Below, in pieces: positions 1 to 64,000 of a stretch of 64,000 bases of DNA. The position numbers and the translations under genes were made by a program. The stretch spans positions 1 through 64,000 of the forward strand of contig CALAKU010000006.1 in NCBI GenBank assembly GCA_937922925.1. The letters run 5' to 3'. This DNA comes from an uncultured Arenicella sp. (GTDB lineage Bacteria > Pseudomonadota > Gammaproteobacteria > Arenicellales > Arenicellaceae). The notes under the pieces were generated by a model that was not told the origin of the DNA, searched no databases, and saw only the letters and a program-made list of their open reading frames with translations. Each line of letters begins with the position of its first letter. The first letter of the stretch is position 1.

Positions 1-1055
1 CCTTCGCTGCGAGTTTTGGTATACATGTCGATCAAATCATCGTAGTCGGACGTTCGATAGCCGTAGCGAACACCGTCAAACCGGGATAGATTTGAAGACG
101 CTTCCGCTGGCGCAATCACATAGTAGCTTGGTAGCGCCAGCTCGGCATTTGGCAGGCTAATGTCTTTAACGATTGCGCCGAGTTTTTCAAATTCCTTCAC
201 CGCGTTGTGAACTAAAGTAGCAATGTCATTATCGAGTCCGTCACTGAAAAACTGCGACGGTAGGCCAATCACTAGACCCTCAACTGAGTCGTTCAAGTGA
301 GCGGTAAAATCTTCTGCGGGTACATCCAGCGACGTGGCGTCTTTGGCATCAAAGCCCGCCATCGTATTGAGCATCAAGGCGGCGTCTTCGGCGGTATGAG
401 TCATCGGCCCGGCTTGATCAAGCGATGAGGCAAACGCAATCATGCCAAAGCGAGAGCAGCGGCCATAGCTCGGTTTTACGCCGGTCAAGTTGCAAAACGC
501 AGCCGGTTGGCGAATTGAGCCACCGGTATCGGTGCCTGTTGCTGCTGGCGCTAATTGCGCGGCAACAGCGGCGGCCGAACCGCCAGAACTGCCGCCAGGA
601 ACAAGTTCTTCCTCGGCGCTCCAAGGGTTAATCACCGGGCCGTAATGCGATGTTTCATTAGATGAACCCATGGCGAACTCATCCATATTCGTTTTGCCCA
701 GACTAACGATGCCAGCCTTGTGCATATTCTCGACCACGGTCGCGGTGTAGGGGGCTACAAAGTTGTCTAAAATTTTCGATCCACAGGTGGTACGGCTACC
801 ATCAATACAAAAAATATCTTTTTGCGCTACTGGAACTCCCAATAAACTGGGTTTGCTTGGATCGCTATCGCTTAAGTTTGCACGAGCGTCATCGGCTGCT
901 TTGGCTTGCGCGAGGCTTGTTTCTTCAAGCGTGCTGATAAAGGCATTATGAGTCGATGCTTTGATGCGGTGTAAGTAATCTTGAGTTAATTCAAGGCTTG
1001 AAATACGGCCTGCATTCAGATCGGCGGCCAATACGGCCAAGGTTTTGATGCTCAC
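1..1055 (-). CDS. gatA: Asp-tRNA(Asn)/Glu-tRNA(Gln) amidotransferase subunit A, 3' end cut by window
   Basis: Catalytic amidase subunit of the GatCAB complex, which converts misacylated Glu-tRNA(Gln) or Asp-tRNA(Asn) to the amide form in the cytoplasm. The minus-strand reading frame starts at a GTG at 1055 ([16 protein letters not shown]) and runs open to base 1. The amidase signature is present: the catalytic Lys in [10 protein letters not shown], the glycine/serine-rich [10 protein letters not shown] stretch and the [10 protein letters not shown] segment. The C-terminal part lies beyond base 1. It follows gatC by 13 bp, so the two are cotranscribed. No ATG exists at the expected start, so the GTG start rests on homology to the family N-terminus. 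Family assignment is secure. Confidence 0.96.
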
Positions 1056-1068
1056 GTTGGGTCCTTAT

Positions 1069-1356
1069 TTAGTCAATTACTTTGGGAACTAAGTACAAAC
1101 CTTGTTCCACATTGGGGGCGATTTCTTGAAAATGCTCGCGCTGATTCTCTTCGCTTACTGTGTCTTCGCGCATACGCAAGCTGGCATCAAAAGGGTGGGT
1201 CATGGGCTCAATACCCTCGGTATTGATCGAACTCATTTGCTCGACTAATTCGAGAATATTGCTAAGCTCGCTTGCATACTTTGAGCAGTCGGCGTCGTCA
1301 ATCTGAAGCCGTGCCAGTCGTGCAATATCGAGCACGGTTTGTTTTTCAATGGCCAT
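1069..1356 (-). CDS. gatC: Asp/Glu-tRNA amidotransferase subunit C
   Basis: Small structural subunit (95 aa) that stabilises GatA in the GatCAB transamidosome. The ATG at 1356 (MAIEKQTVLDIARLARL) gives the usual family length. An in-frame TTG six codons upstream would add MLIQNT but is less likely. The core features LARL near the N-terminus, the MTHP segment and the C-terminal LVPKVID match the family. It is the first gene of a gatC-gatA operon transcribed away from mreB, an arrangement common in gammaproteobacteria; gatB is not in the window. Confidence 0.95.
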   Translation of the reverse strand: MAIEKQTVLDIARLARLQIDDADCSKYASELSNILELVEQMSSINTEGIEPMTHPFDASLRMREDTVSEENQREHFQEIAPNVEQGLYLVPKVID

Positions 1357-2703
<1,347 letters not shown>

Positions 2704-2741
2704 TCGGCTTAAGCACTAGTTCGCGAGGGTTGTAACGGCTA

Positions 2742-3611
2742 ATGGCGAATCCGTTCCGGAAAAGATCTGAATGGAGTCGTTATGGGGCGGTCGTTTTTAT
2801 TTCGATTGTCTTATTGGTCATTGATTCGACCACCAAATGGTTGAATGGCCCGCGCAATGTGTTGTCGATTGTCTTATCCCCTGTGCAGGCCTTGGCCTCG
2901 GTGCCAGCTCAAGTTGGGCGTTTCTTTACCCCCGATCTAACCGCCGAAGCAGATTTGGACATTGCTTACGACAATCTACGTAATGAATACTTCAAGCTCA
3001 AGTCGGAAACTTTATTGCTGCGCACCTTAGAAGAGGAAAATCGTGATTTACGCGCGTTGCTAGACGCCACTGAACGACTTCAAGAAAAGGTTACACTAGC
3101 CGAATTGCAAGACGTCAGCCTCGATAGAGACAATCATCGGGTGGCCATAGGCCGAGGCTTGCGCGATGGCGTGTATGTAGGCCAAGCGGTGATTGACGAC
3201 AAAGGCGTCATTGGTCAGGTAACCGAAGTGATGCCGCTCAGCAGTATCGTCGTGTTAATTACCGACCCTGGCCATGCTCTACCAGTGCAAGTAGAACGCA
3301 CCGGTTTGCGCACGGTGGTTAACGGCATGGGCAGTGTGTCGCGCCTACGAGTCCCTTATTTAAATCAAAACGCCGACATTCAACAGGGCGACGTATTAGT
3401 GAGCACCGGTATGGGTGGGCGCTTCCCGAATGGCTATCCTGTCGCCGTGATAAGCGAAATCGAAACCAAGGAAGATGAAGCGTTTATCGAAGTGACTGCA
3501 ACACCGATTGCAAATTTGGATCGTTCGAACAATGTTTTGCTGTTATCACGCGAGGCTAAAGAGCCTCTGATTAATGATTCTCTAAGCAATGGAGAGCCAA
3601 GTGATCAATAG
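2742..3611 (+). CDS. mreC: Rod shape-determining protein MreC
   Basis: Periplasmic scaffold of the elongasome that connects MreB/MreD with PBP2. The 289-aa protein has a short cytoplasmic start, one membrane segment (about residues 14-34), a coiled-coil stretch (about 65-110, rich in Leu/Glu) and the beta-rich MreC core (from about 115), including the VGQAVIDDKGVIGQV segment. The gene ends inside the start region of mreD, indicating translational coupling. Size and order are standard for the family. Confidence 0.97.
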   Translation: MANPFRKRSEWSRYGAVVFISIVLLVIDSTTKWLNGPRNVLSIVLSPVQALASVPAQVGRFFTPDLTAEADLDIAYDNLRNEYFKLKSETLLLRTLEEENRDLRALLDATERLQEKVTLAELQDVSLDRDNHRVAIGRGLRDGVYVGQAVIDDKGVIGQVTEVMPLSSIVVLITDPGHALPVQVERTGLRTVVNGMGSVSRLRVPYLNQNADIQQGDVLVSTGMGGRFPNGYPVAVISEIETKEDEAFIEVTATPIANLDRSNNVLLLSREAKEPLINDSLSNGEPSDQ

Positions 3612-4098
3612 TCAAGAACGGCCACTACGCTTGTCGATCGGCGTGATTATCTCAGTGTTGATTGCCTTGGTAATGACGGTTGTACAATTACCCGATTGGT
3701 TGTTTAATTTTTGGCCTGATTGGATCGCGTTGGTGATTATTTACTGGTGTTTAATCAAGCCCGAGCGTGTTGGCCCAGTGGTGGCGTTTTGCATTGGCAC
3801 TTTGCTCGAGGTTTTGTTTGTACGCAGTTTCGGCGTGCTCGGTTTGGGTTTGGCGACGCTGGCCTTTATTGTTAACTCGACACACCAACAGATTCGCATA
3901 ATGACGGTTTGGCAACAGACTCTACTGGTCGGCTTGTTTGTTGGCATATTAAGGTTGATTACGGGCTGGCTGTACGGAATCGTGTCGGATTTTACGATAA
4001 CCAGCGAATATTGGTTTCCGATTATCGGCGCAATGCTCTTTTGGCCTTTCGTTTATATCCTCTTAGAAGAATTACGCAGCGCGTTAAGAATCCGTTAG
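3601..4098 (+). CDS. mreD: Rod shape-determining protein MreD
   Basis: Polytopic inner-membrane partner of MreC and PBP2. The 165-aa product has about five hydrophobic segments and the ending FWPFVYILLEELR typical of MreD. Start choice: the frame also has an ATG at 3589, but the GTG at 3601 is preceded by GGAG at 3591-3594 with 6-bp spacing, so I prefer 3601 and an 11-bp overlap with mreC. With the ATG the protein would be 169 aa. Function follows from family and from its position between mreC and mrdA. Confidence 0.95.
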   Translation: MINSQERPLRLSIGVIISVLIALVMTVVQLPDWLFNFWPDWIALVIIYWCLIKPERVGPVVAFCIGTLLEVLFVRSFGVLGLGLATLAFIVNSTHQQIRIMTVWQQTLLVGLFVGILRLITGWLYGIVSDFTITSEYWFPIIGAMLFWPFVYILLEELRSALRIR

Positions 4099-4114
4099 AG
4101 ATGGTCAGTTAGAT

Positions 4115-6049
4115 ATGGTTGGCGAGCAAATTGAGTTAAAGGATTATCTGCGTGAAACCAATTTAATTCACGCGCGCCTGATTGCTCTGGGTGTTGTGCT
4201 CGGCTTACTCAGCTTAGCCTTGGTGGCTCGAATTTGGTATCTACAGATTTCGCAACATGATCGCTTCGATGTTTTATCTAAAGACAATCGCGTGCGTTTG
4301 GTGCCTGAGCCGCCGGTTCGAGGGCAAATATTTGACCGCAATGGCGAAGTGTTGGCCGAAAACATTAACGTCTTTACCTTGGAAATACGCCCCAGCGAAG
4401 TCGATGACATGGACACGCTGCTCGATCAAGTGGCGCGAATCATTGAAGTCTCGCCGTCCGAGATTCGCAAGTTTAAAGGCCTGGTTCGCGCAAGACCTGA
4501 TTTTGAAGCCCAAGTACTCAAGGTCAATTTAAGTGAAGCGGAAGTCGCTCGTTTTTCGGTTAATCAACATCGCTTGCCTGGAGCTGCGGTCCAGGCCCGG
4601 TTGCAACGAAACTATCCTTACAGCGGTGAATTGGTTCATGTGCTGGGTTATGTGGGGCGCATCAATCAGCGAGATTTGCAAAGCATTGATCAACAGGCTT
4701 ACCAAGGCACCGACTATATCGGAAAGTTAGGCATCGAAGCGCAATACGAAGATGTACTGCTCGGGCAAGTAGGATTTCAACAAGTTGAGACCAATGCGCA
4801 TGGTCAGCGCATTCGAACCTTGGATCGAAATCCACCAATTTCGGGTGACGACCTTTACTTAAATATTGATGCCAAGTTGCAAGTTAAAGCCCGGCAATAT
4901 TTAGGCGATCGACGCGGCTCGGTGATTGCAATTGAGCCGAAAACGGGTGATGTGCTTGCCTTTGTCAGTAATCCAATCTATGACCCAAACAAGTTTGTTA
5001 ATGGCATTGATCATCGATCTTATAATGCGCTGCGAGATGACATAGATCGGCCCTTGTTAAATCGTGGCTTGAGCGGGCGCTATGCACCGGGTTCGACCAT
5101 CAAAGGCTTGGTCTCACTAACCGCTCTTGAAAACGGTTGGAGCGAATATAAAACCATCGCTTGCCCAGGTTATTACCAACTTAAGGGAAGCAGCCATCGA
5201 TATCGATGCTGGAAACGATCTGGGCATGGGTCTATGTCGTTGGCTGATTCGATCATCAAGTCATGCGATGTCTATTATTACCAGATGGCCAATACCTTGG
5301 GCATCGACAAGCTGCATCAATTTTTAAGCGAATTCGGATTAGGTAAACGCACTGGTATCGATTTGCAAAACGAACCTTCTGGTTTGATGCCGTCGCGCGA
5401 TTGGAAAAGGGCGCGCCGTGGCGTCGCATGGTACCCGGGGGACACATTAAATACCGGTATTGGGCAAGGCTTTATGCTGGTCACGCCATTGCAATTGGGA
5501 GTTATGACAGCAACGTTGGCCAACCGAGGAAAGCGGGTCGAGCCTCGCTTAGTTAATCGCATGGTGCACAAAAGTACCGACGACAAAGGCCGCTCCCACA
5601 AAGAAGTATTAGACGTGGATGGTCAAGAGTTAGGCCAGGTTGCTGCGAACAATACCAATTTTGATACCATTATTAACGCCATGCAGGCGGTGGTAAGCAA
5701 CCCGAGAGGCACAGCCCATTATTCAGCGGGTCGCAATATGGAATACACCATGGCCGGTAAGACTGGAACGGCCCAAGTCGTCGCCATCGCGCAAGGAGCC
5801 AAATACGACGAAAGCAAGCTAACTGAATTTCAAAAAGACCACGCTTTGTTCGTGGCCTTCGCGCCGATCGAAGCACCAGAAATAGCCGTAGCTGTTATCG
5901 TGGAGAACGGTGGCAGCGGCAGTGGCGCAGCGGCGCCGGTTGCTCGCAAAGTGATGGACTATTATTTGTTAGGCAAAGACGCCGATCAAGCAGAGCCAGA
6001 GGCATCAAGTGAAAACGAGGTGGCTGTCGCGCAGCCGAGTGTGCCTTAA
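4115..6049 (+). CDS. mrdA: Penicillin-binding protein 2 (elongasome transpeptidase)
   Basis: Class B PBP that crosslinks new side-wall peptidoglycan together with RodA. The 644-aa protein has an N-terminal membrane anchor (about residues 18-42), the PBP dimerisation domain beginning at VRGQIFDRNG, and a transpeptidase domain with catalytic Ser327 in APGSTIKG (Lys330), the second motif Ser383-Cys-Asp385, and KTGT at 549-552. The SxD second motif is characteristic of PBP2 rather than PBP3. The stop codon shares one base with the rodA start (TAATG), so the pair is coupled. The Ala/Glu-rich tail after about residue 620 is probably disordered. Confidence 0.97.
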   Translation: MVGEQIELKDYLRETNLIHARLIALGVVLGLLSLALVARIWYLQISQHDRFDVLSKDNRVRLVPEPPVRGQIFDRNGEVLAENINVFTLEIRPSEVDDMDTLLDQVARIIEVSPSEIRKFKGLVRARPDFEAQVLKVNLSEAEVARFSVNQHRLPGAAVQARLQRNYPYSGELVHVLGYVGRINQRDLQSIDQQAYQGTDYIGKLGIEAQYEDVLLGQVGFQQVETNAHGQRIRTLDRNPPISGDDLYLNIDAKLQVKARQYLGDRRGSVIAIEPKTGDVLAFVSNPIYDPNKFVNGIDHRSYNALRDDIDRPLLNRGLSGRYAPGSTIKGLVSLTALENGWSEYKTIACPGYYQLKGSSHRYRCWKRSGHGSMSLADSIIKSCDVYYYQMANTLGIDKLHQFLSEFGLGKRTGIDLQNEPSGLMPSRDWKRARRGVAWYPGDTLNTGIGQGFMLVTPLQLGVMTATLANRGKRVEPRLVNRMVHKSTDDKGRSHKEVLDVDGQELGQVAANNTNFDTIINAMQAVVSNPRGTAHYSAGRNMEYTMAGKTGTAQVVAIAQGAKYDESKLTEFQKDHALFVAFAPIEAPEIAVAVIVENGGSGSGAAAPVARKVMDYYLLGKDADQAEPEASSENEVAVAQPSVP

Positions 6050-7122
6050 TGTTTCGTTTCAAGATCGATTGGCCGCTTTTTGTTGGCTTAATTATGCTCA
6101 GCGCCGCAAGCATGTTGGTGCTTTGGAGCGCTGGCGGCGAGAGCACGCGCCTATTAATAAGCCAAGGGGTAAGACTTGGTGTGGCCGTGGTCGTGATGCT
6201 GGCCTTGGCGCAAATCCGGCCTGATTCTCTGTTTCGTTGGACGCCTTATTTCTACGCTGTTGCACTGGTGCTTTTGGTATTGGTATTAATTGTCGGTGAT
6301 ACTGGCAAAGGGGCGCAACGTTGGTTAGATCTCGGGGTGATTCGTTTTCAACCCTCCGAGGCGATGAAATTAGCCGTTCCCATGATGGTTGCTTGGGTGC
6401 TAACCCGTAAAACTTTACCACCGAGCTGGCAGAATTTAAGCCTAGCGATCGCCGTGTTAGTCGTGCCAGCGATATTAATTCTTAAACAACCGGATTTGGG
6501 TACCACGATTTTAATCCTCATGTCGGGCGCGCTGATTATTTTTTTAGCGGGCTTTGCTTGGAAGCACATCGGCATTTTAGCGATTCTTGGCGCCGTTGCA
6601 GCGCCGATTGCCTACCAGTTTCTGCATCCATATCAACAGCGGCGAATCCAAACTCTGTTTGACCCTTGGTCAGACCCATTGGGTGCGGGTTATCACACCA
6701 TTCAATCGATGATTGCCATTGGCAGCGGTGGAGCCCAAGGTAAAGGATGGACGGAGGGCAGCCAATCTCAACTCGAATTCATTCCCGAGCGGCATACCGA
6801 TTTTATCTTTTCGGTCTTCGCGGAAGAGAATGGCTTCATTGGTGTGGTGATGTTGTTATTGTTGTACATCGTTTTGACGGGTCGCGGCCTTTATATCGCT
6901 TACTACACCAAAGACACGTTTTCACGCTTACTTGCGGGCAGTTTGGCGATGACGTTTTTCTTTTACGTTTTCGTTAATATTGGGATGGTTTCGGGCATGT
7001 TGCCCGTGGTTGGTGTACCTTTGCCATTGATTAGTTTTGGCGGCACATCGATGGTCACACTGATGGCCGGATTTGGAATATTGATGAGTATTCACCACCA
7101 CCGAAGCCTTATGTCTCACTAA
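6049..7122 (+). CDS. rodA: Peptidoglycan glycosyltransferase RodA (SEDS family)
   Basis: SEDS-family polymerase that extends glycan strands from lipid II during elongation, in complex with PBP2. The 357-aa protein has about ten membrane segments. Family residues are visible: FQPSEAMKLA (the conserved Glu loop) and the large periplasmic loop with WSDPLGAGYH carrying the catalytic-site Asp, then PERHTDFIFSVFAEE and the ending PLISFGGTSM. The start ATG overlaps the mrdA stop by one base. It is separated by 41 bp from mltB, so the operon probably continues. Confidence 0.97.
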   Translation: MFRFKIDWPLFVGLIMLSAASMLVLWSAGGESTRLLISQGVRLGVAVVVMLALAQIRPDSLFRWTPYFYAVALVLLVLVLIVGDTGKGAQRWLDLGVIRFQPSEAMKLAVPMMVAWVLTRKTLPPSWQNLSLAIAVLVVPAILILKQPDLGTTILILMSGALIIFLAGFAWKHIGILAILGAVAAPIAYQFLHPYQQRRIQTLFDPWSDPLGAGYHTIQSMIAIGSGGAQGKGWTEGSQSQLEFIPERHTDFIFSVFAEENGFIGVVMLLLLYIVLTGRGLYIAYYTKDTFSRLLAGSLAMTFFFYVFVNIGMVSGMLPVVGVPLPLISFGGTSMVTLMAGFGILMSIHHHRSLMSH

Positions 7123-7163
7123 CCCGTCAATCCAAGCATTGCATTAAAATACTGGAATTACAC

Positions 7164-8393
7164 ATGGCATTTTTTAAAAAATCAGCACTTATTTTTGCTT
7201 GGGCTTCGTTTGTTTGCTTGCCTAGCTTCACCAATGCGATCGAACTTGATGATGAACCAAAATTATTGACTATTGCTAACGAGTTAGTGGCCGAAGGCCA
7301 TTACACCATGGGCGAGTTGCGCAGTATTTTTGCCAAGGCCGAGTTTCAGCAGGGCGTGTTAGATGCCATGCAAAAACCCGCCGAGTACACGTTAACCTGG
7401 GGGCGCTATCGAAAGATTTTTTTGAAAGCCGACCGCATAGAACAAGGTGTGGAGTTTTGGCAAGAACATCAGGCGGTGTTCGATCGCGCTGAGCAAGAGT
7501 TTGGTGTTCCGGCAAGTATGATCGCTGCGATTATCGGGGTTGAATCTAAGTTTGGCCGTTATAAGGGCAGTCATAAAGTGCTGGATAGCTTGGTCACTCT
7601 CACGACCGGTTTTCCGCGGCGTTCTAAATTTTTTGGCAGTGAACTGAAAGAATTCCTCATTCTAAGCAAACGCAATCAAATAGACCCGCTGACTACCTTG
7701 GGTTCTTATGCGGGTGCTATGGGTTTTCCACAATTTATTTCCAGCAGCTATCGCAATTATGCGGTGGATTTTTCAGGCGACGGTAGAACGGATTTAATCA
7801 ACCAGCCTGTAGATGCGATTGGCAGCATCGCCAATTATTTTATTGAAAATGGTTGGAAGCCCGGTGAGTTAGTAACCACCGATGCCAGCGCATCGGTTAC
7901 ACCAGCTTTAAATGAGATAGCAAATCGTAAGAGGCATACGCCATTTACCGCGGCAGAGCTAAGAGCCAAAGGCGCGCGCTTGGATGAACAAATAGCTGAT
8001 TCCCAAGCCCTCAATATTTTGATGATGGATGCCAGTGATCGACGTAAGTCTAAAAATCGATCCGGCACCTATATTGTTCGCGCTGGTGATACCGCCTGCG
8101 AGATTGCCGAATCGCATAAAGTCAGCTGCCGAAGTTTGATTGATTTGAATAAACTCAATGCAAAAGCCGATATTTTTAGAGGTCAAAGACTAAAGTTGCC
8201 GGCAGGTGGCGAGCGAGCTGCCAGTGATTTGGCCGACGATCAAGCGCAGGTAATCGAAAACTATTTTTACACCTTCCCGAATTTTTACGCGATTACCCGA
8301 TACAACCAAAGCGTGCTGTACGCGATGGCGGTGTATGAGTTGAGCCTCGCGATTGCCAAGGCCAAAGAAATGAGCACGCCGATAACGCAATGA
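7164..8393 (+). CDS. mltB: Lytic murein transglycosylase B with an inserted LysM domain
   Basis: Exported lytic transglycosylase of the MltB/SltB family that cleaves the MurNAc-GlcNAc bond of peptidoglycan, 409 aa. Residues 1-25 form a signal peptide (hydrophobic core, SFTNA), without a lipobox, so it is predicted soluble in the periplasm. The catalytic Glu127 lies in IIGVESKFGRY, followed by GAMGFPQF and NYFIENGW motifs. Unusually, residues about 301-347 form a LysM module (YIVRAGDTACEIAESHKVSC) placed inside the MltB fold, before the conserved end NFYAITRYNQSVLYAMAVYEL. The last codons overlap the start of the carboxypeptidase gene by 4 bp. Confidence 0.93.
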   Translation: MAFFKKSALIFAWASFVCLPSFTNAIELDDEPKLLTIANELVAEGHYTMGELRSIFAKAEFQQGVLDAMQKPAEYTLTWGRYRKIFLKADRIEQGVEFWQEHQAVFDRAEQEFGVPASMIAAIIGVESKFGRYKGSHKVLDSLVTLTTGFPRRSKFFGSELKEFLILSKRNQIDPLTTLGSYAGAMGFPQFISSSYRNYAVDFSGDGRTDLINQPVDAIGSIANYFIENGWKPGELVTTDASASVTPALNEIANRKRHTPFTAAELRAKGARLDEQIADSQALNILMMDASDRRKSKNRSGTYIVRAGDTACEIAESHKVSCRSLIDLNKLNAKADIFRGQRLKLPAGGERAASDLADDQAQVIENYFYTFPNFYAITRYNQSVLYAMAVYELSLAIAKAKEMSTPITQ

Positions 8394-9595
8394 CTAATCG
8401 CCTAACAACGCCCATCAAAAGCTGGGTCAATGTTTTTTTTATTTTCTGTTTTTGGGTTTTTACTCACTCAGCAGCACAAGCTCAACCTCAAAGCCCACTT
8501 CAAGGCCAGCTGCAAGCTGATCAGGCCTTAGAGATCGAGGGGACCGCATGGTTGCTGTTTGAGCCCACGACTCAGTCAATCGTAATTAGCCATCGCGAGA
8601 CTGTGCCGTTGCCACCGGCAAGCATCACTAAGTTGATGACCAACTATGTATTGTTTTCTCGACTACAAAGCGGCGACCTTAGTATGGGAGACAAAGTGCC
8701 CATCAGTACCTCTGCGTGGCGCGCCGAAGGCTCGCGTATGTTCGCTGAGGTTGGTTCTCAATTAGAGTTGGGCGAGTTGTTACGAAGCTCCATTGTGCAG
8801 TCGGGCAACGATGCCGCAATTGCTTTGGCTGAATTTGCTGGGGGTACTGAACTCGCTTTCGCGCAAATGATGAATCAGACCGCGCGCGACTTGGGCTTAA
8901 CGCAATCCAACTTTGCGAACTCGAGTGGCTTGCCTGCCGAAGACCACTTGATGTCGGCCTTAGACATTGCCAAGTTGTCTAAAGCCATCATTGATGACTT
9001 TCCAGAATTTTATACGTGGTACGCCGAGAAAGAGTACACGCATAACAATATTCGCCAGTTCAATCGTAATCGCTTGCTTTGGCAAGACGATTCTGTTGAC
9101 GGCTTGAAAACTGGTTACACCGAGGCGGCCGGGTATTGTCTGGTCGGTACAGCGCTTCGTAAAGGCCAGCGTTGGATTGCCGTGGTGATGGGCTCAAGTA
9201 GTGAAAAGCAGCGCAGCAAAGACGTGCTGAGTTTGTTAAATTTTGGTTTTAACAATTATGAAATCGCCAATGTTATCGATACTGAAAAAGCGTTGGCAAA
9301 TATGAAAATCTACGGTGGTGATGTTGATCAACTGGAATTGAATATCCAAGGTCAAGGTTCGGTGTTAGTAAGTAAATCTCAACGCGATCAATTAACGACG
9401 CAACTGGATTACCCAGAGTATGTGCAAGCGCCGATTGAAGCAGGGCAAGTATTGGGAACTGTTAAAGTGCTGGCAAACAATCAAGTCATTTCTGAGTGGC
9501 CATTAACCGCCAGTCAAGCGGTTTCCCAAGGTTCATGGTGGAAGCGTTTAAGTGATTCCGTTAAGCTTCGCGCCAGAACGCTGTTTGCTGACTAA
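8390..9595 (+). CDS. dacA: D-alanyl-D-alanine carboxypeptidase, PBP5/6 type
   Basis: Low-molecular-weight PBP that removes the terminal D-Ala from muropeptide stems in the periplasm. The 401-aa product has a signal peptide (ending near HSAAQA), the S11 peptidase motifs Ser78-x-x-Lys81 (SITK), SGN in QSGNDAAIAL, and Lys240-Thr-Gly (KTGYTEAAGYC), and a C-terminal PBP5_C-type beta domain. The last residues (WKRLSDSVKLRARTLF) form a basic amphipathic helix like the membrane anchor of PBP5. ATGA overlap with mltB shows coupling. E. coli has the same dacA-ybeD-lipB order. Confidence 0.96.
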   Translation: MTNRLTTPIKSWVNVFFIFCFWVFTHSAAQAQPQSPLQGQLQADQALEIEGTAWLLFEPTTQSIVISHRETVPLPPASITKLMTNYVLFSRLQSGDLSMGDKVPISTSAWRAEGSRMFAEVGSQLELGELLRSSIVQSGNDAAIALAEFAGGTELAFAQMMNQTARDLGLTQSNFANSSGLPAEDHLMSALDIAKLSKAIIDDFPEFYTWYAEKEYTHNNIRQFNRNRLLWQDDSVDGLKTGYTEAAGYCLVGTALRKGQRWIAVVMGSSSEKQRSKDVLSLLNFGFNNYEIANVIDTEKALANMKIYGGDVDQLELNIQGQGSVLVSKSQRDQLTTQLDYPEYVQAPIEAGQVLGTVKVLANNQVISEWPLTASQAVSQGSWWKRLSDSVKLRARTLFAD

Positions 9596-9604
9596 TTGAA
9601 TGCC

Positions 9605-9892
9605 ATGTCTCACGACGACCCCAATGACGGTTTTGATCTAATTGAGTATCCGCTCGACTTTGTTTTCAAGGCGATGTGTCGAACTCAAGCCGAGCAAAGT
9701 TGTGAGCAGCATATTCGTGAATGGTTGAGCGAAGTTATTGAATCCGACACGATAAAAAAGATGTCCACCAACACCAGTCGCACTGGAAAGTTTGATTCGG
9801 TCAGTATTACTATATATCTGCAATCGCGAGAACAGCTAGAAACAATTTATCAACGCCTTGCTGATTCGCCGCAAGTGGTTATGACACTTTAG
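9605..9892 (+). CDS. ybeD: DUF493 family protein YbeD
   Basis: Small cytoplasmic ferredoxin-like-fold protein of the YbeD/DUF493 family, 95 aa; in E. coli it lies in the same place between dacA and lipB. The family features are the IEYPLDFVFKAMC start, the SRTGKFDSVSITI strand and the ending VVMTL. Start choice: ATG at 9605 gives MSHDDPNDGF; the frame also opens with a TTG at 9596, directly after the dacA stop. A regulatory role is proposed for the family but no biochemical activity is established. Confidence 0.92.
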   Translation: MSHDDPNDGFDLIEYPLDFVFKAMCRTQAEQSCEQHIREWLSEVIESDTIKKMSTNTSRTGKFDSVSITIYLQSREQLETIYQRLADSPQVVMTL

Positions 9893-9906
9893 CTCGCCGT
9901 ATTGAT

Positions 9907-10548
9907 ATGGACGACTGGCAGTCTGAAGAGCATTTATTCACCGGCCAGGGGCAACAAGTGTTGTTCCGGCAGTTTGGCCTAGTTGATTATCAAACCTCAT
10001 TTGACGCCATGCGAGAGTATGCCTCGCAGCGCAGCGACACGGCCGAGGATCAAATATGGTTGCTTCAACATTCGCCAGTGTATACGCAAGGCACGGCCTG
10101 TGACATGGCCACCTTGTTGCCAAGTAATGTTCCGTTGGTCAAAACCGATCGTGGCGGCCAAATAACGTATCATGGCCCGGGCCAATGGGTTATGTACCCA
10201 TTGCTTGATCTGCGGCGGCATAGCCTAGGGGTTAAGAGCTTAGTCGCTAATCTTGAGCAGTGTGTTATCGATCTATTATCCGATTACGATCTGGCGGCAG
10301 CTCGTCGAGAAGACGCGCCAGGCGTTTATGTCGATGGTGAAAAAATTGCCGCCTTGGGCCTGCGTATTCGCCGCGGCAATTCGTATCATGGTTTGAGTTT
10401 AAATGTCGCTATGGATTTGCGGCCATTTTCGAACATCGATCCCTGTGGATTTCAAGGTATGCGGGTAACACAAGTCAGTGACCTTGCTGAGGTTGACGAA
10501 GCGCAAATCGGTAAGGCTTTGGTTGCTCGATTTTTAGACTTGCTGTAA
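9907..10548 (+). CDS. lipB: Octanoyl-[acyl-carrier-protein]:protein octanoyltransferase
   Basis: Transfers octanoyl from ACP to the lipoyl domains of 2-oxoacid dehydrogenases and GcvH, the first step of lipoate synthesis. The 213-aa protein carries the signature RGGQITYHGPGQ and the catalytic pair Lys146 (GEKIAALGL) and Cys180 (DPCGF). It is the last gene of the mre-mrd-dac cluster and ends 15 bp inside the convergent murU gene. lipA, its usual partner in E. coli, is not next to it. Confidence 0.97.
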   Translation: MDDWQSEEHLFTGQGQQVLFRQFGLVDYQTSFDAMREYASQRSDTAEDQIWLLQHSPVYTQGTACDMATLLPSNVPLVKTDRGGQITYHGPGQWVMYPLLDLRRHSLGVKSLVANLEQCVIDLLSDYDLAAARREDAPGVYVDGEKIAALGLRIRRGNSYHGLSLNVAMDLRPFSNIDPCGFQGMRVTQVSDLAEVDEAQIGKALVARFLDLL

Positions 10549-11247
10549 CTGGCTATTGAGTTCGTCAAGGCGTTCAGGCGTTCCAATATCGGCCCACATG
10601 CCTTGGTAGTGAGCAGCGCTAACTTTTTGTTCAGCTAGCCAGAGTCTAAACAGTGGCGGCAGGGCCTGCTTTTCTGACCTTAGCTCTGAGAATAAGGCTT
10701 TTGAGTAGCGCGCAATGCCGCTGTAAGTGAGGGCTAAAGGCGGTTCTCTTTCCACTAATAGCCCATTGATATCAATACTAAAATCTCCGCTTGGGTTATG
10801 CGAAGGGTTGTCAACTAAGACTAGGTGTGCAGGTGAAGTGGGCACATTTAATAAGGAATGAAATGGGAAGTCGGTAAATACGTCGGCGTTAATGCTGATA
10901 AACGAATCGCTGCGGATCAGGTCTAAGGCGTTTACGATGCCGCCTGCGGTTTCCAGCGGGCCAAGCTCGCTTTCATCGGAATATTCGATTTGGACACCAA
11001 GTGAGCTGCCATCGCCCAAATAATCCATTATTTGGTGGCCCAAATGGGCAACGTTCACCACCATGTGCATAAAGCCCATTTTCTGCAATCGACGCACATG
11101 GTGCTCTATCAAGGGTCTATCGCTAATCCTAAGCAGTGGCTTGGGCGTGATGTCGGTTAAAGGCTTCATGCGCTTGCCGAACCCCGCTGCCAGCAGCATT
11201 ACACTTGTTTGATCAGGGCGCAGCCCGCTGTTGCCAGTCGCCTTCAT
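10534..11247 (-). CDS. murU: N-acetylmuramate alpha-1-phosphate uridylyltransferase MurU
   Basis: Sugar nucleotidyltransferase of 237 aa. The GT-A type signature LLAAGFGKRMKPLTDITPKPLL is near the N-terminus, followed by the metal-binding ISINADVF region and a core with LGPLETAGGI. In Pseudomonas MurU forms UDP-MurNAc from MurNAc-1-phosphate in the recycling route that bypasses de novo synthesis and contributes to fosfomycin tolerance. The assignment rests on direct abutment to amgK (no spacing between them) and the lptD-surA neighbourhood, the same context as in Pseudomonas. By sequence alone other hexose-1-phosphate nucleotidyltransferases are possible. Confidence 0.9.
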   Translation of the reverse strand: MKATGNSGLRPDQTSVMLLAAGFGKRMKPLTDITPKPLLRISDRPLIEHHVRRLQKMGFMHMVVNVAHLGHQIMDYLGDGSSLGVQIEYSDESELGPLETAGGIVNALDLIRSDSFISINADVFTDFPFHSLLNVPTSPAHLVLVDNPSHNPSGDFSIDINGLLVEREPPLALTYSGIARYSKALFSELRSEKQALPPLFRLWLAEQKVSAAHYQGMWADIGTPERLDELNSQLQQV

Positions 11248-12246
11248 TTAAAGCACTTTCTCAATCAGGTGTTGATAGTGGTGTTCAAACTCCCGTAACT
11301 CGGGGTAGCGGGGCAATACGTCCAGCACATAACGAGCAACCAAAGGCAAATCGTTGAGATAAGCCGTTTTGGCGTCGCGATAATGGAGCCGGCAGAATAT
11401 ACCAAGTACTTTCAAGTGACGTTGTAAGCCTGATAAATCATACCAGCGAAGCAATTGCTCAAAGCTAAAAATAGGGTAGTCAAATTTGCTCGCCAACGCA
11501 TTATGATATTGCCTGAGCCAGTCAAGTTGCTGTTCTCTTGGCCACTCGATATAGCAGTCTTTGAAAATCGAAGCTAAGTCGTAGGCGATGGGCCCGATAA
11601 CCATGTCTTGAAAGTCAATAACGCCTGGTGAGTTGTCTTGGCAAATCATTAAATTTCGAGAGTGAAAATCGCGATGCACCAAAACCTGAGGTTGATGTAC
11701 GCACTCAGAAATCAAAAACTGTTTGGTCATCAGCCATACCGCGTGCGCGGCTTCATAGGGGTAATTTTCTAGATGTCGTTCTAAAAACCAAGTTCGAAAT
11801 AAATCCATTTCTTGCGCAAGCTTAGGCCCATCATAGCTCGGTATATTTTCAATCGATGCATTGCTGACAGCAGCTAAATCAATGCTTTGAAGTTTGATTA
11901 GCGCGTCTATCGCATCAGCGTACAAGGCTTGATGATGTTCGCCTAATTCAGATAAATAAGTTTGCGCACCAAGGTCTTCTAAGACGATAAAACCCAATTC
12001 AGCATTCGAATAATGAATTTGCGGCGCATGAAGGCCGATGTCGGCAAGCAATTTGGCGATCGCTAAAAATGCATCAATGGTTTCATGTTCAGGTGGCGCA
12101 TCCATAGCGATATAAGACCCTGATTCATCGAAAATACGAAAATAGCGACGAAAGCTGGCGTCTTCCGATGCCGGCTCGAGTTTGATCACATTGATCTCAG
12201 TATGGTCATGCAACCAGTTTTGTAAACTTATAAGGCGGCTATCCAT
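11248..12246 (-). CDS. amgK: N-acetylmuramate/N-acetylglucosamine kinase AmgK
   Basis: Kinase of the aminoglycoside phosphotransferase (APH) fold, 332 aa, that phosphorylates MurNAc at the anomeric position for MurU. Visible motifs are SFRRYFRI in the N-lobe, the catalytic loop VHRDFHSRNLMI, and the metal-binding IDFQDMVIGPIAYDLASI. Its stop is immediately followed by the murU start, so the two are coupled. It is transcribed divergently from lptD across about 300 bp. Specific substrate is inferred from context; the kinase fold itself is clear. Confidence 0.9.
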   Translation of the reverse strand: MDSRLISLQNWLHDHTEINVIKLEPASEDASFRRYFRIFDESGSYIAMDAPPEHETIDAFLAIAKLLADIGLHAPQIHYSNAELGFIVLEDLGAQTYLSELGEHHQALYADAIDALIKLQSIDLAAVSNASIENIPSYDGPKLAQEMDLFRTWFLERHLENYPYEAAHAVWLMTKQFLISECVHQPQVLVHRDFHSRNLMICQDNSPGVIDFQDMVIGPIAYDLASIFKDCYIEWPREQQLDWLRQYHNALASKFDYPIFSFEQLLRWYDLSGLQRHLKVLGIFCRLHYRDAKTAYLNDLPLVARYVLDVLPRYPELREFEHHYQHLIEKVL

Positions 12247-12544
12247 CAGTGAAATTTAATCAAAAGGGTGGTGCGCTGGCATCGCAGGCCGTCGCGCTTT
12301 GCTCTATAATCAAGGCAAGCGAGTATACTTAAATTGTCGCTGCTTGGCTTTGCTTGCCGAGCGACCCACATGATTGTTGTTTGCGGCTGACTAAATCACC
12401 TCTCTCGAGCGAAGATAATGGCAGCGTAGATACGCGATTAGCAGACTTACAATTGCGTGTGGCGACAATGACTTGGCATTTGCTGGGGTAAAGCCATGCT
12501 CGAAAAATCATAACTATAATGACAACCAACTTTGGAACACCTCA

Positions 12545-14893
12545 ATGTTGAATCGGTTCGAACAGCTTGCAGTAACAGTAAGCGCTTCCCGCACGTCTCG
12601 TTTTTTTCTTCGCAGCAATACGACAGGTCATAGACACATATTGACCGGTTTCGCCGTGGCCGCCGCGTTTGTCTTGGCGACTCTGTATAGTCAAACGGCT
12701 GAAGCAGCTTGCAAAGGCTTTAACTGCGCTTGCTCCCCGAGTGAGCTTCAGTATGCATCGCCAGTACTGGAGGCAGACGAAGACGGTGCCTATCCAATTT
12801 CATTAGAAGCCAATGACGTCGAAGCGCAGGGAGACGATCTCGTTATTTTAAGCGGTGAAGCAGAGGTAAGTCAGGGCCGCCAAACCATTGTCGGCGACGT
12901 TTTGAAATACTATCGCGAATCTGAGCGCTTGCAGGCCGAGGGCAATGTTGAAGTAATCACGGAGGCCGGCGACTATTTGGCCAGCGACAGCGTTGATATC
13001 CATATTCCAAGCCAAATTGGCACGGTCGTTAATGGTGAATTTAAGTTGGCGCAAAATCTCGTGTCAGAAGATGGCGTCGATACGGCTTACATGAGCGCCC
13101 GCGGACGAGCTGATGTCGTCAACCTTGAAGGCGAGGGTGTTATCCGATTAGAAGGTGCTCAGTACACCACGTGCCCAGAGGGTAATCGCAGTGTCCTGAT
13201 CGGCGCGAGTGAGCTGCACCTGGATCGCAACGCTGGCATTGGTAAAGCAAGAGGCGCGACCGTGCGCTTCAAGGGCGTGCCTATTTTTTATGCACCATAC
13301 TTGACCTTCCCAATTAACGACCAGCGTAAAACAGGGTTTTTATCGCCGGGTTTTGGTTCGGATGAAGAGTCGGGCAATATCTTTGAGATCCCTTGGTATT
13401 GGAATATTGCCAAAAACCAAGACGCTACCATCACGCCTCGAATTTACACCGATCGTGGTACCCAGGTAGCTGCCGAATACCGCTTACAAACTCAGTCATC
13501 TAGCACGTTTGTTTATGGCGAATTTTTACCCGATGACGAGTTGTTTGGCGATGACCGTAGCTTGTTGTCGATAATTCATCAGCAGCAACTAACCTCAAAC
13601 CTATCCTTGGGCGTTAATTACAATGACGTGTCTGACATTGATTACTTTACTGATTTAAGTAATCAGGCACGTTTTTTTAGTGCCACTTTCGTGCCCCGTG
13701 ACGTGCAGTTGCAGTATTCACATCCCTTGTTTCAAGTGACGGCCAGAGCCAGTGAATTTCAGATTATTGACGATCGTGTGTCGCCAAACTTTGCGCCATT
13801 AGAACGATTGCCGTCTTTGAGCTTCAACACCTACTTGCCTCGAGGCCCTTACAACATTAATTATGGTGTTTATGGTAGCTACGTTAACTTTGAGTCTGAC
13901 TCGGAAGTAAGGACCACCGGCACTCGGACTGCAATCAACCCATACGTAGAAGTTCCGTTTGAAACCATTTGGGGATTCTTAAAGCCGGGCGTATCACTGC
14001 ATTCTCGAACTTATAGTCTTGATAACGTCAATCCAGGCGTAGAAGACAGCCCCTCGTTTACGGTGCCAATCTTCAGCCTTGACGGCGGATTGTTTTTTGA
14101 GCGTAAAGCGAGTTGGTTTGGTGAAAATGCTCTTCAAACACTAGAGCCTCGCTTGTTCTATGTGTTTGCACCAGAAGAAGATCAAGATGACGTTCCGGTG
14201 TTTGATACCAGCCAAGTTTCGCTTAATAACTTTAGCAATATTTTCCGCACCAACCGCTTTTTCGGTGAAGACCGAGTTGGCGATACCAATCAGATTACGG
14301 CGGGCCTAACATCACGGGTTATCGACAGCGAAACCGGCGACGAGCGGCTTAAGTTCAGTGTTGGCCAGTTGTTTTTGCTGGATGATCTGCAATTAAATTT
14401 TCTAGGTACGCGTCAGCCTATCGAACAAGGCTTGGGTGATTTACTCAGCGAATTGCGCACGCAGTCCGGCGCTTGGAGTACGTATACGTTTCTGCAATAC
14501 AGCCACGATTTAAGTGAAATTGTGACGGCTCGATTTTCGCTTGGGTATACACCTAGAAACGATGCCCGCAAAAATATCAGTATTGGCTATTACTTTGTTA
14601 ATGGTTTTACCCAAGACCTTGATCAGATTACGACGTCGGTCAATTGGCCAATCTCCGATCGATGGCAGTTTTTCGCAAATAATCGTTACGATTTGGAGAA
14701 CTCTGAGAGTCTAGCGAGCACGCTTGGAGTAGAGTACAACGGGTGTTGTTGGAAGGTTCGTTTGATCGGCACAGATCGTATCAATAATCGTTTTGGCCGC
14801 GTTAATGCTAACGCCGACGAAGAGCGTAAACGCTCTGCTATCTTCCTTGAGCTTGAATTGACTTCACTTGGTAGTATTCGTACAGGTCTTTAA
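12545..14893 (+). CDS. lptD: LPS-assembly protein LptD
   Basis: Outer-membrane translocon that inserts lipopolysaccharide in the outer leaflet together with LptE. The chosen ATG at 12545 gives 782 aa (MLNRFEQLAVTV) with a long N-region before the hydrophobic signal core (about 38-56, ending ETAEAA-like TAEAA). An in-frame TTG at 12473 would add 24 residues of unlikely sequence. The OstA/LptA-like jellyroll (about 70-210) precedes the LptD barrel. The disulphide-forming cysteines are represented by CKGFNCAC at the mature N-terminus and the adjacent Cys pair in GCCWKVRL at the C-terminus. surA follows after 1 bp. Confidence 0.96.
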   Translation: MLNRFEQLAVTVSASRTSRFFLRSNTTGHRHILTGFAVAAAFVLATLYSQTAEAACKGFNCACSPSELQYASPVLEADEDGAYPISLEANDVEAQGDDLVILSGEAEVSQGRQTIVGDVLKYYRESERLQAEGNVEVITEAGDYLASDSVDIHIPSQIGTVVNGEFKLAQNLVSEDGVDTAYMSARGRADVVNLEGEGVIRLEGAQYTTCPEGNRSVLIGASELHLDRNAGIGKARGATVRFKGVPIFYAPYLTFPINDQRKTGFLSPGFGSDEESGNIFEIPWYWNIAKNQDATITPRIYTDRGTQVAAEYRLQTQSSSTFVYGEFLPDDELFGDDRSLLSIIHQQQLTSNLSLGVNYNDVSDIDYFTDLSNQARFFSATFVPRDVQLQYSHPLFQVTARASEFQIIDDRVSPNFAPLERLPSLSFNTYLPRGPYNINYGVYGSYVNFESDSEVRTTGTRTAINPYVEVPFETIWGFLKPGVSLHSRTYSLDNVNPGVEDSPSFTVPIFSLDGGLFFERKASWFGENALQTLEPRLFYVFAPEEDQDDVPVFDTSQVSLNNFSNIFRTNRFFGEDRVGDTNQITAGLTSRVIDSETGDERLKFSVGQLFLLDDLQLNFLGTRQPIEQGLGDLLSELRTQSGAWSTYTFLQYSHDLSEIVTARFSLGYTPRNDARKNISIGYYFVNGFTQDLDQITTSVNWPISDRWQFFANNRYDLENSESLASTLGVEYNGCCWKVRLIGTDRINNRFGRVNANADEERKRSAIFLELELTSLGSIRTGL

Positions 14894-14894
14894 T

Positions 14895-16190
14895 ATGAAA
14901 CAGCGTAGATCAATGGCGCATGCCTTCAAGGCGGTGCCAATGACCATTCTTTTACTTATTGCCTCGGTTTCGCCGGGGCTTGGCCACGCCGCCTTTATGG
15001 ATCGCGTTTTGGTCATTGTGAATGAAGATGTGATCACTCAAGCTGAATTTGATTACCGTTTGAAGTCTGTCATTCAAGATTTCCGGACGTCAGAGCGAGA
15101 AGTGCCGCAAGACCTCCCTAAACAGCTTTTGGAAGGCATGATTAGCGACATGCTCCAAGTTCAAGAAGCCGAGCGTCGAGGAATTGAAATAAACGACCAG
15201 GATCTTGATCGTGCTATCGAAGTGTTTGCTGGGCAACAAGAGATTACAGTAGGCCAGCTCAAGGCGAGCTTAGAGCAAGAAGGGCAATCATTTGAGTTGT
15301 TTCGTGGGTCGATTCGAGATTCACTGGTGATCTCTCGCCTAACAGACTTTTACGCTCAGCGACGGGTGCAAGTTCCCGCCTATGAAATAGAAACGGAGAT
15401 GCGCGTCAACAATTTAGATCAAGATAATTCAGAGTATCAGTTAGCGCATATTTTGATCAAAAATCCCGAATCCAATACCGGCGTCGCGACACGAGTTCGT
15501 GATGAACTCGTAAACGGATTGAGTTTTCAACAGGCCGTTTTGACTTATTCAGAGGCTACCGATGCGCAAGAAGGTGGTGTTATCGGATGGCGCACAGAGC
15601 AGCAGTTACCCACTATCTTCGCAGAGGCTGTAAAGCAGATGCAAGTCGGCGAGGTCTCTCCAGTGCTTACCAGCGGCAGTGGCTTGCACATACTCAAGTT
15701 ATTGGATCGCCGAGGCGATTTAACCGAAATCGTACAATCTAAAGTGCGGCACATCCTAATTAGTGCAGAGTCTGAAGTCGCGCGATCACAGGCGTCTAAA
15801 AAGTTGTTCAATATTCGCCAACGTATCATTGGTGGAGAAGACTTTGATCAGCTGGCGCGTATATTTTCTGATGATTCAGTGTCGGCGGCAGCAGGCGGAA
15901 GCTTAGGTTGGGTGTCCCCCGGTGAAATGGTACGCCCCTTTGAAGACGCGTTTGAAAAACTGCCGTTGGGAGAGATTAGCCAACCTGTGGCAACTCAGTT
16001 TGGTGTGCACATCATGGTAGTCGAAGACCGTCGAAAGAAGAACGTAACGGAACAAATAAAGCGCCGGCGAGTGGAAAATTTTCTTCGTAGAAAACGTGCA
16101 GATCGTGAATATAAACAATGGGTTGGTGAGCTTATGGAAGGCGCATACATTGAGCGCGTTGCCGATCCTGAAGTTGCAGTAAATCTTTAG
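14895..16190 (+). CDS. surA: Periplasmic chaperone and peptidyl-prolyl isomerase SurA
   Basis: Main periplasmic chaperone for outer membrane protein precursors, 431 aa. ATG at 14895 is one base after the lptD stop; an in-frame TTG upstream lies inside lptD. The signal peptide ends near LGHAA. The SurA N-domain begins FMDRVLVIVNEDVITQAEFD; two parvulin PPIase domains follow (about 175-275 with AHILIK and GLHILKL; about 290-385 with RHILIS and GGSLGWVSPGEM and FGVHIMVVEDR). pdxA, which commonly follows surA, is absent; the transcript ends at a terminator about 170 bp downstream. Confidence 0.97.
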   Translation: MKQRRSMAHAFKAVPMTILLLIASVSPGLGHAAFMDRVLVIVNEDVITQAEFDYRLKSVIQDFRTSEREVPQDLPKQLLEGMISDMLQVQEAERRGIEINDQDLDRAIEVFAGQQEITVGQLKASLEQEGQSFELFRGSIRDSLVISRLTDFYAQRRVQVPAYEIETEMRVNNLDQDNSEYQLAHILIKNPESNTGVATRVRDELVNGLSFQQAVLTYSEATDAQEGGVIGWRTEQQLPTIFAEAVKQMQVGEVSPVLTSGSGLHILKLLDRRGDLTEIVQSKVRHILISAESEVARSQASKKLFNIRQRIIGGEDFDQLARIFSDDSVSAAAGGSLGWVSPGEMVRPFEDAFEKLPLGEISQPVATQFGVHIMVVEDRRKKNVTEQIKRRRVENFLRRKRADREYKQWVGELMEGAYIERVADPEVAVNL

Positions 16191-16611
16191 TTTTCCAGCT
16201 AAACGCAGTCAGTTTATAGGCTGGTGAACCGGCTGGTTTTTGCTTGGGTTTTGGCCCGGCAAATGTCTTGACTAGACCGAGTGATCTGAGCTTTTAGGGC
16301 GGTCTTATGGTTAAACTTTAGCCTCAACCCAAAGCGGTAATTAATACGATGCAAAATTAAAAAAAGGCGAGCACCTCTGGAAAGATGCTCGCCTTTTTTA
16401 TGCGCTGCCTAGCTGCCTATATATCGAATCGTACTGAAATAGTTCGCGAGCTAACCATCAAATTAGCCGTCTTGCTCTGCACTGGCGCAGGGTTGCATAA
16501 GGTTTGACGCTTCTGAACCCGGTGTCCGGGCTAGCCTGTTGTTATCCGCTGTTTCTTTGTATCAAGTTAGTATCAATCGCTTCAAGGCTTTAAGAGCCTT
16601 AGGTGCCAAAT
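16191..16611. other. Intergenic region between convergent surA and dksA-like gene
   Basis: About 420 bp lacking a credible coding frame. It contains the surA terminator at 16359-16400 and a short hairpin near 16518-16532 (CCCGG-TGT-CCGGG) downstream of the minus-strand dksA-like gene. The hairpin lacks a T tract in either direction, so I do not call it a terminator. No tRNA or known sRNA pattern was recognised. Confidence 0.5.
16359..16400 (+). terminator. Rho-independent terminator after surA
   Basis: Stem AAAAAGGCGAGCA paired with TGCTCGCCTTTTT around a 12-nt loop, ending in a T run at 16393-16399. The A run before the stem makes it usable from the minus strand as well, but on that strand no gene ends close by except the dksA-like gene 210 bp away. 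Confidence 0.88.
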
Positions 16612-17223
16612 TTAAATCATTTGACGTTCTTTTATCTCGTCCAAGGTTTTGCAATCAACGCATAATTCGGCGGTTGGTCTTGCTTCCAAGCGTCGAATAC
16701 CAATCTCGATACCGCATCGATCACACCAACCATAATCGTCGCTGTCTACCCTAACGATTGTTTGATCTATCTTTTTAAGCAGCTTGCGTTCTCGATCGCG
16801 ATTACGTAATTCCAAAGACATATCCGTTTCCTGGCTTGCTCGATCATTTGGGTCGGGATGGTTAATGTTTTCATCCTGCATAAGATGAATGGTTCGAGAG
16901 ACTTCGTCTAGCAAGTTAGTCTTCCAAGCCACCAAAATGTTGCGGAAGTGATCAACCTGCTTATCGTTCATGTATCGTTCTTTGGCCTTAATTTTATAGG
17001 GTTCAATGCCGTGAATCAGGCCGTCGTTAGCAGAGCTGCTGACTTTTTTTGCCACTTTCTTTGCTGCCTTTTTTGTCACTTTTTTTGCGGTTGTCTTGGT
17101 CACTTTTTTGCTTGCCTTTTTAGCGGTTGGCTTAGTGGCTTTGGTCGCCACCTTCTTAGTAGAGACACTCTTAGTCACCTTCTTGCTTGCTTTCTTTTTG
17201 CTCGCGGTTTTTTTGGTCGCCAT
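16612..17223 (-). CDS. dksA: DksA-type RNA polymerase-binding factor with lysine/alanine-rich histone H1-like tail
   Basis: DksA binds the secondary channel of RNA polymerase and acts with ppGpp in stringent control. Residues about 75-203 are a full-length DksA: YMNDKQVDHFRNIL start, coiled coil with the tip motif DPNDRAS (the DxxDxA acidic tip), ELRNRDRERKLLKKI, and a zinc finger CDRC-x(17)-CVDC. The first about 65 residues are a low-complexity tail of Lys, Ala and Thr/Val with repeated KKxxKK/AKKA units, like histone H1 or AlgP/Hc1-type tails. E. coli DksA has no such extension. The start ATG at 17223 is the only one that includes the tail; an internal start could yield classical DksA. Confidence 0.93.
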   Translation of the reverse strand: MATKKTASKKKASKKVTKSVSTKKVATKATKPTAKKASKKVTKTTAKKVTKKAAKKVAKKVSSSANDGLIHGIEPYKIKAKERYMNDKQVDHFRNILVAWKTNLLDEVSRTIHLMQDENINHPDPNDRASQETDMSLELRNRDRERKLLKKIDQTIVRVDSDDYGWCDRCGIEIGIRRLEARPTAELCVDCKTLDEIKERQMI

Positions 17224-17518
17224 GATTGTGCCTCAAAGAGTTAAGTTGCTTACCCTCGCTCGTCATCGTCAAGGGAGACGTCATTGTAGGAAAAAGCCGA
17301 TTTTGCAATTGCCCAGATGAAAATTAGCCCGTGTTTTTACACTAAAGTGCGGCGTTAATCAACGCATAAAACAGCTTTAATTATCTGCCGGTGCAAACTG
17401 CAAAATTTAGTGAGATACCTTGATTTACAAGCTTTTGGGTATTGTCCTCTGTTATACTTGAAGGTCCCAGCCAAATGGGGCTAAAACTATAATTTTTTGA
17501 TCAAATTGGGTGAACACT

Positions 17519-18280
17519 ATGACTACACCATTAGGAAAAATTTTCTTAGTGTCTGGATTGGCACTTGCTGTTGCAGCTTGTGGAAACAGCGAAGATGGTT
17601 CTGCGATATCAAATGCGATTGACGCAACAAAAGAAGCGGCGACCGACGCTGCTAACAGCGCTGGAAAAGTCGCTGATGGCGCAGTTGAGATGGCGAAAGA
17701 TGCTGGCGAAGCCGTATCTGACGCTGCCGAAGGTGCTGCTGAGATGGCAAAAGACGCTGGATCAGCTGTAGCTGACGGTGCAGGCGACATGGTTGATGGC
17801 GCTGCCGAAATGGCCAAAGACGCAGGCGGAGCCGTGGCTGATGCCGCTGGCGGAGCCGCTGAGATGGCAAAAGACGCTGGATCAGCTGTCGCCGAGGGTG
17901 CAGGTGATATGGTTGATGGCGCAACAGAAATGGCGAAAGACGCGGGTGGCGCGGTTGCTGACGCAGCCGGCGGCGCTGCTGAAATGGCCAAAGACGCTGG
18001 ATCAGCGGTGGCTGATGGCGCCGGCGACATGGTAGACGGTGCAGTAGAAATGGCTAAAGACGCAGGTGAAGGCGCTGCTGAGATGGCCAAAGACGCTGTT
18101 GACGGAGCTGCTGAAATGGCCAAAGACGCCAAAGACTCTGTTGACGGAGCCGCTGAAATGGCCAAGGACGCAAAAGATGCTGTTGACGGAGCTGCTGAAA
18201 TGGCAAAAGACGCAGGTGATGCGGTCGAAGGCGCTGCTTCAGACGCTGTTGACGAAGCTAAAGACGCAGTAGATCAATAA
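17519..18280 (+). CDS. Alanine-rich repeat lipoprotein, LEA/apolipoprotein-like
   Basis: Unknown family. The 253-aa product starts at ATG 17519, preceded by GGGTGA (17508-17513) at good spacing; a GTG at 17510 is also in frame. A lipobox (LAVAAC, Cys21) predicts a lipid-anchored protein; the residue after Cys is Gly. Everything after about residue 35 consists of degenerate 11-residue units such as GAAEMAKDAG and AVADGAGDMVD, which combine into a 40-residue higher repeat (120 bp). The composition (Ala, Asp, Glu, Lys, Gly, no Cys or Trp, no Pro) resembles group 3 LEA proteins and amphipathic-helix apolipoproteins. It is a single-gene unit with its own terminator. Role is unknown; a stress or envelope-protective function is only inference. 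Confidence 0.82.
   Translation: MTTPLGKIFLVSGLALAVAACGNSEDGSAISNAIDATKEAATDAANSAGKVADGAVEMAKDAGEAVSDAAEGAAEMAKDAGSAVADGAGDMVDGAAEMAKDAGGAVADAAGGAAEMAKDAGSAVAEGAGDMVDGATEMAKDAGGAVADAAGGAAEMAKDAGSAVADGAGDMVDGAVEMAKDAGEGAAEMAKDAVDGAAEMAKDAKDSVDGAAEMAKDAKDAVDGAAEMAKDAGDAVEGAASDAVDEAKDAVDQ
17731..18060 (+). repeat. 120-bp tandem repeats within the lipoprotein gene
   Basis: The block GA(G/A)ATGGC(A/C)AAAGACGCTGG recurs at about 17740, 17860 and 17980, exactly 120 bp apart, with the intervening sequence also conserved but carrying synonymous changes. Inside each 120-bp unit are 33-bp subunits encoding 11-residue repeats. The copies have diverged at third positions, so the expansion is not very recent. 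Confidence 0.85.
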
Positions 18281-18779
18281 TACGATCTTCTTGCTGAGCC
18301 TTGCACAGATAGGGTGAGGCCAGTAAGGCGTCAAAAGGTGCCAACTAAGCGTACTTTCAAGCAGTGCAATCTCCGTGAGTTTTCACTAGGAGCGCCGTTG
18401 TAAGGCAGTAAATTTGTTTGCTGTACTCAGTTGGGCCGATGTAAAACAGAAAGCCTTGGTTTTTTAGCCAAGGCTTTTTTGTTTTTCTGTTCGACGCTTT
18501 TTTAAAGTATTCAAAAAGTAGTTAAGTAGCGAGCAAAACTCAAGTTGGCCCACTCGCGTCAGTCGTTAGGCGGTTTCTCTGTCTATGAGCCTCTCATTCG
18601 CTTTCTATAAAAAGTAAGCTTATATACAATAATGCCGGATCGTCGGCTCGATTAGCTCAGGCTGCAATAAACATGATCACAGCAACGATGATCGAAACTA
18701 ACAAAATCGCAATATTGATAATTAGATTGATCAAAGCTAGCAGATTAACCAGATCAGACAATGTACTCAGTAAAAACCT
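18281..18779. other. Intergenic region between the repeat lipoprotein gene and the DUF2288 gene
   Basis: About 500 bp. It contains the lipoprotein terminator at 18450-18486. A minus-strand frame ending at 18657 would encode a strongly hydrophobic peptide (ending LLVSIIVAVIMFIAA), but it has no ATG near the hydrophobic part and no Shine-Dalgarno, so I do not call it a gene. Otherwise nothing recognisable. Confidence 0.45.
18450..18486 (+). terminator. Rho-independent terminator after the repeat lipoprotein gene
   Basis: Stem AAGCCTTGG / CCAAGGCTT with the loop TTTTTTAG, followed by a T-rich run at 18474-18486. It lies 170 bp after the lipoprotein stop codon. Confidence 0.85.
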
Positions 18780-19136
18780 TTGACCACCAACACTAAATTG
18801 ACTAGCGAAGATTCTATCAAGCAGGCTGAAAACCAAGGTCAGGTCGAATTGCTTCAGCGCTTGCATCTTGAAACAGGCCGCATCCGTTGGCGGGCTCTAC
18901 AGCGCTTTTTTGCCCAAGGAGTGGTATTGAAAGTAGCGCCTGAACGAGATTTGGTCAAAGTGGCGGCACTCTTTGCCAGTGACGATGCAGCAGCCTTGGC
19001 TCCCTTGCTAAACACCAGCGAAATCATTGCCCCAGACGATGCTATTGCGCGTGATTGGTTTCATGATGATGTTGAGGTGTGGAGTATTGTCGTTGCACCT
19101 TTTGTTTTAGTTCAAGAGTTGAGCGAAAACGAGTAA
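18780..19136 (+). CDS. DUF2288 family protein
   Basis: Cytoplasmic protein of 118 aa. The core from about residue 24 (LLQRLHLETGRIRWRALQRFFAQG) through DLVKVAALFASDD to the end WSIVVAPFVLVQE matches the DUF2288 family, which has no established function. The frame starts at TTG 18780; a TAA lies three codons upstream, so only this TTG or the one at 18798 can be used. No clear Shine-Dalgarno. It stands alone, with more than 450 bp on both sides. Confidence 0.82.
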   Translation: MTTNTKLTSEDSIKQAENQGQVELLQRLHLETGRIRWRALQRFFAQGVVLKVAPERDLVKVAALFASDDAAALAPLLNTSEIIAPDDAIARDWFHDDVEVWSIVVAPFVLVQELSENE

Positions 19137-19634
19137 AACATATGGTCTGGGAGGCCGATGTTTTAGCGCGACTGGTTTCTTCTTTTGAGTCTTCCGTCCT
19201 TCCTTTGTGTTCAGTGTCGTATTGTACTAGCCGATTGTCATCGCGGAACGACTAATACTCTTCACTTTTCGAAGTTTGTTTTCGCCTAACCTGACGCGCC
19301 AATGCTGGTTTCAAATACGAGTTCTGGATGAGCGTGTTCGCGCTTAAGCATGTCGAGGTGACACAAAATTTAGCCAGATGATTTTATCGTGATGTCGGCC
19401 AGTATCCAAATTGGGAATAGATCAAATGGGGTATTGTTTTGAACCCACTATATCGAATCAACTGTTGTGCACTAAAGCGCTATTTTGAGTCACGACATTA
19501 AGGTCAAAACCGGTTTAAAAACAATGATTTGTGAGTGTATTCAGTAAGTAACACTGTTGTAATAATTCTGTCATAAGCAAAGACTAGCATGGCGTCAGTT
19601 TATAAAACCCGGACTCATCTACGGAGACTTAACT
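19137..19634. other. Leader region of the pst operon
   Basis: About 500 bp without a gene. The only element I can support is the Pho box and its -10 near the 3' end (19557-19590), leaving a 5' leader of about 40 nt before the pstS start. The first 400 bp show no ORF, terminator or repeat that I recognise. Confidence 0.5.
19557..19590 (+). promoter_or_regulatory. Pho box and -10 element of the pstS promoter
   Basis: Two 11-bp units fit the PhoB consensus CTGTCAT-N4: TTGTAAT (19557-19563, 5 of 7) with the spacer AATT, then CTGTCAT (19568-19574, 7 of 7). A -10-like TAGCAT at 19585-19590 begins 10 nt after the box, the spacing seen at PhoB-activated promoters, where the box replaces the -35. It lies 45-78 bp before the pstS GTG. 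Confidence 0.75.
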
Positions 19635-20765
19635 GTGAAGAAATTATTAATTGGGTTGGCTTCAGCAGCAGCTACTATCAACGCCTCCTCTGCGTTTGCG
19701 CGTGAGAACATCGAGATTGTTGGTTCCTCAACTGTTTATCCTTTTGCGACAGTCGTAGCAGAGCGATTTGGTAAAGCAAGCGAATTCAAAGCGCCAAAAG
19801 TTGAATCAACTGGCTCGGGCGGTGGCCTCAAACTGTTTTGTAAAGGCATAGGCGTGGCCACACCAGATGTTACTAACGCCTCTAGAAGAATCAAATCAAG
19901 TGAATTCGAAAAATGTCAAAAAAATGGCGTTACTGATATCGTCGAAGTATTGATTGGTTACGATGGTATTGTGCTTGCCAACGCAAAGGGCAGCGAGCCA
20001 TTGCAATTGACCCGTAAAGACATTTACCTCGCTCTCGCAGCACAAGTGCCGGGCCCCGACGGCAAATTGATCGACAATCCAAACAAAACGTGGAAAGACG
20101 TAAATGCGGCTCTTCCGGCAGCGAAGATTGAAGTTTTGGGCCCACCACCGACATCCGGTACTCGTGATGCATTTGCTGAGCTTGCTTTAGAAGGCGGGGC
20201 TCGCAAAATCGAAGACATCGCTAAGTTGAGAAAGCTAAATGCCGACCAAGGCGACGAAATTGCCGCTCTAGTCGCAAAGTTGGGCGCGGAAAAAGCGTGG
20301 GAAGCCGCCGTTGAAAGTAAAGGCGACAAAGCGAAGGGCAAAGACGTAGTTAAGATTATTGGCCGCTCTGTTCGTGAAGACGGCGCCTATATCGAAGCAG
20401 GCGAAAATGACAATCTAATTGTTAACAAGTTGGTTGCGAACCCCAATGCGCTTGGCATCTTTGGCTTTAGTTTCTTAGACCAAAATTCGGATAAAGTGCA
20501 AGGCTCAGTAATTGATGGCCAAGACCCAACCTTTGAGGCAATTGCTGCCGGTGAATACAAGGTTAGTCGTCCTTTGTACTTCTATGTCAAGAAGGCACAC
20601 ATTGGCACGGTTCCCGGGATTAAAGAATATCTTGAGTCATTTTTGTCTGAAGACGCAATCGGCCCAGACGGCTTTTTGATCGATAAAGGCTTGATTCCAT
20701 TAGATGAAGACAAATACGAAGAGATGTCTTCAGCGGCGCGGTCACTGACAAGTTTGGCCTTATAG
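19635..20765 (+). CDS. pstS: Phosphate ABC transporter substrate-binding protein
   Basis: Periplasmic phosphate-binding protein that delivers phosphate to PstCAB. The 376-aa product begins at GTG 19635 with GGAG 8 bp upstream, and has a signal peptide ending at SSAFA. The phosphate-binding segments IVGSSTVYPF, STGSGGGLKLFC and the GPPPTSGTRDAF loop are present. A 290-bp gap with a hairpin separates it from pstC, fitting the usual excess of PstS over the permease. Regulation by PhoB is supported by the upstream Pho box. Confidence 0.96.
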   Translation: MKKLLIGLASAAATINASSAFARENIEIVGSSTVYPFATVVAERFGKASEFKAPKVESTGSGGGLKLFCKGIGVATPDVTNASRRIKSSEFEKCQKNGVTDIVEVLIGYDGIVLANAKGSEPLQLTRKDIYLALAAQVPGPDGKLIDNPNKTWKDVNAALPAAKIEVLGPPPTSGTRDAFAELALEGGARKIEDIAKLRKLNADQGDEIAALVAKLGAEKAWEAAVESKGDKAKGKDVVKIIGRSVREDGAYIEAGENDNLIVNKLVANPNALGIFGFSFLDQNSDKVQGSVIDGQDPTFEAIAAGEYKVSRPLYFYVKKAHIGTVPGIKEYLESFLSEDAIGPDGFLIDKGLIPLDEDKYEEMSSAARSLTSLAL

Positions 20766-20789
20766 GGCTTGTTAAGTATATCCACATTA

Positions 20790-20813
20790 GCGCCAGGTAT
20801 TTGTGCTTGGCGC
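20790..20813 (+). other. Hairpin in the pstS-pstC gap
   Basis: GCGCCA (20790-20795) pairs with TGGCGC (20808-20813) around a 12-nt loop, 24 bp after the pstS stop. There is no T run, so a partial 3' stabiliser or processing site for pstS mRNA is more likely than a full terminator. A second inverted repeat, CAATTGA/TCAATTG, lies at 20933-20956. Confidence 0.4.
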
Positions 20814-21055
20814 GCAAAGAAGCGGGTTGGCTCGATGCTTACTCGCTTTTTTATTGGCGCGGCAAGGCAACACTTTAATTATGAAAGAGCGCCACAAAAG
20901 TTCTATTTGGCCCATACTTGGGCAACAAGGTCCAATTGAATCGATGTGTTCAATTGACTCGGCATTGCAAAGAAACACACATATAATCGGATTCAACAAT
21001 GTGTCAGCAAACCGCTTGTTGGCGTACAAAAAGACATAAGAGAATTGCTCGTTAA

Positions 21056-22483
21056 ATGAATTTATCTACGCTATTTCTGATTATTGTAGCGGGTACCGTC
21101 GTCGCCTATTTTTTAGGCCATCGACGATCCTTCGCCGTAGCGAAACCGGTGGGCGGCGTGCGAAATCTGGCAACGCTGCCGAGCTACTATGCCAGCATGA
21201 TGGGCTTGTGGGCTCTCGTGCCGGCCTTAATGGTTGTGCTACTTTGGTCGGTCTTGGATTCTGCCATTATTGACTCGCTGGTCAAAAGCACAATGCCATC
21301 CGAAGCCAAGCAGTTAGACGATGATAGTTTTGGCTTGATTTATAACCAAGTCGAGAACGTAGCGGTGGGCATTGGCAGCATTGATGCGCTTGGTAGAGAG
21401 TACGAGCCAGCCGTTGAGCGCTTGCGTAATCTAAATGCCTTAAGCGATAAGGCGATGCCAATTTTGACGATTGTTGTTTTGCTCTTGGGCGCCGCTCTGG
21501 GATTTAAAGGAATCAAGGCCACACACAATGCTCGTTACGCGGTAGAGCGTGCGTTTAATATCTTTCTGTTTGTTTGCTCGAGCATCGCGATTTTCACCAC
21601 CTTTGGCATTGTTGCTTCGGTGTTGTTTGAGTCGATTAACTTTTTTCAGAAAGTGCCGTTTTTCGATTTTGTATTTGGTACTCATTGGAGCCCCCAGATC
21701 GCCATTCGAGCCGATCAGGCGGGCGCCTCAGGCTCATTTGGGGTTATTCCTTTAATTGCAGGCACTTTATTAATCTCGGTGATCGCACTTTCAATAGCGG
21801 TGCCAGTTGGTTTGATGTCTGCAATCTATTTGTCAGAATACGCCACGACCCGCGCCCGCGGCATTATCAAACCAGCCCTTGAAGTCCTCGCCGGTGTGCC
21901 TACCGTTGTCTATGGCTTTTTTGCCGCTTTGACGGTCGCTCCAGCGGTGCGCCGGGTCGGCGATTCCCTGCGAGATTGGGGCGCGAACAATGGCATCGAT
22001 TGGTTGGCCAATCTCGCGGTGTCGAGCGAAAGCGCGCTCGCTGCGGGCATGGTGATGGGGGTAATGATCATTCCGTTTGTGTCGTCGATCTCAGATGACG
22101 TAATTAATGCCGTTCCGCAAAGCCTGCGTGATGGCTCCTTTGGCCTCGGTGCCACACAATCTGAAACCATCAAACGCGTTATCTTCCCAGCGGCATTGCC
22201 CGGCATTGTCGGCGGTATTCTGTTGGCTGCATCGCGTGCGATTGGCGAGACCATGATCGTGGTGATGGCGGCGGGTTTGGCGGCCAACCTAACGATTAAT
22301 CCGCTAGAGGCCGTGACAACGGTAACGGTTCAAATCGTGACACTATTGGTCGGCGATCAAGAGTTTGATAGCGCTAAAACCCTCGCGGCGTTTGCTTTGG
22401 GCTTGTTTCTGTTTGTTATTACGCTGTGTTTAAATGTCATCGCCTTGAAGGTGGTGAAACGATATCGTGAGCAATACGATTAA
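21056..22483 (+). CDS. pstC: Phosphate ABC transporter permease PstC
   Basis: Inner-membrane subunit of the high-affinity phosphate importer, 475 aa. The C-terminal 300 residues are the BPD_transp_1 permease domain with the ABC-contact loop (EAA-like) around SLRDGSFGLGATQSETIKRVIFPAALPGI. The N-terminal about 180 residues hold extra membrane segments and a periplasmic part not present in E. coli PstC (319 aa); such long forms are known in marine gammaproteobacteria and Pseudomonas. It precedes pstA by 9 bp. Confidence 0.95.
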   Translation: MNLSTLFLIIVAGTVVAYFLGHRRSFAVAKPVGGVRNLATLPSYYASMMGLWALVPALMVVLLWSVLDSAIIDSLVKSTMPSEAKQLDDDSFGLIYNQVENVAVGIGSIDALGREYEPAVERLRNLNALSDKAMPILTIVVLLLGAALGFKGIKATHNARYAVERAFNIFLFVCSSIAIFTTFGIVASVLFESINFFQKVPFFDFVFGTHWSPQIAIRADQAGASGSFGVIPLIAGTLLISVIALSIAVPVGLMSAIYLSEYATTRARGIIKPALEVLAGVPTVVYGFFAALTVAPAVRRVGDSLRDWGANNGIDWLANLAVSSESALAAGMVMGVMIIPFVSSISDDVINAVPQSLRDGSFGLGATQSETIKRVIFPAALPGIVGGILLAASRAIGETMIVVMAAGLAANLTINPLEAVTTVTVQIVTLLVGDQEFDSAKTLAAFALGLFLFVITLCLNVIALKVVKRYREQYD

Positions 22484-22492
22484 AGGTTAGCC

Positions 22493-23800
22493 ATGTCCAC
22501 ATCGACCTACAATTCAGGCAGTGACGCCGATCAGCGCCGAGCCAATCGCACTAAAAAACGTAATGCGGCTGAAAAGCGCTTTCAATGGTATGGACGGCTT
22601 TCTATTGCCTTTGGTATCGCCTGTGTTTTGTATCTTTTCACGGATATTATTTCCAAAGGCATTGGCGCGTTCACTCAAACCTACATCAATGTCGAAATCG
22701 AGTTTGATCGAGAGATGTTGCGTCTTGGGGAAGCGCCCACTGAAAAAGAGATCAAAGCCGCGAGTTTTAATAGTTTTTTTAAGAAAACCTTAAGAGCTAA
22801 GTTTCCAGAGGCGCAAAGCCGTCGAGAGAAGAGCCAGCTGTACGCAATGTTCTCAAGTGATATGCCGCTGATATTGCGCAATATGGTGATCGAAGCCCCC
22901 AGCATTTTAGGCACAAAACAAAACGTGTCGATGATAGCCGATGATGATTTTGATACTTTTTTTAAGCATACCTACGGGCGTGATCTAAATGCAGAAGATC
23001 GCATTAGTCGCTTGAGTGATTTTCAAGAATCCATTCTCGGCAAACTGGTTGACTCTGGGGCGGTGGAAAAGCGTTTCAATACAATCTTCTTTACCAACGC
23101 TGATTCCAGAGAACCAGAATTAGCCGGTATTCGAGGTGCAATCGTTGGCTCGATTCTAACCTTGTTGGTTACCTTAATACTCTCTTTTCCGATTGCGGTC
23201 GCAACCGCGATCTACTTAGAAGAGTTTGCGCCGAAGAATAAAATCACCGATTTCATTGAGGTCAATATTAATAACTTAGCCGCGGTTCCGTCCGTGATTT
23301 TTGGTTTGCTGGGCTTGGCCATGTTTATCAATGTTTTCGGCTTGCCACGCTCGATCCCATTGGTGGGAGGTTTGGTGCTTACCTTGATGACTTTGCCAAC
23401 GATTATTATTTCAAGTCGCTCGGCAATTAAGGCGGTGCCACCATCGATCCGTGAGGCTGCTCTTGGTATGGGCGCATCAAAGGTTCAAACCGTTATGCAT
23501 CACGTTTTGCCATCGGCCATGCCAGGCATGCTCACAGGAACGATTATCGGTATGGCTCAGGCCTTAGGCGAAACTGCGCCGCTTTTGATGATTGGAATGG
23601 TGGCTTTTATTGTTGACGTTCCCGGTGGTATCAGCGACCCAGCTACCGTATTGCCAGTGCAAATTTTCCTGTGGTCAGATAGCCCTGAGCGCGCCTTTGT
23701 TGAAAAAACATCAGCCGCGATTATGGTATTGCTCACCTTTTTGATTATCATGAACAGTCTCGCGGTCTGGTTACGAAAGCGTTTGGAAAGACGTTGGTAA
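22493..23800 (+). CDS. pstA: Phosphate ABC transporter permease PstA
   Basis: Second permease subunit of the Pst importer, 435 aa. After a basic N-terminus and one membrane segment (about 37-60) comes a periplasmic insertion of about 150 residues (about 62-210), then the permease domain with the EAA loop SIREAALGMGASKVQTVMHHVLPSAMPGM. E. coli PstA is 296 aa, so the insertion is the difference, paralleling the long PstC. pstB follows after 33 bp. Confidence 0.95.
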   Translation: MSTSTYNSGSDADQRRANRTKKRNAAEKRFQWYGRLSIAFGIACVLYLFTDIISKGIGAFTQTYINVEIEFDREMLRLGEAPTEKEIKAASFNSFFKKTLRAKFPEAQSRREKSQLYAMFSSDMPLILRNMVIEAPSILGTKQNVSMIADDDFDTFFKHTYGRDLNAEDRISRLSDFQESILGKLVDSGAVEKRFNTIFFTNADSREPELAGIRGAIVGSILTLLVTLILSFPIAVATAIYLEEFAPKNKITDFIEVNINNLAAVPSVIFGLLGLAMFINVFGLPRSIPLVGGLVLTLMTLPTIIISSRSAIKAVPPSIREAALGMGASKVQTVMHHVLPSAMPGMLTGTIIGMAQALGETAPLLMIGMVAFIVDVPGGISDPATVLPVQIFLWSDSPERAFVEKTSAAIMVLLTFLIIMNSLAVWLRKRLERRW

Positions 23801-23833
23801 TCGTGGCTTGCGTATATCGCTTAAAACTTCACT

Positions 23834-24664
23834 ATGAACACTGCACAGACATCTATGTTAGATACCGCTAAAGAAACCTACCAAACCGCAGGTGAGCCAT
23901 TTCTGGATGAACCCAAAATGCGTGTTCGCAATGCCGACGTGTTCTACGCCGATAAGCAGGCAATTTTTGATGTGAACATCGATATCGGTAAAAATGAAGT
24001 GATCTCGATGATTGGGCCATCGGGCTGCGGCAAGTCGACATTTTTGCGTTGTCTAAACCGCATGAATGACACCATCGATATCTGCCGCGTGACCGGTGAG
24101 CTGTTTCTTGAAGATCAGGATATCTATGATCGCTCAATCGACGTGGTTGAATTGCGTGCGCGAGTGGGAATGGTGTTTCAAAAACCCAACCCGTTTCCCA
24201 AATCAATCTACGAAAACGTAGCTTACGGGGCCCGCATACACGGTTTAACCGACACCAAGGTTGAACTAGATGAGCTGATTGAAAAAAGCTTACACCGCTG
24301 TGGTCTTTGGAATGAAGTTAAAGATCGCCTTGAAGAGCCAGCCACTGGTTTGTCTGGCGGGCAGCAGCAGCGGTTGTGTATCGCACGCGCGATAGCGGTG
24401 AACCCAGAAGTTATTTTGATGGACGAACCTTGTTCGGCGCTTGACCCAATCGCAACGGCGACCGTCGAAGAACTCATTCATGAGCTAAGTGAAAATTTTA
24501 CGATCTGCATTGTGACGCACTCAATGCAGCAAGCCGCTCGAGTTTCGTCTCGTACTGCTTACTTTCATTTAGGCAAGTTGATCGAAGTAAACGATACGTC
24601 AAAGGTATTTACTAATCCCGAACACCAATTAACCGAAGAATATATCACCGGTCGAATTGGCTAA
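23834..24664 (+). CDS. pstB: Phosphate ABC transporter ATP-binding protein PstB
   Basis: Cytoplasmic ATPase of the Pst importer, 276 aa. The ABC motifs are intact: Walker [11 protein letters not shown]-loop [15 protein letters not shown] (typical of PstB), signature LSGGQQQRL, Walker B VILMDEP, and the switch His in IVTHSMQQA. The first about 28 residues are a variable leader. Followed by phoU after 29 bp. Confidence 0.97.
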
Positions 24665-24693
24665 GTCATTGAACAAATCACAGGTCTGGTAAC

Positions 24694-25416
24694 ATGAATG
24701 AAGATGTAATGGTTGGCGGCCATATATCCCGCCAATATGACGAGGAGTTGGATGAAATTCGGTCGCGCGTATTGCAAATGGGTGGGCTGGTCGAAACCCA
24801 AATGGATAAAACTCTAGATGCCTTGCGTGAAGACGAGAGCGATCACATCGTTGACGTTGAAAAGCTTGATCGTAAGGTCAACAAAATGGAAATGTTGATC
24901 GATGAAGAGTGCACTCAAATACTCGCTAAGCGCCAGCCCGCTGCTGGTGATTTAAGGCTGATTATTGCCACCTCAAAATCGGTTCGCGATTTGGAACGCA
25001 TTGGCGATGAGGCTGAGCGCGTTGCACACATGGTACGAAACGCCATGGACAATCAAATTTCCAAAAAAGCATTCAAAGGTTTGTTGTCTCTGGGCGAGCA
25101 AACCAAGGAGCTGCTGCATAAGACGCTGAATGTCTATGCGCGCATGGAAACCCGCAAGGCCGTTAAACTCATGCGCAAGGACCAAGAGATCGATGATGAG
25201 TATTCACGGGTTGTTTTACGCTTGATCGAGTACATGAAAAAAGACCCCGATAATATTTCGGATGCCTTAGACGTGATGTGGGCCGCGCGTTCATTGGAGC
25301 GAATTGGCGATCATTGCATTAATATTCTTGAGAACGTGATTTACCTTGTCGAAGGCGAAGATGTGCGCCACACCGGTATCAAAGAGATCAAGCGGCAGCT
25401 GTCAAACAGCGACTGA
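24694..25416 (+). CDS. phoU: Phosphate signalling regulator PhoU
   Basis: Negative regulator that links Pst transport activity to the PhoR kinase. The 240-aa protein consists of two PhoU three-helix repeats with the metal-binding ExxxD signatures visible as RDLERIGDEAERVAH in the first and RSLERIGDHCINILE in the second. It is the last gene of the pst operon, ending 133 bp before a terminator. Confidence 0.97.
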   Translation: MNEDVMVGGHISRQYDEELDEIRSRVLQMGGLVETQMDKTLDALREDESDHIVDVEKLDRKVNKMEMLIDEECTQILAKRQPAAGDLRLIIATSKSVRDLERIGDEAERVAHMVRNAMDNQISKKAFKGLLSLGEQTKELLHKTLNVYARMETRKAVKLMRKDQEIDDEYSRVVLRLIEYMKKDPDNISDALDVMWAARSLERIGDHCINILENVIYLVEGEDVRHTGIKEIKRQLSNSD

Positions 25417-25548
25417 AAGACGAGTTCGCTTGATAGCTGTTTCTGGGTTCATCGTTGAGATGACCTACGCCATATCTAAAGTACTCGCAATTTGAATTGG
25501 CGCCGCGTATTACAGGCGATAAACGCGAGCAAAGTTATCACTGCATTG

Positions 25549-25584
25549 AACGCCAAGGTGAATTAATCGCCTTGGCGTTTTTTG
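25549..25584 (+). terminator. Rho-independent terminator of the pst-phoU operon
   Basis: AACGCCAAGG (25549-25558) pairs with CCTTGGCGTT (25570-25579) around an 11-nt loop, followed by a run of T to 25583. It separates the phosphate transport operon from the downstream nuclease-family gene. Confidence 0.9.
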
Positions 25585-25625
25585 GTTATACTTCGATCAA
25601 ATTAAGCGTGTAAACCAAAGTCAAA

Positions 25626-27299
25626 GTGCCAATAAAACTTGCGATAAGAGAGATACAGGGCGAGCAACTCAATTCTGCTTTTGCGGGCCAAGCCGTTCAA
25701 ACTCAAGGGGTAGTGACAGGCCTAACTCGGCGAGGCTTTTTTATCCAAACTGCAGATAAACAATGGGACGAAGTCGGTTCTGATGGTCTGTTTTGCTACA
25801 GCCGAGAATGGATGCCCGAAGTAGGAGCGGTGCTAAGGGTCAGTGGTGAGGTCGTCGATTTTTGTAAGCACGATACGGCCAAACCGGTTACTCAATTGCA
25901 TGTTGATGAGCTCAAACAGCTGCGCTCCAGTGGCGCTGAGGTTGAAGCCATCACTGTCAGTCACGACCTATTGCCGCTTGATCCAAATGAATTGGCCAAA
26001 AGGCTCAACAGCCTAGAAGGAATGCTGCTTCGCATTCCCGCCGGTCAAACATTCTTAGCGCCGAGTAATAAGTTTGGGGACTACGTGGTGGCCTTGGATT
26101 CGCCTGAGGTTGATGAATCAGAGCTTCGCACGAATTTCGGTGGCATGATTCCCTCCGCCGACACTGAATTGCGTTGGTTTCCGGGGTTTCGCGTGAGCAA
26201 TAGTAATCATGCGAAACGCTTGAATCTTGGCGCCAAACTCACCAGCGACGTGGTCGGCCCCTTGAATTATCGTGCCGACTCTTATCAGATTTCGGTTAGC
26301 CAGCCATTTGAATTTGACCCAGCGTATGTGACCCATGACGTTACCACGTTGGCACCGGAACCCGGGCATTTGAGCGTGTTGACCCTGAATTGTTTTAATC
26401 TTGACCCGCAAATAGAGCGAGACGGTTTGGTTAACAACCCCAGACTCGACAGTGACGACGATTGGGGCGATGGGCGTTTTCATACGTTGGCCCAAGCAAT
26501 TGTTTTGCAAGCCAAGTCGCCAGATATCGTGGCATTGCAAGAAATTCAAGACAACGACGGGGCTGAACAATCTGAGGTAACCGACGCTAGCCAGACGTAT
26601 CAATTATTGATTGACTGCGTCAAAGAGTTGAATGGGCCACACTATTTATGGGTTGACGTGCCGCCAATACTCGGCATGGATGGGGGGCAGCCCGGAGGCA
26701 ATATTCGAAACGGCTATTTGTATAACCCCGACACGACTGAATTACTCGACCAGAGTGTATCGGTGCTTGGTCGGGAGCTGGCTTGCTTTGAGGACTCGCG
26801 CAAACCGTTGCTGGCACATTTCAGAGAAAAAGACAGTGGCAGCGTCGTCGCCGTGATCAATGTGCATCTTGCATCGAAACGTCATCAAGCCAGTATTTTC
26901 GCGCCCGAAAATGCCGGTATTGATGCCAAGCTCGATGTTCGTTTAGCCCAAGCCGCTTGCGTATATGAGCAGACTAAAGACCTACGAGATCGCGGTATTG
27001 ATTTCTACGTTACCGGTGATTTCAATGACACTGAGCACAGCCAAACTTTGGCGGTGTTCGAGGGCGACCAAAACTACAATCTATTAAAGAACTTAGCGCC
27101 GAACGAACGCTATGACTATAACCATCGCGGGAAGCTACAAGTGTTGATGCACGGCATTGTCAGTCGAGAATTTCACGCAGGCGGGCGGGCTGAGTATGAA
27201 ATTATCCATGGCAATGAGTTGATGGGTATCACTCCAGGCCAAGAGAGCGATAAACCCAGCGATCACGCCTACGTTATTGCCAAGCTCGACTTACGCTGA
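25626..27299 (+). CDS. Endonuclease/exonuclease/phosphatase family protein with N-terminal OB-like domain (ExeM/NucH-like)
   Basis: 557-aa protein related to extracellular DNases of the ExeM/NucH group. Residues 1-110 resemble the OB-fold nucleic-acid-binding domain (QTQGVVTGLTRRGFFIQTAD); from about 255 an EEP catalytic domain follows with LSVLTLNCFNL, VALQEIQDND (catalytic Glu), INVHLASKRH, VTGDFNDTEHS and the final KPSDHAYV (Asp-His). The start is GTG 25626, fixed by an in-frame TAA at 25611. No signal peptide or membrane segment is visible, unlike the secreted relatives. Position next to the Pho regulon suggests phosphate recovery from nucleic acid, but the terminator upstream makes it a separate unit and I saw no Pho box. 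Confidence 0.85.
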   Translation: MPIKLAIREIQGEQLNSAFAGQAVQTQGVVTGLTRRGFFIQTADKQWDEVGSDGLFCYSREWMPEVGAVLRVSGEVVDFCKHDTAKPVTQLHVDELKQLRSSGAEVEAITVSHDLLPLDPNELAKRLNSLEGMLLRIPAGQTFLAPSNKFGDYVVALDSPEVDESELRTNFGGMIPSADTELRWFPGFRVSNSNHAKRLNLGAKLTSDVVGPLNYRADSYQISVSQPFEFDPAYVTHDVTTLAPEPGHLSVLTLNCFNLDPQIERDGLVNNPRLDSDDDWGDGRFHTLAQAIVLQAKSPDIVALQEIQDNDGAEQSEVTDASQTYQLLIDCVKELNGPHYLWVDVPPILGMDGGQPGGNIRNGYLYNPDTTELLDQSVSVLGRELACFEDSRKPLLAHFREKDSGSVVAVINVHLASKRHQASIFAPENAGIDAKLDVRLAQAACVYEQTKDLRDRGIDFYVTGDFNDTEHSQTLAVFEGDQNYNLLKNLAPNERYDYNHRGKLQVLMHGIVSREFHAGGRAEYEIIHGNELMGITPGQESDKPSDHAYVIAKLDLR

Positions 27300-27375
27300 G
27301 AAGATTTTTTGGCGCTATTTTATGATGCGCATCGATGCCTAGTGCTCAGTACTTAATGCTTGATGTTTTTTACGA

Positions 27376-28701
27376 TTAATTGGCTATAGCGATTACTTTG
27401 TCGGCGCCGCCACGCAGTAGTTTTTCTGCGGGAAACTCGCAGATAAATCGACTGCCTTCGCTTTCAGTACTTTCGATGCGCAGGCTTGCATCGTGGCGTT
27501 GCAACACGTGTTTCACAATCGCCAGCCCTAAGCCGGTGCCCCCGCCGTCACGAGACCGATCCGTGTCGACTCGATAGAACCGTTGCGTTAAGCGGTTTAG
27601 ATGATGCGGCGCAATACCCAAGCCATTGTCGATGACATGCAACTGAGCTTGATCTTTGTTCGCTCGCCATACGACACCGATTTTTCCGCCCTTAGGCGTG
27701 TAATGAATGGCATTGGTAACGAGGTTAGAGAACGCACTGTGCAGTTCGGTAGAGGCGCCAGTTAGAGCAATACTGTCGTCAATATCCAGTTCTAAGCGAT
27801 GTTCTTTTTCGTCCATCAAAGGTTGCAAAGCCTCGACGATGGTATTGATCAAATGGCTGACGATAACCGGTTCATGAAGCGCCGGCTTATCGGTGTTTTC
27901 TAACTTGGCTAAATACAATAAGTCGTTAACGATCAATTGCATGCGCACGCTTTGTGAATTCATCTGAGCGAGCGGTTTTTGAAAGCGCTCAGGCATGTCT
28001 TTGCTGTCGCTTAGTATTTCGACATAGCCTCTGAGAACCGTCAACGGTGTTTTCAGTTCGTGCGATACGTTGGCGACAAAGTCGCTGTGAATTTGGTTGA
28101 CCTTGATCAAGCGACTGACATCGCGAGCGATGATCATGTGAGTGTTATCTGAGTAGTTTACGCACTTAATGCTGATGGTCTGTTCGTGATTGAGTGGCGA
28201 CTTTATTTCCACGCCTTGTTGTTGATCTTGAGTGAATCGAGCTTCGTCTTTGAGTAGTTTTTCCACATCGATATCACGAATTAAATCGGTGAAGCGAACC
28301 CCGTTATCCAGAGGCCATTCAATACCAAGCAGTTTGCGTGAATTAGGGTTGGCCCATACGATTTTTCGGTGTTGATTGATGAGTACGATCGAATCGGGAA
28401 GGGCACTGACGGCGTTGCGAAACTCGTTGATTAAGGAACTGAGCCGGCGTTTGCGTTGTTTGTTTTGTTTGTTCTTTCGCAAGAGTTGGCGATAAATGCC
28501 ATAAATTTGGCCATGTTCTCTCACAAATGGCTTGCGGCTAGGTTGAATAATCCAGCGGCTTAGGCTCGAAAGCGCTTTGGTATGCCAGCCGAGTATCGCA
28601 ATGGCGGTGACGAGAGCGGCTTCGCTTGGGTAACCGAAGTTCCATCCGACTAACCCTGCCAGCGCTATCAAGCCAATAAACAACCAAAAATCTCTGTCCA
28701 T
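27376..28701 (-). CDS. phoR: Phosphate regulon sensor histidine kinase PhoR
   Basis: Membrane kinase that phosphorylates PhoB in phosphate limitation, 441 aa. Two membrane segments lie in residues 4-48, then a basic linker, a PAS domain (about 95-190, IVLINQHRKIVWANPNSRKLLGI), a HisKA domain with the phosphoacceptor in NVSHELKTPLTV, and an ATPase domain with NAIHYTPKGG (N box), VIDNGLGI (G1) and GGGTGLGLAIVKH (G2). It follows phoB with a 44-bp gap on the minus strand and is convergent with the nuclease gene. Confidence 0.96.
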   Translation of the reverse strand: MDRDFWLFIGLIALAGLVGWNFGYPSEAALVTAIAILGWHTKALSSLSRWIIQPSRKPFVREHGQIYGIYRQLLRKNKQNKQRKRRLSSLINEFRNAVSALPDSIVLINQHRKIVWANPNSRKLLGIEWPLDNGVRFTDLIRDIDVEKLLKDEARFTQDQQQGVEIKSPLNHEQTISIKCVNYSDNTHMIIARDVSRLIKVNQIHSDFVANVSHELKTPLTVLRGYVEILSDSKDMPERFQKPLAQMNSQSVRMQLIVNDLLYLAKLENTDKPALHEPVIVSHLINTIVEALQPLMDEKEHRLELDIDDSIALTGASTELHSAFSNLVTNAIHYTPKGGKIGVVWRANKDQAQLHVIDNGLGIAPHHLNRLTQRFYRVDTDRSRDGGGTGLGLAIVKHVLQRHDASLRIESTESEGSRFICEFPAEKLLRGGADKVIAIAN

Positions 28702-28745
28702 GGCTCTAAATTATCTTGCTTGACGGCTCAGAACGCAACAGAAGA

Positions 28746-29441
28746 TCAGACCGCAACCGGCAAAGAAAAACGATAACCGACGCCGCGCACGGTGTTGATG
28801 TAAGCGTCACAATCGTATTTCTCAAGAACCTTACGAACCCGGCGTATATGCACGTCTACGGTGCGATCTTCCACATAGACTTGATTGCCCCAAACATTGT
28901 CGAGTAATTGATCTCGTGCGAATACACGATCCGGGTGGCTCAGCAAAAAGTGTAACAATCTAAATTCGGTAGGGCTCAAGTCAACGTTCTGGCCATCAAT
29001 TAAAACACGGTGCTGAGTGGTGTCTATTGTGATGCGCCCGGCGTTGACCACGTCGCCTGTGTTGCTACGGTCATTTACGCGCCGCAGTACTGCGTTGGTG
29101 CGCGAAATCAGTTCTTTGGTCGAAAACGGTTTTTTGACGTAATCGTCGGCGCCAACGTCTAGGCCTCGGATCAAATCATCTTCGTTGTCTTTTGCGGTTA
29201 GCATAATGATGCCTACCTGGTTTTGACCTTCGCGGCGCAATCGGCCTGCAAAATCAATCCCTGAGACGCCAGGCATCATCCAGTCTAGCAAGATCAAATC
29301 AATTGATTCTTTTTCTAATACTCGGCCAGCCTGATGTGCATTGCTCGCGTCCGACACTTTAAAACCCTCTATTTCAAGCGCCATGCGCACCATGTCGCGA
29401 ATCGCGGCTTCGTCATCGACAATTAAAATATGAGCATTCAT
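28746..29441 (-). CDS. phoB: Phosphate regulon response regulator PhoB
   Basis: OmpR-family transcription factor that binds Pho boxes, 231 aa. The receiver domain shows the acidic pair (VDDEAAIRD), the phosphoacceptor Asp in LLDWMMPGVSG, and the conserved Lys in VKKPFSTKEL. The winged-helix DNA-binding domain includes LSPTEFRLLHFLLSHPDRVF and the recognition region YVEDRTVDVHIRRVRK followed by INTVRGVGYRF. Transcribed first, before phoR. I looked for an autoregulatory Pho box in the 225 bp upstream; TTGTAAC and TTGTAAT segments exist but not at 11-bp spacing. Confidence 0.97.
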   Translation of the reverse strand: MNAHILIVDDEAAIRDMVRMALEIEGFKVSDASNAHQAGRVLEKESIDLILLDWMMPGVSGIDFAGRLRREGQNQVGIIMLTAKDNEDDLIRGLDVGADDYVKKPFSTKELISRTNAVLRRVNDRSNTGDVVNAGRITIDTTQHRVLIDGQNVDLSPTEFRLLHFLLSHPDRVFARDQLLDNVWGNQVYVEDRTVDVHIRRVRKVLEKYDCDAYINTVRGVGYRFSLPVAV

Positions 29442-29666
29442 TATGGTTTAACTTAATGTCTATTTATTTATGACTCTGTAATCAACGCAGATATTACAAA
29501 TCTACCATGTTACAAGGGTGTGACGCACAACTGCTTTTTCCTATGGTTCGTAACAAATATTTTGTAATAAAAGCGCTAAGACGTCTTATCTCAAGCAAAT
29601 TCACCGTGTTTTCAATGGCTTATTTGCTTAAACTATCGCTGCTAATCAAGATTAATACTGACACAT

Positions 29667-30542
29667 ATGGATACGCGCAAACGCGACTATAACGCCAATA
29701 AACGGCAAAAAAAGCTTTATCGACAGGTTGGTCAGGCGATCTCTGACTTTAATATGGTTGAAGACGGCGACCGGGTTATGGTGTGTTTGTCAGGCGGCAA
29801 AGACAGTTATACGTTGCTCACCTTATTGATGGGCTTACAGCGAAGAGCGCCGATCAAGTTTGAGTTGGTAGCGGTTAATCTTGACCAAAAGCAGCCGGGC
29901 TTTCCTGAGCACATTTTGCCAGAGTATTTAGAGCAAATGGGGGTTGAGTACCATATTGTTGAAGAAGACACTTATTCGATTGTCAAAGACAAAATCCCTG
30001 AAGGTAAGACCACTTGTTCTTTGTGTTCACGCTTACGACGCGGTGTTTTGTACAGAACGGCGACTGAGTTAGGAGCAACAAAGATCGCGCTTGGCCATCA
30101 CATGGACGACATGGTTGAGACCTTGTTTTTGAATATGTTCCATGGAGCACGGCTTAAGAGTATGCCGCCGAAGCTTTTAAGCGATGATCGCCAGCATATT
30201 GTGATTCGCCCTCTGGCTTATTGTCGAGAAACAGAAATTGCCGCATTTGCACAACAACAAGCGTACCCCATTATTCCGTGTAACCTCTGCGGCTCCCAAG
30301 AAAATTTGCAGCGAAAAGTGATCAAAAACATGTTGGCCGAATGGGATAAGCTCCAACCGGGCCGAGTGTTAAACGTCTTTAAGTCTTTATCGAGAATTAC
30401 TCCATCGCATTTGTTTGATCGAGAGCGCTTTGATTTTATTGAACTCAGTTCCGCGATGCAGGCTCGGGCCTATGAATTGGACACCGCGTTTGATGAGCCG
30501 GCGGCACTAAGTTTGCTACAGCGCAACGTTTCAAACTCCTAG
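29667..30542 (+). CDS. ttcA: tRNA 2-thiocytidine(32) synthetase TtcA
   Basis: Iron-sulfur enzyme that adenylates and thiolates cytidine 32 of certain tRNAs in the cytoplasm. The 291-aa product has the PP-loop [10 protein letters not shown] and the cluster/catalytic cysteines [10 protein letters not shown] and [11 protein letters not shown] at 29667. The next gene (TraR/DksA type) starts 13 bp after its stop, so the two are probably cotranscribed. Confidence 0.97.
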
Positions 30543-30555
30543 CCTAGCACGAGCA

Positions 30556-30903
30556 GTGGCCTCTCAAGCTGATTTCAATATGCTAAAGCTTGGCCTGGAA
30601 GCATTGGCCAAACAAGCACGGGCGTCGCTGGCTCAATTGGCCGACGCCAGTGAAACTGTGTCTTTAGATCAAAACAGAGTAGGGCGGTTGTCGCGCATGG
30701 ATGCTCTTCAGGGCCAAGCCATGGCGAAAGCTAATTTGGCACGCCAGAGGCAAACCTTTGAGCAAGCACAGGCTGCATTACGTCGCTTAGAGAGCGGAGA
30801 TTACGGTCGTTGCGAGAACTGCGATGAATGGATCGCTCAGGCTCGTCTCGAGGCAGACCCCCTGGCTTTATTGTGCATCGATTGTGCCCGCAAGGCCGAT
30901 TAA
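30556..30903 (+). CDS. TraR/DksA family zinc-finger protein, short form
   Basis: 115-aa protein starting at GTG 30556. The C-terminus carries a four-cysteine zinc finger (CENC...CIDC) in the context YGRCENCDEWIAQARLEADPLALLCIDCA, and the N-terminal 75 residues are predicted helical. It lacks the long coiled coil and the DxxDxA tip of true DksA, so an RNA polymerase effect is not assured. Similar short proteins occur in many gammaproteobacteria as TraR/DksA family regulators. Follows ttcA closely and converges on msrA with a 23-bp gap. Confidence 0.85.
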   Translation: MASQADFNMLKLGLEALAKQARASLAQLADASETVSLDQNRVGRLSRMDALQGQAMAKANLARQRQTFEQAQAALRRLESGDYGRCENCDEWIAQARLEADPLALLCIDCARKAD

Positions 30904-30926
30904 AAAAGCCCGATTAACTCGCGCCC

Positions 30927-31580
30927 TTAGAAATCGCCCCACAGAGATTCAACCCGACTGTCTCGACCACAGCCACGACGGTAAATTTGGTATCTAATTG
31001 GGTTCTTTTTGTAGTAGTCCTGATGATAGTCCTCGGCCAAATAAAACGGCTGCGCGGGAAGCAGCGGCGTGACTATGTCGGCCTCAAAGGGCTTATTTTC
31101 CTGTAAGTTTTGCAACGACGCTTCGGCGATTTCCTGCTCGGTTTGGTCGCCGTAAAACAAGGCGCTCACATAAGAGTGGCCTTTGTCGCAAAATTGGCCC
31201 GATGGATCCGTTGGGTCGATATGCCGCCAAAAATACTCAACCAACTCGCCATAGCTAACCGTTTGCGGGTTGTAATGTACTCTAACGGCCTCGATGTGGC
31301 CCGTTTGTTTATAGGTCACTGTTTTATAGTCAGCCGTGTCCTCGCTGCCTCCGGTATATCCAGATACAACCTCGGTAACGCCGTCGAGCTTTTCAAAGTC
31401 GGCTTCGATGCACCAGAAACAACCGCCGGCGAATATCGCGGTTTGTTCGAGTTTTTCATCGCTGTTTTTCTCTGTAACAGCTTGTTCGGCATCGGCGGAG
31501 TCAGTCTTCTCCGCCGCGAAAACGTAGCTTGTTACTACGGTCGCTATAAGGATTAAAAGGTAAGTGGTTCTTCGTAGCAT
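30927..31580 (-). CDS. msrA: Exported peptide-methionine (S)-S-oxide reductase MsrA
   Basis: Reduces methionine S-sulfoxide in proteins. The 217-aa product begins with a signal peptide (hydrophobic 6-22, ending VFAA), followed by an acidic linker (about 24-45) and the MsrA domain: the active site is GGCFWC (Cys54, with a second Cys57 in the same motif), then VVSGYTGG, QTGHIEAV and the FYLAEDYHQDYY segment. GCFWC-type MsrA recycle with a nearby second cysteine and occur in periplasmic or membrane-linked forms. It is divergent from the second, cytosolic MsrA. Confidence 0.92.
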   Translation of the reverse strand: MLRRTTYLLILIATVVTSYVFAAEKTDSADAEQAVTEKNSDEKLEQTAIFAGGCFWCIEADFEKLDGVTEVVSGYTGGSEDTADYKTVTYKQTGHIEAVRVHYNPQTVSYGELVEYFWRHIDPTDPSGQFCDKGHSYVSALFYGDQTEQEIAEASLQNLQENKPFEADIVTPLLPAQPFYLAEDYHQDYYKKNPIRYQIYRRGCGRDSRVESLWGDF

Positions 31581-31618
31581 AAGGTTGGGTTTTGTATCGC
31601 TTCACTGCAGCTTAGTTT

Positions 31619-31642
31619 AAATCTTGGTTCAAATCTTGATTC
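31619..31642. repeat. 12-bp tandem duplication between the msrA genes
   Basis: AAATCTTGGTTC (31619-31630) is followed directly by AAATCTTGATTC (31631-31642), one mismatch. It lies in the 144-bp divergent promoter region of the two msrA genes. Confidence 0.75.
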
Positions 31643-31724
31643 TAAAGGAGCGCGCGAGTGCGCTCATGCTTCGTCTAAGTTGCAATGATACAATAGAGGT
31701 TTATTAGTCTTACGAGAATAGACC

Positions 31725-32363
31725 GTGCTAGAACACAAATTATCACTTCCAACGTCCGAGCAAGCACTGCCTGGCAGAGCAACCCCGATGCCATTGGAGA
31801 ACACGCATTTTGTACATGGACGACCAATGAAGGCACCGTACTCGCCAGATGACTCCAAGCTCAGCGAATTGGTGCTTGGTATGGGATGTTTTTGGGGAGT
31901 TGAACGTAAATTCTGGGTTTTGCACGGTGTGTACACAACCGCCGTTGGCTATGCCGCAGGGGTGACGCCCAACCCAAGTTACGAAGAAGTGTGCACGGGT
32001 TTAACCGGCCACAATGAGGTGGTTTTAGTGGTGTACGATGAATCGATTATTTCAACGGCTGAGCTCGTTAAGGTGTTTTTTGAATCGCACGATCCGACTC
32101 AGGGAATGCGACAAGGTAATGACCGAGGCACGCAATATCGGTCTGGAATTTATTTTCGCAACGAAGAACAACAAGCCACGGCGAATGAGTTTCTAGTTAA
32201 GTACCAACAAGCCTTGCAAACCAGTGGTCGCGGCTCTATCACCACTGAAGTTTTACCTGTTCCCGAATTTTATTATGCAGAACAATACCATCAGCAATAT
32301 TTGGCTAAAAATCCAAATGGCTATTGTGGAATCGGCGGAACCGGCGTCACTTGCCCTCTTTAG
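31725..32363 (+). CDS. msrA: Cytosolic peptide-methionine (S)-S-oxide reductase MsrA, E. coli type
   Basis: Second MsrA, 212 aa, starting at GTG 31725. It has the long N-terminal arm of E. coli MsrA ([22 protein letters not shown]), the active-site motif [10 protein letters not shown] with Cys55, the substrate region TGHNEVV, and the C-terminal resolving cysteines in [14 protein letters not shown]. No signal peptide, so it acts in the cytoplasm. It is only distantly similar to the divergent exported copy, so they are not a recent duplication. Confidence 0.94.
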
Positions 32364-32395
32364 TGCGGATTTTTCAAAGCCAAGAGTTTATTGCG

Positions 32396-32425
32396 CCAGA
32401 TAGCTTTAGGCCCCAGATAGCTTTA
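32396..32425. repeat. 17-bp period direct repeat after the cytosolic msrA
   Basis: CCAGATAGCTTTA occurs at 32396-32408 and again at 32413-32425, a 17-bp tandem duplication in the 136-bp gap before the histidine kinase gene. Confidence 0.75.
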
Positions 32426-32499
32426 AGAAGTGCCTGCAAAGCCTTACAATCAAGTTAGATAAAACAAAAACTTAGGCTGAACTCGTAATAAATTACTGA

Positions 32500-33990
32500 A
32501 TGGTGGACTTGACTCTCGATCAACCGGTCGAACACAAGAAACAACAAATGAGCGTGCGCTTTATCAGTGCTGGTAGCCTTACGCTCGTGCTGATTGTCGC
32601 CGTAGTAACCATCGCTCAATACTGGATGACTCGGTGTGCCGCGCTGGACTCGGTCTCGGCCGTGCTGGTCGAGCATTTGCGAGCTGAATTTAACCTGCTC
32701 GACGAGTACGCACGCCTAGAACTAAGCGTTCGGCAAGACAATAATCTGACTCAAGGAAACAATGAGCTAGAGCAAGCAAACTCGGGCCAACGTGGTGTTC
32801 AGCCGCGGTCGAATTTGTTTGACTCCAGCGTTGCTAAAGTCGGCACTCAATTGCTTGAATTGCATAGGCTCAAAGATTTGATGTTGGTGTCGACAAATCA
32901 GAAAATCGTTTGGCGCAGTGATACGGCGCCAACTTCATTTGAGCCAGATGAAAAACCAATGATGATCGATTTGCTCAGCCGCGCCTATGAGTTCCACGCC
33001 ACTGACTTCGATTTTAAGGATTGGCGTATTTGGGTGCGTGCATTCAAAAACGACGCCAATGTCGTACCTGTTTGGACGACGATTACGGATGATCGAGGTG
33101 GGGTTCAGTATTTAGTTCGTATGTCGGTAGACTTTACAGCACCGTTTGCCGAAGCCAGAGATTTGGCGTTTCAGATTATGCTGTTGGTGACGGCCGGTTG
33201 CATATTATTATTTCTTGTTTTGTCGATGTCGTTTCGCCGCGGAGTGAATACCATTGAGATGCAGGAGCGCCGCTTAAATCATCAAATCAGCCGCTTGTCT
33301 AATTTGCTGGCAATGAATAAAGACATGCAGCGCAGCATGAAGACCGCGAGTGCTCGAGCGGTGGAGTTAAACGAGCAATTTTTGCGCCGAGTTGGCGCGG
33401 ACCTGCACGACGGGCCAGCGCAGATGATTGGGTATTCGGTGTTGCGATTAAATCAGGTGTCGGATCGAGAAGAGGCTAAGGCTTTGGGGCATGAGTTTCA
33501 TGCGGTTAAAGAAGCCCTCGAGGAATCCTTAGAAGAAATAAGAGGTATTTCATCGGGGCTTGTTTTGCCAGAACTGGCGCAAATGAATCTCGAGCAGTGC
33601 TTGAGAAAAGTGGTGCTATTGCACAGTACCAAATCTCAGGCAGAAGTGGCACAATACTACTCTGAACTTCCTGAAGATATACCACTGCCAATTAAAATAA
33701 CGGCGTATCGTTTTGTCCAAGAAGGTTTGAACAATTCGGAGCGTCATGGGCAAGCGGCTAAGTGCCGATTGAATGCACATGTGATTGATCATGTTTTGAC
33801 GGTGTCTTTAAAGGACAACGGCATTGGTTTTCGCAAGTCTAAATTGCAAAGTGCAGCAGAGGGTGGGCATTTGGGAATTATGGGTTTAAAAGATCGTATC
33901 GAAAGTTTAGGTGGGAAGCTCAGTATTAACAGCGAGCTTGGAGTGGGGACGGCCTTGAAATTCACTATCAGTTTGGATGAAGAAAGCTGA
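32500..33990 (+). CDS. Sensor histidine kinase, NarX/LiaS type (HisKA_3)
   Basis: Membrane sensor kinase of 496 aa. A membrane segment at about residues 22-44 and another at about 223-243 enclose a periplasmic sensor region of about 180 residues that I cannot assign. A cytoplasmic coiled coil (about 250-300) leads to the HisKA_3 dimerisation domain with the phosphoacceptor in VGADLHDGPAQ, then a HATPase with EGLNNSERHG (N box), DNGIGF, and GHLGIMGLKDRIESLGG. The response regulator gene follows 138 bp downstream. The stimulus is unknown. Confidence 0.92.
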   Translation: MVDLTLDQPVEHKKQQMSVRFISAGSLTLVLIVAVVTIAQYWMTRCAALDSVSAVLVEHLRAEFNLLDEYARLELSVRQDNNLTQGNNELEQANSGQRGVQPRSNLFDSSVAKVGTQLLELHRLKDLMLVSTNQKIVWRSDTAPTSFEPDEKPMMIDLLSRAYEFHATDFDFKDWRIWVRAFKNDANVVPVWTTITDDRGGVQYLVRMSVDFTAPFAEARDLAFQIMLLVTAGCILLFLVLSMSFRRGVNTIEMQERRLNHQISRLSNLLAMNKDMQRSMKTASARAVELNEQFLRRVGADLHDGPAQMIGYSVLRLNQVSDREEAKALGHEFHAVKEALEESLEEIRGISSGLVLPELAQMNLEQCLRKVVLLHSTKSQAEVAQYYSELPEDIPLPIKITAYRFVQEGLNNSERHGQAAKCRLNAHVIDHVLTVSLKDNGIGFRKSKLQSAAEGGHLGIMGLKDRIESLGGKLSINSELGVGTALKFTISLDEES

Positions 33991-34128
33991 TTGCTGAAAA
34001 TCAGGGTCACATCGATTAATAAATATTCATCGCATTCTGCGTAGTAAACTGAAATCAATCCCGAGATCAAGCCCCCAAGGGCATGGTAGGGGCGTGGTAA
34101 AAAACGAGCACACCTAACTGAGCAAATT

Positions 34129-34773
34129 ATGAGCGAACCGATTTCGATAATCGTGGTAGATGATCATCCTCTGTTTCGAGAGGGTGTGGTAACGACCCTA
34201 ATGGAGAGTGGCAAATTCAATGTTTTGGCGCAAGCCGGTAACAAGGACGATGCGATTGAGTTGGCCGAAAAGCACTTACCAGACCTCATGTTAATTGATG
34301 TCTCGATGCCAGGTGGCGGTATAGAAACTGCCAATGAGATCACCGCAAGAACACCGATTATCAAAGTCATTATGTTGACGGTGTCCGAGCAAGAGCAAGA
34401 TGTTCAAGCTGCCTTGAGGGCACAAGCAAGGGGGTATGTCCTAAAAGGTGTGGCGTCCAGTGAGTTAATCTCGATCCTTGAAGACATAAACAAGGGAGAT
34501 TCATACATATCACCGAATTTGGCAGTGAATCTACTAACACGCAGTGCCGAAACTAAGGTCAGTGATACCGTTGAAGACTTTAACCTTAACGAGCGCGAGC
34601 GGCAAATTTTAGAAAAGCTAGCGATAGGGATGAGTAATCGAGAAATCGCGGACGATGTTTACCTAAGCGAGAAAACTGTCAAACACTATATGACCAATAT
34701 CATGCACAAGTTGCATGTGAGCAATCGAGTCCAGGCTGCTATTAAAGCGTATGAAATGACCAAAAAGAGGTAG
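34129..34773 (+). CDS. NarL/FixJ (LuxR-type) response regulator
   Basis: 214-aa DNA-binding response regulator. The receiver has VVDDHPLFREGV (acidic pair), the phosphoacceptor in LMLIDVSMPGGG and the Lys in GYVLKGVAS; the C-terminal LuxR helix-turn-helix is LNERERQILEKLAIGMSNRE...YLSEKTVKHYMTNI. It is the cognate partner of the preceding kinase by position and class. Its targets are not evident in the window. Confidence 0.94.
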   Translation: MSEPISIIVVDDHPLFREGVVTTLMESGKFNVLAQAGNKDDAIELAEKHLPDLMLIDVSMPGGGIETANEITARTPIIKVIMLTVSEQEQDVQAALRAQARGYVLKGVASSELISILEDINKGDSYISPNLAVNLLTRSAETKVSDTVEDFNLNERERQILEKLAIGMSNREIADDVYLSEKTVKHYMTNIMHKLHVSNRVQAAIKAYEMTKKR

Positions 34774-35008
34774 TTAATAGTCAAACGTCTATTACGCGGG
34801 ACTTTAGTCTGATCAATTACTTACTTTTGTGCATAGTCTCTGGCTTTCTAACTATCTATTATGACTCTTGTTAGGTAGGGCGATAAGTCAACCATACTAA
34901 AATGCATTTTTGGTTTAGTTTTGGGTAGGGGTTGGGTAACCTCCTTTTGGTAGAGATGGCTTATCACATACTTTAGAGTTCAAGCAGGGGTGTTTGAAAT
35001 TTTAAGGT

Positions 35009-35042
35009 AAAAAAAAGCGTCGGAAATTCCGGCGCTTTTTTT
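35009..35042. terminator. Bidirectional Rho-independent terminator
   Basis: AAAAAAAGCGTCGG and CCGGCGCTTTTTTT pair around AAATT (one G-T wobble). It sits between the plus-strand response regulator gene and the minus-strand aminotransferase gene, with A and T runs on both sides, so it can stop transcription from either direction. Confidence 0.88.
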
Positions 35043-35065
35043 ATGCCTGCTTGTTGTTTTTATTC

Positions 35066-36247
35066 TCAGTTCACCTGCGAGGCATAAGCTGCATTCGCCG
35101 CGCTAATCGCCGCTCCCGCTTCTATTGAATGGCCTTGGGCTGCGAGAGCCGATTCAAGCGCATGCAAACACAGTCGCACATTGTCGGCTTTTGAAGCGCA
35201 ACCCATCAATCCGATGCGCCACACTTTACCAGCCAGTTGGCCCAGCCCAGCACCGATTTCAAGGTTGTATTCGCTGAGTAATTTATTGCGAACTTGCGCT
35301 TCGTCCACGCCTTCTGGTACGGAAACCGCGTTCAATTGCGGTAAGCGATCTTGTTCTGCGACAACTAGCGTTAAGCCAAGCGCCTCAAGGCCTGCCCGCA
35401 AGGCGAGATGATTGTTTTTATGTTTTAACCAACTGGCCTCTAAGCCTTGATCCTTGAGTATCAGTAAAGACTCGTGCAAAGCGTACATTGCGTTTACCGG
35501 GGCGGTATGGTGATAGGCTCTTTTTACCCCGGCTCCCCAGTAGCCCATCACAAGATTCATATCTAAAAACCAACTTTGCACTGGTGTTTTGCGATTGGCG
35601 ATAATTTGCTGCGCACGCGAACTAAACGTGATGGGAGAAATGCCTGGCACGCAAGATAAACATTTCTGTGTTCCACTGTAAACGGCGTCGGCTCCCCAAT
35701 CGTCTACTGCGACTTCAATGCCAGCAAGCCCTGTTACGGTGTCTACGATGCTCAGCATATTATGTTGTTGCGCTAAAGCACAGAGTGCCTGCGCATCGCT
35801 GCGCACGCCGGTAGAGGTCTCAGCGTGCACAAAAGCAATGGCGCAAGCATCAGGATGAGCTTTGACCGCCTCTTGTACTTTGTCGATGCTGACGGCGGTT
35901 CCCCAATCGTCCATAACCATAATGGCTTGCGCACCGAGGCGAGTCACGTTCTCTTGCATTCGCCCGCCGAAGACACCATTTTGGCAGACAATGACTTTAT
36001 CCCCAGGCTCAATTAAGTTAACAAAACTCGCTTCCATTCCAGCGGAGCCGGGCGCTGAAATCGGCAGTGTGAGTTCGTTTTTGGTTTGAAATGCAAACTG
36101 TAAAAGCGATTTGATTTCGTCCATGAGTTCCACAAACGCAGGGTCGAGGTGGCCAATCGTCGGCCTAGCCAGTGCGGCGCTAACTTGTGGGTAAACATCC
36201 GATGGGCCTGGCCCCATCAAGGTGCGAATCGGTGGCTTAAAACTCAT
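35066..36247 (-). CDS. Class V aminotransferase, alanine/serine-glyoxylate type
   Basis: PLP enzyme of the AGXT/serine-pyruvate aminotransferase group, 393 aa. The N-terminal GPGPSDVYPQV and SAPGSAGMEA (cofactor phosphate region), FVHAETSTGV, VDTVTGLAG (Asp to pyridine N) and SGTQKCLSCVPG with Lys195 as Schiff-base residue are all visible; the arginine for substrate carboxylate is in KVWRIGLMG. Likely donor/acceptor pairs are alanine or serine with glyoxylate or pyruvate; the exact pair cannot be read from sequence. It stands alone, with the bidirectional terminator downstream. Confidence 0.93.
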   Translation of the reverse strand: MSFKPPIRTLMGPGPSDVYPQVSAALARPTIGHLDPAFVELMDEIKSLLQFAFQTKNELTLPISAPGSAGMEASFVNLIEPGDKVIVCQNGVFGGRMQENVTRLGAQAIMVMDDWGTAVSIDKVQEAVKAHPDACAIAFVHAETSTGVRSDAQALCALAQQHNMLSIVDTVTGLAGIEVAVDDWGADAVYSGTQKCLSCVPGISPITFSSRAQQIIANRKTPVQSWFLDMNLVMGYWGAGVKRAYHHTAPVNAMYALHESLLILKDQGLEASWLKHKNNHLALRAGLEALGLTLVVAEQDRLPQLNAVSVPEGVDEAQVRNKLLSEYNLEIGAGLGQLAGKVWRIGLMGCASKADNVRLCLHALESALAAQGHSIEAGAAISAANAAYASQVN

Positions 36248-36399
36248 AATGCGGCTCTATAACTAAGATGTGATCTGCTAGGATGCGACCAAGCCGAGCA
36301 AGGGCGCACATACCGCTGCGATTATAAACAATGCGCCTAGAGCCGTGTGTTCAAATACCAGCTAACCGATATTGACTAAATGAATGGGGAACAACTTAG

Positions 36400-36419
36400 C
36401 TGGGCTAGAATGAGCCCAG
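36400..36419. other. Perfect hairpin downstream of the barrel-like gene
   Basis: CTGGGCT (36400-36406) pairs with AGCCCAG (36413-36419) around AGAATG. It lies 70 bp after the minus-strand stop at 36489. T content is too low on that strand for a confident terminator call, but transcript end or stabilisation is plausible. Confidence 0.45.
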
Positions 36420-36488
36420 TTTCAGGAAGCATCTTTGCTCAGCTTAAGCCTAAAACTGGCGTGCAAAAGCATTAATAATCTGAGCCAG

Positions 36489-37649
36489 TTATTTATGCCG
36501 ACGTCGCCGATAGTAGTCGCCCAACAACATTTCGAATTGGATGCCAACTCGAGTGGCGCTTTTGTATTCGCTTTGAAACGGTTCCCTTTCCCAACGAAAA
36601 TCAACGCCTAGTTCCATATACAACCATTCGCGTAAAACTGGCTTGATGTACGTAAATGTCGTTCCAAACTCAGGTACGCTAATCGGGCCGTCTTGTTCTC
36701 CACGCGCATAAATACTGCTCGAGATCCCTTTTTTATCGGAAATAGAATAGTGCCAAGTTGCGTCGCTAAACCATTCCCACTGATCAATTTCTTCGGTTAA
36801 CTTGGCGCTAGCGGTTAACACCATAATGTTGCGCGCACCGATAAATCGAGTGTGCTCGATATTACTGCTCAGGCCAAAGCCTTCTTCTCGTCGCCAAAAT
36901 ACAGTTTGGGTTGTTCTTGTATAGCGATCATCTCGAGTTTGGAAAAGGTGTCGGTGAGCGATTTTTGCGTATGGGCTAAAGCCGCTACTCAATTTGGCGC
37001 CAACCGAATAATCAAAGCCATTTGAATCTTTGTTCGGTCTGCGATATCCCAAACCAACTAGCCATTCACTGTCTTCGTCATTGGTTGAGCGTAAACCAAC
37101 ATTGTTTAATCTATCCTGATTTATTTCTGTATTAGAAACAAAGCTGTCTTCTTCAACGCGGCCAAAAAAGGCATCAAATCGATTGCTTACGTTTGGTAGT
37201 TTGGCGTTAACACGAACGCGTAATCTTGGGTCTAGACCGTCTACTTCATCCTGTTTGAAGCCCAGCGAAATTTTGCCGCTGAAATTTTCGCCTTGAAATT
37301 GCTTATCGTCGCCAAATAAACCGTCCAACCAGCTGGCGCCATAGCACATTCGCGAATGTGTATTGGCTCTAACTCGATCGATCCACTCGTCAGAATCGGC
37401 AACCCGTTTACAATTTGAACCCCTATTAGCCAGCGACTGCGGGTCTGGAGAGGGGTAATCAGATCCAAAACGCAGGGCATCTATATCGGCCTCGAGATCA
37501 CCAGCAACCTCCATGGTTTCAGAAGCGACCTCTTTTGTTTTCTTATTATTTTTATCGTCAACAGGCAGTTCAGACTGCGCATTGCCTGTCACGGCTATGC
37601 TGAGCAGTATCGCTAAACTTGCTGCGTGACTTGAGTAGGATCGCCACAT
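36489..37649 (-). CDS. Hypothetical exported protein, probable outer membrane beta-barrel
   Basis: I do not recognise the family. The 386-aa product has a signal peptide (core SLAILLSIAVTGNAQ). An acidic N-terminal stretch (about 27-100) with two isolated cysteines (CKRV and MCYG) is followed by about 250 residues of alternating polar/aromatic strands, e.g. FSGKISLGFKQD, RLRVRVNAKLPN, EWLVGLGYRRP, FDYSVGAKLSSG, YMELGVDFRWERE, TRVGIQFEMLLGDYY, the pattern of an outer membrane barrel. The gene is 33 bp downstream of a lipoprotein gene on the same strand, so they form a pair. Export or assembly partner functions are speculative. Confidence 0.78.
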   Translation of the reverse strand: MWRSYSSHAASLAILLSIAVTGNAQSELPVDDKNNKKTKEVASETMEVAGDLEADIDALRFGSDYPSPDPQSLANRGSNCKRVADSDEWIDRVRANTHSRMCYGASWLDGLFGDDKQFQGENFSGKISLGFKQDEVDGLDPRLRVRVNAKLPNVSNRFDAFFGRVEEDSFVSNTEINQDRLNNVGLRSTNDEDSEWLVGLGYRRPNKDSNGFDYSVGAKLSSGFSPYAKIAHRHLFQTRDDRYTRTTQTVFWRREEGFGLSSNIEHTRFIGARNIMVLTASAKLTEEIDQWEWFSDATWHYSISDKKGISSSIYARGEQDGPISVPEFGTTFTYIKPVLREWLYMELGVDFRWEREPFQSEYKSATRVGIQFEMLLGDYYRRRRHK

Positions 37650-37682
37650 ATCAATGAGCCTAGAATAGTTTGGCCCATTTTG

Positions 37683-38279
37683 TCAGAAGTTATCAAAGTT
37701 GTCATCGTCGTTGTTTAGGTCTGTGGGAAAGTAACGCTCTAGTCTTATGTCTCTACTATTGATTTCCTTATTGAGTAGGCCCTCCACGTCAGCTTCGATC
37801 TTGTCGATATAGGCGACATGTTCTTTACGTGCCGCGGCTGCTCTCAAACCATTTCCCCAGACCACCATATGGCGGCTATTTATAAGGCGTATGTCGTTAT
37901 CTTGAGACCATTCATTGGCGATACGAATTCCCAATTCATACAGCCGCACTTCCATCTGTTTGGCATTTTTATTTGCCGGCAAGTCGCTCAAGAATAAACT
38001 TGAAACTCGATTCCAGCCTTGAGGATATAAGGTCGTACCACGATAGAATTTTATGATCCAACCCAAGTGCGTGTTGATGACTTTAGGGTCTACCACGTCG
38101 ACATTACGTTTTGCTTTATAGCCCTCAATAAAAATATTTCTCGGCGGAACGTCGTTAGGCCAATCGTTTAAACGATCAGGAGTCTGACAAGCGACCAGCC
38201 CAAAGGCCAATAAAGTTAAGACTAAAGTACGAATAAGGCGATTTGCAAATGGGCTATACTGAATTTGAGTGGTTGTCAT
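37683..38279 (-). CDS. Hypothetical lipoprotein
   Basis: 198-aa protein of unknown family with a lipoprotein signal (LLAFGLVAC, Cys about residue 31, followed by Gln-Thr). The +2 residue is Gln, so outer membrane sorting is expected. The mature part has no repeats; it contains RRNIFIEGYKAKRN-like and IRIANEWSQDNDIRLIN segments and ends in an Asp/Asn-rich tail (NNDDDNFDNF). First gene of the pair with the barrel-like protein, and divergent from a TetR gene over 546 bp. Confidence 0.8.
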   Translation of the reverse strand: MTTTQIQYSPFANRLIRTLVLTLLAFGLVACQTPDRLNDWPNDVPPRNIFIEGYKAKRNVDVVDPKVINTHLGWIIKFYRGTTLYPQGWNRVSSLFLSDLPANKNAKQMEVRLYELGIRIANEWSQDNDIRLINSRHMVVWGNGLRAAAARKEHVAYIDKIEADVEGLLNKEINSRDIRLERYFPTDLNNDDDNFDNF

Positions 38280-38825
38280 AGTGATCTGGATCTCTGATTC
38301 AATGTCCGATTCGTTTGAGGTGTGTCTGACTGGAAGCAGGTTTCTTAGATTAATTTTAGTGCTACTAAATTGAAACTAAATTCTTGAAAAGCCTTAACCT
38401 TGGAACGACTTACTGGGCAAGGTGTAAAGATTTGTTACATGTGTAATAAAGCACTATAAAACTCTCCTCTTACCACGTTAAATGCATGAACAGGGCTTGG
38501 AAGGCTGCCTTCATAGTTTAGCTACCCAAGCGCTAAGCCTGAGTCACTAAAGTGCTTAAACCCAGTTTGTTGCCCAAGGCGAAAGCTAGGCTACATAGTA
38601 CAAATAAAGTGACTAATAAATGTGATTGTTTTGCGACTGGTATCGATTGTTTTAGGGGTGCCGATTGTTTTAAGTGGGTAAGGGGTTTGAGAAATCGACA
38701 TTGTCGGGTCATCTTAGACTGCGCGCCCAGCTTAGACGCCAGCAGAATTAAATTAGAGACCGATGGTGTTATGAGTCTTAAAGTTCCAAATATAAAAACA
38801 ATGAAATTAGTTTCAGGGGTCGAAA
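38280..38825. promoter_or_regulatory. Divergent regulatory region of the lipoprotein/barrel operon and tetR
   Basis: 546 bp, AT-rich. TGAAATTAGTTTCA (38802-38815), with TGAAA/TTTCA arms, lies 10 bp before the tetR start. Its reverse complement matches TGAAACTAAATTCT at 38371-38384, 12 of 14 positions, 91 bp before the lipoprotein start. That second copy is part of an 11-bp direct repeat ACTAAATT (38364 and 38375). Other elements: a TTACATGTGTAA palindrome at 38435-38446 and three GATTGTTTT repeats at 38624, 38645 and 38663. A plus-strand frame at 38552-38839 is Cys-rich and overlaps tetR; I do not believe it is coding. Confidence 0.5.
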
Positions 38826-39416
38826 ATGGATTTGCGTAAGCGAAGAAGCCAAGAGAAATTGCAGCTGGCTCTGGCAGAACATCTGCAAAATAAAACCATC
38901 GATGAAATTACGATCGGCGAGTTGACCAAAACCGCCGGTGTGAGCCGCCAAACGTTTTACTCGAATTTCGACAGTAAGCAATCAATTTTGTTGAGCCGAA
39001 TTGAAACCTTGTTCGAGCGCAGTTGGGCAAAGTCAGAAAGCTTGATTCAAAGCACCGATATTGGTCGCGCAGAATTCGTTGAATTTTGCATCCGCAATCT
39101 CCTTGAAGAGTGTGAAAAAGAACGAACCTTGATGCGTGCTGCATTTACCGGTCAAGCCGGTATTCAATGCTTGTCTTTGTTAAAAAAATTGGTCTCAAGA
39201 CTCATTTCTGAACGAGTATTAGTTCAGTTCAATAATAATCTCGGCCCTCAACAATTAGACACCATCTCGGATTTCTATGCAGGCGGCGTGATTGGGACAG
39301 TGCAGGGTTGGCTTTTGGATGAAAGCCGTTCTAAAGACATTGATGACGTTGCTGCGAAAATCGGCCGACTCATACCCTATGGGCTTGATGGCTATCTGAA
39401 AAAATTAGACAGCTAA
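38826..39416 (+). CDS. TetR/AcrR family transcriptional regulator
   Basis: 196-aa repressor-type protein. The N-terminal HTH is IDEITIGELTKTAGVSRQTFYSNFDSKQSIL (recognition helix SRQTFYSNF); the remaining helical domain (about 60-196) is the ligand/dimerisation part, of unknown specificity. It is divergent from the lipoprotein/barrel operon and precedes an inositol monophosphatase family gene by 66 bp. A shared sequence motif in the upstream region suggests that it controls itself and the divergent operon. Confidence 0.9.
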   Translation: MDLRKRRSQEKLQLALAEHLQNKTIDEITIGELTKTAGVSRQTFYSNFDSKQSILLSRIETLFERSWAKSESLIQSTDIGRAEFVEFCIRNLLEECEKERTLMRAAFTGQAGIQCLSLLKKLVSRLISERVLVQFNNNLGPQQLDTISDFYAGGVIGTVQGWLLDESRSKDIDDVAAKIGRLIPYGLDGYLKKLDS

Positions 39417-39482
39417 TACGGCTGAATCCAAGAGGGCGAAACACGCCTTTCATTTAGCGCTCAAATCTGCTGATAATAGAGC

Positions 39483-40304
39483 ATGAGCGCTTCTATACAT
39501 CTTTCCTTTATTGACGTCGCAATGGCTGCGGCAAAGCAAGCGGGCAACGCTGTGCTATCCCGCGCGTCAGACATTAATACTCTTACAATTGAGCAAAAGT
39601 CTCTGCACGACTATGTCAGTGAAGTAGATCGTGACTCCGAGACCCTGATTCGCACCACGATTTTAAACGCTTTCCCCGAGCATCGTTTTCTGGGCGAAGA
39701 GTTTGGAGAATCCGAAGGCAATGCCGATGAATATCAATGGATTGTCGACCCGTTAGATGGCACTACCAACTTCTTGCGTGGCATAGGGCATTACGGTATA
39801 TCGATCGCCTTGCAGCACCGAGGTCAGTTGATTTGCGCGGCAATTTACGACCCAGTCAAAGATGAAATGTTTACGGCTGAGGATGGTGGCGGTGCTGCCT
39901 GTAATGGCCGACCTATATCCGTGAGTGATCGCTCTACTATGCAAGGCGGTATCTATGCAACGGGGGTTCCGTTTAATGGCCAAACCCTGGCGAACTTGGA
40001 GTGTTTTCAAAACTGTATGGCTGGTGTGCTTGAACAGCACACAGCTGGAGTTCGCAGGCTTGGATCGGCCGCTTTGGATTTGGCTTATGTGGCCGCAGGT
40101 CGCTATGAGGGGTATTGGGAAGCAAACCTACAGCCTTGGGATATTGCCGCAGGAATTTTGCTAGTACAGGAAGCGGGTGGCGTTGTAAGTGCGCTCTCAG
40201 GCGCTGCCGACATGCTAACAACTGGGCACGTTCTGGCAGCCTGCCCGGGAGCCTATAATGATCTGCTCGATATATGCCAAGCCAGTTACCGCTCTTGGAA
40301 GTAA
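39483..40304 (+). CDS. Inositol monophosphatase family protein (SuhB-like)
   Basis: Metal-dependent sugar/inositol phosphatase of 273 aa. Motifs: EQKSLHDYVSEVDRDSE, the catalytic GEEFGES (Glu), the metal-binding DPLDGTTNFLRG, and the last metal ligand in LQPWDIAAGILLVQEAGG. The order and residues are complete, so it should be active. Proteins of this kind include SuhB, which also acts in rRNA antitermination, but a second copy could exist elsewhere, so no symbol is given. Confidence 0.92.
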   Translation: MSASIHLSFIDVAMAAAKQAGNAVLSRASDINTLTIEQKSLHDYVSEVDRDSETLIRTTILNAFPEHRFLGEEFGESEGNADEYQWIVDPLDGTTNFLRGIGHYGISIALQHRGQLICAAIYDPVKDEMFTAEDGGGAACNGRPISVSDRSTMQGGIYATGVPFNGQTLANLECFQNCMAGVLEQHTAGVRRLGSAALDLAYVAAGRYEGYWEANLQPWDIAAGILLVQEAGGVVSALSGAADMLTTGHVLAACPGAYNDLLDICQASYRSWK

Positions 40305-40340
40305 ACGCGATGGTCTATCGATGGTGTTGGATTTCAATTC

Positions 40341-40370
40341 AAAAAAAAGCCATCTGCGGACAGATGGCTT
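40341..40370 (-). terminator. Rho-independent terminator of the small membrane peptide gene
   Basis: On the minus strand: AAGCCATCTG, loop TCCG, CAGATGGCTT, then a run of eight T (40341-40348). It is strong in the minus direction and lies 54 bp after the stop of the 23-aa ORF. It may also weakly affect the plus-strand transcript of the preceding phosphatase gene. Confidence 0.85.
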
Positions 40371-40423
40371 AGTGATTAATCAGATTTAGGAGTGAGAACA
40401 GTGTTTTATCAAACTCGACCGTA

Positions 40424-40495
40424 TTAATGGTCGGTGATTTCAAACCAAGCCACCAAGCCTAAAAGTAAAAGGGTCACAATTGTCATGACTTCCAT
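40424..40495 (-). CDS. Predicted 23-residue membrane peptide
   Basis: Small ORF read from the minus strand: MEVMTIVTLLLLGLVAWFEI then TDH and TAA. The ATG at 40495 is preceded by GAGGTG (40501-40506 on the minus strand) with 5-nt spacing, a strong ribosome binding site. A single hydrophobic helix (residues 4-18) fits a bitopic inner-membrane peptide. The frame is followed by a terminator with eight T, making a self-contained transcription unit in an otherwise empty 500-bp gap. I do not recognise the family; small membrane subunits (such as those of cytochrome oxidases or transporters) and type I toxins have similar size and composition. Confidence 0.62.
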   Translation of the reverse strand: MEVMTIVTLLLLGLVAWFEITDH

Positions 40496-40793
40496 AATAG
40501 CACCTCGAATTTACATTAATGCTCCCGTGTTTTTCGACGATGGGAGACTCGTTCATTTGCTTACATTTTTGTTGAGCGCTAGTGCGTTTCAACACGCTTA
40601 ATATGCTCCCCAATTCTCTACTTTTAAAATGGTATCGACTCATATTAGAAATAACTAAAAAGAATGTATATTAAATGTGAAATTCATTTAAACCATAACA
40701 GGGCTGCTTTACCGGGTATTTGATGTTTGCATTGTCGACAATAATCAGAGTTTTCGCGCAAAAATAAAATTTAATCGACTATAATCAACTAAA

Positions 40794-40803
40794 TTGTATA
40801 CAC
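40794..40803. promoter_or_regulatory. Predicted GntR operator before acnD
   Basis: TTGTATACAC with a perfect 8-bp core palindrome TGTATACA at 40795-40802. It fits the TTGTnnACAA form of FadR-subfamily GntR operators and matches the two palindromes in front of the gntR-prpBC operon 7.5 kb away. It ends 4 bp before the first possible acnD ATG. Confidence 0.6.
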
Positions 40804-40818
40804 ATTATGGTTGACGCC

Positions 40819-43410
40819 ATGAACACCGTTTTTCGAAAACCTCTACTGGATACCGGCCTTGATTACTTTGATGCGCAAGCCGCCGTTGATTCGATCAAAG
40901 CTGGCGCTTGGGCTGGTCTACCTTATAGTTCAAAAGTATTTGCCGAGAATTTGGTTCGTCGCTGTGAACCAGCAAAGCTTGACGCATCACTTGGGCAATT
41001 GATTGAGCGGAAGCGCGATCTGGACTTCCCTTGGTTTCCGGCCAGGGTGGTGTGCCACGACATCCTAGGCCAAACGGCATTGGTGGATTTGGCTGGTTTG
41101 CGTGACGCCATCGCCGACAAAGGTGGCGACCCGTCTAAAGTCAATCCGGTTGTGCCGACCCAATTAATTGTCGATCATTCCCTTGCGGTCGAGCATGCGG
41201 GCTTTGAAGCCGATGCGTTTGATAAGAATCGCGCCATTGAAGAGCGGCGTAATGAAGATCGTTTCCACTTTATTAATTGGACAAAAAAGGCGTTCAAAAA
41301 CGTCGATGTGATCCCACCAGGCAATGGCATCATGCACCAAATCAATTTGGAGCGGATGTCGCCGGTGATTCACTCACGAGACGGCGTGGCCTTCCCAGAC
41401 ACGCTGGTCGGTACCGATAGCCACACGCCTCATGTTGACGCTTTGGGTGTTATCGCTGTTGGGGTAGGCGGCTTAGAAGCCGAAAGCGTAATGCTAGGCA
41501 GAGCATCGTATCTGCGTTTACCCGATATCGTTGGCGTGAAACTCAACGGTAAGCGCCAGCCCGGCATTACGGCAACGGATATCGTGCTTGCGATCACCGA
41601 ATTTTTGCGACAAGAGCGGGTGGTGGGCGCATACTTGGAGTTCTTTGGCGAGGGTGCTTCCGACTTAGGTCTTGGTGATCGCGCAACGATTTCTAATATG
41701 ACGCCCGAGTACGGCGCCACCGCGGCGATGTTTTATATCGATCAAAAAACCATTGATTACTTGAAACTCACCGGTCGAGATGACGATCAAGTCGCCCTAG
41801 TTGAAACCTACGCTCGTGAAACAGGCCTGTGGGCCGACGGTATGATTGATGCCGACTACGAACGCGTATTGGAATTTGACCTCAGCTCGGTAGGGCGCAA
41901 TATTGCTGGGCCCTCAAACCCTCATCGCCGCGTTGCAACGAAAGACTTAAGCGATGCTGGTATCGTCAAAGACTATCAAGAGCAAGACGGCCTAATGCCT
42001 GATGGCGCGTGCATTATCGCTGCGATCACCAGTTGCACTAACACCAGTAACCCGCGCAATGTCATCGCAGCAGGTCTGTTGGCGCGCAATGCTAAGAAGC
42101 TTGGTTTGAACCGTAAGCCATGGGTGAAGACATCGTTGGCTCCGGGCAGCAAAGCGGTGCAAAGCTATCTAGAAGATGCGCAGTTGTTGGCCGATTTAGA
42201 GCATCTTGGCTTTGGCATCGTCGGCTTTGCCTGCACCACTTGCAATGGTATGAGCGGAGCCTTGGACCCGGTCATCCAAAACGAAATTATCGAGCGAGAT
42301 CTATACGCAACCGCGGTGCTCTCCGGTAATCGTAATTTTGATGGTCGAATTCATCCCTACGCCAAGCAGGCGTTTTTAGCCTCACCTCCATTGGTGATCG
42401 CGTATGCCATCGCGGGCTCTATCCATTTTGATATTGAAAACGGCGTGCTTGGTCAAACTGCAAACGGTGCCGACATTAAGTTGGCTGATATTTGGCCTAG
42501 CGACGAAGAAATCGACGAGATCGTCTTGCGACATGTTAAACCAAGCCAATTTAGAGAAGTCTATGAGCCAATGTTCAAGCTCGAAGTAGACAATGGCGAG
42601 CGAGTTAGCCCCCTATACGACTGGCGAGAAATGAGCACTTACATCCGCCGCCCGCCTTATTGGGAAGGGGCTTTAGCTGGCCAACGAAGTTTGTCTGGGC
42701 TGCGCCCATTGGCCGTTTTGGGCGATAACATCACTACCGATCACTTATCGCCTTCTAACGCGATTTTAGCGAGTAGTGCCGCAGGCGAGTATTTGGCCAA
42801 AATGGGCTTACCTGAAGAAGATTTTAACTCCTATGCGACCCACCGAGGCGATCACTTGACCGCGCAACGTGCCACCTTTGCTAACCCCAAACTGTTGAAT
42901 GAAATGGTGGTTGAAAATGGCGATGTCCTACAAGGCTCTTATGCCCGAGTTGAACCCGAGGGCAAAACCATGCGCATGTGGGAAGCGATTGAAACTTACA
43001 TGCAGCGCGAGCAGCCCCTGATTATTATTGCGGGAGCCGATTATGGCCAAGGGTCATCGCGCGACTGGGCTGCCAAAGGCGTTCGCCTTGCCGGAGTAGA
43101 AGTGATTGCGGCAGAAGGCTTTGAACGCATTCATCGTACTAACTTGATTGGTATGGGCGTCTTACCGCTTGAGTTTATGTCCGGAACCAATCGGCATACC
43201 TTAGAAATAGATGGAACCGAAGTGTATAGCGTTGAGGGCGATATAGCGCCGGGCGCAGAATTACAATTGACCATTGAGCGGCAAAGTGGCGACACGATTA
43301 CGGTTCCAATGTTATGCCGCCTAGACACCGCCGAAGAAGTCAGCATCTATGAAGCCGGGGGCGTATTGCAACGTTTTGCGCAAGACTTTCTCTCGGCCAA
43401 TGCGGCCTAA
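40819..43410 (+). CDS. acnD: Fe/S-dependent 2-methylcitrate dehydratase AcnD
   Basis: Aconitase-family enzyme of the methylcitrate cycle that dehydrates 2-methylcitrate to the 2-methylaconitate isomer used by PrpF. The ATG at 40819 (MNTVFRKPLLDTGLDYFDA) matches the family N-terminus; an in-frame ATG at 40807 adds four residues. Length 863 aa. The 4Fe-4S ligands are visible in ITSCTNTSNPRNV and CTTCNGMSG, the substrate region in GSSRDWAAKG, and DNITTDHLSPS. prpF follows after 43 bp, the pairing that distinguishes AcnD from AcnA. Confidence 0.95.
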   Translation: MNTVFRKPLLDTGLDYFDAQAAVDSIKAGAWAGLPYSSKVFAENLVRRCEPAKLDASLGQLIERKRDLDFPWFPARVVCHDILGQTALVDLAGLRDAIADKGGDPSKVNPVVPTQLIVDHSLAVEHAGFEADAFDKNRAIEERRNEDRFHFINWTKKAFKNVDVIPPGNGIMHQINLERMSPVIHSRDGVAFPDTLVGTDSHTPHVDALGVIAVGVGGLEAESVMLGRASYLRLPDIVGVKLNGKRQPGITATDIVLAITEFLRQERVVGAYLEFFGEGASDLGLGDRATISNMTPEYGATAAMFYIDQKTIDYLKLTGRDDDQVALVETYARETGLWADGMIDADYERVLEFDLSSVGRNIAGPSNPHRRVATKDLSDAGIVKDYQEQDGLMPDGACIIAAITSCTNTSNPRNVIAAGLLARNAKKLGLNRKPWVKTSLAPGSKAVQSYLEDAQLLADLEHLGFGIVGFACTTCNGMSGALDPVIQNEIIERDLYATAVLSGNRNFDGRIHPYAKQAFLASPPLVIAYAIAGSIHFDIENGVLGQTANGADIKLADIWPSDEEIDEIVLRHVKPSQFREVYEPMFKLEVDNGERVSPLYDWREMSTYIRRPPYWEGALAGQRSLSGLRPLAVLGDNITTDHLSPSNAILASSAAGEYLAKMGLPEEDFNSYATHRGDHLTAQRATFANPKLLNEMVVENGDVLQGSYARVEPEGKTMRMWEAIETYMQREQPLIIIAGADYGQGSSRDWAAKGVRLAGVEVIAAEGFERIHRTNLIGMGVLPLEFMSGTNRHTLEIDGTEVYSVEGDIAPGAELQLTIERQSGDTITVPMLCRLDTAEEVSIYEAGGVLQRFAQDFLSANAA

Positions 43411-43453
43411 TAAACTTGAGCGATACACTTATAGCCCACCAACACCAAAACTA

Positions 43454-44617
43454 ATGAAGCAAATACAAATACCCGCGACTTATATGCGTGGCGGTACCAG
43501 CAAAGGCGTATTCTTTGCGCTGAACGATTTACCTGAGCAAGCACAAGTTCCAGGCGACTATCGGGATGCGTTGCTGATGCGTGTTATTGGCAGCCCAGAC
43601 CCTTACGCCAAGCATACTGATGGTATGGGCGGCGCCACCTCGAGTACTTCTAAGTGTGTGATTGTCTCGCGCAGCACTCAGCCCGATCACGATGTGGACT
43701 ATCTTTTTGGTCAAGTCGCTATCGATAAGGCTTTTGTTGATTGGAGTGGTAATTGCGGTAATTTGAGTTCGGCAGTCGGCCCGTTTGCAATCGCGCAAGG
43801 CCTTATTGATCGAGATCAACTGCCGCTTAACGGGATTGCTGAGATCCGAATTTGGCAAGCCAATATTCGAAAAACCATTGTCGCTAAAGTGCCCATGCAA
43901 GATGGCCAAGTAAAAGAGTTAGGCGACTTTGAGATGGACGGAGTAACCTTTCCTGCGGCGCAAGTCGAGTTAGCCTTTCTTGATCCAGGCGCTGGCGGCG
44001 CGAGCGTATTCCCCAGCACCAATCCTGTCGATCAACTCCTGGTGCCGGGCATTGGTTCATTTCAAGTGACCATGATTAATGCCGGCATACCAACGGTGTT
44101 CCTCAATGCGCAGGACTTAGGCTACCAAGGGACTGAACTGCAATCCGACATTAATAGCGATTCTAGCGCGTTAGAGAAATTTGAAACCATACGCGCGCAT
44201 GCAGCGGTGGCCATGGGTTTGATCGAGCATATCGACGAAGCTGTCGAGCGCCAACACACGCCTAAGATCGCTTTCGTTGCGCCGCCGGTAAGCTATAGGG
44301 CAAGCAGCGGTAAACTGATCGCAACAGACGATATTGACTTGAATGTGAGGGCCTTATCGATGGGCCTATTGCATCACGCCATGATGGGAACCGCGGCAGT
44401 GGCCATTTCGATAGCTGCCGCAATTCCTGGAACCTTGGTTAATAGTGCCGCCGGTGGTGGCGCACGCGATTCAGTGCGATTCGGGCATCCATCTGGCACC
44501 TTAAAAGTCGGGGGTAAGGCTACGTCAGAAAATGGGCAATGGTTGGCGCAGGCGTCTATTATGAGCCGCAGCGCGCGGGTATTAATGAGTGGCGCCGTGC
44601 ATGTGCCTAGCCCGTGA
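43454..44617 (+). CDS. prpF: 2-methylaconitate cis-trans isomerase PrpF
   Basis: Isomerase of the diaminopimelate-epimerase-like fold that converts the AcnD product to cis-2-methylaconitate. ATG at 43454 (MKQIQIPATYMRGGTSKGVFF) gives 387 aa; the longer upstream frame overlaps acnD and is not used. Signature segments: MRGGTSKGVFF, DGMGGATSSTSK, WSGNCGNLSSAVGPFAI, and HPSGTLKVGG. Last gene of the plus-strand acnD-prpF pair, 19 bp from the convergent exoD-like gene. Confidence 0.95.
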   Translation: MKQIQIPATYMRGGTSKGVFFALNDLPEQAQVPGDYRDALLMRVIGSPDPYAKHTDGMGGATSSTSKCVIVSRSTQPDHDVDYLFGQVAIDKAFVDWSGNCGNLSSAVGPFAIAQGLIDRDQLPLNGIAEIRIWQANIRKTIVAKVPMQDGQVKELGDFEMDGVTFPAAQVELAFLDPGAGGASVFPSTNPVDQLLVPGIGSFQVTMINAGIPTVFLNAQDLGYQGTELQSDINSDSSALEKFETIRAHAAVAMGLIEHIDEAVERQHTPKIAFVAPPVSYRASSGKLIATDDIDLNVRALSMGLLHHAMMGTAAVAISIAAAIPGTLVNSAAGGGARDSVRFGHPSGTLKVGGKATSENGQWLAQASIMSRSARVLMSGAVHVPSP

Positions 44618-44636
44618 GCGGTTGTTAGTTAGTCAC

Positions 44637-45242
44637 CTAGAATAGCCCCGCCAGCCAATTAAAGACCACATAAAAAACGGTAATTCCAATACTGAATGCG
44701 ATGATGCTGATGGTGCCTGCTAGCAAGGCCATAAGGCCATCTCGCTCAAGCAGAGCCAAAGCGAAACAAATGGTTGCCACGGCCGGCGGAAAATTACTGA
44801 ACGGAAAGGGAATGGATACCACAATGGCCAATAAAAAAATGGTTAAACCAATCACGCGTCTGGCAATTGGGCTGGTCATTTCAGGATAGCGAGGTTTAAC
44901 CAGTTTTTCGAGCGTCTCAATCCAGTCTGCGACCCGCAGTCCCCATTTTTCTAGGCCTTCAACGCTCACCGTTTTTTCGCTAATTTTTTTTGGGAAAACC
45001 GGCGCGGGATAACCAAGCATTAGTTGCAAAGCGGGCACCATTAACGCGATGCCAGCAGGCACTGAGATGCCCGGTAGGATCGCCAATAATGCCAAAATCA
45101 AAAAGACACCACCGAAAGAGCGACGCTGAAATGTGCTCAGTAAATCCCCAATCGCCACATGCGATGTTGAAAGAGACGTAATGGTCTCTCGCAATAATTC
45201 AGACGTCTTGGCATCACTTGGGATATCGGTGGCTTTACTCAT
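44637..45242 (-). CDS. ExoD family membrane protein
   Basis: 201-aa inner-membrane protein of the ExoD (exopolysaccharide synthesis) family. Motifs: RSFGGVFLILALLAILPG, PGISVPAGIALMVPALQLMLG, and VSIPFPFSNFPPAVATICFALALLERDGL, with about four hydrophobic segments. The molecular role of this family is unknown. It lies between the two halves of the prp locus, on the minus strand upstream of neither; it has no evident metabolic link to propionate. Confidence 0.88.
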   Translation of the reverse strand: MSKATDIPSDAKTSELLRETITSLSTSHVAIGDLLSTFQRRSFGGVFLILALLAILPGISVPAGIALMVPALQLMLGYPAPVFPKKISEKTVSVEGLEKWGLRVADWIETLEKLVKPRYPEMTSPIARRVIGLTIFLLAIVVSIPFPFSNFPPAVATICFALALLERDGLMALLAGTISIIAFSIGITVFYVVFNWLAGLF

Positions 45243-45330
45243 CCACAGATTGTATCTCCTTGTACTGTGAAAGCGCGATGATTACTGACAAATTAATGGA
45301 GACCCTAGGCTTGGCAATGCAATCTTCTTA

Positions 45331-45354
45331 GTTCTACTTCTGGTTCTACTTCAA
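45331..45354. repeat. 12-bp tandem duplication between exoD-like gene and prpC
   Basis: GTTCTACTTCTG (45331-45342) followed by GTTCTACTTCAA (45343-45354), identical over ten bases. Located in the 257-bp gap between the start of the exoD-like gene and the end of prpC. Confidence 0.75.
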
Positions 45355-45458
45355 GCTTGTGGATCTAGTTTTTGAATCTGACTTTAATTTTGGTCCTTCA
45401 CCTTGAATCTTAGCTTTATAAAATGCAGCGCCAAACCCAATACAAAACCGAGCCTAAA

Positions 45459-45485
45459 GCCGACACCTTGCGCGCGGGTGTCGGC
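45459..45485 (-). terminator. Possible terminator of the prpBC operon
   Basis: GCCGACACC (45459-45467) and GGTGTCGGC (45477-45485), a 9-bp perfect stem with a 9-nt loop, 14 bp after the prpC stop on the minus strand. Only a short T stretch follows in that direction (CTTTAGG), so efficiency is uncertain. Confidence 0.55.
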
Positions 45486-45499
45486 AATTTACGTTGTGT

Positions 45500-46627
45500 T
45501 TATCGTTGGCTGATTGGGCTTACTTTGCGATGTTCTGGCCCGGTGTATTCGGCGCTCGGGCGAATGATGCGATTATTAGCGCGTTGTTCAAACGCGTGAG
45601 CCGCCCAGCCTGTTACTCGTGACATCACAAAAATAGGCGTGAACAAACCGGTAGGAATGCCCATAAAGTTATACGCCGAGGCATGGAAAAAGTCAGCATT
45701 ACAGAACAAGCCTTTTTCGCGTTTCATGACGGCTTCGCAGCGTACCGAAACGGGGTACAACACGGTGTCGCCCACTTCTTCGGCTAGCTTTTCAGACCAC
45801 TTTTTGATAATCGCATTTCGAGGGTCACGTTCGCGATAAACCGCATGGCCAAAGCCCATGATGAGTTCTTTGTTGGCTAACATACTCATGATGCCGGCTT
45901 CGGCTTCATCGGCCGATTGCCATTGTTCGATCATTTCCATCGCGGCTTCATTGGCACCGCCATGAAGCGGGCCACGCAAGGTGCCAATAGCGCCTGTAAT
46001 TACCGAGTGAATGTCGGTAAGCGTAGAGGCTGCCACGCGGCCATTAAACGTTGAGGCGTTAAACTCATGCTCGGCATAGAGAATCAATGAAACATTCATC
46101 ACTTGCTCGTGCAAAGCCGAGGGCGCTTCGCCATGCAGCATGTGTAAGAAATGCCCACCAATGGTCGCCGCACCGGTGTCAGTGCTGACCCGAATACCAT
46201 CGTTGGCAAAGCGATACCAATACACTACCATCGCCGGCAGCAGGGCCAACACTCGGTCGACTTTGTCTTGCTGCTCAGCAAAATCCGTTTCGGGTTCGAG
46301 ATTGCCTAATAAGGAAACCCCCGTACGCATTACGTCCATTGGGTGTGCCGATGCGGGTATCAGCTCAAGCCCTTTTTTTAGGGCGCTGGGTAAGTCGCGT
46401 ATGCCTGCTAACTTACTTTGATAAGCATCTAATTCGCTCTGTGTGGGTAGGTGACCTTTGAGAATTAAATGAGCAACTTCTTCAAAGATGCAATTGTCTG
46501 CTAGATCGTCAACATCGTAACCTCGATAGTTAAGCCCAGACCCTTGGGTGCCAACTGTACACAGTGCTGTTTGCCCTGCGACTTGGCCGCGAAGACCTGC
46601 ACCGGATAATTTACTGTCGCCTGCCAT
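45500..46627 (-). CDS. prpC: 2-methylcitrate synthase PrpC
   Basis: Citrate synthase family enzyme that condenses propionyl-CoA with oxaloacetate. The 375-aa product has LNYRGYDVDDLADN near the N-terminus, the catalytic region GPLHGGANEAAMEM (His), MGFGHAVYRERDPR (His), and the Asp-containing NADFFHASAYNFMGIP. The short length without the N-terminal domain of hexameric citrate synthase and the place after prpB support 2-methylcitrate synthase. Separated from prpB by 21 bp. Confidence 0.95.
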   Translation of the reverse strand: MAGDSKLSGAGLRGQVAGQTALCTVGTQGSGLNYRGYDVDDLADNCIFEEVAHLILKGHLPTQSELDAYQSKLAGIRDLPSALKKGLELIPASAHPMDVMRTGVSLLGNLEPETDFAEQQDKVDRVLALLPAMVVYWYRFANDGIRVSTDTGAATIGGHFLHMLHGEAPSALHEQVMNVSLILYAEHEFNASTFNGRVAASTLTDIHSVITGAIGTLRGPLHGGANEAAMEMIEQWQSADEAEAGIMSMLANKELIMGFGHAVYRERDPRNAIIKKWSEKLAEEVGDTVLYPVSVRCEAVMKREKGLFCNADFFHASAYNFMGIPTGLFTPIFVMSRVTGWAAHAFEQRANNRIIRPSAEYTGPEHRKVSPISQR

Positions 46628-46648
46628 AATGTATGCCTCTTTTTTGAA

Positions 46649-47536
46649 TCAAGCTTCTTTCGTTTGTGCAAACAAGTCGTCAAGTTTGCGTTCGTAATCG
46701 TGGTAATTGAGATAGTCGTACAGCTCCATGCGGGTCTGCATAGTCTCAACGACATCGCGTTGATGGCCTTTTTCTAATACGTCTTTGTAGACCATTTCGG
46801 CAGCTTTGTTCATAGCCCGCGTCGCGGTTAAGGGATACAAGACCATATTGACGCCGTTATCTGCCAATTCGTTTTTATCGAATAAGGGTGACATACCAAA
46901 TTCAGTCATGTTCGCAAGCAAGGGCGCGTGCATCGCATCTTCATAGGCTTGATACTGATCTAGGCTTGCCATGGCTTCGGCGAAGATGCCATCGGCTCCC
47001 GCTTCAAGATAGGCTTGCGCGCGCTCAATTGACCCTTCTAAGCCTTCTAATGCGTAAGAGTCTGTGCGTGCCAAAATAAAAAAGTCGTCGTCGGTTTTGG
47101 CATCCACAGCGGCTTTAATGCGATCCACCATTTCCTCTTTAGAGACAATCTCTTTATTGGGGCGATGCCCGCATCTTTTTTGCGCCACTTGGTCTTCCAT
47201 GTGTACAGCTGCTACGCCGGCGCGAATGCTTTCTTTTATGGTTCGGGCGATGTTAAATGCGCCGCCCCAGCCGGTGTCAATGTCGATCAAAAGTGGGGTG
47301 TCGACCACCGCTGTGATGCGCCGCGCGTCTTCAAGTACATCGTTCATACTGGTCATACCTAGATCGGGCAAGCCATAAGAAGCGTTTGCACATGCGCCAC
47401 CAGAAATATAGATTGCCTGATGGCCGATCTTAGTTGCCATCAATGCGGTGTAGGCATTGATCGTACCCATGATTTGCAGGGGATGATTGTCGTTCAAGGC
47501 TTGGCGAAAACGTCGCCCGGCTGAAGGATGGCTCAT
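46649..47536 (-). CDS. prpB: 2-methylisocitrate lyase PrpB
   Basis: Cleaves 2-methylisocitrate to pyruvate and succinate, the last step of the methylcitrate cycle. The 295-aa protein belongs to the isocitrate lyase/PEP mutase family; the active-site motif is [13 protein letters not shown] (KRCGH), with the metal site DIDTGWGG and HMEDQ. Starts 3 bp after the gntR stop on the minus strand, so gntR-prpB-prpC is one operon. Confidence 0.96.
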
Positions 47537-47539
47537 GAT

Positions 47540-48235
47540 TTAAGTCTCATTATTGAGTAGGGCGTTTCGAATCGATTCTTTAGCACGATTAATATGGCGT
47601 CGAATCAAAATTTCGGCGAGTTGAGAGTCGCGTTGTTCAATGGCATAGAATAATTGTGTGTGCTCTTTAAGGGCATGGTCTGAGCGTGACTTTAGTCGGC
47701 TAGTCTGAAATCGAAACATGCGAATCAAGTGATAAAGTTCATGGCAGAGCTGGTGACTAAGCAGGGCGTTGCCGCAGCTTTGGATGATTTTGTAGTGAAA
47801 ATCATCATCGCCGTCCTCTTGTAAATACTCACCTTGGTTTTGTTCAAAATGAACGCGATGATGATCGAGTAAACGACCGAGGTCTGTAATTTGCTCGTCA
47901 GTCATGTTTTGCGCAGCTAAAGCAGCGGCTTTGCCTTCTAGGGCTTCTCGCACCTCGTAGAGTTCCATCACCTTCGGCAAATCAAGGGTCACCACACGAG
48001 CGCCCACATGCGGCACGTGTTCGATCAGCTTTAGGCCCACCAAACGACGAATGGCTTCACGCAATGGGCCGCGGCTGACTTGAAAGCGTTCAGCTAGCTG
48101 TGGCTCGTTGAGTTTCTCGCCGGGCGGGATTTCGCCTTGAATAATGGCTTCACGCAGCGCTTCGGTGGTTAAGCCGCTGAGCGTTTTGTCGCCGCTTTCG
48201 CCATCTAAGCTTTTACTTTTGTGCTCTGCGTTCAT
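47540..48235 (-). CDS. GntR family regulator (FadR/FCD subfamily) of the prp operon
   Basis: 231-aa transcription factor. The winged HTH (about 20-90: ALREAIIQGEIPPGEKLNEPQLAERFQVSRGPLREAIRRL) is followed by an FCD ligand domain (about 95-220) with the metal-type residues in the helices around DDFHYKIIQSCGN and HALKEHTQ. First gene of the minus-strand prpBC operon and therefore the probable propionate-pathway regulator in place of PrpR. Two palindromes of the expected operator type lie in its upstream region. Confidence 0.92.
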   Translation of the reverse strand: MNAEHKSKSLDGESGDKTLSGLTTEALREAIIQGEIPPGEKLNEPQLAERFQVSRGPLREAIRRLVGLKLIEHVPHVGARVVTLDLPKVMELYEVREALEGKAAALAAQNMTDEQITDLGRLLDHHRVHFEQNQGEYLQEDGDDDFHYKIIQSCGNALLSHQLCHELYHLIRMFRFQTSRLKSRSDHALKEHTQLFYAIEQRDSQLAEILIRRHINRAKESIRNALLNNET

Positions 48236-48263
48236 GGGGAGCGAGTTTGCCGTGAGCCTTTAT

Positions 48264-48339
48264 TATTGTCAACAATATCAATTTAAAATGGGCTGTAAAT
48301 CTATTTATTGACCAAATTTTTGCGATTTTGTATACAAAA
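48264..48339. promoter_or_regulatory. Pair of predicted GntR operators in the gntR / acyl-CoA dehydrogenase divergent region
   Basis: Two palindromes of the form TTGTnnACAA: TATTGTCAACAATA at 48264-48277 and TTTTGTATACAAAA at 48326-48339 (perfect 14-bp palindrome). The first is about 29 bp before the gntR start, the second about 97 bp before the dehydrogenase start, with centres 62 bp apart. Both agree with the site before acnD. Confidence 0.65.
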
Positions 48340-48435
48340 AAATGAAAATCATGAATTTGAGTTGACTTGCTTGTTGCTAACAAGTATTTTCCTCGCACTG
48401 ACTTCCTACCACTTAAACCATGGATTAACCCTTCG

Positions 48436-50199
48436 ATGGCCGATTACAAAGCTCCAGTTCAGGAAATGTCGTTTGTACTAAACGATTTATTTGATGTTCA
48501 ATCTCTTACTACTATTCCAGCCTTTGCTGAAGCGACCCCTGATTTAGTTGACGCGGTGGTGCAAGAAGCAGGCAAGTTTGCGGCCGAAGTGATCGCTCCA
48601 TTAAATCGTCAAGGCGACATTCAGCATTCAAGGGCCAAAGACGGCGCTGTGACCACACCGGATGGTTTTAAAGAAGCCTACTCCTTATTCCAACAAAACG
48701 GCTGGACTAGCTTGGCCCAAGACCCCAATTACGGAGGGCAAGGCTTGCCATTCACTGTCCACATGGCGGCCAGCGAATTTTGGAACAGCGCGAATATGTC
48801 GTTTGCTCTATGCCCAATGCTCAGCGCTGGTGGCATGGATGTGTTAATGGCTCATGCATCGCAAGACTTGCGAGATAAATTCTTGCCGCAATTAGTGAGT
48901 GGAGAATGGACCGGCACTATGAATCTAACCGAACCTCATGCGGGTTCGGATTTATCCAGCTTGAAAACTAAAGCCCGGCCTGATGGTGATCATTACTTGC
49001 TCAAAGGGCAGAAGATTTACATCACCTGGGGCGAGCACGATATGGCAGACAATATTCTGCATATTGTATTAGCTCCGCTAGAAGATGCGCCTGCTGGCGT
49101 AAAAGGCTTGTCCTTGTTTCTAGTACCAAAGTACTTAGTTAACGAAGATGGTAGCCTCGGAGATCGCAACGACTTAAGCGTGGTGTCCACCGAAGAAAAG
49201 TTAGGCATTAACGGCAGCCCGACCTGTGTCATGAGCTTTGGCGAAAACCAAGGCGCAGTGGGCTATATGATCGGCGAGCCCGGCCAAGGCCTGGCGTGCA
49301 TGTTTACCTTAATGAACCACGCTCGCCTGGAAGTCGGTTTAGAGGGCGTAGGTTTGTCTGAACGCTCTTATCAAGACGCACTGGATTATGCCAAGCAACG
49401 CGTGCAAGGCCGAGACCCGGAGAGTGGCGCTTCCACCACTATTATCGGCCATCCTGACGTGCAGCGAATGTTGATGCAAATGAAATCGATGACCGATGCC
49501 ATGCGCGCTTTGTGCTTTGATGCCTCCTTATCACACGATTTAAGAAGCCACGCTGAAGACGAGCAAGTTAAGGCTTATCACTCTGTCAAGTTCGCCTTAT
49601 TAACGCCGATCGCCAAGGCCTGGTGTACCGAGCTTGTGAATGAAGTGACGTCGCTGGGCATTCAAATTCACGGTGGTATGGGGTTTGTAGAAGAAACCGG
49701 CGTGGCCCAGCATTATCGTGATGCGCGCATCACCGCGATTTATGAGGGCACGACAGGCATTCAAGCGAATGACCTAGTCGGACGCAAACTAGTGCGCGAT
49801 AGCGGCCAAGGGTTTGCAGCCTTGATGAGTGAAATGCGCGCCACCTTAGACGACTTTTCACATGACGAGCAAAGCAAAGCGCAGTTCGCGCAACATCTTG
49901 ATCGCTTGCAAGTCACCGCTGATTTTATTTTGAACAATAACAGCCAAAGTGCCAGTTTTGAGGGCGCGGTGGCGGTCAACTTTTTGATGCAAATGGGCTA
50001 CGTTTGCGGCGCTTGGTATCACCTGCGCAGTTTTATGGCGGCAGACAAAAGCACAGGCGATGCGCAGTTCAATCAAGCAAAAAAATTAGCGGCTCGATTT
50101 TATGTGGCGCAAGTTCTACCTCGAGCGAGCGCCCATGCCGATGCGGTTGAGCACGGTGCGGGCATCGGAGTGGAGTTGTCCGAGGCCGCTTTCGTTTAA
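48436..50199 (+). CDS. Acyl-CoA dehydrogenase, long DmdC-like form
   Basis: FAD enzyme of 587 aa; ATG at 48436 (MADYKAPVQEMSFVLNDLF) is the family start, and the 23 codons upstream in frame are rejected. The N-terminal AcylCoA_DH domain has WTGTMNLTEPHAGSDL and the middle domain KIYITWGEHD; the catalytic Glu region is YEGTTGIQANDL; a C-terminal extra domain (about 460-587) is of the DmdC/acetyl-CoA-dehydrogenase-C type. Homologues include 3-methylmercaptopropionyl-CoA dehydrogenase and other short/medium chain enzymes; the substrate is not determined by sequence. Followed after 3 bp by a TetR gene. Confidence 0.9.
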   Translation: MADYKAPVQEMSFVLNDLFDVQSLTTIPAFAEATPDLVDAVVQEAGKFAAEVIAPLNRQGDIQHSRAKDGAVTTPDGFKEAYSLFQQNGWTSLAQDPNYGGQGLPFTVHMAASEFWNSANMSFALCPMLSAGGMDVLMAHASQDLRDKFLPQLVSGEWTGTMNLTEPHAGSDLSSLKTKARPDGDHYLLKGQKIYITWGEHDMADNILHIVLAPLEDAPAGVKGLSLFLVPKYLVNEDGSLGDRNDLSVVSTEEKLGINGSPTCVMSFGENQGAVGYMIGEPGQGLACMFTLMNHARLEVGLEGVGLSERSYQDALDYAKQRVQGRDPESGASTTIIGHPDVQRMLMQMKSMTDAMRALCFDASLSHDLRSHAEDEQVKAYHSVKFALLTPIAKAWCTELVNEVTSLGIQIHGGMGFVEETGVAQHYRDARITAIYEGTTGIQANDLVGRKLVRDSGQGFAALMSEMRATLDDFSHDEQSKAQFAQHLDRLQVTADFILNNNSQSASFEGAVAVNFLMQMGYVCGAWYHLRSFMAADKSTGDAQFNQAKKLAARFYVAQVLPRASAHADAVEHGAGIGVELSEAAFV

Positions 50200-50202
50200 G
50201 TA

Positions 50203-50823
50203 ATGGAAGCCATCTCAAGCTCAAGGCGTACCCAAGCGCAACGTACCGAAGAATCCGATCAGCGAATGTTTGAGGCGGCCTTGTCGCTGATTAACGAACG
50301 TGGCGCGGCCGACACAAATTTAAGCGAAGTTGGTATTCGCGCAGGCTACAGTCGAGGTCTAGCCAGCCACCGATTTGGCAACAAAGAAAACTTATTCGCG
50401 TTTGTGGTACGCCGTTTGGGCGAACATTGGCTGGATCAGTTAAAGACATCAATTGGCAATGCGGTTGGCTTGTCTGCGGTGGAGAAGGCTTTAGACCAAC
50501 ACTATGCCTTTTGCGTCGAAGCGCCTGAGTCGGTGCGATGCCTGTATTTGCTGTGGTTTGAATCGATCAATAAAGAATCAGAGCTCAGTGCCACGATTAA
50601 AAACATCCATCAACGGCGTTTTCAAGACGTAGTAAATTGGATATTGCGCGATTCCACCGTAGCTGAATCCGTAAAGCGTGAGGCGGATATTATCGCCGCG
50701 CAATTCAGTGCCAGCGTGGTCGGTATTGTTTATTTTTGGCTCGCAAATCCAGACAAACTGGTCGAAACCAAGCGCCTGCATGACGGTTTGAAGCGCACCA
50801 TGCAATACGCGTTCAACGCCTAG
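50203..50823 (+). CDS. TetR family regulator
   Basis: 206 aa. HTH in residues 15-60 (LINERGAADTNLSEVGIRAGYSRGLASHRFGNKENLF), with an all-helical ligand domain after it. The start lies 3 bp after the acyl-CoA dehydrogenase stop, so both are on one mRNA. It probably senses an acyl-CoA of the pathway and could also act on the downstream icmF gene, whose upstream region has repeated AGTTAACT palindromes. Confidence 0.9.
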   Translation: MEAISSSRRTQAQRTEESDQRMFEAALSLINERGAADTNLSEVGIRAGYSRGLASHRFGNKENLFAFVVRRLGEHWLDQLKTSIGNAVGLSAVEKALDQHYAFCVEAPESVRCLYLLWFESINKESELSATIKNIHQRRFQDVVNWILRDSTVAESVKREADIIAAQFSASVVGIVYFWLANPDKLVETKRLHDGLKRTMQYAFNA

Positions 50824-50975
50824 TGGGCCCCGGTTTTTTAATGTGCCTTAAATCTTTGAGCATATCCACTATCCGACATAGTGATAGCGAACTGGCATAC
50901 CTGAAAACGGAGGCTTCAAATTTTAGAAGCATCCAAGACAAATTAAACGCAGTTACATCAAGCACAGCTAAATCC

Positions 50976-51024
50976 AGTTAACTAAGTCCCAGTTAACTAG
51001 ACAGAAAATTAACTAGACAGAAAA
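50976..51024. repeat. Repeats before icmF: AGTTAACT palindromes and a 16-bp tandem duplication
   Basis: AGTTAACT, an 8-bp palindrome, occurs at 50976-50983 and 50991-50998. TTAACTAGACAGAAAA occurs twice in tandem at 50993-51008 and 51009-51024 without mismatch. The block lies 46-94 bp before the icmF ATG, a usual place for an operator. Confidence 0.75.
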
Positions 51025-51069
51025 CCGGGCAGCAAACGTTTTTAGCAATGAACACATTGCGAGGTTTAT

Positions 51070-54000
51070 ATGAGTTTATCGGCTCCAAGCAATCAATCCA
51101 GCGATCACAGCAGCAAACAAGAGGGGCTGGTCGCGAATAAAATTCCGCTTCGCTTTGTCACCGCAGCAAGCTTATTTGATGGGCATGACGCGTCGATCAA
51201 TATCATGCGTCGAATTCTGCAATCGCAGGGCGTTGAAGTAATTCACTTAGCACATAATCGGTCGGTCGCCGAAGTTGTTAAGACGGCGATTGAAGAAGAT
51301 GTCGATGCCATCGCCATGAGTTCGTATCAAGGCGGGCATGTCGAATACTTCAAATACATGGTCGACATGCTGGCCGAGAACGGCGCCTCGCGAGTTAAGG
51401 TGTTTGGTGGCGGTGGTGGGGTTATTGTCCCCAGCGAAATACAAGATCTGCATGACTATGGCGTAAGCCGAATCTACTCGCCGCAAGATGGTATGCAACT
51501 CGGTTTGGTTGGCATGATTCAAGACATGATTGAACAATGTAGCCTTGCCAGAGAATTCCCTTCGGCAAGCTCGTTTAGTGATACTCAAAACTACAAAAGC
51601 TTGGCGCGTATTATCACGGCGATTGAAACCGGCCAAGAAGTTGATGTGCCGGCGGTTGTCAAACGCCCACCGGTATTAGGTATTACCGGTACCGGCGGCG
51701 CAGGCAAATCGTCACTGACCGATGAAATTATCCGGCGGTTTCGAATCGACAGCGACAACACCGCACGAATTGCGGTCATCGCCGTTGACCCAACGCGGCG
51801 TAAAACAGGTGGCGCTTTGTTAGGTGATCGAATCCGCATGAACGCCATCTATCATCCCGCTATTTTTATGCGTTCACTGGCGACGCGGGGAGGGCAAGGT
51901 GAAGTGCCCGAGGCATTGCAAGACATTATCAATGCCGTTGCCGTATTTGATTTCGATTTGATTATTGTAGAGACGCCCGGGATTGGGCAGGGCGACGCTG
52001 GCATCGTGCCGTATGTCGACGCAAGCATGTACGTGATGACACCAGAGTTTGGTGCGCAAAGCCAACTCGAAAAAATCGATATGCTGGATTTCGCCGATCT
52101 TGTTGTCATCAATAAGTTTGATCGCAAAGGCGCGGCCGATGCCTTACGTGATGTGTCTAAACAAGTGCAGCGCAATCGAGAAGCGTGGGATACCAAAGCC
52201 AGCGAAATGCCTGTCTATGGTTCGATTGCGTCGCGTTTTGGCGACGACGGTGTCACCTCGGCCTACCATGGCTTGCTGCAAATATTAAGAGCGCGTGGCT
52301 TACGACAATGGCAATCCAAGTTGGTGAAGCGAGAGCAACGCGAGCCCAGTGAGCGCTCCGTAATTGTGCCTACTCAGCGCCAACGTTATTTGGCCGAGAT
52401 TGCCAATACGGTGCGCGGCTATCACAGTCAAACCGAGCGCCAAAGTGAGTTGGCGCATCGTCACGCCGCCTTACGTTTATCGGCAAGCATAGTGGGCGGC
52501 GATCATCCTGCAATTGATGAAGCATTAGCTGATCATGATCGTCAACTAAGCGTTGAGTCTAAAACACTATTAGAACAATGGCCTGAGCAAAAAGCCAAAG
52601 CGCAGGCCGTCGAAGCTCGAGAGAGTTTATCCGGAACCTTGATTCCTCGTTTGAGTCTGCCCCGGTTTCGTGATCAAGGTGATTTGCTCAGTTGGTTACG
52701 TCGCGAACACTTGCCGGGGTTCTTCCCTTACACCGCAGGCGTGTTTCCCTTAAAACGAGAAGGCGAAGACCCAGCGCGCATGTTTGCCGGCGAGGGAGAC
52801 CCCGAGCGGACCAATCTGCGGTTTAAGCGGTTGTCAGAACATTCGGATGCCAAGCGCCTATCGACCGCCTTTGATTCAGTCACGCTGTACGGTTTCGACC
52901 CGGCGTTACGCCCAGACATCTACGGCAAGATTGGCAATTCCGGCGTGTCGGTAGCAACGCTGGATGACATGAAGCAACTATTTGATGGCTTCGATTTATG
53001 CGACCCGTCGACCTCGGTGTCAATGACCATTAATGGGCCGGCGCCAGCGATTCTTGCGATGTTTTTAAATACCGCGATTGACCAACAGCTTGATCGCTTC
53101 AAAGACGAGCATGGGCGCTCGCCGTCTGATCAAGAGGCCCAAGACTTAAGAGCCAATGCGCTTAAACAAGTCAGAGGCACGGTACAAGCGGATATTCTAA
53201 AGGAAGACCAAGGCCAGAATACGTGCATTTTCTCTACCGAGTTTAGCCTGCGCATGATGGGCGACATTCAACAATATTTTATTGATCACGAGATTCGCAA
53301 TTTTTACTCGGTGTCCATCTCGGGTTATCACATTGCCGAAGCTGGAGCGAACCCCATCTCTCAATTGGCCTTTACATTGGCGAATGGGTTTACCTTTGTC
53401 GAGACTTACTTGGCGAGGGGCATGCACATCGATGATTTTGCCTCGAATTTGTCGTTCTTTTTCTCCAATGGCATGGACCCAGAGTACACGGTGATTGGTC
53501 GGGTCGCGCGGCGCATTTGGGCCGTCGCTATGCGCGATAAATATGGTGCCAATGCGCGCAGCCAAAAGCTCAAATATCATGTGCAAACCTCGGGCCGATC
53601 TTTGCATGCACAAGAAATGCAGTTCAATGATATCCGCACCACCTTGCAAGCCCTTCTCGCGATCTATGATAACTGCAATAGCCTGCATACCAACGCCTAC
53701 GATGAGGCGATTACCACGCCTACCGAAGAATCAGTGCGGCGTGCCTTGGCCATTCAACTGATTATCAATCGCGAGTTTGGCCTAGCGAAAAATGAGAACC
53801 CCCTACAAGGCTCGTTCATTGTCGAAGACCTAACCGACTTAGTTGAAGAAGCGGTGCTCAAAGAATTTGAGCGTATTTCAGATCGAGGGGGCGTACTAGG
53901 CGCCATGGAAACCGGTTATCAGCGCGGGCGAATCCAAGACGAGTCGATTTATTATGAAACCAAAAAACATGACGGCTCTTACCCTTTGATTGGCGTTAAC

Positions 54001-54273
54001 ACCTTTCTGCCAGAAAAAACCGAAACCGAGTCGCCAGCCATCGAATTAGCCCGCAGTACTGAGGCCGAGAAACAAAGCCAAATTGATCGCTTGGCCGACT
54101 TTCATGAACGCCATCAAGATCAGGCCGCGGCCACACTCGAACAAGTCAAACAAAGTATTACCGACGGTGAAAATGGCTTTGAAGCTCTAATGAAAGCGGT
54201 ACGAGTGTGTTCCCTTGGGCAGTTAACTGATGCATTCTTCGAGGTCGGTGGGCAGTACCGCCGCAACACCTAA
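51070..54273 (+). CDS. icmF: Fused isobutyryl-CoA mutase IcmF
   Basis: Coenzyme B12-dependent mutase that interconverts isobutyryl-CoA and n-butyryl-CoA and carries its own G-protein chaperone; 1067 aa. Domains: B12-binding (about 25-155, His39 in SLFDGHDASI), MeaI-type GTPase (about 195-430; Walker A GTGGAGKSS near 206, NKFD near 348), linker, mutase barrel (about 545-1067). The substrate-specificity residues match IcmF, not methylmalonyl-CoA mutase: Phe559 in AGVFPLKR where MCM has Tyr, and Gln716 in GQNTCIF where MCM has Arg. Lies downstream of a TetR gene. Confidence 0.94.
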   Translation: MSLSAPSNQSSDHSSKQEGLVANKIPLRFVTAASLFDGHDASINIMRRILQSQGVEVIHLAHNRSVAEVVKTAIEEDVDAIAMSSYQGGHVEYFKYMVDMLAENGASRVKVFGGGGGVIVPSEIQDLHDYGVSRIYSPQDGMQLGLVGMIQDMIEQCSLAREFPSASSFSDTQNYKSLARIITAIETGQEVDVPAVVKRPPVLGITGTGGAGKSSLTDEIIRRFRIDSDNTARIAVIAVDPTRRKTGGALLGDRIRMNAIYHPAIFMRSLATRGGQGEVPEALQDIINAVAVFDFDLIIVETPGIGQGDAGIVPYVDASMYVMTPEFGAQSQLEKIDMLDFADLVVINKFDRKGAADALRDVSKQVQRNREAWDTKASEMPVYGSIASRFGDDGVTSAYHGLLQILRARGLRQWQSKLVKREQREPSERSVIVPTQRQRYLAEIANTVRGYHSQTERQSELAHRHAALRLSASIVGGDHPAIDEALADHDRQLSVESKTLLEQWPEQKAKAQAVEARESLSGTLIPRLSLPRFRDQGDLLSWLRREHLPGFFPYTAGVFPLKREGEDPARMFAGEGDPERTNLRFKRLSEHSDAKRLSTAFDSVTLYGFDPALRPDIYGKIGNSGVSVATLDDMKQLFDGFDLCDPSTSVSMTINGPAPAILAMFLNTAIDQQLDRFKDEHGRSPSDQEAQDLRANALKQVRGTVQADILKEDQGQNTCIFSTEFSLRMMGDIQQYFIDHEIRNFYSVSISGYHIAEAGANPISQLAFTLANGFTFVETYLARGMHIDDFASNLSFFFSNGMDPEYTVIGRVARRIWAVAMRDKYGANARSQKLKYHVQTSGRSLHAQEMQFNDIRTTLQALLAIYDNCNSLHTNAYDEAITTPTEESVRRALAIQLIINREFGLAKNENPLQGSFIVEDLTDLVEEAVLKEFERISDRGGVLGAMETGYQRGRIQDESIYYETKKHDGSYPLIGVNTFLPEKTETESPAIELARSTEAEKQSQIDRLADFHERHQDQAAATLEQVKQSITDGENGFEALMKAVRVCSLGQLTDAFFEVGGQYRRNT

Positions 54274-54280
54274 AACGACT

Positions 54281-54481
54281 ATGACTAAGCCTTTAACTAC
54301 TCGGCCCTCAGCCAAGCAAAAAAGATCGATTCCCGAGCTTAAAGAAAACGAACATTTTTATATGGAAAATGGCTTTATGGTTTTAACCGAGGCTTATCAC
54401 TTAGCCCGCGGAACCTGCTGTGGCAACGCCTGCCGACATTGCCCTTTTGACCACATCAATGTGAGAAATAAGCGTGACTAA
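54281..54481 (+). CDS. DUF5522 family small cysteine-rich protein
   Basis: 66-aa protein starting at ATG 54281, 7 bp after the icmF stop. The core [22 protein letters not shown] and the motif [11 protein letters not shown] (four cysteines, metal-binding style) are characteristic of DUF5522 proteins, a small family with no defined function. It overlaps the rraA start by 8 bp, so icmF, this gene and rraA can be on one transcript. Confidence 0.85.
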
Positions 54482-54959
54482 TCTCTCTACTCCCGATCTA
54501 TGTGATCAATTTCCTGAGCAAGTTCGAGTTCTTGATCCCGTGTTTAGCAGTTACGGCGGGCAGGCTCAGTTTTTTGGTGAAGTCGTAACCATAAAGTGCT
54601 TTGAGGACAACTCCGTAGTCAAACAATTGCTTAATGAAGCTGGTTTGGGGCGGGTTATTGTTATGGACGGTGGTGGCTCATTGCGTCGTGCAATTCTTGG
54701 TGACATGCTGGCTGAAAATGCGGTAAAGAATGGCTGGAGCGGTTTGATTATCAACGGTTGCATTCGCGACTGCGATGAAATCGCCAAATTACCATTGGGC
54801 GTAAAGGCCTTGAATACGCATCCAATGAAAACTGAAAAGCGCGGCCTCGGCGATTTGAATGTGCCGGTAACGTTTGCAGGGCAAACCATCAAGCCCGGCC
54901 ATTGGGTCTACGCCGACAACAATGGAATAGTGCTTAGTGACCAACCGCTCGATCAATAG
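54474..54959 (+). CDS. rraA: Ribonuclease E activity regulator RraA
   Basis: 161 aa, starting at GTG 54474. RraA forms a ring-shaped trimer of the methyltransferase-like/aldolase fold and inhibits RNase E in E. coli. The family pattern [46 protein letters not shown] and [14 protein letters not shown] is strong. As the family also includes HMG/CHA aldolases the enzymatic alternative exists, but these motifs favour true RraA. Confidence 0.93.
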
Positions 54960-54983
54960 TGTTTGATCCTAAGAAATAATCGC

Positions 54984-55008
54984 AGCCGCTTTAAAACTTA
55001 AGCGGCTT
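54984..55008 (+). terminator. Hairpin after rraA, weak terminator candidate
   Basis: AGCCGCTT (54984-54991) and AAGCGGCT (55000-55007) around TAAAACTT-like loop, 25 bp after the rraA stop. There is only a short T-containing tail (TTACATTCTC), so termination is not certain. Confidence 0.5.
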
Positions 55009-55120
55009 ACATTCTCTGGGCTTAGATTCTCTTAAGGACTGGGATGTTCAAATGACTAGGTTCTTCGAGTGACTCATGTCTTCAAGGAACTGATGTCGTC
55101 AAGTGATAAGCCTCAAAGAA

Positions 55121-55984
55121 TCAGAAAGCCAAGTCGTTTTGCGTAATCGTATTCGTGCGTTTAAAGCGAGATCGTAGAGACCAGTGCTTGCCCCTGTATT
55201 GAGTCGTAAGGGTTGACCCTGTGTTTACCCACAAAAATTCTCGATTGAACAACACTCTAGGGCGATAGTCTGTGGCACGAATCGCCGGCATAAAATCGTG
55301 AATCGAATTAATGTGCTGCTTGTTAGTCGCTTCCAATACGTAATCTTGGCCTCGGTGGTTGAGCACAACCCAAGCGTGCCCGCCGCTCGGCAATTCGCCC
55401 AGTGCGACCTTGGCATCGTAGCCCAGGCCGATTAGCCAGTCGGCTAAAAGTAGGGCGTGGTCTTCGCAATCCCCATGGCTGTAAGCGTAGGCTTGTTTTG
55501 AATTTTGCCACACATCCTGCATGTGTAGGCCATACAGTTTGTGATCAAATAAGTAGCGTTTGCGTTGGCTTAAACTCGCTAAAGGAACCCAAATTTTCTC
55601 CGTTTCAAATGGCACGAATCCCAAAAGATAGCTATTGGCAATGTAGTGCTGTTTATTCACTGCGGTTGCCGCATAGGTAAACAGCCGTTTATTACGATCG
55701 TTTATCTGATAACTCCAATAGCGTTTTTCTGTGGGCAGCTCACCAAGCTGTTTGTCTAAACTCGCTTGGTCAATGTAGGAGTCATCAAGAGTGCTAAACG
55801 CGGTTCCGATTTGCAGCCGGTCTTGTTCACCTGTCAATTGGGCGTCATCGACAGGTGGGAGTTCAAGCTGCTTGGCGGGCGCGACAACGAGCTGGCGATC
55901 GGCGTTTTCGTGTTGAATCTCTTTGAGTTTAGAGACCACAACAGAAAGCATCAAGGCCAGCACAATGTGCCACCATTTTTTCAC
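55121..55984 (-). CDS. Transglutaminase-like cysteine peptidase family protein
   Basis: 287-aa protein with an N-terminal membrane/signal segment (WWHIVLALMLSVVVS), so it acts in the periplasm. A transglutaminase-like catalytic triad is visible: Cys in HGDCEDHALLLADWL, His in GGHAWVVLN, and an acidic residue in YVLEATN. Related folds include LapG-type and BTLCP proteases. Its substrate is unknown. It starts 6 bp after the DUF350 gene and is the last gene of a three-gene operon with an MBL enzyme. Confidence 0.85.
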   Translation of the reverse strand: MKKWWHIVLALMLSVVVSKLKEIQHENADRQLVVAPAKQLELPPVDDAQLTGEQDRLQIGTAFSTLDDSYIDQASLDKQLGELPTEKRYWSYQINDRNKRLFTYAATAVNKQHYIANSYLLGFVPFETEKIWVPLASLSQRKRYLFDHKLYGLHMQDVWQNSKQAYAYSHGDCEDHALLLADWLIGLGYDAKVALGELPSGGHAWVVLNHRGQDYVLEATNKQHINSIHDFMPAIRATDYRPRVLFNREFLWVNTGSTLTTQYRGKHWSLRSRFKRTNTITQNDLAF

Positions 55985-55990
55985 GGTGGC

Positions 55991-56221
55991 TTAACCTTTT
56001 AAGCCAAAAGAAACGATGATCGCCACAAACAATAAAATAGTGGAGGCAAACACAGCGACCGCCATATTGCCGTCTTGCAATTGTTTTTCGATATCGACAT
56101 TTTTGAGCAGCTGGCTGTCAACAAACTTAAGCGCTGCCACACCAACCATCAAGGCAATCACGGTGTACAGCAGATTGATGCCTAGATTAAATAAAGTGCC
56201 AATAAAAAATGAGGTATCCAT
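55991..56221 (-). CDS. DUF350 family small membrane protein
   Basis: 76 aa with two hydrophobic segments (about 6-30 and 53-75). Pattern YTVIALMVGVAALKFVDSQLLKNVDIEKQLQDGNMAVAVFAS is that of the DUF350/UPF0719 family, of unknown function, often found in membrane stress or polyamine-type clusters. Middle gene between the MBL-fold gene (17 bp upstream) and the transglutaminase-like gene (6 bp downstream). Confidence 0.88.
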   Translation of the reverse strand: MDTSFFIGTLFNLGINLLYTVIALMVGVAALKFVDSQLLKNVDIEKQLQDGNMAVAVFASTILLFVAIIVSFGLKG

Positions 56222-56238
56222 GATGTTCTTCCCAAGCG

Positions 56239-57123
56239 TTATCTTGCGTCATTGATCAATTGGTTCACCATGCGCTCGGTGTTGATAAAGCCCCAAGAAA
56301 AGCTCTCATAATCTGCAAGGGGGTTTGCCGCTTGAATCTCTTCGTCTGACTTACCGTCATCTACCAAGGCTTTGACTCGATTTAACCCCGTTTCCAACAT
56401 ATTGGCAGTGCTTTTTACATCAGCTTTAGACGCTAAGGGGCCATGCCCTGGAATAATTTTAGTTTCGTCGTTCGCTAGATCAGCAATTGATTTCAGAGCC
56501 GAAATGGCTCCGTCAACCGAGCCCCCATTTTTTGCATCAATAAACGGGAATCGGCCATTGAATAAGATATCGCCGGTGTGGATGACATTGGCGTCTTCAA
56601 AATAGACAATGGCATCGCCGTCGGTATGCGCATTGGCATAGTGGATAATACGGGCCGCATCGCCGTTGATGTGTATCGTCATTTGATCAGAGAAAGTCAG
56701 TACGGGTAGGCCTGGCCCTTGAGTCTCCTTGTCGACGAGAGAGCGGCGTAAGTTACGATGGCTGATGATACGCGACCCCTCAGCGCCATAGGCAACATTA
56801 TTGCCGGTGTGATCGCCATGAGCATGTGTGTTGATCAAATAATCGATGGGTTGATCGGTGGTTTTTGCAACCTCGGCTTTGAGAACCTCGAGAAGCGCAG
56901 GCAAGCCATTGTCGATCATCGCCACACCGTCGTCGCCAATACTTAGGCCGATGTTGCCACCGGTAAACGCGCCCACGCCTGACAGCATGTAAACCGAGCC
57001 TGCGACTTTCTCAGTCTTAAGTTCCAGCTGATCTTGGGCTGTGGCTGTGACCATGCTCGCAATCATGCCGCTTAGCGTCAGTATGGCGCTTAGGCCGATT
57101 GAATGTATTTGTCTTGTAATCAT
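56239..57123 (-). CDS. Exported MBL-fold metallohydrolase
   Basis: 294-aa metallo-beta-lactamase-fold hydrolase with a signal peptide (core LSAILTLSGMIASMVTATA). Zinc ligands: HAHGDHTGNN (HxHxDH), His in ANAHTDGDAI, Asp in HTGDILF, His in IPGHGP. Relatives include periplasmic B3-like or cyclase-like proteins with diverse, mostly unknown substrates. The sequence does not indicate beta-lactamase activity in particular. First gene of the MBL-DUF350-transglutaminase operon. Confidence 0.9.
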   Translation of the reverse strand: MITRQIHSIGLSAILTLSGMIASMVTATAQDQLELKTEKVAGSVYMLSGVGAFTGGNIGLSIGDDGVAMIDNGLPALLEVLKAEVAKTTDQPIDYLINTHAHGDHTGNNVAYGAEGSRIISHRNLRRSLVDKETQGPGLPVLTFSDQMTIHINGDAARIIHYANAHTDGDAIVYFEDANVIHTGDILFNGRFPFIDAKNGGSVDGAISALKSIADLANDETKIIPGHGPLASKADVKSTANMLETGLNRVKALVDDGKSDEEIQAANPLADYESFSWGFINTERMVNQLINDAR

Positions 57124-57137
57124 GGCTTACCTCTTTG

Positions 57138-57170
57138 GAGAGTCGTTAAAGATAGAGAGTCGTTAAAGAT
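57138..57170. repeat. 17-bp tandem duplication before the MBL gene
   Basis: GAGAGTCGTTAAAGAT occurs at 57138-57153 and again at 57155-57170, without mismatch, period 17. It lies 15-47 bp upstream of the MBL start on the minus strand. Confidence 0.8.
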
Positions 57171-57339
57171 TCGTTTTTTTGACGTTCGTTTTTCTCGCGA
57201 TTTGCTCGAGAAAACGTTTTCGTTGCGTAGTGAGTTTATCAGACCCTCAATCAATATAAATCCATGCGTCAAAACTTCGATTAATCGTCCAAATCGGCTA
57301 AACTCCACGCCCACATAGAATCTTTCTACAAGTCAAACA

Positions 57340-58440
57340 GTGACCACTTATAAAATTGCAATTCTTGCTGGCGACGGCATTGGCCCAGAGATAACCAAAG
57401 AAGGCTTGAAAGTGCTTGAGGTTATCGAACAAAGAAACGAGGTCAACTTCGAGATTACAGAAGCGCCATTTGGGGCCGGTGCGTATTTTTCGCATGGCAG
57501 CTCATACCCAGTAGAAACTCAAAAATTGGTCGATGAAGCCGATGCGGTAGTCAAAGGCCCGATTGGTTTAAGCCATGAAGAGTCCAAGAAAATCCCTATC
57601 GATGAACTGCCTGAGCGCGGTGCCTTATTACCTTTGCGTAAACAGCTCAACACCTATGCCAACTATCGGCCAGTGTATTTGCCGAAGTCCTTGGCGCATT
57701 TTTCGCCTCTCAAGCCTGAGGTAATCGGTGAGGGAATCGACATCTTGATGGTGCGCGAATTAGTTGGAGGCTTGTACTTTGGCGAAAAAGAATTGGGGAC
57801 TGACGACAGTGGTAAACGTTTTGTGCGTGAAGTGTTGGAGTACGACGAAGACCAAATCAGCAATATTTTGCATACCGCCTTCAAGTTGGCCGCGAGCCGC
57901 AAAGGTGTGTTACACAATATCCACAAAAGCAATGTGTTGAAATCCAGCGTGCTGTGGAACGAAATACTGGATGAAGTCGCCAGAGACTACAGCGATGTCG
58001 AAGTGATTCACACCTTGGTTGACGCAGCCGCAACAGCACTGTGTTTAAACCCCGCTCAATTTGATGTGATGGTGATGGAGAATATGTTTGGCGATATCTT
58101 AAGTGACCAAGGTGGCGGTATTCTGGGTTCTCTCGGCTTAATGCCATCAGCGTGTTTGGGGCCAAACAATCGTGCCTATTACGAACCCTCGCATGGGTCA
58201 GCGCCGGACATTGCGGGTCAAAACATAGCCAATCCATACTCCATGATAGGATCCATGGCGATGATGCTCGAATACAGTTTCGATATGAAAGACGAAGCCC
58301 GCAATATTTGGAACGCGATGCAAGCGGTATTCGCCCAAGGATTTTCTACGTCAGACCTCTCTAAGCCCGGCAGTGGTGTAACTATGCTGTCTACCGATGC
58401 ATTCGGAGATAAAGTAGTTGAACAGCTAAAACAAGGCTGA
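57340..58440 (+). CDS. Isopropylmalate dehydrogenase-like beta-decarboxylating dehydrogenase
   Basis: 366-aa NAD-dependent decarboxylating dehydrogenase of the LeuB/isocitrate dehydrogenase family; start GTG 57340. Motifs: AGDGIGPEI, LPLRKQLNTYANYRPV (substrate Arg), VRELVGGLYFGE, MENMFGDILSDQGGG (metal Asp), and EPSHGSAPDIAG. Differences from common LeuB include YANYRPVYL and the GGILGSLGLMPS loop. leuA, leuC and leuD are not nearby; the neighbour is a PhzF-family gene 4 bp downstream. Authentic LeuB and other 2-oxoacid-forming dehydrogenases are both possible. Confidence 0.82.
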   Translation: MTTYKIAILAGDGIGPEITKEGLKVLEVIEQRNEVNFEITEAPFGAGAYFSHGSSYPVETQKLVDEADAVVKGPIGLSHEESKKIPIDELPERGALLPLRKQLNTYANYRPVYLPKSLAHFSPLKPEVIGEGIDILMVRELVGGLYFGEKELGTDDSGKRFVREVLEYDEDQISNILHTAFKLAASRKGVLHNIHKSNVLKSSVLWNEILDEVARDYSDVEVIHTLVDAAATALCLNPAQFDVMVMENMFGDILSDQGGGILGSLGLMPSACLGPNNRAYYEPSHGSAPDIAGQNIANPYSMIGSMAMMLEYSFDMKDEARNIWNAMQAVFAQGFSTSDLSKPGSGVTMLSTDAFGDKVVEQLKQG

Positions 58441-58444
58441 TTTG

Positions 58445-59278
58445 ATGAGTGAATGCTTTGATCAATTCGTGATTGATGCGTTTGCCGACAAACCCTTTAG
58501 TGGCAACCCTGCGGCCGTGGTGCCCCTTGCCGAGTGGCTGAACGATTCGCTTCTCCAAGCCATTGCGGCACAACACAATTTGTCAGAAACGGCGTTCATG
58601 GTTCCAATCGCTGAGGCCGCACACGAAAGTGAAAACCATACAAACATCGTCGACAGCCAAGGCCATGCCAGCTACCAAATTCGGTGGTTCACGCCTCTAG
58701 CCGAAGTGGATTTATGCGGCCATGCCACCATGGCAAGCGCCCACGCACTGCACCAAATGACGGGAGCTGAGCGGTTTTCGTTTATGTCGCGCAGCGGCCT
58801 GCTGGAGGTTCGCTTGATTGATGGCTGGTGGGCTATGGATTTTCCGGCAGAAGTGCCTGAACCCATTGCCATGCCTGAGGTGTTGCAAAAACTGTTCAAC
58901 GCAACGGATCTGCCATGTTTATTTAATCAAGATATTCTATTAGTGCTTGAGTCTGAGCAAGCCGTACTCGACGCCGAGCCTGCACCGCAAGCTCTATTAG
59001 AACTAGAGGGTCGTGGCCTAATAATTACCGCGCCTTCAGAGCAGACTGACTTTGTGCACCGGTTTTTTGCGCCCAAGGTGGGCATTGATGAAGACCCGGT
59101 GACTGGCTCAGCGTTCACCAAATTGATTCCTTATTGGGCACAACGTTTGGGGCGTCGTCAGTTAACCGGTCGCCAAGTATCATCAAGAGGCGGCTTCGCC
59201 CGATGCGAGCTGAATGAGCAACGAGTTAGTATTGCAGGGCAAGCAAGACTGTATTCGCGAGGGCAGATTTTTCTCTAG
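58445..59278 (+). CDS. PhzF family isomerase/epimerase-like protein
   Basis: 277 aa; ATG at 58445 preferred over the adjacent in-frame TTG. Two diaminopimelate-epimerase-like halves with signatures FSGNPAAVV, the catalytic Glu in LSETAFMV, DLCGHATMASAHAL, and DEDPVTGSAFTKLIPYW. The family includes PhzF and many uncharacterised isomerases. Translationally close to the LeuB-like gene, which suggests a shared pathway; no phenazine genes are present. Confidence 0.88.
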   Translation: MSECFDQFVIDAFADKPFSGNPAAVVPLAEWLNDSLLQAIAAQHNLSETAFMVPIAEAAHESENHTNIVDSQGHASYQIRWFTPLAEVDLCGHATMASAHALHQMTGAERFSFMSRSGLLEVRLIDGWWAMDFPAEVPEPIAMPEVLQKLFNATDLPCLFNQDILLVLESEQAVLDAEPAPQALLELEGRGLIITAPSEQTDFVHRFFAPKVGIDEDPVTGSAFTKLIPYWAQRLGRRQLTGRQVSSRGGFARCELNEQRVSIAGQARLYSRGQIFL

Positions 59279-59422
59279 TCGTACCCAATTCGCTTTTCTT
59301 CCCAGAACTTCCTTCCTATGCTTGTCTTGGCGTCTAAGCTTAAATTTGTGTGACGCGGTTGAATCCAGATCCAATCGACGCGCATCTAAGTTAGCGTAAA
59401 CCCGTAAAACTGGAGAACAATA

Positions 59423-60100
59423 ATGAAAAAACGACTGTTTATAGCCGCATTAATCGCCATGGTTTGTGTGCCTTTTGCCAGCGCGTATGGTCAAGAGAGT
59501 GAAGAGAAATCAAGAATTTCAATCGACATCAACGTCGAAGATGATGAGCAAAGTGAGTTTGATGAGCAAATCGAATCATTAGTCGATTTACTCGGCAAAT
59601 TCGATACAGACGCAGCCGAAGAGGTTGCCGTTGAGATCGAAGGGCTTTCTGAGGACGAAAAACGAGAGCTAGTCAAAAAATTTGCTAAAGCCAAGGTGTT
59701 TAAGGTCGACAACGATGATATTCCTGCCGGCGCAATCGCAATAATGGTCCCGGCCATTGTTATGGTGTTTGGTACTCCCTTGTTTATTTTGATCGCGGTG
59801 CTGGTCTTTAGCCATCGCCGACGTCGACAAAAAATGGAAATGATTAACGCCTTCGTCGCATCTGGGCAACCGGTTCCAGAACAAGTGCTCAGTAGTTTTG
59901 ATGGCGCGAGCTCCGGCGGGCTGCTGCGCAGTGGCATCAGCTTGTCGTCTATTGGCTTAGGCTTGATCGTCGCGTTTACGGTACTCGGCAATGAAGTGGT
60001 GGCGGCGATCGGGTTTATCCCGTTTTTTATTGGTTTAGGACGACTATTATATTGGCGTCTTGAAAATCGCAAACAGAATCAAAGCGAGGCAATAGACTAG
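59423..60100 (+). CDS. DUF6249 domain membrane protein
   Basis: 225 aa. Signal peptide (FASAYG end), an acidic periplasmic-side region (about 25-95, with DINVEDDEQSEFDEQIESL), a membrane segment (about 100-130: IPAGAIAIMVPAIVMVFGTPLF), the basic motif HRRRRQKMEMINAFVASGQPVPEQVL diagnostic of DUF6249, and two further hydrophobic segments to residue 212. First gene before an ECF sigma factor, as often seen for this family. Function is unknown. It has a normal Shine-Dalgarno (GGAG, 8 bp). Confidence 0.85.
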   Translation: MKKRLFIAALIAMVCVPFASAYGQESEEKSRISIDINVEDDEQSEFDEQIESLVDLLGKFDTDAAEEVAVEIEGLSEDEKRELVKKFAKAKVFKVDNDDIPAGAIAIMVPAIVMVFGTPLFILIAVLVFSHRRRRQKMEMINAFVASGQPVPEQVLSSFDGASSGGLLRSGISLSSIGLGLIVAFTVLGNEVVAAIGFIPFFIGLGRLLYWRLENRKQNQSEAID

Positions 60101-60155
60101 TTAGCTCGAAGCTCAGGCTGGCAACGAATCACTACGATTAATTAGTTTATCCCTC

Positions 60156-60731
60156 GTGAAGCAACTTGAAGACGTTGAGCTGATTGAGCTCGCGGTCAAG
60201 CAGAATAATCAGCGCGCTTTTGCAGAGCTGGTGGAGCGGCATCAATCGAATTTACGCTATTCGATGCGCCAGCTCACCGACTGGAACGAGGCCTTAGCGG
60301 ATGATTTGGTGCAAGATGCGTTTATTCAGGCCTTTCGCCAGTTGGCGAAATTTCGCGGTGAAGCCAAATTCTCCAGTTGGCTTTATCGTATCGGCTATAA
60401 CGTATTCTTGATGCACGTGCGAAAAAAGCAATTACAGACGCAATCACTTGATACGCATCCTGTTGTTGATACCCCACAGGAACCTGCGGCCAGTGAGCTT
60501 CAAAGCAATGATTCGGCCAGCGCCGAGCAGTCGCTATTGCACAAAAAGGTAGCTGGGCTCTTAGCGCAACTCGAACCTGAGCGGCGCTCGGTATTGCATT
60601 TGTTTTTACATCGACAGCATACTCAGCAAGAGATTGCTACTATCATGGGAATTCCGCTGGGCACAGTGAAGACCCATATAAACCGAGGCAGAGCGGGTCT
60701 GCAAGACGCCCTGCGAGCATGGCAGTCATAA
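60156..60731 (+). CDS. ECF-type RNA polymerase sigma factor
   Basis: 191-aa sigma-70 family factor of group 4, starting at GTG 60156. Region 2: DDLVQDAFIQAFRQLAKFRGEAKFSSWLYRIGYNVFLMHVRKK. Region 4: LEPERRSVLHLFLHRQHTQQEIATIMGIPLGTVKTHINRGRAGLQD. The stop overlaps the ATG of a 57-aa ORF by one base, and a membrane protein gene follows. No promoter of its own type could be confirmed. Confidence 0.92.
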   Translation: MKQLEDVELIELAVKQNNQRAFAELVERHQSNLRYSMRQLTDWNEALADDLVQDAFIQAFRQLAKFRGEAKFSSWLYRIGYNVFLMHVRKKQLQTQSLDTHPVVDTPQEPAASELQSNDSASAEQSLLHKKVAGLLAQLEPERRSVLHLFLHRQHTQQEIATIMGIPLGTVKTHINRGRAGLQDALRAWQS

Positions 60732-60904
60732 TGACCAATTTGTTAACGAAATCAACGAGAAGTCGCTGTAGAATGTATCCAGCGGCACAAAAAAACCTCA
60801 TCGATGTTTTTGAGGAATCGCTCAAGGTTTTGCCCCAAGGCTTAGGCCGCATTTCCAGGCCCGCGAGCAAGAAAGGCCTGCCAGTAAGAAAGATCAGCGA
60901 GTAA
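60731..60904 (+). CDS. Unknown 57-aa protein in the ECF operon
   Basis: ATG at 60731 overlaps the sigma stop (TAATG). A 12-bp earlier ATG at 60719 is also in frame but lies within the sigma gene. The product is basic (ends KKGLPVRKISE), with two Arg/Cys near the N-terminus and no membrane segment or recognised domain. Perfect coupling on both sides (stop at 60904, next ATG at 60906) argues that it is a real gene. Confidence 0.6.
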   Translation: MTNLLTKSTRSRCRMYPAAQKNLIDVFEESLKVLPQGLGRISRPASKKGLPVRKISE

Positions 60905-60905
60905 G

Positions 60906-61289
60906 ATGATGAAAAAATCAGATCACAGTCAAAGCAGCGTCGCCGATATAGATGCCTTGTTTGCCTCAGCCAGAGAGTCTCAGCCAGCATTGCAGGCGAG
61001 TGAGTTTACGGCGAACGTCATGGCTGAGATCGACAGGCTTAGTACGCCGCTAGCAAGCTATGTCAATCTTGAGCAAAGTAAAACAGCACGGTCCTTACCG
61101 GTAGACATTATTACCGGTGGCTTGGGTGTTGCAGCCGTCGCCTGGTTTTTTGACGCGAACGAGGCCATCACGGCGCTGGTTAGCATAATTCCCGAATCCA
61201 TTGTAATTAGCCCAATCAGTGTGGCAATGGCATTGGCTGGCTTGTCGGCATTGAGCTTGGCGTCTTGGTGGGCAGTAGAACAGCGTTAG
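60906..61289 (+). CDS. Small membrane protein, probable anti-sigma factor
   Basis: 127 aa. The cytoplasmic N-part (DIDALFASARESQPALQASEFTANVMAEID) resembles anti-sigma N-termini in being helical and adjacent to the sigma gene; two hydrophobic segments follow (about 75-100 and 105-122). The start ATG 60906 is 1 bp after the 57-aa stop; a second ATG at 60909 is equally possible. Sequence identity to a known anti-sigma is not evident, so the role is inferred from position and topology. Confidence 0.7.
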   Translation: MMKKSDHSQSSVADIDALFASARESQPALQASEFTANVMAEIDRLSTPLASYVNLEQSKTARSLPVDIITGGLGVAAVAWFFDANEAITALVSIIPESIVISPISVAMALAGLSALSLASWWAVEQR

Positions 61290-61315
61290 GCTAGACCGAT
61301 CCTACATTCATTATT

Positions 61316-61867
61316 TTGTTTCAATCAACGCGATTACAATCACTTGGTTTTGTTTTGATAAGCAAACCGGTGTTATGGTTTTTTCGGTTTGCGGTGTTCA
61401 GCCTTTTCGCTCTCCCGATCGTAAGTTCAGCCCAATTCATCAATATCTATGAGGGCGTTGTTCGGTTCCCAAACGGCTTTTTTGCAACCGGCAACGAGCA
61501 AATCATCATCACGGCTCGGGGTTCGCAATTTTCGAACCCGACGATTGAAGAATTTCCTGTTGTTGTTCCCGAAGGCGCAGACCAAGGAGCGTTTGCCTTC
61601 ACACTTGATTCGAGTCAAACCGGCGGTTTTTGGTCATTGTCCGTACGCTGTGAGCAGTGTGCATCGGCTATTCCGGCAGAGCCTCATTTTCCAACCACTG
61701 CAACTGGCGACCCGCTGATTTTGGATCCCTCAAGCCAGTTTTTCTATATTGCCGGTACAGATTTTAGAGCCTTGAGCCTAAGCTTTATTGCCACTCGACC
61801 CCCGTCCAACCCAGAAGCAGCACGGCTAGTGCCCTTGGTGGATTTGATACTCAATGACGACAACTGA
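61316..61867 (+). CDS. Hypothetical exported protein
   Basis: Unknown family. The frame from TTG 61316 gives 183 aa; a TTG at 61355 would give a shorter, typical signal peptide (ISKPVLWFFRFAVFSLFALP, cleavage near VSSA). There is no in-frame ATG. The mature part has strand-like sequences (NEQIIITARGSQFSNPTI, GGFWSLSVRCEQCASAIP) including CEQC, and ends LVDLILNDDN. It is 26 bp downstream of the ECF operon, and could be its last gene or output. Confidence 0.6.
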   Translation: MFQSTRLQSLGFVLISKPVLWFFRFAVFSLFALPIVSSAQFINIYEGVVRFPNGFFATGNEQIIITARGSQFSNPTIEEFPVVVPEGADQGAFAFTLDSSQTGGFWSLSVRCEQCASAIPAEPHFPTTATGDPLILDPSSQFFYIAGTDFRALSLSFIATRPPSNPEAARLVPLVDLILNDDN

Positions 61868-62009
61868 GTGCAATAAATGATCGTTGCCGCTGGGTCTAAA
61901 CGGCTCGCACGGCAAAGCAATCGACGCCGATAGTCACTATCTACACCTATATTCGACTTTAAATCGTGTAAAAATAAAGCCATAAAAACAAATTTTTGAG
62001 GAGCAACGA

Positions 62010-63641
62010 ATGCAAGGTTTAATGATGGGCGAGCAGCTCACGATCACTTCTTTAATGCGCCACGGGCGCACCATCAATGGCGACAGTGAGATTGTGTCTA
62101 TAACGCATGACAATCCTCGGCATCGCTATACACAGGCAGAGTGCTATGACCGCGCGGGTCAGTTAGCGTTCGCCTTAAAGGAGCTAGGGCTCAAAGAGGG
62201 GCAGACCGTTGGCACCTTGGCGTGGAACGATTATCGACACATGGAGGTCTATTACGGCGTGGCTTGCAGTGGCGCCGTTTGTCATACCATCAACCCGCGT
62301 TTGTTCCCTGAGCAATTGGTTTACATTATCAATCATGCCGAAGATCAGTTTTTAATGGTCGACCCGATGTTTGTGCCATTAATCGAAGCCATCGCTGATC
62401 AAATTTCGTCGGTTAAAGGCGTGATTATTATGGGCGGCGAACAGAGCATGCCGGAAACCAAGCTCGACAATTTGCATTGTTATGAGACCCTCTTAGCTGG
62501 TCATGGTGCAGATTTTCCATGGCCAGACCTAGACGAAAATTCGGCCTGTTCTTTGTGCTATACCTCGGGCACCACCGGCAACCCCAAAGGCGTGTTGTAT
62601 TCGCATCGCTCCTTGGTTTTGCAAAGCTATGCCTGTTGTTTGGCCGACGGCATGGGCTTGCGCTCTTACGATACGGCATTGCCGATTGTGCCAATGTTCC
62701 ACGTTAACGCTTGGAACATTCCTTACTCGGCGGCGCTTTCTGGCTTTAAGCTGGTGTTCCCAGGGTCCAAAATGGGCGATGGCGAAGCGCTGCAAGAATT
62801 AATCGATAGTGAGCAAGTCAATTATTCGGTCGGCGTGCCGACAGTGTGGCTGTCGTTATTAACTTACCTTAAAGAATCCGGTAAGAAAGTAACAAGCCTT
62901 GAGCGAGTTGGTGTTGGTGGTTCTGCCTGCCCAATTAGCATCATGAAAGACTTCGAGGAAAACCATGGCGTTACGACCATAACCGGTTGGGGTATGACCG
63001 AGATGGCGCCCTTGGGTACCTTTAATCAAACCAAGCGACCACGCGAGGCGTATTCGGATGCCGAGTACGATGCCTTACGGGTCAGAGCCGGGCGGCCGAT
63101 CTTTGGTGTTAGCATGAAAATCGTCGATGAAAACGACGAAGAAGTTCCATGGGATGGCGTCGCATTTGGCGCACTCAAAGTGAGAGGGCCATGGGTAGTT
63201 GAGCGCTATTTTAAACATGAAGAGTCCACCTTAGACGACAAAGGTTGGTTTGATACCGGCGATGTGGCCAGCATTGATGCAGACGGCAATATGATCATCA
63301 CCGATCGAACCAAAGACGTGATCAAGTCTGGTGGGGAGTGGATATCGTCGATTGATCTGGAAAATTGTGCGATGGGCCATCCGGAGGTAGCCGAAGCTGC
63401 GGTGATTGGTATCGCGCATCCCAAATGGGACGAGCGACCGCTGCTGATTGTGGTTCGAGCGCCCGGTAAAGACGTGACCCCTGATTCGATTTTAGAATTT
63501 ATGGATGACAAGATCGCCAAGTGGTGGATGCCAGACGAAGTGACCTTTGTCGACGAGCTGCCTCATACGGCCACCGGCAAAATCCACAAGCTCAAGTTGC
63601 GAGAGCAGTTTGCAGATTTCTCGTTTGCCTCGGCAGGCTAG
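62010..63641 (+). CDS. Acyl-CoA ligase, DmdB/AlkK-like
   Basis: 543-aa adenylate-forming enzyme with a clear Shine-Dalgarno (GAGGAGC). Motifs: P-loop [18 protein letters not shown], the A5 region [14 protein letters not shown], the A7 region [16 protein letters not shown], the hinge [17 protein letters not shown], and the catalytic Lys near the end in [15 protein letters not shown]. It is most like medium-chain ligases of the AlkK type and the methylmercaptopropionate-CoA ligase DmdB; the substrate cannot be fixed. The acyl-CoA dehydrogenase at 48436-50199 is of a compatible family. Confidence 0.9.
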
Positions 63642-63663
63642 CATCCACGCTAATTGTGGCAAT

Positions 63664-63694
63664 AAAAGCGCTCGACTTGGCGGGCGCTTTTTTA
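63664..63694. terminator. Bidirectional terminator
   Basis: AAAGCGCTCG and CGGGCGCTTT pair around ACTTGG (one G-T wobble), with T run on the plus side and A run on the minus side, 23 bp after the ligase stop and touching the end of the MFS gene. It serves both convergent genes. Confidence 0.85.
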
Positions 63695-64000
63695 ATGCTT
63701 AGACTTTTTCAAAAACAAAGCCATAGCGGTTGCCATCAATACGCCGGCAACCAGAAAGGGCGCGCCAGGCAGGTAATAGCTTGTCGATTGATCGGTAAAG
63801 GCTTTAAAAGCCGAACTCATTAGCAAGGGGCTAACGATCATAGAGAGCGCAATCACCGAGGCAAAAATACCCTGCAATTCACCTTGTTCAGAATCGGTTA
63901 CCTCGTCGGCCATTAAGCCTTGAAGTGCCGGCCCTGCTATTGCGCCTAGCGCTGAAATTGGTATGCCAATAAAAATGAGCAAGGTTGAGTTAATGAACGC
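63692..64000 (-). CDS. MFS transporter (TCR/Tet family), C-terminal part only
   Basis: The frame is open from base 64000 to the stop at 63692 and gives about 102 residues of the C-terminus: two to three membrane segments and the motif GPALQGLMADEVTDSEQGELQG seen in tetracycline-resistance-type MFS permeases (TetA family). The remaining N-terminal part is beyond the window. The apparent start codon within the window is a TTG inside the gene, not a true start. Substrate is unknown. Confidence 0.85.
   Translation of the reverse strand, partial: AFINSTLLIFIGIPISALGAIAGPALQGLMADEVTDSEQGELQGIFASVIALSMIVSPLLMSSAFKAFTDQSTSYYLPGAPFLVAGVLMATAMALFLKKSKH

Follow-up and report, generated by a model that had tools for sequence, protein, structure and literature searches.

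We identified a 23-residue peptide gene, missed by annotation pipelines, that on comparative sequence evidence is real and conserved across Arenicella. Coding conservation of this gene, an sRNA-like gene located elsewhere in the genome, two complementarities between their transcripts and a correlated loss of the complementary segments were observed computationally. The reading that we favour, with moderate confidence, is that the trans-encoded sRNA represses the translation of an acidic inner-membrane peptide.

The peptide gene is on the minus strand of the window (the whole 64 kb stretch of DNA analysed), in a gap of ~500 bp between an inositol monophosphatase gene (39483-40304) and acnD (ORF at 40807-43410). 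The Shine-Dalgarno (SD) sequence GAGGTG (40501..40506) is followed by a 5-nt spacer, the start ATG (40495-40493), a 23-codon ORF (40424..40495) for the small membrane peptide MEVMTIVTLLLLGLVAWFEITDH, a member of what we define as subfamily A, and the stop TAA (40426-40424). An intrinsic terminator with a 10-bp stem (AAGCCATCTG/CAGATGGCTT) and T8 (40341..40370, minus strand) comes next. Both this layout and the gap between phosphatase gene and acnD had been described in the first-pass annotation and are borne out, the distance from stop codon to stem being 53 bp. Both neighbours are on the plus strand, with the inositol monophosphatase gene convergent and acnD divergent, and the peptide gene is thus monocistronic. 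A leader-peptide reading was dropped, as there is no same-strand gene downstream of the ORF. Among all ORFs of 15-40 codons in the window, this is the only one with an SD-like motif and a Kyte-Doolittle mean >2.0 over 15 residues. Given that it is unique in the window and that its frame is kept in relatives, the ORF is beyond chance.

Upstream of the ORF is a likely sigma70-type promoter (40598..40628, minus strand), recognized by consensus only and conserved across homologues, with a -35 box of TTTAAA (40628-40623) and a -10 box of CATATT (40605-40600) separated by 17 bp. An imperfect dyad, AGTTATTTCTAATATGAGTCGATACC (40631..40656, minus strand), abuts the -35 box on the upstream side and is a possible operator. 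Its genus form, GGTTATTTCTAATATGAGATTAAACC, is conserved upstream of subfamily-A genes; the exact core occurs once in the window and at few other sites in the genus. A genus-wide search for a promoter-dyad regulon returned few sites other than those at the peptide gene, and its totals were little above those of the reversed-pattern control. A gene for a TetR-family regulator (38826-39416), conserved in this neighbourhood in the majority of the genomes examined, encodes a candidate binder of the dyad. Elsewhere in the window we noted two msrA-like genes (peptide methionine sulfoxide reductase), side by side and divergent (30927-32363), and a lipoprotein-like ORF with many AEMAKDAGxAV repeats (17510-18280), whose complementary strand also contains a long open frame.

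A profile search detected the peptide family in 17 of 18 Arenicella genomes (in G016 only via a second subfamily, B), many of the compared genomes being metagenome assemblies. Frame, length (23 codons), stop codon and a C-terminal D-H are conserved in the 18 subfamily-A genes, and pooled over these genes pS is 0.68 and pN is 0.19, indicating strong purifying selection on the frame. As pN is far below pS, selection acts on the protein. The first-pass annotation had claimed an unannotated small protein, to be checked by a homologue search and a comparison of synonymous and nonsynonymous change; both analyses support the claim, and the protein is very likely expressed. A DNA search of 60 relatives revealed that the conserved block comprises the ribosome binding site (RBS) and the coding region, and that the terminator is not part of it. 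The dyad, the -35/-10 pair and the RBS are conserved and the terminator occurs in most copies, while the remaining untranslated sequence diverges freely. The pattern expected of an RNA without a peptide, i.e., conservation of the terminator only, is thereby excluded. A promoter-like block and terminator of its own and a short transcript would also suit a noncoding sRNA with a chance ORF, but this reading, already refuted by the substitution pattern, is extremely improbable: frame, length and stop are kept, and it is the untranslated parts that vary outside short motifs.

The subfamily-A peptides have one hydrophobic segment, an acidic C-terminus, conserved residues E19, D22 and H23, and zero Lys or Arg (18 of 18 peptides). 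Their locus is usually the same, with the inositol monophosphatase gene on one side and acnD, prpC-like or astB-like genes on the other. Subfamily B (consensus MEIMxxVTLxLLGLVAYIE...) is found at other loci (L064-L071, in genomes G007, G011, G003, G005, G013, G016, G010 and G004), mostly adjoining a conserved LysR-type (NhaR-like) regulator gene, and in several genomes NhaA-family and SbtA-family (SbtA-like) transporters are encoded nearby. Cation efflux, NhaA and SbtA-like proteins are recurrent neighbours of the peptide family, which suggests, through guilt by proximity, that ion transport is the first place to look for the role of the peptide. In G004 (L081:2644-6070), a peptide gene is downstream of ORFs that by eye resemble Dot/Icm-type secretion components (DotI, DotD, DotC and DotB-like).

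Two distant relatives of the peptide were detected in the sister genus of the family, and a sample of 369 genomes of the class yielded no match outside the genus at E ≤ 0.01. As far as searched, the peptide family appears to be restricted to Arenicellaceae. Searches of Pfam, NCBIfam, PADLOC and PDB returned no convincing family or relative, and Rfam returned only low-scoring noise for the peptide transcript, with nothing at the gathering score. Weak hits of the peptide family to PhrA_Strep (E 0.02), DUF3985 (E 0.0039) and GldM (E 0.56) were rejected as too marginal and scattered. CydX, KdpF and CcoQ are single-helix inner-membrane peptides of roughly 20-40 residues or slightly more, whose genes lie within or next to the operon for the corresponding enzyme. 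The Arenicella peptide is likewise a small bitopic peptide with a single helix, but its monocistronic gene lacks a co-transcribed partner. No Pfam or NCBIfam family, known small-subunit families (KdpF, CydX, CcoQ, MetS and similar) included, matched the peptide, and its relatives yielded only weak, scattered hits.

The 3′ UTR of the peptide gene contains a putative sRNA pairing site, site II (CACUGUUCUCACUCCUA, 40387..40403, minus strand), with the core CUCACUCC at 40389-40396. This core is invariant in 14 of the 18 subfamily-A genes, in a UTR that is otherwise poorly conserved. It is mostly inside CACUAGCCUCACUCC(U)...GCUAG, which forms a hairpin with the word in the loop, and the loop is predicted to be 0.97-0.99 unpaired in 4 of 6 element-bearing genes tested. 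In the window's own genome (G000), the element is off a clean hairpin loop, with a mean unpaired value of 0.29. A genus-wide search with the complement of the 3′ element led to one conserved intergenic locus, in 11 genomes; the other matches were the peptide gene itself and a few unconserved sites.

The intergenic locus is an sRNA-like gene of ~115 nt; in nearly all genomes it lies on the upstream side of glyQ, in divergent orientation. In G000 it is at G000:C8:112004-112117, beyond the window. A covariance model recovers it in 17 of 18 genomes. The locus has promoter-like boxes (TAGACA-17-TAACTT), the ~115-nt body and a terminator, on the same strand as GGAGUGAGG; the strand was deduced from these promoter and terminator signals, and the terminator looks bidirectional. 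The predicted fold beats 200 of 200 shuffles (z -5.2), and changes on both sides were seen at 9 base pairs, 8 of which belong to the terminator stem. Between two hairpins is an unpaired linker, CCUAGGAGUGAGGAAAGUGC, with the seed GGAGUGAGG. In Rfam the locus drew low-scoring noise and no covariance match at the gathering score, and a literature search returned nothing relevant on small RNAs in Arenicella or on this sRNA. An sRNA-like gene is also present upstream of glyQ in the sister genus (G019, L175), with the linker AGGAGGAUGAGAGG, and the 3′ UTRs of the sister-genus peptides carry C-rich UCUCCUCC words. The fit between that linker and the 3′ UTR is weak (rank 42 of 1198), and the notion that linker and words form a compensated pair is only suggestive.

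The core CUCACUCC is complementary to the unpaired linker of the Arenicella sRNA, at GGAGUGAGG. Unrestricted folding of long duplexes was uninformative, and we used a ranking with the linker only instead. In this ranking, site II is the best of 6396 windows for the linker (-24.8 kcal/mol); for G000 the ranking covers the 64 kb window, and the sRNA may have other targets. Against local background, the linker has its top or near-top site in the 3′ UTR in 13 of 15 genomes. Two-RNA folds of the other tested genomes with the element reached -16 to -18.5 kcal/mol, versus null medians of -6.5 to -10.4. In G000 the value was -8.9 versus a null median of -5.0, a modest gain over shuffles.

A second putative pairing site, site I (GUGCUAUUA, 40495..40503, minus strand), is at the RBS and start codon and forms a 9-nt perfect complement to UAAUAGCAC of the sRNA. 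An equally long match to UAAUAGCAC occurs at only 3 of the 2090 ATG windows in the 64 kb, that of the peptide gene included. The 13-mer AGGTGCTATTATG has 10 exact occurrences in the 18 genomes, all at subfamily-A start codons, and 11 genes share an identical SD-ATG spacer. Since spacers of this kind can usually vary without constraint, the identity needs an explanation. The RBS complement is absent or shorter in several genomes, and a two-site mechanism is thus not universal. The first-pass annotation, correct as to the peptide gene itself, had missed this conserved RNA layer, i.e., segments at the RBS and in the 3′ UTR that are complementary to a trans-encoded sRNA.

Sites and seed were compared across genomes. 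The seed GGAGUGAGG is kept in all 13 genomes with site II and is changed in 3 of the 4 sRNA-bearing genomes without a good site II, to GGAGCGAGG in G012 and G016 and by an interruption that disrupts it in G014. The exception is G009, which keeps the seed despite an element of only 7 nt. The association of element and seed has a p of about 0.006 if genomes are treated as independent, which, being related, they are not. In a GlyQ tree, G012 is among close relatives that keep both element and seed; since these neighbours are intact, the joint loss in G012 is derived. Site I is kept without a good site II in G012 and G009, and site II without site I in G015, G005, G002 and G004. G014 has neither site. 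Of two additional copies, the non-syntenic one in G017 has both sites and the one in G003 has neither.

These patterns bear on whether the small protein is real and the sRNA complementarity non-functional, with the shared word being instead a binding motif (DNA or protein) or a coincidence passed on by descent. The two loci do also resemble one double-stranded motif in opposite orientations, and because the majority of pairing positions never vary, there are few compensatory changes by which to test them. However, element and seed were lost together in G012 and G014, the RBS provides a second, separate complement, and the structural contexts match, with a loop in the 3′ UTR and a linker in the sRNA. 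We regard a non-functional complementarity as quite unlikely. Functional pairing, by which the sRNA probably controls the amount of peptide, remains the preferred reading.

An RNA-level role of the peptide transcript was also considered, in which the mRNA, or a 3′ fragment of it, would titrate the sRNA or regulate other mRNAs via CUCACUCC, besides encoding the peptide. CUCACUCC is anti-Shine-Dalgarno-like, and its position in a C-rich loop between ORF and terminator is reminiscent of the cytosine-rich segment of VcdRP of Vibrio cholerae, in which a single short transcript likewise combines a small ORF with a C-rich segment for base pairing (PMC8672173). In that system the peptide, VcdP, interacts with citrate synthase, and the RNA, VcdR, uses cytosines to regulate PTS mRNAs (PMC8672173). 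In contrast, the Arenicella peptide is hydrophobic, and the one conserved partner matched by the C-rich segment of its transcript is another sRNA: the 11-nt complement matches that single other conserved locus in the genus and no mRNA starts. The RBS complementarity, moreover, points to the mRNA as the regulated partner. A dual-function or sponge RNA is therefore an unlikely alternative to repression of the peptide mRNA by the sRNA.

The first-pass annotation had left a subunit and a type I toxin undistinguished. A short hydrophobic peptide (23 residues, one segment; peptides of this class usually have under 60) and an sRNA complementary to its mRNA at two sites have the anatomy of a type I toxin-antitoxin system with a trans-encoded antitoxin, in which peptide free of sRNA control would depolarise the membrane, as for tisB/istR-1. 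In the accounts of tisB/istR-1 and zorO/orzO (PMC11449926, PMC3919570), a short hydrophobic membrane peptide is likewise encoded by an mRNA complementary to a separately transcribed sRNA. Compared with the systems as described there, the Arenicella peptide is without basic residues and strongly conserved across the genus, its sRNA gene is far off beside glyQ with complementarity to the RBS and the 3′ UTR, and it has paralogues without sRNA sites. Subfamily B carries neither pairing site, thus the peptide family does not need the sRNA. The absence of Lys and Arg, the conserved acidic C-terminus, the strong purifying selection, the near-universal presence in the genus at mostly fixed synteny and the lack of a PADLOC match also argue against a toxin, which is now less likely than when first raised; we consider it rather unlikely. 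With its single helix, its lack of Lys and Arg and its conserved E19, D22 and H23, the subfamily-A peptide looks more like a regulator that partners a membrane protein than like a toxin that forms pores.

In the model that we favour, the monocistronic gene would give rise to a ~250-nt mRNA and a 23-residue acidic, single-helix (bitopic) inner-membrane protein. The ~115-nt trans-encoded sRNA, transcribed divergently from glyQ, would target this mRNA, with its linker CCUAGGAGUGAGGAAAGUGC pairing with the 3′ UTR element CUCACUCC as an anchor and its UAAUAGCAC pairing with GUGCUAUUA and covering the RBS. This pairing would block initiation and/or destabilise the mRNA. When sRNA is low, the peptide would be made and would bind and modulate a membrane protein partner. 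Transcription, repression, membrane insertion and partner binding are what we infer from the computational observations. We put forward only tentatively, and with some doubt, the more specific version of a dedicated two-RNA circuit, in which the sRNA bridges the RBS and the 3′ UTR hairpin loop and so turns off a regulator peptide of the inner membrane that occurs genus-wide and belongs to a new family.

The sRNA and the peptide mRNA form a specific, testable pair, with natural broken versions in G012 and G014. If true, pairing at both the RBS and the 3′ UTR would be an uncommon regulatory arrangement for an mRNA of this small size. Looking for the complement of a conserved 3′ UTR word can reveal conserved small ORFs jointly with their sRNA partners. 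For a little-studied marine lineage, the analysis brings to light a small protein family that is conserved and unannotated, together with an sRNA gene that had not been described before.
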